A stretch of DNA of 39,059 nt from Sinomonas humi (GTDB taxonomy: Bacteria; Actinomycetota; Actinomycetes; Actinomycetales; Micrococcaceae), in NCBI RefSeq assembly GCF_000802235.1, contig NZ_JTDL01000132.1:1-39059 (forward strand), given 5' to 3'. The position numbers were made by a program, and so were the translations under genes. Positions 1-39,059 of this stretch are shown piece by piece. A model generated the notes under the pieces. It was not told the DNA's origin and did no database searches. It was given only the letters and a program-made list of their open reading frames with translations. Within the stretch, counting starts at the first letter, position 1. Every line of letters begins with the position of its first letter.

Positions 1-696
1 GACGTGCACCACGGCGACGGGACGCAGGGCGTCTTCTGGAACGATCCGCGCGTCCTGACGGTCTCGCTCCACGAGAGTGGGCTCAGCCTGTTCCCCGGCA
101 CGGGGTTCCCGCACGAGATCGGCGGCCCCGACGCGGCCGGGATGGCCGTGAACGTCGCGCTCCCCGCGAGGACGGGCGACGGCGGGTGGCTGCGCGCGTT
201 CCACGCCGTCGTCCCGGCGCTGGTCGAGGCGTTCCGGCCGGAGGTGATCGTCAGCCAGCACGGGTGCGACTCGCACGCCCGGGATCCCCTCGCGGACCTC
301 CGAACGAGCATCGACGCCCAACGCGAGGTGGCCCTGACCGTCTCGCACCTGGCGGGTCGCTTCTGCTCTGACCGCTGGATCGCCACGGGCGGCGGCGGCT
401 ACGACGTCATCCACGTTGTTCCGCGCGTGTGGACACACCTTGTGGGAATTGCCGCCGGGCACCCGATCCAGCTGGGCACGCCCATCCCCGAATCGTGGCG
501 CGAATACGTCCGGGAGCGCCACCCTGAGCGGCTCTTGCCAGGCGAAGATCTCCCCGGGAGCATGGGGGAGGAAGCGGACACCTGGTGGCGCTCGTGGGAC
601 GTCGGCTTCAACCCGAACGACGCCGTGGACCGCGCGATCATGGCGACCCGGAAGGAAGTCTTTCCCCTTCACGGGCTGGACCCGTGGTTCGACTGA
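1..696 (+). CDS. acuC: AcuC-type histone deacetylase family protein (5' end outside window)
   Basis: Zn-dependent deacetylase of the arginase/HDAC fold, the family that includes acetoin-utilisation protein AcuC, which removes acetyl groups from lysines such as those of acetyl-CoA synthetase. The frame is open from base 1, so the N-terminal third is missing. Visible family motifs are DVHHGDGTQ at the very start (metal/charge-relay region), QHGCDSHARDPLA near residue 84 with a metal-ligand Asp, and the glycine loop GGGGYD near residue 129. The C-terminus (WDVGFNPNDAVDRAI...) is the extension typical of actinobacterial AcuC. It is followed after 40 bases by a regulator on the same strand. The family call is firm; the substrate is inferred from family only. 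Confidence 0.9.
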   Translation, partial: DVHHGDGTQGVFWNDPRVLTVSLHESGLSLFPGTGFPHEIGGPDAAGMAVNVALPARTGDGGWLRAFHAVVPALVEAFRPEVIVSQHGCDSHARDPLADLRTSIDAQREVALTVSHLAGRFCSDRWIATGGGGYDVIHVVPRVWTHLVGIAAGHPIQLGTPIPESWREYVRERHPERLLPGEDLPGSMGEEADTWWRSWDVGFNPNDAVDRAIMATRKEVFPLHGLDPWFD

Positions 697-724
697 GGCG
701 AGCGCCGAGGGCGTCCCAGATCGG

Positions 725-739
725 TAGGCTGGAGGCATG
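725..739 (+). promoter_or_regulatory. -10 element of a probable leaderless promoter
   Basis: TAGGCT (725-730) is followed by GGAGGC and then ATG at 737. The 6-nt distance from a TANNNT hexamer to the ATG places the transcription start on the start codon itself. The same layout, TANNNT-GGAGGC-ATG, recurs at 31398-31412. No convincing -35 was found. Confidence 0.5.
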
Positions 740-1267
740 ATGACTGACATCTTTGCCGTCATCGCCGACCATACCCGCAGGGCCATACTTCGTGAACTGC
801 GGGCAGGCGACAAGGCAGTGGGCGAGCTCGTCGAGGCCCTCGACGCGAGCCAGCCCACGGTGTCTAAGCACCTCAAGGTCCTCCGCGACGCCGGCCTCGT
901 CACCACTCGCGCCCAAGGGCAGAAGCGCTACTACGCGCTCCGCCTCGAGCCGCTCGCCGAGGTCGGCGGCTGGCTCACCTCCCTGTGGACGACGGCGGCT
1001 CCCGCACCCGAGGAGGCGTCGGCACCTTCGGCGGGCGTCGCCGTCGTGCCTTCCTCGGCGCCCGTGGCGACACCTGCCGTAGCCGGCGCCGGCATCGAAC
1101 CCCTGGCTCCCTCGCCAGCGGGAGTCGCGGCAGCGTCCGGCACCCGGCCGCAGCAGATCCAGCGCACCGTCGAACGGACGGTCGAGCGGGCCGCGAAGGG
1201 CGCGGCTGAGATCATCGCGAACCTCCCGAAGTGGCGCCGGAAGGAACCGGGCCGCCAGCAGGGCTAG
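737..1267 (+). CDS. ArsR-like winged-helix transcriptional regulator with Ala/Pro-rich tail
   Basis: Residues 1-75 form an ArsR-type winged helix: IFAVIADHTRRAILRELR, then VGELVEALDASQPTVSKHLKVLRDAGLV as helix-turn-helix, then a wing with GQKRYYALR. No metal-binding cysteines (the ELCVCDL motif of ArsR/SmtB) are present, so it belongs to the metal-independent branch. About residues 85-140 are low-complexity Ala/Pro/Val sequence, followed by a basic segment (RTVERTVERAAKGAAEIIANLPKWRRKE) that may be helical. ATG 737 is preferred because a -10 hexamer lies 6 nt upstream; ATG 740 is an in-frame alternative. The gene ends 4 bp from the convergent LacI gene. Its targets are unknown. Confidence 0.85.
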   Translation: MMTDIFAVIADHTRRAILRELRAGDKAVGELVEALDASQPTVSKHLKVLRDAGLVTTRAQGQKRYYALRLEPLAEVGGWLTSLWTTAAPAPEEASAPSAGVAVVPSSAPVATPAVAGAGIEPLAPSPAGVAAASGTRPQQIQRTVERTVERAAKGAAEIIANLPKWRRKEPGRQQG

Positions 1268-1271
1268 GCGG

Positions 1272-2318
1272 CTACGCTCGCCCGGCCGTCGATTCGCGGA
1301 TCACGAGTTCGGGCTTGAACACGAGGTTGCGCGGGGCGAGCGAGGGATCCTCGGCCTCCTCGCGGAGGATCTGGACGGCGGTCTGGCCGATGAGGTCGCG
1401 CGGCTGGCGGACCGAAGAAAGCGGGACAACCGCCGCACTCGCGAAGTCGATGTCGTCGTAGCCCACGATGGCGACATCCTCCGGAACGCGCAGATGGCCC
1501 TCGCCCATGAGGACCTGGAGCGCACCGATCGCGACGAGGTCGTTGCCCGCAACGAGGGCGTCGGGCCGGTCGGGAGCGTGCCGGGCGAGGAGGGCTCGCG
1601 CGGCGCGGCGGCCGTCCTCGAAGCTGAGTCCGAGCGTCTCGATCGCCTCGACGCTCGCACCTTCGACGCCGGCAGCCGCCCTCTCGACACCCGCGAGGCG
1701 ATCCTGCATCTGGGCGAGGTCGGCCGGGCCCCCTACAAACGCGAGCTGCCGCCGCCCGAGGTCGAGCAGGTGCTGAGCCGCGATGCGACCGCCCTCGACG
1801 TCGTCGACCGCGACTGAGCTGAGGCTGCGGCTCCCGGCGACCCTGTCGACGAGAACCGCAGGGGTCCCCGCCCCGCGGAGCCGCTCGAGGCGCTCGCCGA
1901 GGTCACCGATGGGGGAGATCAGCAGGCCGAGCACGCGCTGCGTCTCGAAATAGTCGACGTGCGCGGCCTCCCGCTCGGGAGACCTGTCGCTGTTGGCCAT
2001 GACGACGGAGAGGCCGTCACGGGCGGCCTCGTCCTCGGCACCGCGCGCGACGTCCGTGAAGAAGGGGTTCCGGACATCGAGCACGACGAGGCCGATCGTC
2101 GTCGAACGCCCCGCCCGAAGCTGGCGCGCTGCGTCATTGCGCACGAAGCCCAGCTGCTTGATGGCCGCGTGGACCCGTTCAACGGTCACCGCCCGAACGA
2201 TGTCCGGGCGGTTGAGGACGTTGGACACCGTGCCCACGGAGACGCCGGCGAGTTCCGCGACGTCGCGGATGCTCGCAGCCCCGTGGGACGGCGCGGGGGA
2301 AGGATGGGTGCGGCTCAT
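1272..2318 (-). CDS. LacI-family transcriptional regulator, probably of the rhamnose locus
   Basis: 348-aa LacI/GalR repressor. The N-terminal helix-turn-helix is SIRDVAELAGVSVGTVSNVLN (about residues 16-36), followed by the hinge region and a periplasmic-binding-protein-like effector domain (IGLVVLDVRNPFFTDVARG at about 74, VAVDDVEGGRIAAQHLL near 168, DALVAGNDLVAIGAL near 253, VGYDDIDFA near 284). It lies downstream of the rhamnosidase gene on the same strand after a 74-bp gap that holds its own promoter and palindromes. Position next to rhamnose genes suggests an effector from rhamnose catabolism, but the sequence alone does not prove this. The start is supported by TAGTCT 6 nt before the ATG, implying a leaderless mRNA. 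Confidence 0.9.
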   Translation of the reverse strand: MSRTHPSPAPSHGAASIRDVAELAGVSVGTVSNVLNRPDIVRAVTVERVHAAIKQLGFVRNDAARQLRAGRSTTIGLVVLDVRNPFFTDVARGAEDEAARDGLSVVMANSDRSPEREAAHVDYFETQRVLGLLISPIGDLGERLERLRGAGTPAVLVDRVAGSRSLSSVAVDDVEGGRIAAQHLLDLGRRQLAFVGGPADLAQMQDRLAGVERAAAGVEGASVEAIETLGLSFEDGRRAARALLARHAPDRPDALVAGNDLVAIGALQVLMGEGHLRVPEDVAIVGYDDIDFASAAVVPLSSVRQPRDLIGQTAVQILREEAEDPSLAPRNLVFKPELVIRESTAGRA

Positions 2319-2324
2319 GCAGGG

Positions 2325-2364
2325 AGACTATCGCGCCTCGAAAGGTTTCGCGCGATCATGATCG
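2325..2364 (-). promoter_or_regulatory. Promoter and palindromic operator candidates of the LacI regulator
   Basis: On the minus strand, TAGTCT (2325-2330) lies 6 nt before the ATG at 2318. In the spacer position is the inverted repeat CGAAAGGTTTCG (2339-2350, plus-strand reading), and just upstream the perfect 12-bp palindrome CGATCATGATCG (2353-2364). An operator between -35 and -10 is the usual place for LacI-type autorepression. The first repeat has a GG centre rather than the usual CG, so the assignment is tentative. Confidence 0.5.
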
Positions 2365-2392
2365 GCTTCTCTGTAACGCTTGTTCGGGCTGG

Positions 2393-5300
2393 TCAAACCG
2401 ATAGCCGAGACGAAACGAACGGCGTCACTTCGACGCCCGGCGGAAGGTCGCACTCAACGGTGAGATCGCCGTCGTCGGCCCCGTTCTGCTCTCGTCGCCA
2501 CCTGATCCTGAGCGTTCCCTCGTCAAGCGGCAGCTCGGCGTTCACCCAGTCGAGGCGGCACTGGGGCGGCCGGATCTCGAACCGGCCCGGGGCGACGCGG
2601 CGCAGACCCAAGATGCCCTCCACGAGCACCGGCCACGCCGGCGCGGCCCACGCGTGAGACTGGCTGTGGTCCGATCCTTCGGCAAGCTCCCACGACTCCC
2701 ACGCGAAGGTCGCTCCCTTCGCCAGCCATGCGAGCGGACCCCGGGAGGGGTCGTCGAGCACGGCGCTGAGAGCGTCCTCCACCCGGCTGGCCTGCACGAG
2801 AGCCGAGAGGAGCCGGTGCCACGTCATCGGACCCATGCGGAGTCCGAGCGAGGCTACGCGCTGGGCGTCGCTCGCCACGTATTCCCGCCGGGTAGCTCCG
2901 ACCGCGAGCGGGAAGGCGGTCGCGTGCTGGGAGGCGTGCGGGCTCGGAGAGCCGTCCGCCCGCAGACCGTCGACGAACACGCCATCGACGCGGAGCAGCC
3001 GGTCCATGGTTTTTGCGAGGACTTCGGCCCGCGACGCGAGAGCGGCTTCCTGCCGCTCGAGGCCGACGACGCCGGAGAGGCGGGCCGTGGCGGAGAGCGC
3101 AGAGAACGCTTGGGCGTTGACGGTGGTCCGGGCGGCGGTCGACATGTCGTACCCGAAACGGTTGGGGGCCGGCCAGTCTACGATGCCGTGGAGGTACGGA
3201 CCCGATCCACCCTCAAGGTCCGTGACGAGGCCTGCACATGGCCCGTCCTCGGCGAGGGAGCGGAGGGCGTAGCCGCACGTCGCCTCGAGCTGGGGCAGGA
3301 GTTCGGCGACGAACGCGTCGTCGCCCGTGTGCCGCCAGTACGCTTCGACCCACTCGGGCAGCATGAGGCTGAAATCCGGGATGTCGCGCTTCCCGTCGCC
3401 GTTGGGGTACACGGCGTTGACCCGGCCGTGCTCTGAGGGAGAATCCCAATAGCGCCGACCGGACCACATGAATTCGCGGAGGGCCTGGCGCGTGAACTCC
3501 CGCTCGCCGAATGCGGCCATCGTCGCGTAGGAGATGTTGGCGGCGTCCGCGAGGAACTGGCCCTTCTCGCGCGTAGCCGTGTCGACGAAGCGTTCCTGCA
3601 CCCCGTGGAGTGCAGAATCCTGGAGGAGCTGGAGGACCCGGGTGAGCTCGGGGTCTGAACATCGGACGACGGCGGCAGCCGGGTGGGCGGCGTGGACGAC
3701 GGCGGCGTCCAGGTGGGCGGGACGCGCGCCTTCGAACTCCAGGTACCTGAAGCCGAGGTGCACGCGGGCCTCGAACGACTGGCTTCCCTCGCCCGCCCCT
3801 GCGAGGAAGGACATGTCCGTGTTCTGGCTCGCGGTCTTGGAGTCATCGACTCGGCCGTCATCCTTGAGCCCGTACCCCGCCCGCAGCCGCACGTGTTCCC
3901 GCCTCCCGCTCGCGGCGAACGCGACGCGGGGCCGCCGTGCTCGGACCGTGCCGAAGTCGGCGACCGGAATCCCGTCGCGGGCCTCGAGCCAACGGACGGG
4001 CTCCTCGCGCTGCTCCGCGACCTGAGCTCGCCGGGCGTGAAGCGCTGCGGGGAAGGATTCCGACGGGTGCGTCCCGAGGACGACGGCAGGCGACCACGCG
4101 CCGTCGTCGAATCCTGGCTCGTCCCAGCCCGAGGGCGGTTCGGCGAGCCGGTGTTCGATGGGGTCGCCTTCGTCGTTGCGGTAGCCGGCCTGCGCGTAGG
4201 GGGCCTCGGCGACCCGCCACTCGGGCCCGGTGCCGTACGTGACGTGCCGGCCGTCGTCGTACTCGACCCGCAGTTCGGCGATGACTCCGGGCTCCGTCGA
4301 TGCGCGGCCCTGGCCCGGCCCGTACCAGTGGGAGAGGATGGCGACAGCGGCCTTCGGCCCTGCCGCGAGCAGGGCTTGGGTGACGTCCGCCGCGTCGTAG
4401 TAGTCCTCGCCCGCGTAGCCGAAGGACGAAAGGGCGAGGACCTCGCTCCCGTTGACGGATACCCATGCCTGATGCCGGGCGGCGCCGTACAGGACGGCTC
4501 GCTGCACGCGTCCCTCGAGCCCGATCTCGGTCCGCAACATGGTCCATTCGTCCGGCTGGCGGAAGGGCGTCTCCGTGGGCCAGCCGTCGAGGCCCTGTTC
4601 GGCGTCTTCGGGGAATCGGGCGGCGTCGTAGCGGAACCGGATGGCGCCCTGGGCATCCGCGACGGTAAGGGAACGCAGGGCGCCTTCGGCGCGCGGCGCC
4701 GCGTGGAGCGCGAGGCGAGACCCGGTGGGCGTGGGCAGTGGTGCCCCGAGCACGTGGCGTCCATCGACGGCGACCGCGAGCCGGCCGAGGCGGGCCTCCA
4801 GCCTGACGCGGTGCCACGGCCCGTCCCCGGGCCGGGCGGGGATCTCGGCGCTTTGCCTGCCCTCAGCTGAAGCTGGCGCGTAGGCCTCGGCCAGCGGTGG
4901 GCTCGCCCACTCAACGGGTTCGGCCGGCTGCTCCCACGATGGGAGTGGCCGCAGTACGAGACGGCCGCCGCGCTCCATCTCCAGGAGAAGGCCGCTTCCG
5001 GGGCCCTCGGAGTGGAAGGCAAGGCCCGCGGCGCCGAGGACTGGCCGGATCTCGGCCTCGATGACAAACTCGGGCCCGGCCTCGGCGGGGATGGGGAGGA
5101 AGGGCGTGCCGTGCCAGCGCAGGGAGCCCTCGGCGAGCCGCAGGGGCGGGCGGCCCCCTCCCCTCCGGCCGATCCAGGGGGCAGACCAGTCCTCGTCCTG
5201 CAGCCCGGTAGCGAATGACTGCTGCTCGCTCCAAGGTCCCCAGACGCCGTCGGCCGTCTGGAGACGCACGCGCCATCTGCACTGCCGGGCGCTCGGGAGG

Positions 5301-5551
5301 GCGGCACTGGCTGGCACGGTGACGCGCGTCGTCGCGTGCGGCGGTAGAGGGAGAGGGCCGGGCACCCAGAGCAGCCGGCCGTCGGCGGCACTCACCTCGG
5401 GCTCGGCGGCGACCGGCTGCAGCGGATCGCTGCCACCGGAAGAAGCTGGCTCAGCCTGCCACGAAAGCCTCGGGCTCGGGCCGGAGGTCAGGCAGTTCGT
5501 GGTGCCTTCGACTCGTAGTCGGACAGGTTTCAGCGCACCCGAGCCCGGCAT
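2393..5551 (-). CDS. Glycoside hydrolase family 78 alpha-L-rhamnosidase, probably cytoplasmic
   Basis: 1052-aa protein expected to release terminal alpha-L-rhamnose from oligosaccharides. The N-terminus (RLRVEGTTNCLTSGPSPRLSWQ) is the fibronectin-like domain typical of GH78. Beta-sandwich domains follow, including a region at about 310-500 that resembles the alpha-L-rhamnosidase N domain. The (alpha/alpha)6 catalytic domain contains FVDTATREKGQF near residue 655, the counterpart of the family's PQREK motif with an acidic catalytic residue, then DIPDFSLMLPEWVEAYWRHTGD and a C-terminal beta domain. No signal peptide or lipobox is present. The ATG shares its A with the upstream TGA (TGATG), so it is translationally coupled to the fusion oxidoreductase gene. 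The open frame continues upstream, but that part lies over the neighbouring gene and is rejected. Confidence 0.88.
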   Translation of the reverse strand: MPGSGALKPVRLRVEGTTNCLTSGPSPRLSWQAEPASSGGSDPLQPVAAEPEVSAADGRLLWVPGPLPLPPHATTRVTVPASAALPSARQCRWRVRLQTADGVWGPWSEQQSFATGLQDEDWSAPWIGRRGGGRPPLRLAEGSLRWHGTPFLPIPAEAGPEFVIEAEIRPVLGAAGLAFHSEGPGSGLLLEMERGGRLVLRPLPSWEQPAEPVEWASPPLAEAYAPASAEGRQSAEIPARPGDGPWHRVRLEARLGRLAVAVDGRHVLGAPLPTPTGSRLALHAAPRAEGALRSLTVADAQGAIRFRYDAARFPEDAEQGLDGWPTETPFRQPDEWTMLRTEIGLEGRVQRAVLYGAARHQAWVSVNGSEVLALSSFGYAGEDYYDAADVTQALLAAGPKAAVAILSHWYGPGQGRASTEPGVIAELRVEYDDGRHVTYGTGPEWRVAEAPYAQAGYRNDEGDPIEHRLAEPPSGWDEPGFDDGAWSPAVVLGTHPSESFPAALHARRAQVAEQREEPVRWLEARDGIPVADFGTVRARRPRVAFAASGRREHVRLRAGYGLKDDGRVDDSKTASQNTDMSFLAGAGEGSQSFEARVHLGFRYLEFEGARPAHLDAAVVHAAHPAAAVVRCSDPELTRVLQLLQDSALHGVQERFVDTATREKGQFLADAANISYATMAAFGEREFTRQALREFMWSGRRYWDSPSEHGRVNAVYPNGDGKRDIPDFSLMLPEWVEAYWRHTGDDAFVAELLPQLEATCGYALRSLAEDGPCAGLVTDLEGGSGPYLHGIVDWPAPNRFGYDMSTAARTTVNAQAFSALSATARLSGVVGLERQEAALASRAEVLAKTMDRLLRVDGVFVDGLRADGSPSPHASQHATAFPLAVGATRREYVASDAQRVASLGLRMGPMTWHRLLSALVQASRVEDALSAVLDDPSRGPLAWLAKGATFAWESWELAEGSDHSQSHAWAAPAWPVLVEGILGLRRVAPGRFEIRPPQCRLDWVNAELPLDEGTLRIRWRREQNGADDGDLTVECDLPPGVEVTPFVSSRLSV

Positions 5552-7575
5552 CAGGCGGCACCTCCGGCCGCGACGAGTTCCGCCGCCCGGGACGCATCTA
5601 CCCGGCCGTCGACGAACCACATCCGGAACGTTCGCTCGAGGGCCTCGCCCGCCTCGAGCTCCACAGCTTGCTCCCATGCGAGCGCCGAACCCACGCCCGG
5701 GTAGCCCGCCATCCTGACGAACCATGGGTCGGCCGGTGCCTCCGGCGGCGCGGCCAGCACGATGCCGGCCTCGCCTCCGGCGAACGCTGCGCTCCATGCG
5801 AGCCAAGGAGCGGGGCGGCCATGGACCGCGTCTTCGCCCTCGCCTTCGGGCGTCAAGACCATCGGCTCGGAGCAGGGGGCGAGACGCAGGAAGAATCCGC
5901 CGTAGCCTCCGCCCGCATTGCCGTTCGGCCCCGGGCCCCCGAGGCTCACTGGGCCGGCCGCCTCGAGGCGGCTCTTCAGCTCGAGCTGCCATGCACCGCG
6001 GTCCGCGGGCACAGCGCGAGCAAGCCTTTCCTCGCGGAGGAGGGTCGCGCCGTCGTGCGCTTCCCACCGCAGGGCGAGGCGCAGCGACCCGGGTGCGCTA
6101 TCGGCGGACTCGACCGCGATCCGCCCATGATCCGGACGCCACACGTACCGACCGGCCTCGCGGGTATAGGTTCGACCGCCCCAAAGATTGGTGCCCGAGA
6201 CGTCCTGGAGAGCGATGCCGAGCCCGAGGTGCCACGGATGATCGAGAGGGAAATGATCGCTCACCGTGATTCCACCGAGGGTACGAACGGGGTGCAGGTA
6301 GGGCCGGGGGGAGAGGCTGGGAGCGATGCTACGGCCATCCCTCAGTTCGGCCACCTGACGCCCGTCCGGAAGGGAGAGGTGAGCAGGCGGCTGCTGCTCT
6401 GCCGCCCACGGGAGGCCGAGTTCGGCGAACGTCGCCTGGCTCTTGACGGCGCGGGCCAGCGCGGCCTCGATTCCCCGCACGATCGGCCGAGCCGCCTGCC
6501 CTTCGCCGACCCACTCGACGAACTCGTCGCGGATCTGCCGGGGAGACGGGGCTGTCCGCACCGCTTCGAGAACGCGCATGAACGCCCCCGCGTCGGCGAG
6601 GGAACTCAGCAGGGGAGCGCCCGAGGACAGGTGTTCGAGGAGGTTCTCGGTCAGATCGGTCCGGCCGAACCGTTCCTCGCGCTCGCCGTCGTCCGTGCGG
6701 ACCACGAGGCGGTCTTCTGTGTAGTAGAAATCCGCTTCCCCGTCGGTCCCATAGATGGTGACCCACGGCTCCGCGGATTCGGTGGCACACAGCGTGAGGG
6801 CGCACATGATGGGGAGGCCCTCGGCCGTGACGATCCTCACCGTCGACGTATCGTCGGCCTCGATCCGGTGCGCGTGGTAGAGATCGACGTCGACGCTCGC
6901 GACGTCCGTTTCACTCCTTGCGCCCGCGATCCGGAGCGCGGTCGCAACGGCGTGGGCGAGGGGGTTCGTCACGACTCCGTCGATGACCTCGACGCCGTTG
7001 AGGCTGCGCCTGCCAGCCCAGGGTGAGCGGGCATAGTAGGCGAGGTCCCGCGTCCACGTGCCGAATGCCCCGACCGCGCGGAGGCCGCCGATCTCCCCTG
7101 AGGCGAGCAGCGCTTCGATGGCCGGGAGCGCGTGTGAGCCCAGGCTCTGGAAGCCCACTTGGACGGCCGCTCCCCGGCGTTGGGCGTGCTCGAGCAATTC
7201 GCGGTACGCGGCGAGTGACGGCACCGGCGGCTTTTCGAGATAGAGGTGAGCCCCGGCGTCGAGCGCTGCGCCGCCCAGCGGGCCATGGGTTTGCAGCGGC
7301 GTGGCGACGATGACGACGTCTGGCGCGGGGCGCGCCGAAAGGAGAGCGCTCAGGTCCGCGTACGACGGCGTCCCCTCCGGAACGCTGCCTTCCTCCGGGG
7401 GGAGGGGGTCGGCGACCGCGTCCAAGGTGATGGCGCCTGACTCGAGCAGGCGCTTGAGGTTGCGGAGGTGGACGAGGCCGAAACCATGGACTCCGGCCAG
7501 GGCGATGCGCGCTGGTTCGGCCGTTTGCGCCCGTTGCGCGTCACTTTGGGCGGTGGGGGAGGCGGGCGTGCTCAT
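5551..7575 (-). CDS. Gfo/Idh/MocA oxidoreductase fused to a PmoA-like (DUF6807) domain
   Basis: 674-aa two-domain protein. About residues 22-370 are a Gfo/Idh/MocA NAD(P)-dependent sugar dehydrogenase: Rossmann start RIALAGVHGFGLVHL, the hallmark EKP motif in YLEKPPVPS near residue 114, and a C-terminal sheet domain. From about residue 400 (LSLPDGRQVAELRDGRS...PYLHPVRTLGG...DHPWHLGLGIAL) the sequence matches the PmoA/DUF6807 type found beside sugar oxidoreductases, ending at WFVDGRVD. ATG 7575 is chosen because AAAGGAG lies 6 nt before it; the frame extends further upstream without a better site. It heads a minus-strand operon with the GH78 gene. The substrate is unknown; a rhamnose- or uronate-containing sugar is likely from context. 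Confidence 0.85.
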   Translation of the reverse strand: MSTPASPTAQSDAQRAQTAEPARIALAGVHGFGLVHLRNLKRLLESGAITLDAVADPLPPEEGSVPEGTPSYADLSALLSARPAPDVVIVATPLQTHGPLGGAALDAGAHLYLEKPPVPSLAAYRELLEHAQRRGAAVQVGFQSLGSHALPAIEALLASGEIGGLRAVGAFGTWTRDLAYYARSPWAGRRSLNGVEVIDGVVTNPLAHAVATALRIAGARSETDVASVDVDLYHAHRIEADDTSTVRIVTAEGLPIMCALTLCATESAEPWVTIYGTDGEADFYYTEDRLVVRTDDGEREERFGRTDLTENLLEHLSSGAPLLSSLADAGAFMRVLEAVRTAPSPRQIRDEFVEWVGEGQAARPIVRGIEAALARAVKSQATFAELGLPWAAEQQPPAHLSLPDGRQVAELRDGRSIAPSLSPRPYLHPVRTLGGITVSDHFPLDHPWHLGLGIALQDVSGTNLWGGRTYTREAGRYVWRPDHGRIAVESADSAPGSLRLALRWEAHDGATLLREERLARAVPADRGAWQLELKSRLEAAGPVSLGGPGPNGNAGGGYGGFFLRLAPCSEPMVLTPEGEGEDAVHGRPAPWLAWSAAFAGGEAGIVLAAPPEAPADPWFVRMAGYPGVGSALAWEQAVELEAGEALERTFRMWFVDGRVDASRAAELVAAGGAA

Positions 7576-7598
7576 GGGGCTCCTTTGCGCCGGTGCTC

Positions 7599-7612
7599 GG
7601 AAAGCGTTTTCC
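7599..7612. promoter_or_regulatory. LacI/GalR-type operator GGAAAGCGTTTTCC
   Basis: Near-perfect palindrome with the central CG and AAANCGNTTT core typical of LacI/GalR-family sites. It lies 24 bp upstream of the ATG of the fusion oxidoreductase gene, so it probably controls the minus-strand oxidoreductase-rhamnosidase operon. It differs from the palindrome in front of the divergent rhamnose operon, so a second regulator (local or global catabolite control) is possible. Confidence 0.6.
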
Positions 7613-7798
7613 AGAAGTCTGGCACGGTGCCGGCTGTTCGTCCAGAGGGGCAGTCGTGCCCGAGTTCTCCGCTTCGGCTTTCGGCCGGCGTTGGTTTTCG
7701 ACCGGGATTGACCGGCCGATTGTCCTTGCACCGGCGTGTTGAGCCGACGCGCCGAGCGGAGCGATTCGAAGTTGGTCGGAATCGGAGAGGGGTCACTG

Positions 7799-7828
7799 TT
7801 GACCGGGCCACTTCTTCGGCCCTAGTCT
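7799..7828 (+). promoter_or_regulatory. Promoter of the rhamnose catabolic operon
   Basis: TTGACC (7799-7804), an 18-nt spacer and TAGTCT (7823-7828) make a good sigma-70/HrdB-type promoter reading toward rhaM. The predicted start is near 7835, leaving a 5' leader of about 75 nt that contains the palindrome at 7843. The 7576-7908 intergenic region also holds the divergent operon's operator; nothing else was recognised in it. Confidence 0.65.
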
Positions 7829-7842
7829 GGATTCAAGCAATT

Positions 7843-7854
7843 TGAATCGATTCA
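7843..7854. promoter_or_regulatory. Palindromic operator TGAATCGATTCA
   Basis: Perfect 12-bp palindrome with a central CG, as in LacI-family operators. It lies about 8 bp after the predicted transcription start of the rhamnose operon, where a bound repressor would block transcription. The LacI gene at 1272-2318 is the natural candidate to bind it. Confidence 0.6.
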
Positions 7855-7908
7855 CAAGCTCCGCCTAAACCTTGAGAAGCGGAAGTCGAGCATCCTCCGA
7901 GGAGCACC

Positions 7909-8316
7909 ATGAGCGAGGCCGCAGCGCAGCGGCGGATCTGTTTCCGACAGCAGATCCATCCCGATCGCATCGACGAGTACAAGCGCCGCCATGCTGCGGT
8001 CTGGCCCGAGATGCTCGAAGCCCTCCGCAGCGCGGGGTGGCACAATTACTCCCTCTTCCTCAGCCCGGACGGCCTGCTGATCGGCTACGTCGAGACGGAC
8101 AGCCTCGAAGCGGCGGCTGCCCGCATGGGTGCATATGCGGTCAACGCGCGCTGGCAGGCCGAGATGGCGGATCTCTTCGAGGGCTTGGACGCGCCGCCGG
8201 ATGAATCGTTCGTTCCCCTCGAGGAGATCTTCAACCTCGAAGCACAGCTCGCCGGCGCCCAATCTCGGCAGGCACGCCCAGTCAATCCCGCCCCGACCAC
8301 AGGAGACCAAGCATGA
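7909..8316 (+). CDS. rhaM: L-rhamnose mutarotase
   Basis: 135-aa protein that interconverts alpha and beta anomers of L-rhamnose so the isomerase receives its preferred form. The family core is clear: RICFRQQIHPDRIDEYKRRHAAVWPEMLEALRSAGWHNYSLFL, where a His and a Tyr/Trp pair line the active site, followed by LIGYVETDS and NARWQAEMADLF. It is longer than the roughly 104-aa E. coli enzyme by a C-terminal tail (from about residue 105). GAGGAG lies 6 nt before the ATG. It is the first gene of the rhamnose operon and its stop overlaps the next start (ATGA). Confidence 0.93.
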   Translation: MSEAAAQRRICFRQQIHPDRIDEYKRRHAAVWPEMLEALRSAGWHNYSLFLSPDGLLIGYVETDSLEAAAARMGAYAVNARWQAEMADLFEGLDAPPDESFVPLEEIFNLEAQLAGAQSRQARPVNPAPTTGDQA

Positions 8317-9476
8317 GCACCGTCCAGATCCCAGAGGCGCTCGACAGCCTCGCCATCGAGGTCCCGTCGTGGGCGTACGGCAACTCGGGTACGCGCTTCA
8401 AGGTGTTCGGCACGCCGGGCACACCGCGCACGGTGCAGGAGAAGCTGCAGGACGCGGCGAAGGTCAACGAGCTCACCGGGCTGGCGCCGAGCGTCGCGCT
8501 GCACATTCCGTGGGACAAGGTCGAGGACTACGCGGCGCTGCGCGAGTACGCCGAGGGCTTGGGCGTGAAGCTCGGCACGATCAACTCGAACACGTTCCAG
8601 GACGACGTCTACAAGTTTGGCTCCCTAACGCACTCTGACGAGTCGGTGCGGCGGCGGGCAATCGAGCATCACCTCGAGTGCATCGACATCATGGACGCGA
8701 CCGGTTCGCGCGACCTGAAGATCTGGCTTGCGGACGGCACGAACTACCCGGGCCAGGACGACATCCGCGCCCGGCAGGATCGCCTCGCCGAGTCCCTCTC
8801 GGAGATCTATGCGCGCCTTGGTGACGAGCAGCGCCTCGTCCTCGAGTACAAGTTCTTCGAACCCGCGTTTTACCACACCGACGTCCCGGACTGGGGCACC
8901 TCCTATGCCCAGACCCTCGCCCTCGGCGAGAAGGCATTCGTGTGCCTCGACACGGGCCACCACGCGCCGGGCACGAACATCGAGTTCATCGTCGCGCAGC
9001 TCCTGCGCCTCGGGAAGCTCGGCTCGTTCGACTTCAACTCGCGCTTCTACGCGGACGACGACCTCATTGTCGGCGCGGCCGACCCGTTCCAACTGTTCCG
9101 CATCATGGTCGAGGTGGTCCGCGGCGGCGGCCTCGAGCCGAACTCGGATGTGGCGCTCATGCTGGACCAGTGCCACAACCTCGAGGAGAAGATCCCCGGG
9201 CAGATCCGTTCGGTGCTCAACGTCCAGGAGATGACCCTCCGGGCCCTGCTCCTCGACCGGGCGGCCCTCGCCGAAGCCCAGCGCAACCACGACGTCCTCG
9301 CCGCCAACGCCGTCTTCATGGACGCCTTCTACACGGACGTCCGCCCGGCCCTTGCAGCGTGGCGGCAGGAGCGCGGACTGCCAGCAGATCCCATGGCTGC
9401 CTACGCTGCCTCCGGCTACCAGAAGCTCATCAACGACGCTCGGGTCGGCGGCACCCAGGCCGGCTGGGGCGCCTGA
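8313..9476 (+). CDS. rhaI: L-rhamnose isomerase (RhaI type)
   Basis: 387-aa TIM-barrel, metal-dependent isomerase converting L-rhamnose to L-rhamnulose. It is of the RhaI type (Pseudomonas stutzeri/rhizobial and actinobacterial), not the E. coli RhaA type. Signature stretches are PSVALHIPWDKVEDY, the substrate strand KLGTINSNTFQDD, LEYKFFEPAFYHTD with a metal-binding Glu, VCLDTGHHAPGTN with Asp/His ligands, and FDFNSRFYADDDLIVGAADPFQLF. It overlaps rhaM by 4 nt. A strong hairpin lies between it and the next gene. Confidence 0.93.
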   Translation: MSTVQIPEALDSLAIEVPSWAYGNSGTRFKVFGTPGTPRTVQEKLQDAAKVNELTGLAPSVALHIPWDKVEDYAALREYAEGLGVKLGTINSNTFQDDVYKFGSLTHSDESVRRRAIEHHLECIDIMDATGSRDLKIWLADGTNYPGQDDIRARQDRLAESLSEIYARLGDEQRLVLEYKFFEPAFYHTDVPDWGTSYAQTLALGEKAFVCLDTGHHAPGTNIEFIVAQLLRLGKLGSFDFNSRFYADDDLIVGAADPFQLFRIMVEVVRGGGLEPNSDVALMLDQCHNLEEKIPGQIRSVLNVQEMTLRALLLDRAALAEAQRNHDVLAANAVFMDAFYTDVRPALAAWRQERGLPADPMAAYAASGYQKLINDARVGGTQAGWGA

Positions 9477-9502
9477 AGCCTCCGTCCTGCCCGCCAGCCT
9501 CC

Positions 9503-9543
9503 CGGGCGGACGACGCCGGCCGCTCGCCGTCGTCGTCCGCCCG
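9503..9543 (+). terminator. Intercistronic hairpin between rhaI and the aldolase gene
   Basis: CGGGCGGACGACG (9503-9515) and CGTCGTCCGCCCG (9531-9543) form a perfect 13-bp stem with a 15-nt loop, 27 nt after the rhaI stop. There is no T-tract. It may be a partial terminator or an mRNA processing/stability element, giving less aldolase/kinase than isomerase. Confidence 0.6.
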
Positions 9544-9599
9544 CGCCTACAAGCCAACCCCCGCACTCCCAAAGCACCCCACAGACTTCAGAGGACATC

Positions 9600-11645
9600 A
9601 TGAACGAGACGCAGAATCCGGCTGTGGCCGAGCTGATCGCCCGCTCGAACCGGCTGGGCGCCGACAAGCGCAACACCAACTACGCCGGCGGCAACACGTC
9701 CGCCAAGGGCACGGAAACCGATCCCGTGACCGGGGAGTCGATCGAGCTCCTGTGGGTCAAGGGGTCCGGGGGAGACCTCGGCACGCTGACCGAGAAGAAT
9801 CTCGCGGTCCTGCGCATGGACCGGCTCCGCGCACTCAAGGGCGTGTACCCGGGCGTCGAGCGGGAGGACGAGATGGTCGCCGCCTTCGACTACTGCCTCC
9901 ACGGCAAGGGCGGCGCCGCGCCGTCGATCGACACCGCGATGCACGGCCTAGTCGATGCCGCTCACGTGGACCACCTCCACCCGGATTCCGGCATCGCGAT
10001 CGCCACGGCGGCCGACGGCGAGGCGCTCACGCAGAAGATCTTCGGCGGCCGCGTGGTGTGGGTCCCCTGGCGCCGCCCGGGCTTCCAGCTGGGCCTGGAC
10101 ATCGCGGCGATCAAGGAGGAGCACCCCGAGGCGATCGGCACGATCCTCGGCGGCCACGGCATCACCGCGTGGGGCGCGACGAGCGAGGAGGCGGAGGCCA
10201 ACTCGCTCTGGATCATTGCCGAGGCGGAGAAGTACATCGCGGAGAACGGCCGCCCCGAGCCGTTCGGCCCGCCGCTGGAGGGCTACGGGCCACTGCCCGA
10301 TGCCGAGCGCCGCGCGAAGGCCGCCGCGCTCGCCCCGGTGATCCGCGGCCTCGCCTCGATGGACCGGCCGCAGGTGGGCCACTTCAGCGACGACGGCCGG
10401 GTCCTGGACTTCCTCGCCTCCGCCGAGCACCCGCGTCTGGCTGCCCTGGGCACGTCCTGCCCGGACCACTTCCTGCGCACGAAGGTCGCCCCCCTCGTCC
10501 TGGACCTGCCTGCCAACGCGGGCATCGAGGAGAGCATCGCCCGGCTCAAGGAGCTCCACGCGGCGTACCGCGAGGACTACGCGGCGTACTACGAGCGGCA
10601 CGCCCAGGCGGATTCCCCCGCGATGCGGGGCGCCGACCCCGCCATCGTCCTGGTCCCGGGCGTGGGCATGTTCTCCTACGGCAAGGACAAGCAGACCGCC
10701 CGGGTCGCGGGCGAGTTCTACCTCAACGCGATCAACGTCATGCGCGGCGCCGAGGCCATCTCGGCCTACGCCCCGATCGACGAGGCCGAGAAGTTCCGCA
10801 TCGAGTACTGGGCGCTCGAGGAGGCCAAGCTGGCCCGCATGCCCAAGCCCAAGTCGCACGCGACCCGTATCGCGCTTGTGACTGGCGCGGCGTCGGGCAT
10901 CGGCAAGGCCATCGCGACCCGCCTCGCAGCGGAGGGGGCGTGCGTCGTCATCGCCGACCTGGACCTCGAGAAGGCCCAGGCGGCCGCGGCGGAGCTGGGC
11001 AACACCGACGTCGCCATCGGGGTGCGCGCTGACGTCACCGACGCCGTCCAGGTCTCCGCAGCGATCGACGCCGCCCTCCTCGCCTTTGGCGGGATCGACC
11101 TCGTCGTGAACAACGCGGGCCTGTCCATCTCGAAGCCGCTGCTCGAGACCTCCGAGAAGGACTGGGACCTCCAGCACGATGTCATGGCCAAGGGCTCGTT
11201 CCTGGTCTCCCAGGCCGCGGCGAAGGCCATGATCGCCCAGGGCATGGGAGGAGACATCGTCTACATCTCGTCGAAGAACTCCGTCTTCGCTGGCCCGAAC
11301 AACATCGCCTACTCGGCCGTGAAGGCCGATCAGGCCCACCAGGTGCGGCTCCTCGCCGCGGAGCTGGGCGAGTACGGCATCCGCGTCAACGGCATCAACC
11401 CGGACGGTGTGGTGCGCGGGTCCGGGATCTTCGCCGGGGGCTGGGGCGCCAAGCGCGCCGCCGTCTACGGGGTCCCGGAGGAGGAGCTCGGCAAGTACTA
11501 CGCCCAGCGCACCCTCCTCAAGCGCGAGGTCCTCCCGGAGCACGTCGCGAACGCGGCCGCGGTCCTGACGAGCAATGAGCTCGACCACACCACGGGCCTG
11601 CACATCCCCGTCGACGCCGGCGTCGCCGCCGCCTTCCTCCGGTGA
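9600..11645 (+). CDS. rhaD: Bifunctional rhamnulose-1-phosphate aldolase / lactaldehyde dehydrogenase
   Basis: 681-aa fusion protein. Residues 1 to about 410 are a class II aldolase/adducin domain (TNYAGGNTSAKGT; AHVDHLHPDSGIA near residue 121 with the Zn-binding HxH; GGHGITAWG), which cleaves L-rhamnulose-1-phosphate to DHAP and L-lactaldehyde. From about residue 420 a short-chain dehydrogenase follows: IALVTGAASGIGKAIA binds NAD, NNAG, then YISSKNS and YSAVK near residue 570 as catalytic Ser, Tyr and Lys. It would oxidise or reduce the lactaldehyde. This architecture is known from actinobacteria, rhizobia and Bacillus (RhaEW/YuxG). GAGGA precedes the ATG. The stop overlaps rhaB by 4 nt (GTGA). 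Confidence 0.93.
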   Translation: MNETQNPAVAELIARSNRLGADKRNTNYAGGNTSAKGTETDPVTGESIELLWVKGSGGDLGTLTEKNLAVLRMDRLRALKGVYPGVEREDEMVAAFDYCLHGKGGAAPSIDTAMHGLVDAAHVDHLHPDSGIAIATAADGEALTQKIFGGRVVWVPWRRPGFQLGLDIAAIKEEHPEAIGTILGGHGITAWGATSEEAEANSLWIIAEAEKYIAENGRPEPFGPPLEGYGPLPDAERRAKAAALAPVIRGLASMDRPQVGHFSDDGRVLDFLASAEHPRLAALGTSCPDHFLRTKVAPLVLDLPANAGIEESIARLKELHAAYREDYAAYYERHAQADSPAMRGADPAIVLVPGVGMFSYGKDKQTARVAGEFYLNAINVMRGAEAISAYAPIDEAEKFRIEYWALEEAKLARMPKPKSHATRIALVTGAASGIGKAIATRLAAEGACVVIADLDLEKAQAAAAELGNTDVAIGVRADVTDAVQVSAAIDAALLAFGGIDLVVNNAGLSISKPLLETSEKDWDLQHDVMAKGSFLVSQAAAKAMIAQGMGGDIVYISSKNSVFAGPNNIAYSAVKADQAHQVRLLAAELGEYGIRVNGINPDGVVRGSGIFAGGWGAKRAAVYGVPEEELGKYYAQRTLLKREVLPEHVANAAAVLTSNELDHTTGLHIPVDAGVAAAFLR

Positions 11646-13132
11646 CCGAGAGCCCAACCGTGGGGACGAGAGCTTTTGCGGCGGTCGACGTCGGCGCCTC
11701 CTCGGGGCGGGTCATCCTCGCCACGGTGGGCCCGGCCTCGGGAGGGGCCGACGGCGCGCCCCGGGTCGCGCTCGAAATTGCCCACCGCTTCCCGAACGGA
11801 GTGCTCGACGACGGTGTGAACAGCTTGGGTGCCACAGTGCTGCGCTGGGACGTGTGCGGGATCTTCGCCGAAGTCCAGACCGGCCTCGCGAAGGTCGCTC
11901 AACTCGCGTCCTCGCGGGGCCTGCGGATCGAGAGCATCGGCATCGACACGTGGGCCGTCGACTACGGGCTCGTTGATCAGGCCGGGCGCCTCCGGCTCCC
12001 GGTCCACGCCTACCGGGACTCGCGGACCGAAGCCACCGTGCCAGCCGTCCACGAAAAGGTCTCGCCGGAGCAGCTCTACGCCGTAACGGGACTTCAGTTC
12101 CTGCCGTTCACGACGCTGTATCAGCTTGCCGCCGAGCCGACTCTCGACGGGCTGCACGCGCTCCTCATCCCGGACCTGCTCGCATTCTGGCTCACCGGGG
12201 CGCGCCGCACGGAAGAGACGAACGCCTCCACGACGGGGCTGCTCAATGCAAAGACGGGGACCTGGGCTTCCGAGCTGTTCTCCTCGCTCGGGCTTCCCGA
12301 GGGCCTCTTCCCAGAGCTCATAGCTCCCGGCGAGGCCTACGGGACGCTGCTTCCCACGGTAGCCGAGAGAACGGGACTGCCGGCGGGAACGCCCGTGGTG
12401 GCCGTGGGCTCCCACGACACGGCGTCGGCCGTCGCTGCCGTGCCCGCAGCCGCAGGGGAAGACGTGGCCTACATCTCCTCGGGGACATGGTCCCTCGTGG
12501 GCGTCGAGCTCGAGGCGCCCGTGCTCACCGAGGCGAGCCGTGCCGCGAACTTCACCAATGAGCGCGGCGTCGAGGGTACGATCCGCTACCTCCGCAACGT
12601 CGGCGGCTTGTGGCTCCTGAGTGAATGCCAACGGCACTGGTCCGAGGCAGGGCACGAGTTCCCGCTCGCCGAGCTCCTCGCGAGTGCGGGGGCGCTGCCG
12701 GCCGGCGGCCCGCAGATCGACGCCGACTCGGACGAGTTCATCGCCCCAGGCAATATGCCCGCGCGCATTGCGGCCGCCGTCGAACGCCGCGGCGCGACGC
12801 TCCCAGACGAGCCGGCCGCCGTCGTCCGCTGTATCCTCGACAGCCTTGCCGCCGCCTACGCACGCACGCTCGAGAAGGCCACAACCCTCTCGGGTCGCCG
12901 CCCACGAGCCGTGCACGTGGTCGGCGGGGGGTCTCAGAACGAGCTCCTCTGCCGCCTCACGGCCGAGGCGACCGGCCTGCCCGTACTCGCCGGCCCGGTC
13001 GAGGCCACCGCGCTCGGGAACGTCCTCGTCCAAGCTCGGGCTGCGCGTGCGCTCACGGGCGGCCTCGACGCGCTCAGGGCCTCGGTGCGCGCGAGCGTCG
13101 AGCTCCGCGAGCACGCCCCGGTTGGCGCGTAG
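11642..13132 (+). CDS. rhaB: Rhamnulokinase
   Basis: 496-aa FGGY-family sugar kinase, phosphorylating L-rhamnulose with ATP. The N-terminal ATPase motif AAVDVGASSGRVIL differs from the usual DxGT as in RhaB. Further motifs are ESIGIDTWAVDYGLVD, PFTTLYQL, VAVGSHDTASAV with the catalytic-base Asp, YISSGTWSLVGVE and the adenosine motif HVVGGGSQNELLCRLTA. The GTG start overlaps the upstream stop, indicating translational coupling. It is the last gene of the operon, followed after 24 bp by a hairpin terminator. Confidence 0.93.
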   Translation: MTESPTVGTRAFAAVDVGASSGRVILATVGPASGGADGAPRVALEIAHRFPNGVLDDGVNSLGATVLRWDVCGIFAEVQTGLAKVAQLASSRGLRIESIGIDTWAVDYGLVDQAGRLRLPVHAYRDSRTEATVPAVHEKVSPEQLYAVTGLQFLPFTTLYQLAAEPTLDGLHALLIPDLLAFWLTGARRTEETNASTTGLLNAKTGTWASELFSSLGLPEGLFPELIAPGEAYGTLLPTVAERTGLPAGTPVVAVGSHDTASAVAAVPAAAGEDVAYISSGTWSLVGVELEAPVLTEASRAANFTNERGVEGTIRYLRNVGGLWLLSECQRHWSEAGHEFPLAELLASAGALPAGGPQIDADSDEFIAPGNMPARIAAAVERRGATLPDEPAAVVRCILDSLAAAYARTLEKATTLSGRRPRAVHVVGGGSQNELLCRLTAEATGLPVLAGPVEATALGNVLVQARAARALTGGLDALRASVRASVELREHAPVGA

Positions 13133-13156
13133 CGCGCCCCCGCTCGGCGCGTCAGG

Positions 13157-13197
13157 CGGCCGCTGCCGTCCAGCTCCTCCCCGGATGGCAGCGGCCG
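13157..13197 (+). terminator. Rhamnose operon terminator hairpin
   Basis: CGGCCGCTGCC (13157-13167) pairs with GGCAGCGGCCG (13187-13197), extended inward by GTCC/GGAT to 15 bp with an 11-nt loop. It lies 24 nt after the rhaB stop and is followed by TTC rather than a long T run, as is common in high-GC actinobacteria. Confidence 0.7.
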
Positions 13198-13218
13198 TTC
13201 GTGGTGGAGCAGCGGCTC

Positions 13219-13524
13219 TCACGCGGACCGCCCGAGCCATTGCGGTTCGATGAGGCGGCGCCTCACCTGCTCGGCCTCGACCCAGAACTCGCGGGCGCCC
13301 CGATAGTAGGACATTGTCCAGAGCACCTGCACGAGCACGTGCCGGTCCGTCCAGGCCCGGGCGAAGCCCTTTTCGGTGCGTTCCGGCCGTCCGTCATCGA
13401 ACGCAAGCCGCACCCATGCCGGAATTGACCGGTGCGCACGGACGATGCTGCGGGCGTCGATGGCATCTTCGGGAACGACGATTGGATCGCGCTCAGGTTC
13501 TCCGGATTCGTTGAGTCCACTCAT
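13219..13524 (-). CDS. Small hypothetical protein
   Basis: 101-aa protein of unknown function. It starts MSGLNESGEPERDPIVVPEDAIDA and continues with a mixed hydrophobic/basic segment (SIPAWVRLAF; VLVQVLWTMSYYRGAREFW) and a basic C-terminus (EQVRRRLIEPQ). No signal peptide, cysteine motif or domain was recognised. The frame stays open to 13632, but that extension would run into the promoter of the divergent uronate operon, so the ATG at 13524 is preferred. CATGAT lies 6 nt upstream, a near-match to a leaderless promoter. Coding is plausible from composition and amino-acid make-up but not certain. Confidence 0.5.
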   Translation of the reverse strand: MSGLNESGEPERDPIVVPEDAIDARSIVRAHRSIPAWVRLAFDDGRPERTEKGFARAWTDRHVLVQVLWTMSYYRGAREFWVEAEQVRRRLIEPQWLGRSA

Positions 13525-13625
13525 GCCCGGATCATGGCAGCCCGGTCCGACAAAGTTGGCCGGTCCGCCGAGGTGCAGGGAACTGCCGGTATCGTCGCCC
13601 TCGGGCATGCGCTTTCCAGTACCTC

Positions 13626-13654
13626 TTGGCAAGGATCCGAGCGTGGAGTACGGT
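13626..13654 (+). promoter_or_regulatory. Promoter of the uronate/aldarate operon
   Basis: TTGGCA (13626-13631), a 17-nt spacer and TACGGT (13649-13654) form a strong promoter. The predicted start near 13661 falls inside the palindrome at 13657-13674, so the repressor would occlude initiation. Confidence 0.7.
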
Positions 13655-13656
13655 AG

Positions 13657-13674
13657 TGAGAAACCGGTTACTCA
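13657..13674. promoter_or_regulatory. LacI-type operator TGAGAAACCGGTTACTCA
   Basis: 18-bp palindrome with one mismatched pair and the core AACCGGTT, covering the predicted transcription start of the uronate operon. The half-site GAGAAACC recurs at 23511-23526 and, shortened, at 25787-25800. This links the operon to the LacI gene at 24644-25672. Confidence 0.75.
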
Positions 13675-13712
13675 GCCTCATTGACGCCGCTCACCGCAGG
13701 AGACCCAGGCCC

Positions 13713-15137
13713 ATGGCATCCACCGAAAATCCCCGCAAGAAGTACGCCCTCGCCGGCACAGGTTCCCGGGCCGAGATGTACGTCGACGCGCTCTTGGGCC
13801 CGCATTCGGACCTCGGCTCGCTTGTCGCATTCGTGGATACGAACGAGCACCGGATGTCCTACCACGACGCCCGCATCGCCGCCCGCCGCCCGGACTGGCC
13901 CGCGCCACATCACTACCGGCCGGACCGGCTGGAGGAGATGTTCGACGTCGAGCGTCCCGACGCGCTCATCGTGACAACACCGGACTACACCCACGCGCGC
14001 TACGTGACCGAGGCGCTCGACCGTGGGGTCGACGTCATCTGCGAGAAGCCGATGACGACGACCGTCCAAGGCATCGCGGAGATCGTGCGCTCGGCCCGCA
14101 GGGCAAAAGAGGCGTCTGGCGCAAATCTCGTCGTCACGTTCAATTACCGCTATTCGCCGCGCAACTCGGTCGTCAAGGACATCGTCCAGTCGGGCAGGAT
14201 CGGAAAAGTCACGTCGGTGCATTTCGAATGGTGCCTCGATACGGTCCATGGGGCCGACTATTTCCGCCGTTGGCACCGCAACAAGGCCAATTCCGGCGGC
14301 CTCCTCGTCCATAAGTCGACGCATCATTTCGACCTCGTGAACTGGTGGCTCGGAGACGTTCCCGAAACGGTCTACGCCCAGGGCGGCCTCCGCTTCTACG
14401 GGGCGCAGAACGCCGCCGAGCGAGGCCTGGGCGAGCGCCCCGAGCTGAGCCGCGACAATCCCGACCGGGACGACCCGTTCAACCTCGACCTCGCGGCAGA
14501 CCAGAAGCTTCGAGGGCTCTATCTCGAGGGCGAGGCCGACGACGGCTATCAGCGCGACCGCGACGTCTTCTCCGAAGGCATCGACATCGAGGACAACCTG
14601 AGCCTCGTGGTCGGTTATCGCCGGGGGGCGTCCATGGCGTACACGCTCGTTGCCCACTCGCCGTGGGAGGGCTACCGCGTGGCGATCAACGGGACGGAGG
14701 GGAGGGTGGAGATCGAGGTCGTCGAGCGCGGCTCGGTTTCGCCCGACAGGCACACCCTTGATCCGTCCGTCGCCGCTGACGCTGAGGGCTCCGGCGAGCA
14801 GGTCCGTCCCGAGGCAACTCGAATCCTCCTCCAGCGGCATTGGGAGCCTGCCCGCGAGATTGCGGTTCCTGAGGGCGAGGGCGGGCACGGCGGCGGTGAC
14901 GCCATGCTCCTTTCCGACGTCTTCGTCGGCCCAGGCGAGGATCCGCTGCATCGCCAGGCCGGCTACATCGACGGCATCCGCAGCGTGCTCGTCGGGATCG
15001 GCGCGAACGAGTCGCTCCGCACGGGCCAAGCCGTAAGGCTCGCCGATTTCGGCGTACCGCTCGACGACGAAGCGCCCCTCACCGTCGATGCGGGCGCCTC
15101 CGGACAGGAGCGTGCCGCAACGGGGGTTCGGGCATGA
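13713..15137 (+). CDS. Gfo/Idh/MocA family oxidoreductase
   Basis: 474-aa NAD(P)-dependent dehydrogenase of the Gfo/Idh/MocA family. It has a Rossmann start KKYALAGTGSRAEMYV, TPDYTHARYVTEAL, the hallmark CEKPMTTTVQ (Glu111-Lys-Pro), VTFNYRYSP, and GGLLVHKSTHHFDLVNWWLG, where His/Lys residues are typical of the catalytic site. A long insert (about residues 235-290, rich in Asp/Arg) sits in the C-terminal sheet domain. The start at 13713 is chosen because AGGAG is 10 nt upstream and earlier in-frame codons lie in the promoter/operator. First gene of the uronate operon; stop and next start overlap (ATGA). Substrate unknown; an oxidised sugar or uronate derivative is likely. Confidence 0.85.
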   Translation: MASTENPRKKYALAGTGSRAEMYVDALLGPHSDLGSLVAFVDTNEHRMSYHDARIAARRPDWPAPHHYRPDRLEEMFDVERPDALIVTTPDYTHARYVTEALDRGVDVICEKPMTTTVQGIAEIVRSARRAKEASGANLVVTFNYRYSPRNSVVKDIVQSGRIGKVTSVHFEWCLDTVHGADYFRRWHRNKANSGGLLVHKSTHHFDLVNWWLGDVPETVYAQGGLRFYGAQNAAERGLGERPELSRDNPDRDDPFNLDLAADQKLRGLYLEGEADDGYQRDRDVFSEGIDIEDNLSLVVGYRRGASMAYTLVAHSPWEGYRVAINGTEGRVEIEVVERGSVSPDRHTLDPSVAADAEGSGEQVRPEATRILLQRHWEPAREIAVPEGEGGHGGGDAMLLSDVFVGPGEDPLHRQAGYIDGIRSVLVGIGANESLRTGQAVRLADFGVPLDDEAPLTVDAGASGQERAATGVRA

Positions 15138-16057
15138 GGATCGCCGTCACTGGGGGAGCCGGCAGGCTTGGCGTAAGCGTCGTCAACCACCTCGCCTCGC
15201 GGGGCCACGAAGTGCATTCGCTCGACCGTGCACCCTCGTCGCTCGTCGCCGCGTCGGTCCGGCAGCACGAGGCCGACCTCGCAGACCCCGCGGCGGCGAA
15301 GGCGGCCCTCGCCGCCATCCGGCCGCACGCCGTCGTCCATCTCGCCGCAATCGCGGTGCCGTTCAGCGCCCCCGAGGACGTGATCCTCCGCACGAACGTC
15401 CAGCTCTGCTTCTCGGTGCTGAGCGCCGCGGTCGACGCCGGAGCGGATCGCGTGCTCGTCGCGTCGAGTCCCACTGTGCTCGGCTATGGGACGCCGCAGG
15501 GCTGGTCACCGCAGTATCTGCCGATCGACGAGGAACACCCGATCGCGCCCTGGAACGCGTACGCGCTGTCGAAGGCCACCCTTGAGGCGACGGTGCGGAT
15601 GTTCGTCGCGCAGCAGGGGGACGCGGTGAGGTTCGGGGCCTTCAGACCGTGCTTCGTGATCTCCCCCGAGGAGTGGCGGGGCGCGCCGACCCAGCAGGGC
15701 CACACGGTCTCGGAACGCCTTGCGCGCCCGGAGCTCGCGGCAGTCTCGCTCTTCAACTACGTGGACGCGCGCGACGCTGCGGGATTCGTCGAGCGCTGGC
15801 TAGAGGCGGCCCGCGAAGTCCCGAACGGTGAGGTGTTCTTCGTCGGGGCCGACGACGCCATGGCCCGCCAGCCCCTCGCGGAACTCATTCCCGCGTATTT
15901 CCCGGGCACCGAGCAGATGGCCGCCCCACTCGACGGAACTCAGGCGGCCTTCACCTCGGCGAAGGCTCTGCGGCTGCTCGGCTGGCGTCCCCAGCGCTCG
16001 TGGCGGACCGAACTTGAGGGCGAGCCACTCGCCGCGACCTCCGTCCATCTCAGCTGA
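15134..16057 (+). CDS. NAD-dependent epimerase/dehydratase family protein, possible uronate dehydrogenase
   Basis: 307-aa extended short-chain dehydrogenase. It has the nucleotide-binding motif MRIAVTGGAGRLG, an Asp61-like DLADPAAAKAAL, HLAAIA, SSPTVLG with the catalytic Ser, and Tyr143/Lys147 in WNAYALSK. Its place in an operon with an aldarate dehydratase, KdgD and KGSA dehydrogenase suggests it oxidises a hexuronate (for example galacturonate) to the aldarolactone, as uronate dehydrogenase does. It is longer than the Agrobacterium enzyme (about 265 aa) and overall similarity looks modest, so the activity is an inference. It overlaps the preceding gene by 4 nt. Confidence 0.75.
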   Translation: MRIAVTGGAGRLGVSVVNHLASRGHEVHSLDRAPSSLVAASVRQHEADLADPAAAKAALAAIRPHAVVHLAAIAVPFSAPEDVILRTNVQLCFSVLSAAVDAGADRVLVASSPTVLGYGTPQGWSPQYLPIDEEHPIAPWNAYALSKATLEATVRMFVAQQGDAVRFGAFRPCFVISPEEWRGAPTQQGHTVSERLARPELAAVSLFNYVDARDAAGFVERWLEAAREVPNGEVFFVGADDAMARQPLAELIPAYFPGTEQMAAPLDGTQAAFTSAKALRLLGWRPQRSWRTELEGEPLAATSVHLS

Positions 16058-16096
16058 CCCCAGTACCCCACTTCAGGACTTCCGACAGGAGCACCG

Positions 16097-17044
16097 ATGC
16101 ACTTCGACGGCATCCTCTTCTTCCCGGTGACACCGTTCGCCAATGACGGCACAGTCGATTCCGGCCTCGCTCGCGAGCATGTGGCTTCGCGGCTCCCGCA
16201 TCACCCCGGCGGCATCTTCGCCGCCTGCGGAACGGGGGAGTACCACTCGTTGACCGCCAAGGAGGCGGGCACCGTGATCGGCGCCTCCGTCGCTGCAGTT
16301 GCCGAATCGGGCAGCAAGATCCCGGTCCTCGGGGGCGCCGGAGGCCCGCTCGGCCACGCGCTCGAGGCGGCCCGCGCAGCCGAGGACGCTGGAGCGGCGG
16401 GACTCCTGGTCCTCCCGCCGTACCTCGTCAACGCGCCCGTCGACGGTCTCGTTCGATACGTCGAAGCCATCGCCGACGCTACTGACCTCGAACTCGTCAT
16501 CTACCACCGGGCAAATGCGCGGTTCACGCCCGAGGCCGTCGCGCGTCTCGCCGCCGATCCCCAGATCGTGGGGTTCAAGGACGGCGTCGGGGATGTCGCG
16601 GGGACGCAGGAGGTCGTCCTCGCGGTCGAGGCGACGGGCCGCACTGACTTCCAGTTCTTCAACGGCCTCCTCACAGCCGAGCTCAGCCAGGCCGCGTACC
16701 GGGGGATCGGTGTTCCGCTGTACTCGTCCGCCGCGTTCGCTATGGCGCCCGCCGTGGCGAACGCGTACTACGAGGCGCTCGAGACCGGCGACGAGGGCCG
16801 GCGCCGCGAGCTCCTGGACCGCTTCTTCCGTCCGCTCGTCGCCCTCCGCGACGCCGTCCCCGGCTATGCCGTCTCCCTTGTCAAGGCCGGTGTGCGGCTC
16901 GGCGGCCTCGAGGTCGGTGGCGTCCGCCCGCCGCTTGTGGACCCACGACCGGAGCACCTCAGGGAGCTTGAGCGCATCCTTGCAGTGGGCAACGAGCTTG
17001 CCGGGGGCGTGAACGCGGCCGACGGCGAACTGGCCGTCCCGTGA
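16097..17044 (+). CDS. kdgD: 5-dehydro-4-deoxyglucarate dehydratase
   Basis: 315-aa class I aldolase-fold (DapA superfamily) enzyme that dehydrates and decarboxylates 5-dehydro-4-deoxy-D-glucarate to 2-oxoglutarate semialdehyde. Diagnostic stretches are GILFFPVTPF at the N-terminus, GGIFAACGTGEYHSLT, VIYHRANARF with the catalytic Tyr near 136, and VGFKDGVGD with the Schiff-base Lys near 160. Length and motifs match KdgD rather than DapA. GGAG lies 8 nt before the ATG. It overlaps the next gene by 4 nt (GTGA). It provides the step between the aldarate dehydratase and the semialdehyde dehydrogenase in the same operon. Confidence 0.9.
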   Translation: MHFDGILFFPVTPFANDGTVDSGLAREHVASRLPHHPGGIFAACGTGEYHSLTAKEAGTVIGASVAAVAESGSKIPVLGGAGGPLGHALEAARAAEDAGAAGLLVLPPYLVNAPVDGLVRYVEAIADATDLELVIYHRANARFTPEAVARLAADPQIVGFKDGVGDVAGTQEVVLAVEATGRTDFQFFNGLLTAELSQAAYRGIGVPLYSSAAFAMAPAVANAYYEALETGDEGRRRELLDRFFRPLVALRDAVPGYAVSLVKAGVRLGGLEVGGVRPPLVDPRPEHLRELERILAVGNELAGGVNAADGELAVP

Positions 17045-18153
17045 CGAGCGCACCCGGGGCGGTGCTCGCCTCCGTTGCGACTCGCATCCTCGCCCCTCGG
17101 CTGCCCCGGCCCTGGGGGCCGGACGTGCCCGAGGTGCATTTCGTCGTCGTCGACGTCGAGGATGCAGACGGTGCGAGGGGCGCCGGCTTCAGCTGGACAC
17201 CCACGATCGGGGCGGGCGCAGTGGAGAGCCTCCTCTTGCACGACATCGCGCCGAAAGCCCTCCATGGTCCGGCCCATCCGGAGGCTGTCTGGGACGGCCT
17301 CTGGGCGCACCTCCACGAAGCCGGGGGCGGCGGCCTCACGACGATTGCGCTCGCGGGGCTCGACCTCGCCCTCTGGGACCTCCTCGGGAAGCGCCTGGGT
17401 GCGTCGGTCGTAGACCTGCTGGGCCGCCGTCGTTCGGTCCTTCCCGCCTACGGGAGCGGGGTCAACCTCCACTACCCGCTCGAGGAACTGCTCGACCAGG
17501 TGGGCCGCTGGATCGACGCCGGGTACCGGGGCGTGAAGATCAAGGTCGGCCGGCCTGAGCTCGAGGACGACGTCGAGCGGGTCGCCGCGGTGCGCGAGCT
17601 GCTCGGTCCGCGGCGCCGGCTCATGGTGGACGCAAACCAGCGGTGGGATCTGCCGACGGCGCGGCGTGCCGCGCAAGCCCTTGAACGCTTCGACCTCCAT
17701 TGGCTTGAGGAACCGCTGCGCGCCGAGGACCTCGAGGGTCACGTCCAGCTGCGCCGGAGCACGAGCGTGCCGATCGCCGTCGGCGAGAACCTTCACACGC
17801 TCCAACGGTTCCGCGAGTACCTCGTCGCGGGTGGATGCGACATCATCCAGCCGAACATCATCCGTGTCGGGGGCATCACGCCCTTCCGTCGAATCGCGGC
17901 GCTCGCTCGCAGCAGTTCCGTAGCGCTCGCACCGCACCTCCTTGCCGATCTCTCGGCCCAGCTCGTGGCGACGCTGCCTGGGGAGGTCGAGGTCGAGGAG
18001 GTCGAGGACACCGCCTTCGAGACGCTCGGTGTCCTTGCCTCGCCCTCGCCCGTGCGCCGCAAGGGCGCCCAGGTGAGCCTCGAAACCGCGCCGGGCCTCG
18101 GCCTGGACTTCGCCGACCTTTCCACCTTCGCGCGCCGTCAGGAGAAGACATGA
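17041..18153 (+). CDS. Enolase-superfamily (mandelate racemase subgroup) dehydratase, probably galactarate/talarate type
   Basis: 370-aa protein with an N-terminal capping domain and a C-terminal barrel. Visible active-site residues are the KxK of GVKIKVG (Lys165/Lys167), metal ligands in LMVDANQRW (Asp near 197), LEEPL (Glu near 223) and VGENLH (Glu near 249), and the catalytic His of LAPHLLADLS near 299. The run KIKVGRP..DDVERVAAVRE, VDANQRWD and IIRVGGITPFRRIA resembles L-talarate/galactarate dehydratase. Such an enzyme would yield 5-dehydro-4-deoxy-glucarate, the substrate of the preceding gene's product. A galactarolactone cycloisomerase role cannot be excluded. The GTG start overlaps kdgD and the stop overlaps the next gene (ATGA). 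Confidence 0.8.
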   Translation: MTSAPGAVLASVATRILAPRLPRPWGPDVPEVHFVVVDVEDADGARGAGFSWTPTIGAGAVESLLLHDIAPKALHGPAHPEAVWDGLWAHLHEAGGGGLTTIALAGLDLALWDLLGKRLGASVVDLLGRRRSVLPAYGSGVNLHYPLEELLDQVGRWIDAGYRGVKIKVGRPELEDDVERVAAVRELLGPRRRLMVDANQRWDLPTARRAAQALERFDLHWLEEPLRAEDLEGHVQLRRSTSVPIAVGENLHTLQRFREYLVAGGCDIIQPNIIRVGGITPFRRIAALARSSSVALAPHLLADLSAQLVATLPGEVEVEEVEDTAFETLGVLASPSPVRRKGAQVSLETAPGLGLDFADLSTFARRQEKT

Positions 18154-19652
18154 CAACCCTCCCCACCGAAGCAGTCATCCCCACCTCCGTCGAGGACAGC
18201 TCGCCTGGACAGGTCGCGGCAGCCGCCGACGCCGCCCGACGGGCGTTCGGCGCGACGGCGTCGGCGAGCGACGCCGAACGAGCCCTTTGGCTTGAAGCGG
18301 TCGCGGACGCCCTCGACGCCGCGCGCGACGACCTTGTGGCGATCGCTTCCCGGGAGAGCCACCTCCCCGCCGCGCGACTCACGGGAGAGGTGGCCAGGAC
18401 CACGGGCCAGCTCAGGCTCTTCGCCGCCGTCGTGCGTGACGGGGCGTACCTCGAAGCCGTCATTGACCGCGCCAAGCCCGAGGCAACCCCGCCGCAGCCC
18501 GACCTCCGCCGTATCCTGCGGCCCCTCGGACCTGTCGCAGTCTTCTCGGCGAGCAACTTCCCCTTCGCGTTCTCTGTGGCGGGCGGGGACACGGCCAGCG
18601 CACTCGCGGTCGGTTGCCCCGTCGTCGTCAAGGGGCACTCCGGCCACCCCGAGCTTTCGGTGCGGACGGCCCAGATCGTGGCGGATGCACTTGCGCGCGC
18701 GGGCGCGCCCGAGGGGATCTTCGGCCTCGTTCTCGGCCGCGAGGCGGGGCAGGCACTGGTTCAGGCCCCCGCGATCAAGGCCGTCGGCTTCACGGGTTCG
18801 CTCGCGGGAGGTCGCGCCCTTTTCGACTTGGCGAGCGCACGCCCCGAGCCGATCCCGTTCTATGGCGAGCTCGGCTCGATCAATCCCGTGGTCATCACAC
18901 CGGCAGCCGCTGCCGCCCGGGCCGTCGAGCTCGCGGCCGGCCTCGCAGCATCGTTCACGCTCGGCGTGGGACAGTTCTGCACAAAGCCGGGCGTCGTGCT
19001 GATCCCGGCGTCCTCCGGGTTCGAATCGGCCCTCGCCGCTGAGGCCTCCGCTCACGACGGCGGCCGGATGCTCACGTCCCGCATCGCCGAGGCATTCCCG
19101 GAGGGAGTGCAGCGGCTCGTGGCCGAGGGCGGCGCTTCGGTGGTGTTGGGGGAGGCGGCCCAGGAAACGAACGACGGGTCCGCCAAGCCCGTCGTGCTGG
19201 CCGTCGACGCCGCGCGCGTGATCGAGCGCCCCGACGTGCTCCTCGAGGAGTGCTTCGGGCCCGCGACGCTCCTCGTGCGGTACCGGGATTCAGCCGAACG
19301 CGATGCCGTTCTCGACGCCATCGGTGGCTCCCTCACGGCAACGCTTCATGCCGAGCCGGAGGAGGACATCGCGGCGCTCGCCGACCGCCTCGCCGGACGG
19401 GCGGGTCGCGTGCTGTTCGGCGGGTGGCCCACGGGCGTTGCGGTCACGTGGTCCCAGCACCACGGCGGTCCCTGGCCTGCCACGACCTCCGCGCTCCACA
19501 CCTCGGTGGGGGCGACGGCGGTGCGCCGTTTCCAGCGGCCCGTCACCTTTCAGGACGCGCCGCAGGCCGTCCTGCCCGCTGCCCTTCGGGACGAGAACCC
19601 TCTCGGGATTCTCCGCCGCGTTGACGGGACGCTCACGCGCGAGGCGGTGTGA
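18150..19652 (+). CDS. 2,5-dioxovalerate (alpha-ketoglutarate semialdehyde) dehydrogenase
   Basis: 500-aa aldehyde dehydrogenase expected to oxidise 2-oxoglutarate semialdehyde to 2-oxoglutarate, feeding the TCA cycle. ALDH motifs are FSASNFPFAFSVAGGDTASALA, VVVKGHSGHP, GFTGSLAGGRAL, YGELGSINPV with the general-base Glu near 239, and VGQFCTKPG with the catalytic Cys near 276. The PFAFS...GGDTASALA wording is typical of the KGSA dehydrogenase branch. ATG 18150 overlaps the previous stop and follows AGGAGA, so earlier codons in this frame are rejected. The 3' end overlaps the convergent nucleoside hydrolase gene by 20 bp. Confidence 0.88.
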   Translation: MTTLPTEAVIPTSVEDSSPGQVAAAADAARRAFGATASASDAERALWLEAVADALDAARDDLVAIASRESHLPAARLTGEVARTTGQLRLFAAVVRDGAYLEAVIDRAKPEATPPQPDLRRILRPLGPVAVFSASNFPFAFSVAGGDTASALAVGCPVVVKGHSGHPELSVRTAQIVADALARAGAPEGIFGLVLGREAGQALVQAPAIKAVGFTGSLAGGRALFDLASARPEPIPFYGELGSINPVVITPAAAAARAVELAAGLAASFTLGVGQFCTKPGVVLIPASSGFESALAAEASAHDGGRMLTSRIAEAFPEGVQRLVAEGGASVVLGEAAQETNDGSAKPVVLAVDAARVIERPDVLLEECFGPATLLVRYRDSAERDAVLDAIGGSLTATLHAEPEEDIAALADRLAGRAGRVLFGGWPTGVAVTWSQHHGGPWPATTSALHTSVGATAVRRFQRPVTFQDAPQAVLPAALRDENPLGILRRVDGTLTREAV

Positions 19653-20610
19653 GGGCCTCGAAGAAGACTTCGAGGAGGCCCGCGTTGTCGACGCTTTCGA
19701 CGAGCGTGACAGGATTCCCGGTACCGCCGGTCTCACGGCGGACGACGCCGTGGGGCTCGCTGTCGAGGCTCACGGTGAGCCGCGCCGGACTGGTTGTGAC
19801 GATGGACGGCTCGATCAGCATGGCTACGGTGAGGAGGTCGTGGAGCCAGAAGCCGCGGATCCCGCGGGTCTGCGCCGAATAGCGAAGCCAGGGCTCGACC
19901 GTCTGCATCAAGGACGAGGACATGGCAGAGCCGATCCGGCGGAGGCGTTCGAGGTCTGCGGCCGTGAACATCGTGGTCACGGTGGTGTCCAGTGGTACCA
20001 CCGTGAGCGGGGCTCCGCTTGCGATCACGGTCTGGGCCGCTTGGGGGTCGTAGCCGAAGTTCGTGTCGATGGGCCGCCCCGCGACGGCGAACGCGCCGCC
20101 CATGACGACGATTCCGGCCACGTCCCGCGCGAAGCGTGGATAGGTCTCGACCGCAAGCGCGATGTTGGTGAGTGGCCCAATGCCGACGACCACGATCTGG
20201 CCCGGGTTGCAAGTAACCAGCCTGCCGAGGGCGTCCGCGGCGGCGAGCCCGGCGTCCTCTGGGGCGCCCTCGCTCGGCTCCCCCGCCGGCTTCGGCCTGG
20301 GGATGCCCGCCCACAGGGCCCGGTGTTCCTCGGACATGCCCACCCGGTCCAGCACCCGCCGCCAGGGGCCCGGATCCGCGACTAGCGGTCTGTTGGCTCC
20401 CACGACGATCGGCACCTGCGCGTCCCACTGCTGGAAGAGCCTGTGGGCGATGCCCCCACCCACCGCGGCCGGTACATTGCCGGCCACGGTGGTCACGAGC
20501 TCAAGGTCCACGTGCGGGGAAGCGACGGCGAGCGCGAGGGCCAGCCCGTCGTCGATATTGGCACCCGGCACCCCGTTCCCGGGGTCGCAGTCAATTGCCA
20601 GACGCGTCAG
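19633..20610 (-). CDS. Nucleoside hydrolase (inosine-uridine preferring family), CTG start
   Basis: 325-aa member of the nucleoside N-ribohydrolase family. The N-terminal Ca-binding motif is LAIDCDPGNGVPGANIDDGLALALA, a variant with inserted residues compared with DTDPGxDD. Later motifs are VVGIGPLTNIALA, GIVVMGGAF and GFWLHDLLTVA with the conserved His. No ATG, GTG or TTG lies between the upstream gene's end and the Ca motif. The only good start is CTG at 20610, 7 nt after GGAGG and overlapping the MFS stop as CTGA, which mimics the usual ATGA coupling. Substrate may be a nucleoside or another N-/C-glycoside; context does not decide. Confidence 0.8.
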   Translation of the reverse strand: MTRLAIDCDPGNGVPGANIDDGLALALAVASPHVDLELVTTVAGNVPAAVGGGIAHRLFQQWDAQVPIVVGANRPLVADPGPWRRVLDRVGMSEEHRALWAGIPRPKPAGEPSEGAPEDAGLAAADALGRLVTCNPGQIVVVGIGPLTNIALAVETYPRFARDVAGIVVMGGAFAVAGRPIDTNFGYDPQAAQTVIASGAPLTVVPLDTTVTTMFTAADLERLRRIGSAMSSSLMQTVEPWLRYSAQTRGIRGFWLHDLLTVAMLIEPSIVTTSPARLTVSLDSEPHGVVRRETGGTGNPVTLVESVDNAGLLEVFFEALTPPRA

Positions 20611-21968
20611 AGCGCATCCTCCTCGATAGCCAGATCGCGCCCCCGGGTCTCGGGGGCGAAGAACGTCGTCACGAGTCCTATCGTCGCGGTCAGTGCGAAG
20701 TAGGCAGCAATCGGCCACCAGTGCCCGAATTGCACGAGGAGGGCCGAAGCGAACAGGGGCGCTGTTCCGCCGGAGAGCAGCGAGCCGACTTCCTTCGCCG
20801 TCGCCATCTTGCTGTAGCGGTCCCTTGCGCCGAACAGCTCGACGCCGTAGGCCGCCTGGGCAGCGAAGATGCCGAGGCTCGCTAGGCACATGCCGACCAC
20901 GATGGTCGCGAACACAACCGCAGGCTGCCGGGTTTCCATGAGCGCGAACGCCGGGAATGCGAAGATCACGAGCGCGATGCAGAAGAACCGGTAGGTGAGC
21001 TTTCGGCCGAATCGATCCGTCGCGTAACCGGCCGCCGGGATCACGAGGAAGCCCAGGAGCGACGCAACAAATACGGCGCTCGCTGGAAGCGATTTGTCGA
21101 GGAGGAGAACTTTCGCGACGTAGCCGATTATGAACGTCTGGGCGAGGTATGACGGACCGTTCTCTCCGATGCGGAGTCCGAGCATGATGAAAAAGGCCTT
21201 GTTGCGCGCGAAGAGTCCGCGGCCGTCCTCGGCGTGAATCGCGGGACCCTTGCTCTTCTCGAGAATCGCCCGGCGCTCCTTCTCGGCGATGAAGACGGGG
21301 CTCTCCTTCATGACTCGGCGGAGGAGGAGCGCAACGAGCGTGACGATGATGCTGCAGAGGAACGGAATGCGCCAGCCCCACGAGAGGAGGTCCTCCTTTG
21401 GAAGCTGCGTCACGAGCAGCCATACTCCGGAGGCGATGAGGGTGCCGCTGTTCGAGCCGAGCGCGATGAAGGCGGAGGCGAGGCCGCGAATCCGGCTCGG
21501 CGCGGATTCAGCCAGCATGATTGCGCCACCCGAGAGCTCTGCGCCCGCTCCGAATCCTTGGCAGATCCGTAGGAAGACCAGCATTGCGGGGGCCCAGAGG
21601 CCGATCTGTGTGAACGTGGGGATCGCGCCGATGAGCGTTGTCGAGCCGCCCATCAGGATGATGGTCGCGACGAGTATCGCCTTACGGCCGTGCTTGTCCC
21701 CGAGCCTCCCAAGGACGACGGCGCCCACGGGACGGGCGAGGAAGCCCACCGCATACGTGGCAAAGCCGGAGAGGAGGGCGACTCCGGGGTCGGTTCCCGG
21801 GAAGAACACCTCGCCGAAGACGAGGCCGGCGGCCAGTCCATAGAGGGCGAAGTCGACGTACTCCATCGTCGTGCCGAGCCAGACCGACGCCGTCGCGCGG
21901 ATGAAGTCGGGGCGCGCAATCCTCCCCTCTGGTCTCGCAGGTTCGACCGTTCCCAAGCTGCTTTCCAT
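20607..21968 (-). CDS. MHS-family MFS transporter
   Basis: 453-aa, 12-segment major facilitator of the metabolite:H+ symporter group (ProP/ShiA/KgtP-like). Typical motifs are RATASVWLGTTMEYVDFALYG at the first segment, GRLGDKHGRKAIL between segments 2 and 3, RICQGFGAGAELSGG, SWGWRIPFL, TDRFGRKLTYR between segments 8 and 9, and FFAPETRGRDL at the end. ATG 21968 is set by AAGGAG 8 nt upstream. It is coupled to the nucleoside hydrolase gene (4-nt overlap), so the imported solute may be that enzyme's substrate, but members of this group also carry organic acids. Confidence 0.88.
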   Translation of the reverse strand: MESSLGTVEPARPEGRIARPDFIRATASVWLGTTMEYVDFALYGLAAGLVFGEVFFPGTDPGVALLSGFATYAVGFLARPVGAVVLGRLGDKHGRKAILVATIILMGGSTTLIGAIPTFTQIGLWAPAMLVFLRICQGFGAGAELSGGAIMLAESAPSRIRGLASAFIALGSNSGTLIASGVWLLVTQLPKEDLLSWGWRIPFLCSIIVTLVALLLRRVMKESPVFIAEKERRAILEKSKGPAIHAEDGRGLFARNKAFFIMLGLRIGENGPSYLAQTFIIGYVAKVLLLDKSLPASAVFVASLLGFLVIPAAGYATDRFGRKLTYRFFCIALVIFAFPAFALMETRQPAVVFATIVVGMCLASLGIFAAQAAYGVELFGARDRYSKMATAKEVGSLLSGGTAPLFASALLVQFGHWWPIAAYFALTATIGLVTTFFAPETRGRDLAIEEDAL

Positions 21969-22382
21969 GCTCTTTGCTCCTTCGAGGGATGTTGCGAATA
22001 GCCTCGAGGATTTTGCCCGAAATTGTATTAACCGATATTGGCCGGAGGGCCACGGGAGCGAGAATTCGCGGAAACTTCTGTCTAGAAGCGGGAACTTTTC
22101 GGGGCGGACGGGGATGCCTGGGGAGAAAAGTAGTGGTATTCGCGCGGGCCTCCGTATGAATTCGCAGGAACTCCGTGGAGAATTAGGCGCGTCAGCGCGA
22201 TTTGCTTGGCCATAAAGAGTGAATTCAGTAGAGCACGGAGGCCGCGAAGAGCATTTTGAAGCTTTGGGCCTCAGTGGTGTGCGCAGAGACCAGCCGGGTC
22301 CAGGCACCGCGGCGCCCTCGCTCGCTGACCCCCTTGCGCGTGCTGGCTCACCGCGCGTGCTGGCCCACCGGGCGGGCCGGCT
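21969..22382. other. 414-bp intergenic region, lower GC than surroundings
   Basis: It separates the MFS gene start from the stop of the M24 gene. Its first part, near 22000-22220, is AT-richer than the genes around it and probably contains the MFS promoter: on the minus strand TACAAT lies at about 22023-22028. An ACCGAT core occurs at 22031-22036 but without matching arms. The end nearest the M24 stop carries a 17-bp tandem repeat. No convincing ORF or RNA gene was seen. Confidence 0.4.
22336..22369. repeat. 17-bp tandem repeat, two copies, downstream of the M24 gene
   Basis: GCGCGTGCTGGCTCACC (22336-22352) is followed directly by GCGCGTGCTGGCCCACC (22353-22369), one mismatch. It lies 13 bp beyond the stop codon of the minus-strand M24 gene. 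Confidence 0.85.
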
Positions 22383-23495
22383 CTAAAGCTCTAGAACGTC
22401 CGGGCGGTCCAGGCGCTGTCCCCCAACATTGACTCCAATCGTGGGCCAATCGGGGTCGAGGGAGAGCACCTCGAAGCCGGGAGCCCGGCTGAGGATGGTG
22501 TCCTCGACCTTGCAGCCTGGCGCCGTCGGATTCCAGGCGAGGGCCACGTCGGTGCCGAGCGCAGGGTCGATCCCCGGCGCCGCGCGCGGATCGCGTCCTG
22601 CGTAGCCCGCGATGCCCCCCTGATGGTGTCGCGTCCACTCGTCGAGGGAGAAGCCGTTGGCCGCGTAAGCCGCGGTGCCGGAGGCGAAGGCCCGCGCGAG
22701 CGAGCTGCCGGGCCGGGAAGCCGTGAGGTAAGCCGCCTCGACCTCGAGGATCCGCCGGTCGGCGTCGAGTTCGGCGGCCGGGCGCTTTCCGAACCGGACC
22801 CAGCGGGACGCGTTCATGATGAGTCCGTGGCGCCGTGCGCACACGACCACCATCGCGCGGGCGCCCAGCGGAGCGGATGTCGGGAGTGGGTGCCGCTCCA
22901 TCCGCCGCGATTCACCCCCAACGAGGACGACGACGGGTTCCGCCCCGAGCTCTACAATCCCGGCGGTGAGCCTCGCCGCGAGGGCCCGCTCCGAGTCCCT
23001 TGGCGACGCCGCCGCAAGCGCCTGCGTGAGGAGGCGCGCGACGTCGTGCCCCAGCTCCCGGTAGCGGCCCACCTCGGCGGGCAGCAGTTCTTGCCGCGCC
23101 GCCCTGAGCCCCTCCTCAACGCGCGACTCTGGAGTGCCGCCCCTCGCGCGCGCCTCGGCCTCTGCCGCAGCGACGACGCTCTCGTGCCACGGATGCTCCA
23201 CGACCTGCGCCCAAACGGGAAGCTCTTCCGCGACGAGCCTGTGCGCTTCATTGGAGGTCACATGCACCCGATCGCCCGTGCGCGCGACGACGGCGGCCAC
23301 GATAGGCGGCGCGGCAAGGCTCACGTGCGTCCGCGCACCCTCGAGGTACCACGCCAGAGCGTGGGGCGAGGTGAGGGCCACCGCGTCGAGGCCCTCGGCG
23401 TCGAGCAGGGCGAGGACTCGGAGGCGCTTTTCCGCGTGCTCGTCTTCGGATGCGGCGGGCGCTTCCGTCTGGGGCGCGCGGCGGTGGTTGGTCAA
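22383..23495 (-). CDS. Degenerate M24 (aminopeptidase P/creatinase-fold) protein
   Basis: About 370-aa pita-bread-fold protein. The N-terminal creatinase-like domain (LLDAEGLDAVALTSPHALAWYLEGARTHVS) and C-terminal domain (SARVEEG..LRAARQELL-like linker, RHHQGGIAGYAGRD, NPTAPGCKVEDTIL) are recognisable. The two Asp metal ligands of the usual 'D.G..Y..D.TR' strand are absent (MVVVCARRHGLIMNASRWVRFG), so dinuclear metalloprotease activity is unlikely; one motif His and the C-terminal VEDT remain. TTG 23495 is the likely start because the frame further upstream runs through the operator and promoter. Expressed from its own promoter on the same strand as the hydrolase/LacI pair. Function unknown; a metal-free, creatinase-like hydrolase is possible. 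Confidence 0.7.
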   Translation of the reverse strand: MTNHRRAPQTEAPAASEDEHAEKRLRVLALLDAEGLDAVALTSPHALAWYLEGARTHVSLAAPPIVAAVVARTGDRVHVTSNEAHRLVAEELPVWAQVVEHPWHESVVAAAEAEARARGGTPESRVEEGLRAARQELLPAEVGRYRELGHDVARLLTQALAAASPRDSERALAARLTAGIVELGAEPVVVLVGGESRRMERHPLPTSAPLGARAMVVVCARRHGLIMNASRWVRFGKRPAAELDADRRILEVEAAYLTASRPGSSLARAFASGTAAYAANGFSLDEWTRHHQGGIAGYAGRDPRAAPGIDPALGTDVALAWNPTAPGCKVEDTILSRAPGFEVLSLDPDWPTIGVNVGGQRLDRPDVLEL

Positions 23496-23510
23496 GGCTC
23501 TTCTCTCGTC

Positions 23511-23526
23511 GAGAAACCGATTTCTC
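23511..23526. promoter_or_regulatory. LacI-type operator GAGAAACCGATTTCTC
   Basis: 16-bp palindrome with one mismatched pair beside the centre. It lies 2 bp downstream of the M24 promoter's -10 box, over the predicted start. Its 14-bp core AGAAACCGATTTCT is identical to 25787-25800, and its GAGAAACCG half is shared with 13657-13674. Confidence 0.75.
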
Positions 23527-23528
23527 AC

Positions 23529-23557
23529 AACGTACGGCAACGGCTTTCCACGGTCAA
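23529..23557 (-). promoter_or_regulatory. Promoter of the M24 gene
   Basis: On the minus strand TTGACC (23552-23557), a 17-nt spacer and TACGTT (23529-23534). The start would fall near 23522, inside the operator, leaving a leader of about 27 nt before the TTG at 23495. Confidence 0.7.
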
Positions 23558-23576
23558 TAGGGTCCTCCGCCCAGGC

Positions 23577-24647
23577 TCAGAAGCCGAGCACGGCCCCGAG
23601 CCACTCCCAGGCCGCGTCCTGCATCTGCGGCGTGAAGACGTGGCCGACGGGAAGCAGCGAGCCCGTGTAGTTGTCCGGGTGGCCCTGAGCCGAGAAGCGC
23701 CGCCGGAGCTGTGCGTCGGCAGCCAGCATTCCGGGCCGGGGGAACAAATGGTCCTCGAGGCCGTACTGGACCAGCAGCGGGCGCTCAGTCCACGAGCCGA
23801 CCACCGACGGCCAGTCTCCGGCGGCGCCCAGGCCGGGGCTGAGCCACGTCCAGGCATGGTTCTCGAGATGCCCGGGGATCATGGCTCCGAGCGTGCTCAT
23901 CATCGCAACAATCACGGTCGCGGCCAGATCGGGCTCGAGGACGCGGAGCAGCCCGGCCCTCGCGCCGCCTCCCGACATTCCGACAGCCGCGACGCGTGCG
24001 CCGTCGACCGCCGGCAGCGAACGGAGCGCCGAGAACGCGAGCCGATCTTCGCCCGCGATGAGCGCGGCCCATGAAGTGCCGAGCAGCCCTGCGGCCTTGG
24101 CCGCCTGCCCCTCGGTGAGGCGAGGCGCGGCGCCGTCGTCCTCGGGCAGGCGCCGCGAGCCGAAGCCGAAGACATCGTGGACGAGGACGGCGACGCCCCG
24201 CCGCGCGAGGTCCTCGGCCCACGCGCGCCCTCCATAGCTGGCCCTGCGGGAGCCGTGCACAGTCGCCGCGAGCTCCCGGCCGAGCTGGCCCGGACCGTCC
24301 GTGAGCTTCTCCCGGCCGACAACCTTGACGCCGCCATGTTCGAACAGGGCCAGCACCCCAGGAAGGGTCCCCCTCTCGCCAGCCGGGCGCAGAAGCCACG
24401 CGCGCGTCCGAGGCCCGAAGCCGCAGTCCCAGCTGAGGTCGCTGCCGTCCAGACCGTCCCGCGTCCATGTTCCGTCAACGGTGACGGCGGCCGACCCGGG
24501 GGCGGGCGACGTCCCGAGGCCAGCCAAGAGCCGGTCCCGCAGGACGGCGGCGGGTGCTTCGGGCTGCTCGTCGAAGAGGGGTCTCGAGCGGGCGACGGCG
24601 GCGGCGAGGTCCTGTTGCCAGCTCGCCCACGTGCCGCTCGCGGTCAT
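23577..24647 (-). CDS. Alpha/beta hydrolase (dienelactone hydrolase/acetyl esterase-like)
   Basis: 356-aa alpha/beta-hydrolase without a signal peptide. The nucleophile elbow is AAVGMSGGGARAG (Ser), the acid is in VQYGLEDHLFP (Asp), and the His is in LLPVGHVFTP. The region before it (LPGVLALFEHGGVKVVGREKL; VLVHDVFGFGSRRLPEDDG) is typical of acetyl-xylan-esterase/DLH-like families with a long N-terminal extension. The ATG overlaps the stop of the LacI gene (ATGA), so the regulator and hydrolase are one operon. A deacetylating esterase acting on a sugar is plausible from the neighbouring CE7 gene, but the substrate is not shown. Confidence 0.8.
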   Translation of the reverse strand: MTASGTWASWQQDLAAAVARSRPLFDEQPEAPAAVLRDRLLAGLGTSPAPGSAAVTVDGTWTRDGLDGSDLSWDCGFGPRTRAWLLRPAGERGTLPGVLALFEHGGVKVVGREKLTDGPGQLGRELAATVHGSRRASYGGRAWAEDLARRGVAVLVHDVFGFGSRRLPEDDGAAPRLTEGQAAKAAGLLGTSWAALIAGEDRLAFSALRSLPAVDGARVAAVGMSGGGARAGLLRVLEPDLAATVIVAMMSTLGAMIPGHLENHAWTWLSPGLGAAGDWPSVVGSWTERPLLVQYGLEDHLFPRPGMLAADAQLRRRFSAQGHPDNYTGSLLPVGHVFTPQMQDAAWEWLGAVLGF

Positions 24648-25672
24648 GCGACGCTCGTGGCCGCAGCCGCAGCCGTCCCGGAGCTCGCGCGGGCCTCGAG
24701 GCGTGGCGTGACGACGACGTCGTCCTCGGGTTCGCGCCCGTTCAGGAGATCCCAGAGCCTCGCCCAGGCCTGCTCGCCCAGCTCGGTCTGGGGGACCGAG
24801 ACCGTTGTGAGGGCTGGCGAGGCGAAGCGGGCGAAGGGGATGTCGTCGAACCCGGTGACGGAAAGGCGCTCGGGGACGGCGATTCCGGCTTCGTGGAGTG
24901 CGCCGAGGAGGCCGAGGGCGACGAGATCGTTGAAGCAGACTGCTGCCGTCGCACCTGAGCCGAGAACGGCTTCGCGCGCCCGATACCCGTCCTCGAACAT
25001 CGCGCCGCAGGGAATTTCGATGACCTCCGGGGCGCTGGCCGGGAGGCTGTGCAAGGCATCGAGGCGGCGCTGGTTGCCATGGGAGGTCTCGGGTCCTGCA
25101 AGGTAGGCGATGCGATTGTGGCCCAGTCGCGCTAGTTCACCGAGGATGCTGCGGATGCCGGCGCCATAGTCGACGGCGAGGCTCGGCACGCCCGGGACCG
25201 GGCTCTCGCGGTTCACGAGGACGACGGGGGCGAGCTCGGGCAGCAGCTCGCCCAGGTGTGCCACATCCATGCGGGGCGAGACGAGGACCAGCGCGTCACA
25301 GCGGCGCCTCGCCTCACGGGCAAGGATGACCTCTTCGTCCGGGTTCTCGATCGAGTCCGCGACGAGAACCCTGTACCCCTCGCGCGCGGCGGCCCGGCTC
25401 AGCCCGCGAAGCGTCTCCTGGAACATAGGGTTTGCGAGGTCGGGGACCACGATCGCGACTGTCTGTGTGCGCCCGATCGCTAGGCTGCGCGCCACGGTGC
25501 TCGGGGAGTAGTTGAGCTTGGCGGCTGCCTCGCGGACCCGTTTCCCGATCTCCGGATCGACTGTCGCGAGGCCGTTCATCACTCGGGAGACCGTTGCGCG
25601 CGAGACGCCGGCCTCCTGTGCGACATGCGCGATCGTGACACGCTGGGCCGGGCGGGTGCTCATCCGTGCCAT
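24644..25672 (-). CDS. LacI-family repressor of the uronate/esterase regulon
   Basis: 342-aa LacI/GalR protein. The helix-turn-helix is VTIAHVAQEAGVSRATVSRVMNG (residues 12-34), with the hinge YSPSTVARSLAIGRTQTVAIVVPDLANPMF and the effector domain (VLVNRESPVPGVPSLAVDYGAG, AVCFNDLVALGLL, VTGFDDIPFARFASPALTTV). AGGAGG lies 5 nt before the ATG. A perfect palindrome in its own promoter, and close relatives at the CE7, M24 and uronate promoters, make it the most likely regulator of these genes. The effector is presumably a uronate or pathway intermediate (inference). Confidence 0.92.
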   Translation of the reverse strand: MARMSTRPAQRVTIAHVAQEAGVSRATVSRVMNGLATVDPEIGKRVREAAAKLNYSPSTVARSLAIGRTQTVAIVVPDLANPMFQETLRGLSRAAAREGYRVLVADSIENPDEEVILAREARRRCDALVLVSPRMDVAHLGELLPELAPVVLVNRESPVPGVPSLAVDYGAGIRSILGELARLGHNRIAYLAGPETSHGNQRRLDALHSLPASAPEVIEIPCGAMFEDGYRAREAVLGSGATAAVCFNDLVALGLLGALHEAGIAVPERLSVTGFDDIPFARFASPALTTVSVPQTELGEQAWARLWDLLNGREPEDDVVVTPRLEARASSGTAAAAATSVA

Positions 25673-25748
25673 GGAGTCCTCCTGTCAGGTGGGCCGGAGG
25701 GCCGCTTGGGCTGCGGGCGAAAGGCGGCCACAGCGCCCCGGTGCGACG

Positions 25749-25766
25749 AGTGTAGCAACCGGTTGC
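25749..25766 (-). promoter_or_regulatory. -10 box and operator GCAACCGGTTGC of the LacI gene
   Basis: On the minus strand the perfect 12-bp palindrome (25755-25766) abuts TACACT (25749-25754), so it fills the spacer of the promoter and would give autorepression. The -35 is weak. The mRNA leader would be about 70 nt. Confidence 0.65.
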
Positions 25767-25786
25767 CTCCGGAGTGAGGGCCTAGA

Positions 25787-25811
25787 AGAAACCGATTTCT
25801 ATCCCTAGACT
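25787..25811 (+). promoter_or_regulatory. Operator AGAAACCGATTTCT and -10 box of the CE7 esterase gene
   Basis: The palindrome (25787-25800) is 5 bp upstream of TAGACT (25806-25811), which lies 7 nt before the ATG at 25819. A leaderless transcript and repression by binding within the core promoter are predicted. No Shine-Dalgarno is present, consistent with this. Confidence 0.65.
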
Positions 25812-25818
25812 TCAAGGC

Positions 25819-26838
25819 ATGCCAGCCATCGACCTGCCACTGCAGGAGCTCCGTTCGTACCGCGGGAGCAGCCCGCTGCCCGACGACTTCGAGGCGTTCT
25901 GGGACGCCACCATCGCCGATGCCCGCGAGCACCCGCTGGCTGTCCGCTTCGAACGCGTCGAAACCTACCTCCCGCTCGTCGAGACCTTCGACGTGACGTT
26001 CGCCGGCTACGCTGGCGACCCCATCAAGGCCTGGCTCCACCTCCCCGCGCTGCAGCCCGGGCAGCAGCGGGAGCCGCTTCCCGCCGTCGTCCACTACCTC
26101 GGCTACTCCGGCGGACGGGGACTGGCTCACCAGAACACCCTGTGGGCGCAAGCGGGGTACGCGATGCTCATCATGGATTCGCGCGGGCAGGGCTATGGCG
26201 CTCTGGTGGGCGAGACGGCTGATCCTCACCCCAGCGCAGGAGGAACTGCCTACCCCGGGCTCATGACCCGCGGCATCCTGGATCCGAAGACGTACTACTA
26301 CCGCAGGCTCTTCACCGACGCCCTCCGAGCGGTCGAAGCCGTGCAAGCGCATCCCGCGGTGGACGCGTCCCGCGTCGTCGTCCAAGGTGTTTCGCAAGGC
26401 GGTGGGCTTGCCGTCGCGGCGGCTGGGCTCGCTGCGGGAAGGGTCGACGGCGTCATCGCCTGCCTGCCCGACGTCAACTTTCTCGCCGACTATCCCCGCG
26501 CCCTCGACATCGCGACGACCGGCCCCTACCCGGAGCTCGAGAACTACCTCAAGCGCCACCGCGAGCACGTTGACGCAGCCTTCATGACCCTGCCCTACTT
26601 CGACGTCGTCAACCTCGCGCGGTTCGCGCGGGTCCCCGCGTACTTCTCCGTCGCCCTCCGCGATACGACCTGCCCGCCGTCGTCCGTCTACGCCACGTAC
26701 AACCGCTACGGTGAGGCGGCGGGCGACGCCGGGCCGGTGGAGAAATCGATCGAGGAGTACGCCTTCAACAATCATGAGGGCGGGGGAGAGCACCACGTGG
26801 TCCGGCAGCTCGCGTGGCTCCGGAAGCTCTTCGCCTGA
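25819..26838 (+). CDS. axe: Carbohydrate esterase family 7 acetyl esterase (acetylxylan esterase/cephalosporin-C deacetylase)
   Basis: 339-aa alpha/beta-hydrolase of CE7, removing acetyl groups from imported oligosaccharides in the cytoplasm (no signal peptide). Family hallmarks are PLPDDFEAFWDATI at the N-terminus, LGYSGG, DSRGQGYG (the RGQG motif), GVSQGGGLA with nucleophile Ser192, RDTTCPPSSV with Asp282, and YAFNNHEGGG with His319. Length is typical of CE7 (about 320-340 aa). It is divergent from the LacI gene and controlled through the operator just upstream. In a rhamnose/uronate locus, acetylated pectin fragments are a likelier substrate than xylan, which is inference. Confidence 0.9.
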   Translation: MPAIDLPLQELRSYRGSSPLPDDFEAFWDATIADAREHPLAVRFERVETYLPLVETFDVTFAGYAGDPIKAWLHLPALQPGQQREPLPAVVHYLGYSGGRGLAHQNTLWAQAGYAMLIMDSRGQGYGALVGETADPHPSAGGTAYPGLMTRGILDPKTYYYRRLFTDALRAVEAVQAHPAVDASRVVVQGVSQGGGLAVAAAGLAAGRVDGVIACLPDVNFLADYPRALDIATTGPYPELENYLKRHREHVDAAFMTLPYFDVVNLARFARVPAYFSVALRDTTCPPSSVYATYNRYGEAAGDAGPVEKSIEEYAFNNHEGGGEHHVVRQLAWLRKLFA

Positions 26839-26850
26839 GCTGCGTCACAA

Positions 26851-26879
26851 TTGCGCCGCAAGGGACGACCTCGTAAGGT
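26851..26879 (+). promoter_or_regulatory. Promoter of the DAHP synthase leader transcript
   Basis: TTGCGC (26851-26856), a 17-nt spacer and TAAGGT (26874-26879). The A of the leader-peptide ATG at 26886 is 7 nt beyond the -10, so the leader peptide may be translated from a leaderless mRNA. AAGG within the -10 could otherwise act as a Shine-Dalgarno. Confidence 0.6.
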
Positions 26880-26885
26880 GCTCAC

Positions 26886-26939
26886 ATGATCAAGCGTTGG
26901 TATGCGTATTTTGCGTTGGCTCTGGAGGGCCAAGCGTAG
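26886..26939 (+). CDS. Aromatic-rich leader peptide for attenuation of DAHP synthase
   Basis: 17-codon ORF encoding MIKRWYAYFALALEGQA. Residues 5-9 (Trp-Tyr-Ala-Tyr-Phe) contain all three aromatic amino acids, the end products of the pathway whose first enzyme is encoded 114 nt downstream. It begins at the predicted transcription start. Its Trp-Tyr-Ala-Tyr-Phe codons (26898-26912) overlap one arm of the RNA stem formed with 26945-26955, the layout expected if ribosome stalling on scarce charged tRNAs changes RNA folding. Its role is inferred from position and codon content. Confidence 0.75.
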   Translation: MIKRWYAYFALALEGQA

Positions 26940-27047
26940 ATACGCGCATACCAACCTTCAGAGCCGACAGGGCAGGGACTCCGGTCCCTGCCCTTCGCCG
27001 TTCCAGGCAGGCTCTGAACGCTCCGGGGCCTGTCGGAGAGAGACAGG
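26896..27047 (+). promoter_or_regulatory. Attenuator RNA upstream of DAHP synthase
   Basis: Competing stems are visible. Stem A: GTTGGTATGCG (26896-26906) with CGCATACCAAC (26945-26955), 11 bp. Stem B: GGCTCTGGAG (26918-26927) with CTTCAGAGCC (26956-26965). Stem C: TTCAGAGCC (26957-26965) with GGCTCTGAA (27010-27018). Stem D: CCGACAGG (26964-26971) with CCTGTCGG (27029-27036). Stem E: CCTGTC (27029-27034) with GACAGG (27042-27047), next to the AGGA ribosome site of the gene. A and B cross, B and C share an arm, and D and E share an arm, so they are mutually exclusive. Whether control is by termination or by access to the ribosome site is not settled by sequence. Confidence 0.65.
26970..26993 (+). 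terminator. Terminator-like hairpin in the DAHP synthase leader
   Basis: GGGCAGGGAC (26970-26979) and GTCCCTGCCC (26984-26993) form a perfect 10-bp GC-rich stem with a TCCG loop, followed by TTCG but no T run. It is the best candidate for the attenuating terminator and overlaps by two bases the arm of stem D. Confidence 0.6.
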
Positions 27048-27052
27048 AACCC

Positions 27053-28156
<1,104 letters not shown>

Positions 28157-28292
28157 CCTCGCAAGACACCTACTTTCACAAGAGTCCCTCGAGCATCTAC
28201 AGTAGCTAGCACATGCACAGTGAGGGCACCGACAGTCACGTCGTCGAGCGGGCCTCATGGGGATTGCGTCGACGGCGAGCAAGGAACTGAAG

Positions 28293-28505
28293 ATGGCTGG
28301 TTCGGGGGAATTCGCGAATACCCGCTTCCTCACGGTCGCGGAGGTCGCGGCGGTGATGCGCGTCTCGAAGATGACCGTGTACCGCCTTGTGCATTCCGGC
28401 GAGATGCCTGCCGTGCGCTTCGGGCGGTCGTATCGCGTGCCGGAAGCTGCCGTCGAGGAGTTCGTCCGGCGTTCGACCGTGGATGGGAATACCGAGACCG
28501 CCTGA
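28293..28505 (+). CDS. Excisionase/BldC-like helix-turn-helix DNA-binding protein
   Basis: 70-aa protein consisting almost only of a MerR/Xis-type winged helix: NTRFLTVAEVAAVMRVSKMTVYRLVHSGEMPAVRFGRSYRVPEAAVEEFV. Size is like Streptomyces BldC (68 aa), but the recognition helix is closer to the general 'excisionase family' group. AAGGA lies 7 nt before the ATG at 28293. A possible promoter, TTCACA-N17-TACAGT, is at 28175-28203. No integrase or phage gene is nearby, so it is probably a chromosomal regulator; it lies directly upstream of the bS22 gene. Confidence 0.85.
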   Translation: MAGSGEFANTRFLTVAEVAAVMRVSKMTVYRLVHSGEMPAVRFGRSYRVPEAAVEEFVRRSTVDGNTETA

Positions 28506-28660
28506 GATTCGGGGCGCCGAAGGGCCTGTCGGAGGCGCTGATTCGGTGCTGTATCCTGTTCAGGAACGTTTTACGTCACGTCACCAGCAGTTGGTTGCCA
28601 GCGGCCCCCACGGCGCCCCGGCCAGCGGCCCGGTGCACCAAGTTACTGTAAGGAACTTCT

Positions 28661-28759
28661 GTGGGCTCAGTTATCAAGAAGCGCCGCAAGCGCATGGCCA
28701 AGAAGAAGCACCGCAAGCTGCTTCGCAAGACTCGTCACCAGCGCCGCAACAAGAAGTAA
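28661..28759 (+). CDS. Ribosomal microprotein bS22 (AURKAIP1/COX24-domain protein)
   Basis: 32-residue, extremely basic protein starting with GTG: MGSVIKKRRKRMAKKKH, then RKLLRKTRHQRRNKK. It matches the actinobacterial 33-aa protein seen in mycobacterial 30S structures as bS22, also annotated as AURKAIP1/COX24-domain protein. AAGGA lies 6 nt before the GTG, and a strong T-tailed terminator follows, so it can be expressed as its own transcript. Such genes are often missed because of their size. The function is from family knowledge: part of the small ribosomal subunit. Confidence 0.92.
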   Translation: MGSVIKKRRKRMAKKKHRKLLRKTRHQRRNKK

Positions 28760-28788
28760 GGCGCGCCTCTCTGAGGCTTGGTGAAACG

Positions 28789-28823
28789 AGGCCCGCTCCC
28801 GCTTTGGGGGGCGGGCCTTTTTT
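28789..28823 (+). terminator. Intrinsic terminator after bS22
   Basis: GGCCCGC (28790-28796) pairs with GCGGGCC (28811-28817), with further C/G pairing inside, followed directly by six T residues. It is the clearest intrinsic terminator in the window. Confidence 0.85.
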
Positions 28824-28834
28824 CGCACTGGCTT

Positions 28835-28890
28835 CAGTCTCGGGTCCAGTCTCGGGTACGCCAACTGCCCCTTCTTAGGGTCCGAAACGC
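28835..28890. repeat. Dispersed CTCGGGTACGCCAACT element, copy 1
   Basis: CAGTCTCGGGT occurs twice in tandem (28835-28845 and 28847-28857). The second copy continues into GTACGCCAACT and is followed by GGGTCCGAAACG (28878-28889), an imperfect inverted match. TCTCGGGTACGCCAACT recurs at 30435-30451 on the other side of the NRAMP-related gene. Confidence 0.7.
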
Positions 28891-29017
28891 GCTGGGCCAA
28901 CTGGCGCTGGCTCTGTCGAGCATGGTTGGTGGCCGGTAGCGAGGGTATCGGTTGAGCGAATGACTCAGACGGGTTGAGAAGTGGCCCGACGGCCGAGCGA
29001 CCCGACGGGAGGTCTTC

Positions 29018-30343
29018 GTGGAAACGACGCGCGAGCGTGCCAGACGGACGCCCGCCCGCCTTGGATGGCGCGGCTGGCTCAAGGCCCTTGGCCCCGGTCT
29101 CGTGACAGGCTCGGCCGACGACGACCCATCAGGCGTCGCGACCTACGCCCAGGCCGGCGCGCAATACGGGTTCGCGGCGGTCTGGGCTGCCCCCGTGGTG
29201 CTGCCCCTGATGATCGCCGTTCAGGAGATGTGCGACAGGACGGCTACGGCAACCGGCCAGACGCTCGGCCGGCTCGCCCGGCGCCGCTTCGGCCGGGCCG
29301 GCGAGCTCGTCGTGGGCCTCCTGCTGCTGTGCCTGCTCGTGGCCAACATCGTGAACCTCGGTGCGGATCTCATGGCTGTTGGCAAAGGCATGGAGCTGCT
29401 TGGGGCGGGGCCCTCACGTGTATGGGCCCCGATTGCAGGCCTGGGACTCGCGGTGCTGCTGATGACCGGCTCGTACAAGCTCGTGTCGAAGATCTTCGTC
29501 TGGCTCTGCCTCGTCCTCTTCGCCTACGTCCTCGTCATGTTCCTCGCTGGTGTCCAGTGGGGCGAGGTCCTGGCCGGCCTGACGTTCCAGCGGCTCCAGC
29601 TCAACGTGCAGTTCTGGGGTCTTGTCGCGGCGGTGTTCGGCACCTCGATCTCCCCGTACCTGTTCTTCTGGGAAAGCGGGCAGCGCATCGAGGAGATGCG
29701 GGCGCGCCCCGAGAACGGCGACAAGCCGGCTGCCGATACCCAGATCCCGGACTACAAGGCGATCCGGCGCCGGCGGCAGCAGCGCATCGACGTCGTGACT
29801 GGGATGGTCGTCTCGACCCTGGTGATGTTCTCCATCATCGTCGCCACGGGTGCGACGATCGGCCAGCACCCTACGCACATCAGCTCGGCCGCGGATGCGG
29901 CCAAGGCGCTCAAGCCGCTCGCCGGGCCGCTTGCGGGGGCGGTGTTCGCGCTCGGTTTCATCGGAACTGGTCTGCTCGGCGTCCCTGTCCTGGCGTCGGC
30001 GGCGTGCATCGGGATCAGTGGCCTCACGGGAAAGGCCTGGGGCTTCGACCGCAGCCCCCGCAAGGCGCCCCTGTTCTACGTGCTGCTGCTCGTTGGGCTG
30101 ATCGTCGGCACCGTCCTCGCATCCATGTTCACCGATGCGATAGCCCTGCTGGTCCTCTCCGCCATGCTCAATGCCATCGCCGCGGCGCCGTTCGTCGTCG
30201 TCGTCCTCTTGATCGCCGGGAACAAGGCGATCATGGGCAAGCGGGCCAACGGCCGCCTCTCGAAGACCATCGGCTGGGTGACGGCGGGCGTCATGGCCGC
30301 CGCCGGGATCGTCGCCATCTGGGCGCAATTCGCCGGGGGCTAG
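29018..30343 (+). CDS. NRAMP-related divalent metal transporter with atypical metal site
   Basis: 441-aa membrane protein of the NRAMP/SLC11 fold with about 11 segments. The first segment has TGSADDDPSGVATYAQAG where Mn/Fe transporters have DPGN. The sixth-segment region reads GTSISPYLFFWESGQRIEE where they have MPH. Loss of the Met and change of the DPGN motif resemble NRAMP-related Mg2+ transporters (NRMTs) more than MntH. A basic cytoplasmic loop (IPDYKAIRRRRQQRI) follows. The GTG start is preceded by GGGAGG at 5 nt. It is a single gene between two repeat-rich intergenic regions; no metal riboswitch was recognised upstream. Confidence 0.85.
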   Translation: METTRERARRTPARLGWRGWLKALGPGLVTGSADDDPSGVATYAQAGAQYGFAAVWAAPVVLPLMIAVQEMCDRTATATGQTLGRLARRRFGRAGELVVGLLLLCLLVANIVNLGADLMAVGKGMELLGAGPSRVWAPIAGLGLAVLLMTGSYKLVSKIFVWLCLVLFAYVLVMFLAGVQWGEVLAGLTFQRLQLNVQFWGLVAAVFGTSISPYLFFWESGQRIEEMRARPENGDKPAADTQIPDYKAIRRRRQQRIDVVTGMVVSTLVMFSIIVATGATIGQHPTHISSAADAAKALKPLAGPLAGAVFALGFIGTGLLGVPVLASAACIGISGLTGKAWGFDRSPRKAPLFYVLLLVGLIVGTVLASMFTDAIALLVLSAMLNAIAAAPFVVVVLLIAGNKAIMGKRANGRLSKTIGWVTAGVMAAAGIVAIWAQFAGG

Positions 30344-30401
30344 AGCCCGCCGGGGTTGGAGCTCACCCGGGGCTAGAGAAGGCCGGGGTTGGAGCAGGCC
30401 G
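30336..30401. repeat. 33-bp tandem duplication spanning the NRAMP-related gene's stop codon
   Basis: Two 33-bp units begin with GGGGCTAGAG (30336 and 30369) and share CCGGGGTTGGAGC. The first unit includes the TAG stop (30341-30343). The units differ in a 4-nt middle block and at the end. Confidence 0.8.
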
Positions 30402-30432
30402 CTGCGCCCCGCCCTCGTCCGGTACGCCTTTT

Positions 30433-30474
30433 CGTCTCGGGTACGCCAACTCACGCGTGCTCGTACCCGAAACG
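30433..30474. repeat. Inverted-repeat element, copy 2 of the CTCGGGTACGCCAACT family
   Basis: CGTCTCGGGTAC (30433-30444) and GTACCCGAAACG (30463-30474) are inverted with 11 of 12 positions matching, with an 18-nt loop starting GCCAACT. The left arm plus GCCAACT matches the copy at 28849-28866. Confidence 0.75.
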
Positions 30475-30555
30475 CTCAGGCGAGAGGTTATCTGTACCCG
30501 GAACGCTGAGGGGAGAGGTTATCTGTACCCGAAACGAATGGGCGGGAGGGTTAGC
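30463..30555. repeat. 31-bp tandem repeat, three copies
   Basis: Units start GTACCCGAAACG (30463), GTACCCGGAACG (30494) and GTACCCGAAACG (30525). The first two end with GAGAGGTTATCT; the third diverges and runs over the stop codon of the minus-strand HAD gene (30551-30553). Confidence 0.85.
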
Positions 30556-31360
30556 GGCGGAAACGGGTGTAGCTGCGCCAGAGCCCATACACGGCGCCGC
30601 CCACGGTGGCGAGCTTGAGACCGAGGGTCGCGGCTCGTCGGCCGGACCGGAAGTCGTAGATCGGCCAGTTGTGCGTGTTGGCATGGTGGCGCAGGCGCGC
30701 ATCGGGATTGATCGCGACGGGATGGCCAACGAGGCTGAGCAGCGGAATGTCGTTGTGCGAATCCGAGTAAGCCCAGCAGCGCTTGAGATCCAGGCTCTCC
30801 CGCTCCGCGAGCTCGGCCACCGCTTCCGCTTTGGCCTTGCCGTGCAGGATGTGGCCCACGATCCGCCCTGTGTACTCGCCGTTCTCGATCTCCGCGACCG
30901 TGCCCAGCGCGCCGGTCAGCCCGAGCCTCTCGGAGATGACGGACGCGATCTCGATCGGCGTCGCGGTCACGAGCCACACCCTCCGCCCGACGCGCAGGTG
31001 CTGCTCGGCGAGCGCCTTGGTACCGGGCCAGATGCGGGACTCGATCATCTCGTCGTAGACCTCGTAGCCGACCGTCGCGACGTCCTCTGCCCGAATGCCC
31101 GCCGCGAGTGCGAGGGCCGAGCTTTGGATCGAGTGCACGTCTTCGAGGGTTTCGCCCCGGAGGAGGAACGTGAACTGCTTCCACGCGAAACCCGCCGCGT
31201 CGCGGAGGGTGAAGACTTTGCGCTGGTACATCTTGCGGCCCACGTGGAAGAGGCTCGCGCCGCGCATGAGGGTGTTGTCGACGTCGAAGAACGCCGCCTC
31301 GGTAGGCCGGGCCTGCGGGGCCGGGCGCGCCGAGGCATACGCGTACTTCTGGGCGGGCAT
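30551..31360 (-). CDS. HAD-IB family phosphatase
   Basis: 269-aa haloacid-dehalogenase hydrolase of the SerB/CicA-like IB group. Motif I is AAFFDVDNTLMRGAS (nucleophile Asp and Asp+2), motif II is VWLVTATP, the motif III Lys is in ILHGKAKAEAVAE, and motif IV is CWAYSDSHNDIPLLSLV. The C-terminus is basic and hydrophobic (RAATLGLKLATVGGAVYGLWRSYTRFRR), perhaps membrane-associated. ATG 31360 is preferred over a TTG at 31378 because TACACT lies 7 nt before it, implying a leaderless mRNA. It is divergent from the glutaredoxin-like gene. Substrate unknown. Confidence 0.88.
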   Translation of the reverse strand: MPAQKYAYASARPAPQARPTEAAFFDVDNTLMRGASLFHVGRKMYQRKVFTLRDAAGFAWKQFTFLLRGETLEDVHSIQSSALALAAGIRAEDVATVGYEVYDEMIESRIWPGTKALAEQHLRVGRRVWLVTATPIEIASVISERLGLTGALGTVAEIENGEYTGRIVGHILHGKAKAEAVAELAERESLDLKRCWAYSDSHNDIPLLSLVGHPVAINPDARLRHHANTHNWPIYDFRSGRRAATLGLKLATVGGAVYGLWRSYTRFRR

Positions 31361-31367
31361 GGATCCG

Positions 31368-31373
31368 AGTGTA
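31368..31373 (-). promoter_or_regulatory. -10 box TACACT of the HAD gene (leaderless)
   Basis: On the minus strand TACACT is followed by 7 nt and the ATG at 31360. No Shine-Dalgarno is present before that ATG. Confidence 0.55.
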
Positions 31374-31397
31374 GTCAAGACGGGAGGGACCTCGCGC

Positions 31398-31412
31398 TAC
31401 CGTGGAGGCATG
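31398..31412 (+). promoter_or_regulatory. -10 box TACCGT of the glutaredoxin-like gene (leaderless)
   Basis: TACCGT (31398-31403), GGAGGC, ATG (31410). GGAGG is only 1 nt from the ATG, too close to serve as a ribosome site, so leaderless initiation is favoured. Layout is identical to that at 725-739. Confidence 0.55.
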
Positions 31413-31673
31413 CGCACCCCTGAGATCGTTCTGGTCACCCGGCGCGAGTGCCACCTGTGCGAGGCAGCGCGCGACGTCGTAGGCCGGGTTGCCGCGGACA
31501 TCGGCGCCCCGTGGAGCGAGCAGCTCATTGACGACGACGCGGATCTCGCCGCGCGCTTCGCCGAGGAAGTTCCCGTGGTGCTCGTGGACGGCGTGCAGCG
31601 GGACTTCTGGAAGATCGACGAAGCAAGACTCCGCCGCACGCTTGCAGCCGCTTCCCAGACGGACCAGCACTGA
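31410..31673 (+). CDS. Glutaredoxin-like (thioredoxin-fold) protein
   Basis: 87-aa thioredoxin-fold protein of the DUF836/glutaredoxin-like family. The N-terminal strand and active-site motif are EIVLVTRRECHLCEAARDVV, giving CxxC (Cys-His-Leu-Cys). The cis-Pro is in FAEEVPVVLVDGVQRDFWKID. It is likely a small cytoplasmic redox protein. In related genomes this gene stands between a HAD phosphatase and Rex, as here. Confidence 0.88.
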   Translation: MRTPEIVLVTRRECHLCEAARDVVGRVAADIGAPWSEQLIDDDADLAARFAEEVPVVLVDGVQRDFWKIDEARLRRTLAAASQTDQH

Positions 31674-31693
31674 GAATCTTGGAGACGGCTGTT

Positions 31694-31722
31694 TTGGCTG
31701 GGGACCGGCACCGTCCTAGAGT
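31694..31722 (+). promoter_or_regulatory. Promoter of rex
   Basis: TTGGCT (31694-31699), a 17-nt spacer and TAGAGT (31717-31722). The start would be near 31729, leaving about 32 nt of leader with AAGGA before the GTG at 31761. Confidence 0.6.
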
Positions 31723-31760
31723 GAATCGGGCCTAGGAACGGTCGCGGAAGGAATGGTGCA

Positions 31761-32489
31761 GTGACGTCTCACGCGCAGTCGCCTGAGGGCGTCACGGGTG
31801 AGCCGCCCGCGAAGCGACTGCCAGGCGCCGTCGTCGCCCGTCTTACCGTCTATCTCCGTGCCCTCAACGGCTTCGTCGCGGAAGGGATCGAGCGGGTCTC
31901 CTCCGACGCCCTAGCCGAGGCCTCGGGGGTGAGCTCGGCAACTCTGCGCAAGGACCTCTCCCAACTCGGCTCCTACGGCACTCGGGGTGTGGGGTATGAG
32001 GTGGACAACCTCCTGCAGCACCTCTCGGCAGCGCTGGGACTCACTCGCGATTGGCGAGTCGCGATCGTCGGTGCGGGAAACCTCGGCCGGGCCCTCGCCC
32101 GATACGGCGGCTTCGAGACGCGCGGGTTCGAGGTCGTCGCGCTGCTGGACACCGATCCTGAGCTGATCGGCAACGAAGTGGGCTGGCTCCGGGTCACAGA
32201 TGCCTCCAACCTCGAAGCCATCTTCCGCCGCACACGCGCCAACATGGCCGTGCTGGCGCTTCCGGGATCGGCTGCGCAGCAGGCCTGCGACCGGGTTGTT
32301 TCGGCGGGGGTCCGGAGCATCCTCAGTTTCGCGCCGACCATTCTGCAGGTGCCGCGCGGCGTGACGCTTCGCAAGGTGGACATGGCCACAGAACTGCAGA
32401 TCCTCGCCTACCATGCTCAGCGCGGCGAGGCCGGCGGCCAGACCGGCGAGAACGAGCACGGCGAGCCCGCGGCGGGCACCGCCCCTTAG
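31761..32489 (+). CDS. rex: Redox-sensing transcriptional repressor Rex
   Basis: 242-aa Rex: an N-terminal winged helix (VVARLTVYLRALNGFVAEGIERVSSDALAEASGVSSATLRKDLSQLGSYG, about residues 24-73) and a Rossmann domain (VAIVGAGNLGRALARYGGF; VVALLDTDPELIG; SILSFAPTILQVP). It binds DNA when NADH/NAD+ is low and is released by NADH. It has a longer N-terminal tail and a polar C-terminal tail compared with Streptomyces Rex. GTG is used because the nearby ATG is out of frame and stops at once. The respiratory maturation genes at 35847-39059 are attractive targets, but no clear Rex site (TTGTGN6TTCACAA type) was found in the window. Confidence 0.93.
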   Translation: MTSHAQSPEGVTGEPPAKRLPGAVVARLTVYLRALNGFVAEGIERVSSDALAEASGVSSATLRKDLSQLGSYGTRGVGYEVDNLLQHLSAALGLTRDWRVAIVGAGNLGRALARYGGFETRGFEVVALLDTDPELIGNEVGWLRVTDASNLEAIFRRTRANMAVLALPGSAAQQACDRVVSAGVRSILSFAPTILQVPRGVTLRKVDMATELQILAYHAQRGEAGGQTGENEHGEPAAGTAP

Positions 32490-32550
32490 CCGGAAGCGCC
32501 GGCGCCCTTAGCGGGAAGGGCCGGCGCTCTTAGCGGGAGACGCCGGCGGC
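32485..32550. repeat. 22-bp tandem repeat, three copies, starting at the rex stop codon
   Basis: Units begin CTTAGC at 32485, 32507 and 32529 and contain GCCGGCG. The first unit contains the rex TAG stop. Each unit can fold on itself through its GCCGGC core. Confidence 0.85.
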
Positions 32551-32554
32551 GCGG

Positions 32555-33148
32555 CTAGCGGATGTAGCCCCTCCGCGCCGCGGCGGCGGTCGCGAAGTAG
32601 AAGTTCGACGGCGGGAGCCACTCGAGGACGGTTGCCACCACGTAGGCGGTGGTCGTCGTCGCGCTCAGCAGGTAGAGCGGCGCCTGGGAGAAGAACTGGT
32701 TCACCATGATCGGCGCGAGGGCGAACAGGTAGACGACGCCGAGGAGCGCGCTCAGCGCGGACAGGGCGGCGAAGACCGTCTGCAGGATTCTGACCCAGTT
32801 GCGCCCCGAGCGGACCCCGAACGCGATGAGGACCCCGATCGCGGCGGCGACCAGCGTGGTCACCCACAGAGTCGGTTCGATCATGCCCTGGATCTGCTCA
32901 GTCAGCCCCGGTGGAAGGGACTGGCGGGACTGGATGGCGACTTCGGCGAGGGTCGTGTTCAGACTGTTCTGCGCGACCTGCGCTTGTGCCGGCACCGCCA
33001 AGAGCGGCAGCACCGCTGAAGCTGTGAGGCACCAGAAGGCGGCGTTGACCGTACCAGGCCGCTCCAAGCGGCGCGGGCTGGGCATCCCGGGGAACGAACC
33101 CGTGGGGAGCTGGCTGGGCCAAGGGCCCGAGTGGGGGCTCTGAGTCAT
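32555..33148 (-). CDS. Small membrane protein of unknown function
   Basis: 197-aa protein with about four hydrophobic segments: AAFWCLTASAVLPLLAVPA, LWVTTLVAAAIGVLIAFGV, LQTVFAALSALSALLGVVYLFAL and LLSATTTTAYVVATVLEWL. The N-terminus is Pro/Ser-rich. The motif RSGRNWVRILQTVFAALS is related to RRGRRWARVLATVFLALA in the gene upstream, so the two are probably paralogues. The ATG at 33148 lies 13 bp after the upstream stop; both genes share a strand and likely an operon. No function recognised. Confidence 0.8.
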   Translation of the reverse strand: MTQSPHSGPWPSQLPTGSFPGMPSPRRLERPGTVNAAFWCLTASAVLPLLAVPAQAQVAQNSLNTTLAEVAIQSRQSLPPGLTEQIQGMIEPTLWVTTLVAAAIGVLIAFGVRSGRNWVRILQTVFAALSALSALLGVVYLFALAPIMVNQFFSQAPLYLLSATTTTAYVVATVLEWLPPSNFYFATAAAARRGYIR

Positions 33149-33161
33149 GTGGCTCGCCGCC

Positions 33162-34151
33162 TCACTGACCGTAAGGGTTTCCGAAGGACCGCGGAGGCCC
33201 GGAATAGGGGTTGTTGAACTGGTTCTGGCTATCCAGGAACGCAGAGACCGGCCGGCGGAAGATGACGACGATCGACGCGATCGCGAGCGCAATGGTGATG
33301 AGCGAGAATAGGCCCGCACCGAAGAAGCTCAGGATGGCGAGTGCGAGGAACACGGTGGCGAGCACCCGCGCCCAGCGGCGGCCGCGGCGGAGGAAGACGG
33401 CGGAAACCGCGAGCACGACGGCGTTGATCACCGCGCCGGCGAACAGAACCCACAGGAACGTCAGGATGAGGCTGCGGACGCGGTCAGGGGCGAGGGCGGG
33501 TCTTGTCGCCTCCTGCGAATACATGTTCTGAAGCGTGCCGATCTGGCTCGAGGTGACCGCGAGGCCCAAGATGCCCACGAGCACCTCGACGATCGCGGTC
33601 GCGATGATGAGCCAGAACGCAAGAGTGATGGCCGACTGCTGGGCGCTCGGGGGCGGAGCCTCGTAGCCCAGCGAGCCTGACCCGGGCGAACCGTAGGGAG
33701 GCTGGCCGTACTGGGGCGCCTGGCCGGACTGGGGCGCCTGGCCGTACTGGGGCGCCTGGCCGTACTGGGGCGCCTGGCCGGACTGGGGAGGCTGGCCATA
33801 CTGCGGTGCCTTGTATTGCGGGGCTTGGCCATACTGCGGGTTCTGGCCATATTGGGGTGGCTGGCCGTACGGCTGGTTCTGGCCGTACGGCTGGTTCTGG
33901 GGCTGGCCGTACTGGGGCTGGCCATACTGCGGCGGCTGCTGCCCATGCTGGCCCGGTTCGGGCGTCTGGGCTCCGGGCGCGTACTGCCCGAAGCGGGGCG
34001 CCGGCCGTGGCTCCTCGACCCCGCCCGCGCTCTCGACGCCGCCCGTGCTCTCGACGCCGCCCGCGGTCTCGGATCCGGTTCCCTCAGGTCCCGCGCTCTC
34101 GCGTCCCGCATCCTCGTCCCGCGGGCCCTCGGGCTGCTGGGGGTTGCTCAT
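33162..34151 (-). CDS. Membrane protein with long Gln/Pro/Tyr repeat N-terminus
   Basis: 329-aa protein. About residues 1-55 are acidic Gly/Glu/Ser-rich. About 56-160 consist of Gly-Gln-(Pro/Ala)-Pro-Gln-Tyr repeats, encoded partly by perfect 18-bp units. The C-terminal half has four hydrophobic segments (ITLAFWLIIATAIVEVLVGILGLAV; LILTFLWVLFAGAVINAVVLAVSAVFL; VLATVFLALAILSFFGAGLF; LITIALAIASIVVIF) with RRGRRWARV between two of them. GGAGGA is 8 nt before the ATG. The type resembles Pro/Gln-rich actinobacterial DUF4064-like proteins near the cell pole or wall, but that is only a resemblance. Confidence 0.8.
   Translation of the reverse strand: MSNPQQPEGPRDEDAGRESAGPEGTGSETAGGVESTGGVESAGGVEEPRPAPRFGQYAPGAQTPEPGQHGQQPPQYGQPQYGQPQNQPYGQNQPYGQPPQYGQNPQYGQAPQYKAPQYGQPPQSGQAPQYGQAPQYGQAPQSGQAPQYGQPPYGSPGSGSLGYEAPPPSAQQSAITLAFWLIIATAIVEVLVGILGLAVTSSQIGTLQNMYSQEATRPALAPDRVRSLILTFLWVLFAGAVINAVVLAVSAVFLRRGRRWARVLATVFLALAILSFFGAGLFSLITIALAIASIVVIFRRPVSAFLDSQNQFNNPYSGPPRSFGNPYGQ
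33703..33810. repeat. Six tandem 18-bp coding repeats
   Basis: Units of TGGCCGTACTGGGGCGCC (plus-strand reading) start at 33703, 33721, 33739, 33757, 33775 and 33793. The first, third and fourth are identical; the others carry Y/S-changing or silent changes. Each encodes six residues of the Gln/Pro/Tyr repeat. Repeat number is likely to vary between strains. Confidence 0.9.
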
Positions 34152-34305
34152 GGCTCGTCCTCCGCTCGGCGAATACGGAGCGGCCACTGTTCCGTCCCCG
34201 CAATGCCCACCATACCGGCACGTGCCCCGCAAAGGCTCGGATATTCGGCGCGATATCTGGGCGAAAATCTCCGGGAATTCCTGCGCCGATTCGCCTTCCG
34301 GCGCG

Positions 34306-34348
34306 GCGAAGCCCCGCCCGAGGAACGGTTCCTGGGACGGGGCTTCGC
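34306..34348 (-). terminator. Terminator hairpin downstream of the YceI gene
   Basis: GCGAAGCCCCG (34306-34316) pairs with CGGGGCTTCGC (34338-34348). Inside, CCC/GGG and AGGAAC/GTTCCT extend it to a nearly continuous 20-bp stem. It lies 38 bp beyond the YceI stop on the minus strand. Confidence 0.75.
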
Positions 34349-34385
34349 TACCGCGTCAGCGGTTGTGCAGGGTGAGAGCTGAGGC

Positions 34386-34934
34386 TCAGGCCTGGGGTGC
34401 GGTGAAGGCGAGGTCGAGGGAGATCACGACCTTGTCGCTCACGAGCACGCCGCCCGCCTCGAGGGCGGCGTTCCACGTGAGGCCGAACTCCTTGCGGGAG
34501 ATCGTGGTCTCGCCGGAGATCCCGGCGCGGGTGGCGCCGAACGGATCGACGGCAACGCCGTTGAACTCCGTCTCGATCGTGATCTGCTGGGTAACGCCCT
34601 TGATGGTGAGGTTGCCGGTGACGTCGTAGGACTCGCCGTTGTGCTCGATCGAGGTCGAGACGAAGGTCATGTCGGGGTATTCCTCGACGTCGAAGAAGTC
34701 GGCGCCCTTGACGTGGGCGTCGCGGTTGGCGTCGGCGGAGTCGAAGGACGCGGTCTTCACCGTGGCCTCAACGCGGGTCTCGGCGAGGCTCTGGCCCACG
34801 TTGACAGTCGCAGTGGCGTCGGTGAACTTGCCGCGGACCTTGCTGATGCCCGCGTGGCGGACGGTGAAGGCAATGTCGCTGTGGGCGATGTCGAGGGTCC
34901 AGATGCCGGGAGTGATGCCGGAGGGGACGGTCAT
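34386..34934 (-). CDS. yceI: YceI family protein (polyisoprenoid-binding lipocalin-like)
   Basis: 182-aa YceI-domain protein without a signal peptide. Motifs: GIWTLDIAHSDIAFTVRHAGISKVRGKFTDATATV, ASFDSADANRDAHVKGADFFDVEEYPDMTFVST, and ITIETEFNGVAVDPFGATRAGISGETTISRKEFGLTWN. The fold is a lipocalin-like barrel that binds isoprenoids in characterised members; the cytoplasmic actinobacterial form is of unknown role. AAGGAG is 7 nt before the ATG. Two palindromes upstream suggest a dedicated regulator, as for genes controlled by MarR-type proteins. Confidence 0.92.
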   Translation of the reverse strand: MTVPSGITPGIWTLDIAHSDIAFTVRHAGISKVRGKFTDATATVNVGQSLAETRVEATVKTASFDSADANRDAHVKGADFFDVEEYPDMTFVSTSIEHNGESYDVTGNLTIKGVTQQITIETEFNGVAVDPFGATRAGISGETTISRKEFGLTWNAALEAGGVLVSDKVVISLDLAFTAPQA

Positions 34935-34967
34935 GGCGATCTCCTTGATTGTCGAGCCGGGTCAGGT

Positions 34968-34983
34968 GGTTGAAGTGTCAACC
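34968..34983. promoter_or_regulatory. Palindrome GGTTGA-N4-TCAACC upstream of YceI
   Basis: Perfect 6-bp arms, 34 bp before the YceI ATG, downstream of the probable -10 (TATGAT on the minus strand, near 34994-34999). Candidate operator. Confidence 0.45.
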
Positions 34984-35000
34984 AATGGAGACATCATATC

Positions 35001-35014
35001 CATGCAAATGCATG
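35001..35014. promoter_or_regulatory. Palindrome CATGCA-N2-TGCATG upstream of YceI
   Basis: Perfect 6-bp arms in the spacer region of the probable YceI promoter. AT-richer than the surroundings, as for MarR-type sites. Candidate operator distinct in sequence from the one at 34968. Confidence 0.45.
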
Positions 35015-35067
35015 TTCTGCCACCCCTGTGCTCGATCTCACAGCTAACTCCCGGGAACGGGGAGTAG

Positions 35068-35085
35068 TTCTACTTCTCGTAGAAT
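35068..35085 (+). promoter_or_regulatory. Inverted repeat TTCTAC-N5-GTAGAA overlapping a -10 box
   Basis: TTCTAC (35068-35073) and GTAGAA (35079-35084) are perfect inverted arms; TAGAAT (35080-35085) is a good -10 for the genes at 35173 onward. A regulator bound here would cover the -10. GTAG/CTAC arms are reminiscent of BlaI/MecI-type operators, but no such regulator is in the window. Confidence 0.5.
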
Positions 35086-35172
35086 GAGTTCGAGCGGGGG
35101 CACTCAGCTGCCTGCAGCTCGGAAGTGCCGGACGATTTCCCGCAGCCTCAACCATTTGAGAAACTGGATGCC

Positions 35173-35841
35173 ATGCCTTCTTCCACCGTCCATCTTTTGC
35201 GCCACGGCGAGGTCTACAACCCCGCCGGCGTGCTGTACGGCCGGCTCCCGGAGTTCCACCTCTCCGAGCGCGGGCTGAAGATGGCGGAGTGCGTCGCCGA
35301 ATACTTCGCCGAGCGGGCGCACGACGGCGCCCGGATCGTCTATCTCGCGGCCTCGCCTCTCACGCGGGCCCAGGAGACTGCGGCTCCGACCGCCGCCATC
35401 CTTGGCCTCGATATAGAGCCAGAGCCGCGGATCATCGAGGCCGAGAACCGCTTCGAGGGCCTGCGGGTCAACCGCAGTGAGCTCGCCAAGCCCCGCCACT
35501 GGCCTTACCTTGTCAACCCTTTCCGCCCCTCTTGGGGCGAGCCGTATGAGCAGCAAGCGGCCCGAGTCCTTGACGCCGTCGCGGACGCGGCGCGGGTCGC
35601 CGTCGACCGCGGGGGAGAAGGCGCCGAAGCAATCCTCGTTGCCCACCAGCTCCCCATCTGGGTCACCCGGCTCAAAGTCCAGGGGCGGCCGCTCTGGCAT
35701 GACCCCCGAATGCGCGAGTGCACGCTCGCCTCGGTCACGAGCCTGACCGTCGACACAGCGAGCGGCGCCGTCGTCTCGCTCCGCTACGCCGAGCCCGCCG
35801 CCGCCCTCCTCCCGGGTGCCGCGACGACGCCGGGGGCTTGA
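35173..35841 (+). CDS. Histidine phosphatase family protein (phosphoglycerate mutase-like)
   Basis: About 222-aa member of the histidine phosphatase superfamily. The catalytic motif VHLLRHGEVYNPAG lies at residues 6-19 (His nucleophile). LAASPLTRAQETA and the second His in ILVAHQLPIW follow. RLPEFHLSERGLKMAE is typical of actinobacterial members found next to cytochrome c maturation genes. The ATG at 35173 puts the RHG motif at the normal distance from the N-terminus; a GTG at 35125 is in frame, but neither has a good ribosome site. It ends 5 bp before the TlpA-like gene, so it may head that operon. Substrate unknown. Confidence 0.85.
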   Translation: MPSSTVHLLRHGEVYNPAGVLYGRLPEFHLSERGLKMAECVAEYFAERAHDGARIVYLAASPLTRAQETAAPTAAILGLDIEPEPRIIEAENRFEGLRVNRSELAKPRHWPYLVNPFRPSWGEPYEQQAARVLDAVADAARVAVDRGGEGAEAILVAHQLPIWVTRLKVQGRPLWHDPRMRECTLASVTSLTVDTASGAVVSLRYAEPAAALLPGAATTPGA

Positions 35842-35846
35842 GAATT

Positions 35847-36461
35847 ATGACCGCACCAGATCCCACCCGCCGCCGCTTCCTCCGGCTCGCTGCCGCTGTT
35901 CCGGCGGCTGCGCTGTCCGTCGCTGCCCTCTCGGCCTGCACGTCGAACGACCCTCTTGCCGCCCAGGCCCGAGCCGGCGACGACAAGAACTACGTTGCCG
36001 GCGACGGCTCGGTCACGGAGTACGCGAAAGACCAGCGGAAGCCCCCGGTCTCCTTCACCGGCACCCTCTACGACGGCACGACGGTCGATTCCAAGACCTT
36101 CCTCGGCCACGTTGCAGTACTCAACTTCTGGTTCGCAGCTTGCGCGCCGTGCCGCGTCGAGGCGCCGTCCCTGAAGGCGCTGCACGACGAGTTCGCGCCA
36201 CAGGGCGTGATCTTCTACGGCGTGAACCTGCGCGACGAGAAGGGCACGGCGGAGGCCTTCGAGCAGACGTTCGCCATGCCGTACCCGAGCTTCAACGATC
36301 AGGATGGGCGCGTGCTCCTCGCGGTGTCCGGTGTCGTCCCGCCGGGCGCGGTGCCCACGACGCTCGTCCTCGACAAGCAGGGCCGCGTCTCCGCCCGGAT
36401 CCTGGGCGAGCTCGACAAGGGCACGCTCAAGGCCCTCATCCAGACAGCGGCGGCAGAGTAG
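35847..36461 (+). CDS. TlpA/ResA-like thiol-disulfide oxidoreductase lipoprotein
   Basis: 204-aa exported thioredoxin-fold protein. The N-terminus has a twin-arginine motif (DPTRRRFLRLAAAVP) and a lipobox (SVAALSAC, Cys near 31), so it is probably a membrane-anchored lipoprotein. The redox site is LNFWFAACAPCRVEAPSL (CAPC), with the cis-Pro in VVPPGAVPTTLVLD. It would reduce the CxxCH cysteines of apocytochrome c, receiving electrons from CcdA encoded next. The ATG at 35847 starts 5 bp after the upstream stop; the longer frame into the phosphatase gene is rejected. Confidence 0.9.
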   Translation: MTAPDPTRRRFLRLAAAVPAAALSVAALSACTSNDPLAAQARAGDDKNYVAGDGSVTEYAKDQRKPPVSFTGTLYDGTTVDSKTFLGHVAVLNFWFAACAPCRVEAPSLKALHDEFAPQGVIFYGVNLRDEKGTAEAFEQTFAMPYPSFNDQDGRVLLAVSGVVPPGAVPTTLVLDKQGRVSARILGELDKGTLKALIQTAAAE

Positions 36462-36462
36462 C

Positions 36463-37215
36463 GTGGGTGGCAACAGCTTCAGCGACGCCGTCCTCAATGG
36501 CTCACTCCTGCTTGCCGTGCCGGTGGCGCTCCTCGCCGGCTTCGTCTCGTTTGTCTCGCCCTGCGTCCTCCCGCTCGTTCCCGGCTACCTCGGGTACGTG
36601 ACGGGCCTGACCGGCGTCGACCTCGAGAAGCAGAAGCGCGGGCGCATGGTGTCCGGCATCGGGCTTTTCGTGCTCGGTTTCACCGCGGTGTTCGTCGCCA
36701 CGGGGGCTGTCTTCGGGCAGCTGGGGGCGTGGCTCGCCATCTCCTCGTCGTGGCTCACGCGGGTGCTGGGGATCGTCGTCGTCCTCATGGGCATTGTGTT
36801 CATGGGGGGACTCGGGATCTTCCAGCGTGAGGCGCGCGTGCACGCCAAGGTGCCCGCAGGTCTGTGGGGCGCCCCGCTCCTCGGGGTGACATTCGGCTTG
36901 GGCTGGGTTCCGTGCATTGGCCCGACCCTGGCTGCGGTGCAGCTCCTCGCGTTCACGAGCGGGACCACGGCCTACAAGGGCGCGCTCCTCACGTTCGTGT
37001 ACTGCCTCGGACTCGGGGTGCCGTTCCTGCTCATAGCGCTCGCGTTCCGCCGGGGCATGGGCGCGCTCAAATTCTTCAAACGTCACCGCCGGGCACTGCA
37101 GGCCTTCGGCGGCGGCATGCTGATCCTGATCGGCGTGCTGATGGTCTCCGGAGTGTGGAGCCAGTGGATCTCCCAGCTGCAGATCTGGATCGGAACCGTG
37201 AGGCTGCCCGTCTGA
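36463..37215 (+). CDS. ccdA: Cytochrome c biogenesis protein CcdA
   Basis: 250-aa membrane protein of the DsbD/CcdA family that carries reducing equivalents across the membrane to the TlpA/ResA protein. It has six or seven hydrophobic segments; the paired redox cysteines are in VSFVSPCVLPLVPGYLGYV and LGWVPCIGPTLAA. The GTG start directly follows the TlpA stop (1-nt gap), and the stop shares its A with the ResB start (TGATG). Translational coupling along the operon is likely. Confidence 0.92.
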   Translation: MGGNSFSDAVLNGSLLLAVPVALLAGFVSFVSPCVLPLVPGYLGYVTGLTGVDLEKQKRGRMVSGIGLFVLGFTAVFVATGAVFGQLGAWLAISSSWLTRVLGIVVVLMGIVFMGGLGIFQREARVHAKVPAGLWGAPLLGVTFGLGWVPCIGPTLAAVQLLAFTSGTTAYKGALLTFVYCLGLGVPFLLIALAFRRGMGALKFFKRHRRALQAFGGGMLILIGVLMVSGVWSQWISQLQIWIGTVRLPV

Positions 37216-38948
37216 TGACCCTCAAGACTGAGAACGAGAAGACCCCCAAAGAACCGCGCAAGGTGCGGCAGAGCAAGCGGAATGACGTCGCGCTGCCGGT
37301 GCTCGGGTTGCTGGGGATGCTGCGCTGGGCGTGGACCCAGCTGACGAGCATGAAGACGGCGCTCTTCCTGCTCCTCCTCCTCGCGGTGGCTGCCGTGCCT
37401 GGGTCGCTCTTCCCGCAGCGGCCCGTCAACCCGTCCGTGGTCACGCAGTACCTCAAGGACCACGCGGACTACGGGCCGATCCTCGACAAGCTCCAGATGT
37501 TCGACGTGTATTCGTCCGTCTGGTTCTCCGCGATCTACCTGCTGCTGTTCATTTCGCTCATCGGCTGCGTGATCCCGCGCGCGATCGCCCACTGGAAGGC
37601 TTGGCGCTCGAAGCCGCCGCGGACCCCCGTGCGGCTGTCCCGCCTGCCCGTCTACGGAACCCTGGTCGTCCCGTCCGAGCAGCAGCTCGGCGCCGAGGAG
37701 GCGGCCCGGCAGGCGGCCGCCGCGCTCAAGAAGCGCGGCTACCGCGTCGACCTGCGCCCGGCGTCCGACGACGGCGGTCCCGGAGGCAAGGCGACCCTCG
37801 CCTCCGTCGGGGCTGAGCGGGGCTACATTCGTGAACTCGGGAACCTCTGCTTCCACAGCGGACTCGTAGGCGTCCTGATCGCAGTGGCGATCGGCGTCCT
37901 GTTCGGCTACAGCGGGCAGCGGACCCTCGTCGAGGGCGATACGTTCGTGAACACGCTCGTCGGCTACGACCAGTTCAACCCCGGAACCGACTTCCAGTCC
38001 TCGTGGCTCGCGCCGTATTCGATCCAGCTCGACAAGTTCGACGTCATCTACGACCGCGAGTCGCCGGGCCACTTCGGGCAGCCGCTCGACTTCACGGCGC
38101 ACCTCACCACCAAGGACTCGCCGGACGCCACTGCCAAGAAGCAGGATCTCAAGGTCAACGATCCGCTGAGCATCGGGGGCACCGATGTCTACCTTGTGGG
38201 CAACGGGTACGCGCCGGTCGTGACGGTCCGCGGCGGCGACGGCAAGATCGCGTACCAGGGCCCGATGCCGTCGCTTCCGACCGACACCGTCTACACCTCG
38301 ACCGTGGTCATCAAGGCGCCGGACGCGAAGCCGAAGCAGCTCGGCTTCGTCGGCTTCTTCCTCCCGACTGCTGTCACTGACTCGAACGGCGTCGCCTATA
38401 GCGCCGACCCCGATCCTCTGGCCGCTCAGCTCGACCTCAACTCCTACGTGGGGGACCTCGGTCTCGACAAGGGTGCCCCGCAGAGCGTGTACGCGCTCGA
38501 CGTCTCGAAGCTCACGCAGATCAACGGTCCCAAGCTCCCGGCGAAGGGCATCGTCCTGAACGCCGGGCAGTCGTACACGCTCCCCAACGGGCAGGGCTCC
38601 ATCAGCTTCGACGGGCTCAAGCGCTACGTGGCGCTCGACATCCATCACAACCCAGGGCAGGTGTGGGCGCTCGGCTTCGCGCTCTTCTCCCTCGCCGGCC
38701 TCATCGCCTCGCTCTTCGTGCCGCGCCGCCGCCTGTGGCTGCGGTTCGGAGACCACGAGGACGGACGCACCATGGTCGAGTACGGGCTCTTGGCCCGTGG
38801 TGAGGACCACGGCCTCGCAGGGGAGGGCAAGGCCGTTCGGGCCGCGCTCGCGAAGGCGTGGAATGTTGCCGACCCGGCATCCGGCGCTCCAAGGGGAGCC
38901 GCGCAGGCGCAGAATAGGACTCAGTCAACCTCAGAGAAGGACATGTGA
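37215..38948 (+). CDS. resB: Cytochrome c biogenesis protein ResB
   Basis: 577-aa ResB/Ccs1 component of the system II haem-ligation complex with CcsB/CcsA. The N-terminus is polar and cytoplasmic; segments include TALFLLLLLAVAAVPGSLFPQR, VWFSAIYLLLFISLIGCVIPR, NLCFHSGLVGVLIAVAIGVLFGYSG and the last QVWALGFALFSLAGLIASLFVPRRRLW. Between the third and last lies a large extracytoplasmic domain (about residues 240-490). LCFHSGL carries a His at the expected haem-channel position. The polar C-terminal tail is long. The stop overlaps the CcsB start by 1 nt (TGATG). Confidence 0.93.
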   Translation: MTLKTENEKTPKEPRKVRQSKRNDVALPVLGLLGMLRWAWTQLTSMKTALFLLLLLAVAAVPGSLFPQRPVNPSVVTQYLKDHADYGPILDKLQMFDVYSSVWFSAIYLLLFISLIGCVIPRAIAHWKAWRSKPPRTPVRLSRLPVYGTLVVPSEQQLGAEEAARQAAAALKKRGYRVDLRPASDDGGPGGKATLASVGAERGYIRELGNLCFHSGLVGVLIAVAIGVLFGYSGQRTLVEGDTFVNTLVGYDQFNPGTDFQSSWLAPYSIQLDKFDVIYDRESPGHFGQPLDFTAHLTTKDSPDATAKKQDLKVNDPLSIGGTDVYLVGNGYAPVVTVRGGDGKIAYQGPMPSLPTDTVYTSTVVIKAPDAKPKQLGFVGFFLPTAVTDSNGVAYSADPDPLAAQLDLNSYVGDLGLDKGAPQSVYALDVSKLTQINGPKLPAKGIVLNAGQSYTLPNGQGSISFDGLKRYVALDIHHNPGQVWALGFALFSLAGLIASLFVPRRRLWLRFGDHEDGRTMVEYGLLARGEDHGLAGEGKAVRAALAKAWNVADPASGAPRGAAQAQNRTQSTSEKDM

Positions 38949-39059
38949 TGCCTCTCAACCAGACCCTCGGCTCCTACAGCGAACTCTTCATGCTGCTTGC
39001 CGCCGGGACGTACGTCGTCGCCTTCCTCGCGTTCGCGTGGGACATGGCGACGACGTACG
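38948..39059 (+). CDS. ccsB: Cytochrome c biogenesis protein CcsB (5' end only)
   Basis: The first 37 residues are visible: MPLNQTLGSYSELFMLLAAG, followed by the start of a membrane segment (TYVVAFLAFAWDM). The N-terminal pattern and position after ResB identify the CcsA/CcsB haem-exporting partner. The WWD motif and haem His residues lie beyond the window, so completeness cannot be judged. GAGAAGGA precedes the ATG. Confidence 0.85.
   Translation, partial: MPLNQTLGSYSELFMLLAAGTYVVAFLAFAWDMATTY

Follow-up and report, generated by a model that had tools for sequence, protein, structure and literature searches.

A probable ribosome-mediated attenuator with an aromatic-codon leader peptide upstream of the DAHP synthase gene aroF in Sinomonas humi and its relatives

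The window analysed here is the whole 39,059-nucleotide stretch of Sinomonas humi contig NZ_JTDL01000132.1. It carries aroF, a gene for a 367-residue class I (AroFGH-type) DAHP synthase whose product matched Pfam DAHP_synth_1 (1e-81) and TIGR00034 (5e-140). A long open reading frame (ORF) at 26711-28156, in frame with aroF, was discarded as mechanical. The same genome encodes a second DAHP synthase, of class II, at G000:C7:126865-128157. Downstream of aroF, positions 28257-28505 encode a small excisionase-family/HTH_17 protein that by eye also follows aroF in several members of the genus. Further along, three tandem 31-nt repeats of the GTACCCGAAACGCTCAGGCGAGAGGTTATCT type (30463-30555) follow an Nramp transporter gene, and an inverted partner occupies 30425-30445. 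The features of the aroF upstream region are listed below with the evidence on which each was assigned.

26851..26879, + strand: promoter-like -35 TTGCGC and -10 TAAGGT (sequence; hexamer distance kept in 160 of 172 relatives)
26886..26939, + strand: ORF for the leader peptide MIKRWYAYFALALEGQA, with a probably leaderless start (short ORF present at 114 of the 115 family loci examined)
26898..26912, + strand: sensor codons TGG TAT GCG TAT TTT, W5 Y6 A7 Y8 F9 (near invariant in 123 distinct regions)
26915..26928, + strand: strand 2 (leader codons 10-15), predicted partner of strand 3 when the ribosome stalls upstream (inverted repeat, alignment, folding)
26955..26968, + strand: strand 3, which pairs with strand 2 or, through 26957-26965, with strand 4 at 27010-27018 (inverted repeats, alignment)
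26969..26994, + strand: GC hairpin T of 11 bp (arms at 26969-26979 and 26984-26994), with TCGCCGTTCC after it (inverted repeat, covariation)
26997..27008, + strand: small hairpin T2 (GCC/GGC), its 3' arm common to strand 4 (covariation)
27006..27018, + strand: strand 4, of which 27006-27016 pairs with 27024-27034 (strand 5) and 27010-27018 with strand 3 (alignment)
27024..27034, + strand: strand 5, in hairpin 4:5 or free, its 27029-27034 then pairing with 27042-27047 across the Shine-Dalgarno AGGA (alignment, folding)
27042..27048, + strand: strand 6 with the aroF Shine-Dalgarno AGGA at 27045-27048 (sequence, folding)
27053..28156, + strand: aroF, class I DAHP synthase, 367 aa (Pfam, TIGR00034)

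Translation of 26886-26939 gave the leader peptide MIKRWYAYFALALEGQA, 17 codons plus a stop, and 113 nt separate that stop from the aroF ATG at 27053. A DNA pattern for WYAYF occurred only once in the 4.4 Mb genome. The hexamers TAAGGT (26874-26879) and TTGCGC (26851-26856), read from the sequence as -10 and -35 elements, have a spacing of 17, and these positions would place the transcription start at, or adjoining, the leader ATG. A sigma-70 scanner called no promoter at the leader region. Among 172 distinct relatives, a TANNNT ending 5-7 nt upstream of the leader start was found in 160 (121/124 Micrococcaceae-type, 20/23 mycobacterial-type and 19/25 other distinct sequences). Because this hexamer is so widely kept and a Shine-Dalgarno-like string precedes the leader in only 2 of the 172, a leaderless start of the leader peptide is likely to be the rule among relatives and no oddity. 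A previous sequence-only reading of this DNA had described the 17-codon ORF with Trp-Tyr-Ala-Tyr-Phe at codons 5-9, which we confirm at 26886-26939, and a short gap to the DAHP synthase gene, which is indeed present with its length corrected from 114 to 113 nt. The same reading considered a leaderless leader unusual for an attenuator, a remark that the hexamer counts contradict, as do a published ilvB leader cited as lacking a ribosome-binding site (in the accessible part of that literature) and the leaderless Cys attenuators discussed below.

Of 295 genomes from the family, 116 encoded an AroF relative, as did 58 of 296 from the class. The sequence-only reading had made its case depend on the leader ORF being present in relatives, and a short leader ORF was found in 114 of 115 family aroF regions, the window's own counted. 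The leader core was WYAYF at 109 of these 115 loci, WYSYF at 2, and WQAYF, WYANF and WYAYL at 1 each; the sole locus without a leader ORF (L193, genome G305) is frameshifted after WYAYF. In the class sample outside the family, 47 of 55 genomes were examined, of which 31 had a leader and 16 had none. Fifteen of these 16 belong to the actinomycete family f35, in which 0 of the 15 loci examined carried an aroF leader (L125, L127, L130-L132, L134-L136, L140, L145, L231, L232, L234, L239 and L240). A second family encodes AroF in 170 of 201 genomes and had the leader at 20 of the 20 loci examined, mostly one per genus; three of these (L284-L286, from small genomes of 2.3-2.7 Mb) have an RFYF leader followed by a T-like hairpin. 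Other Actinomycetes have YWRF, RYPYF, RFYF and YFWF versions before aroF. In a contig scan, 38 of 79 loci among the matches listed carry a leader, Rubrobacter included, and many of those without one are not from Actinobacteria. Loci L067 (Rubrobacter) and L053 (an unclassified actinobacterium) have FYYR leaders and a strong U-tract after T, with strands 4 and 5 not clear. Three loci were dropped from these surveys, namely G198 (apparently identical to G159), L028 (on the contig already represented by L004) and L138 (contig end). Leaders of 19 other-family loci were picked by eye, starts with the hexamer were preferred in the second family, and L045 has no assigned start.

Built from 38 sequences, a covariance model of the element recovered this site and no other at E<0.5 in the window's genome; with strict filters at E 0.01 it matched 38 of the 248 order genomes and 6 of the 296 phylum genomes. 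All 30 strong matches (E 3e-7 or better) with a fetched locus lay upstream of aroF, 8 of the 38 order-level matches having come without a locus and been left out of this check; three matches that were not upstream of aroF were weak (E 2e-4 to 0.68). Against the Rfam covariance models, neither the window nor six relatives reached a gathering score, and 26800-27100 gave sub-threshold matches only.

The sensor codons are conserved as codons and not just as residues. The sequence-only reading had pointed to the WY.YF codons as the part to compare among Micrococcaceae, and codons 4-9 are close to invariant across 123 distinct Micrococcaceae-type regions: CGT in 121, TGG in 123, TAT in 122, GCG in 121, TAT in 121 and TTT in 120. 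In 55 aroF genes TAT makes up 1 of 275 Tyr codons and TTT 2 of 388 Phe codons. When each distinct leader ORF of the three groups was counted once over all its codons, the TAT/TAC ratio was 153/11 and the TTT/TTC ratio 101/9, against 10/297 and 9/444 in the aroF genes that follow 59 of those leaders. Codons beside the sensors in mycobacterial leaders are, by eye, mostly GC-rich. In the Tyr and Phe codon boxes one tRNA usually reads both codons, and selective isoacceptor charging would therefore not explain the choice of TAT and TTT. One published theory bases codon choice in attenuators on isoacceptor charging (PMC1183508, in its available text).

Folding of 26887-27060 gave -96.4 kcal/mol compared with -62.1 +/- 4.1 for 200 shuffles (z -8.3), none of which folded as well. 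Five inverted repeats were found within the region: 11/11 bp between 26896-26906 and 26945-26955 (the codon stem, stem 1), 14 nt at 86% between 26915-26928 and 26955-26968 (helix 2:3), 11/11 bp between 26969-26979 and 26984-26994 (hairpin T), 9/9 bp between 26957-26965 and 27010-27018 (helix 3:4), and 15 nt at 80% between 26964-26978 and 27022-27036. Pairing was evaluated in alignment A1, which holds 56 of 133 Micrococcaceae-type sequences after omission of near-identical ones and of 14 with a stop-to-start distance above 125 nt; L020, L181, L202, L210, L215 and L226 were also left out by hand as divergent, a choice that favours the pair counts given here. A second alignment, A2, holds 38 of the 56. 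In A1, T was paired in 99.6% of cells with 5 of 10 pairs changed on both sides, a result reached by 0 of 500 shuffles, and T2 in 98.2% with 3 of 4 pairs so changed (0/500). Helix 4:5 was paired in 91.9%, with 4 of 10 pairs changed on both sides (12/500 shuffles) and 24 such cells (0/500). Helix 3:4 was weaker, paired in 90.4% with 2 of 9 compensatory pairs (138/500 shuffles) and 7 compensatory cells (0/500). Helix 2:3 was paired in 98.1% of cells and is nearly invariant in the family, with 2 compensatory cells. Shifted versions of all five helices gave far less pairing than the true register. Across 25 representatives, the own strands of 2:3 paired at a mean of -33.8 kcal/mol compared with -27.9 for foreign strands and beat the foreign mean in 23 of 25, the own pairing being the very best in only 4 of 25.

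Two further pairings were rejected. The codon stem as a protector (26896-26906 with 26945-26955) was 78.1% paired in the 56 relatives with 0 compensatory pairs, and 500 of 500 shuffles reached that percentage. The 26964-26978 with 27022-27036 stem, considered as an antiterminator of T, is present in the window and by eye lost outside the genus. Covarying stems, which the sequence-only reading had suggested looking for, are T, T2 and 4:5, with 2:3 conserved; its 11-bp codon stem exists in the window and is not conserved. Its GC hairpin, given as 10 bp at 26970-26993, is conserved as an 11-bp hairpin at 26969-26994; a role as the alternative to an antiterminator-like helix is not supported, as 2:3 ends before T.

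Helices 2:3 and 3:4 are mutually exclusive since strand 3 is common to both, and 2:3 involves the leader ORF. Hairpin T is compatible with both alternatives, as 2:3 ends at 26968 and T begins at 26969. Because T lies inside the loop of 3:4 and strand 4 is common to T2 and 4:5, the conserved choice appears to be 2:3 plus 4:5 versus 3:4 plus T2. At the level of sequence comparison, the leader, its sensor codons, the hexamer distance, 2:3, T, T2 and 4:5 are demonstrated, 3:4 more weakly; the starvation response and its direction we infer. The distance of the conserved -10 hexamer suggests that transcription would begin at the leader ATG and that a ribosome would translate MIKRWYAYF and onward. 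With charged tRNA-Trp, -Tyr or -Phe scarce, this ribosome would halt at codons 5-9 and leave strand 2 free to pair with strand 3. Formation of 2:3 would make strand 4 available to strand 5, and the resulting 4:5 would keep the aroF ribosome site open (ON). With aromatics plentiful, a ribosome at the stop codon would cover strand 2, strand 3 would pair with strand 4 around T and T2 in a three-way junction, and the released strand 5 would close the Shine-Dalgarno sequence (OFF). Hairpin T may be an additional terminator, or the terminator itself.

In an effort to evaluate the ribosome-site end of this scheme, the cost of opening the aroF ribosome site was computed with strand 5 free, held in 4:5, or shuffled. 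Mean costs were 8.55, 3.09 and 5.56 kcal/mol, respectively, in Micrococcaceae-type sequences (n=113), 8.67, 3.23 and 4.87 in mycobacterial-type ones (n=22), and 7.26, 3.66 and 6.04 in the other group (n=15); values for the window were 11.1, 2.5 and 2.8. These sets, and those used for masked folding, leave out sequences beyond distance limits or lacking a found hairpin. Among dereplicated relatives, free strand 5 closed the site more than its shuffled version in 74 of 92 (p 3.5e-12), the 11 others alone giving p 0.1. When strand 5 was swapped for those of relatives, the own strand exceeded the foreign mean in 47/81 (p 0.001), 14/17 (p 0.0013) and 6/11 (p 0.58) of the three groups. In the genus, the opening cost of the two states differs by more than 2 kcal/mol in 14 of 15 members, L005 being the exception. 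No closing strand for the ribosome site was found in L161, L164, L170, L173, L176 and L186.

In full-length equilibrium folding with a ribosome mask, 2:3 was stronger under a stall than with the ribosome at the stop codon in 79/79 Micrococcaceae-type, 18/19 mycobacterial and 11/11 third-group sequences of the dereplicated sets. In the same 79 Micrococcaceae-type sequences, a first-codon stall did not consistently lower the opening cost (higher in 37, p 0.29) and left 3:4 (p 0.15) and 4:5 (p 0.86) unchanged. In the mycobacterial group, the cost under a stall was not higher in 16 of 19 (p 0.0046), a modest opening, and in the third group the effect was not significant (p 0.1). Averaged over stall sites in the undereplicated sets, the stop state cost more than the stalled state in 79/125 Micrococcaceae-type sequences (p 2.5e-5), and in 14/23 (p 0.83) and 12/20 (p 0.52) of the other groups. 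In the window, a ribosome at W5 or Y6 gave a fold of 2:3, T and 4:5 with an opening cost of 5.2-5.4 kcal/mol. Both a stop-codon ribosome and the absence of any ribosome gave the three-way junction and 5:6, at a cost of 8.9-9.0. Stalls at Y8 and F9 kept the OFF-like junction in the lowest-energy fold, with costs of 4.8 and 8.3. The complete relay thus appears in the window only for Trp5 and Tyr6 stalls, and is inconsistent across the family. The notion in the sequence-only reading that all three aromatic amino acids would be sensed at once finds support in the window's predicted switch only for those two stalls, and equal sensing of the three is not supported. As a modelled result, the relay is a genus-level inference, not a phylum-level one, and readout in the genus is perhaps at translation initiation. 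The Tyr8-stall fold, which keeps the junction, and the 138 of 500 shuffles that match the compensatory pairs of 3:4 lower our confidence in the relay, which as the main readout we rate at somewhat less than even.

A classical transcription attenuator, in which T is an intrinsic terminator and the position of the ribosome decides termination, is likewise a possible reading that we would hold at somewhat less than even confidence. T is the best-supported hairpin (0/500 shuffles), and the 10 nt after it are richer in T, at 0.36 compared with 0.18 for the whole region (177 of 183 sequences, some hairpins being mis-assigned). Many relatives have tails such as CUUYGYCAUUU there, and genuinely U-rich tails occur in L067 (Rubrobacter), in L053 and in some mycobacteria, L058 and L063 among them. 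However, neither the window nor the folds read by eye showed an overlap between 2:3 and T or an antiterminator excluding T, a terminator scanner called 0 terminators in 26800-27100, and 3:4, the competitor of 2:3, requires strand 4, which lies downstream of T's tail. The trp-type arrangement of an intrinsic terminator excluded by an antiterminator was thus not found: T adjoins 2:3 without overlap, and U-rich tails occur only in some relatives. By eye, the YFWF leaders L247, L248, L299 and L303 have shorter regions that lack T, and the simple hairpin formed there by strands 3 and 4 would be excluded by 2:3, which is a classical attenuator layout; both readouts may occur in the family.

Peptides can also act directly, as TnaC does when it arrests the ribosome with Trp, and conservation of the leader beyond its aromatic residues in Micrococcaceae would suit a sensor in which RWYAYFxLALEGP itself halts the ribosome upon sensing a free aromatic amino acid. 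Yet the nucleotides are conserved too, CGT TGG TAT GCG TAT TTT and GCT CTG GAG barely varying even at silent sites, as RNA pairing demands, and the peptide after F varies between families. In L193 (G305) and L151 (G154) the reading frame is shifted after the aromatic codons and in L210 (G277) the leader end is altered, the strand-2 DNA GCTCTGGAGG being kept in all three. Arrest by plenty would also run counter to the needs of a biosynthetic gene, short of an inverted RNA logic, and we consider direct peptide sensing very unlikely. Less probable still is that the ORF arose by chance in a structured promoter-proximal region or that the nearly invariant 18-nt block CGTTGGTATGCGTATTTT is a DNA operator, a repressor site just past the start. 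A chance ORF would hardly persist at 114 of 115 loci of the family and also beyond it. As for an operator, other families have different DNA in place of the block, and their short ORFs contain aromatic codons of a like kind. The preferred reading, to which comparison of sequences points, remains that aroF is very probably controlled by ribosome-mediated attenuation at this element; we are also rather confident, if a little less so, that it works through the 2:3 switch, and it would be ON in aromatic starvation. Attenuation by a leader containing codons for all three aromatic residues, the core of the sequence-only reading, is supported by the conservation of the leader ORF and 2:3.

The primary paper on the Corynebacterium glutamicum aroR-aroF attenuator is reportedly that of Neshat et al. 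2014. In that organism a Phe-Tyr-Phe leader peptide, aroR, precedes aroF (PMC11802643, PMC4046766 and PMC7356990, in their available text). As far as the accessible passages go, one paper labels aroR a translational regulatory leader peptide, another from the review literature calls it transcription attenuation, a label that favours the classical reading above, and its response is reported to Phe and not to Tyr. Both systems place a leader peptide with aromatic codons immediately in front of the gene for a class I DAHP synthase. Judged by the published descriptions, the window differs in having Trp and two Tyr codons (WYAYF) and in the proposed link from structure to ribosome site, of which the accessible descriptions of aroR make no mention. 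The aroF leader is very probably homologous to aroR, the RFYF members L284-L286, whose core matches the reported Phe-Tyr-Phe, providing a link. Its Trp and Tyr codons, together with a relay to the ribosome site that is possible, would set it apart among homologues; if the relay is wrong, it is simply a new member. Among the papers listed in our literature search there was no account of this leader outside Corynebacterium, subscription papers being outside its reach.

The regulatory codons, alternative helices and proposed ON state in starvation resemble the transcription attenuators of the trpL/pheL type in E. coli (PMC11802643, in its available text). Unlike these, the window's leader ORF probably has a leaderless start, and its terminator-like hairpin lies in the 3:4 loop, is compatible with 2:3 and has no called U-tract. 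The poly-Cys attenuators of mycobacteria (Canestrari et al. 2020, as cited in the accessible text of PMC13236596, which calls them translation attenuation) share a leaderless short ORF upstream of biosynthetic genes, a likeness by description, but concern another amino acid and other genes. Seliverstov et al. 2005 predicted trp, cys, ilvB and leuA attenuators in Actinobacteria (PMC1262725), in the same phylum and by the same approach; its available text reports no conserved structures for other amino acid pathways and leaves aroF unmentioned. A stalled leader ribosome that frees a ribosome site through alternative helices recalls the erm-type translational attenuators, which differ in sensing an antibiotic instead of charged tRNA and in using fewer helices.

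The most far-reaching version of the scheme would be a widespread actinomycete pan-aromatic sensor, in which a leaderless peptide reads Trp, Tyr and Phe through rare U-ending codons, a relay of about 110 nt (2:3, 3:4 around the three-way junction, 4:5 and 5:6) conveys the result to aroF translation initiation, and the embedded hairpin serves as spacer or second-tier terminator. This full version strikes us as doubtful, again in view of the Tyr8 fold and the 3:4 shuffles. What the comparison offers is a widening from one described attenuator, C. glutamicum aroR, to a whole family traceable through the Actinomycetes, in which the sensed residues vary by clade (WYAYF, YWRF, RYPYF, RFYF and YFWF) and the RNA partner strands change along with them. 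Why the Tyr and Phe sensor codons are those nearly missing from the controlled gene is one question for which the element is a test case, and another is how a leaderless ribosome drives attenuation. It is also a candidate sensor of aromatic supply for metabolic engineering.
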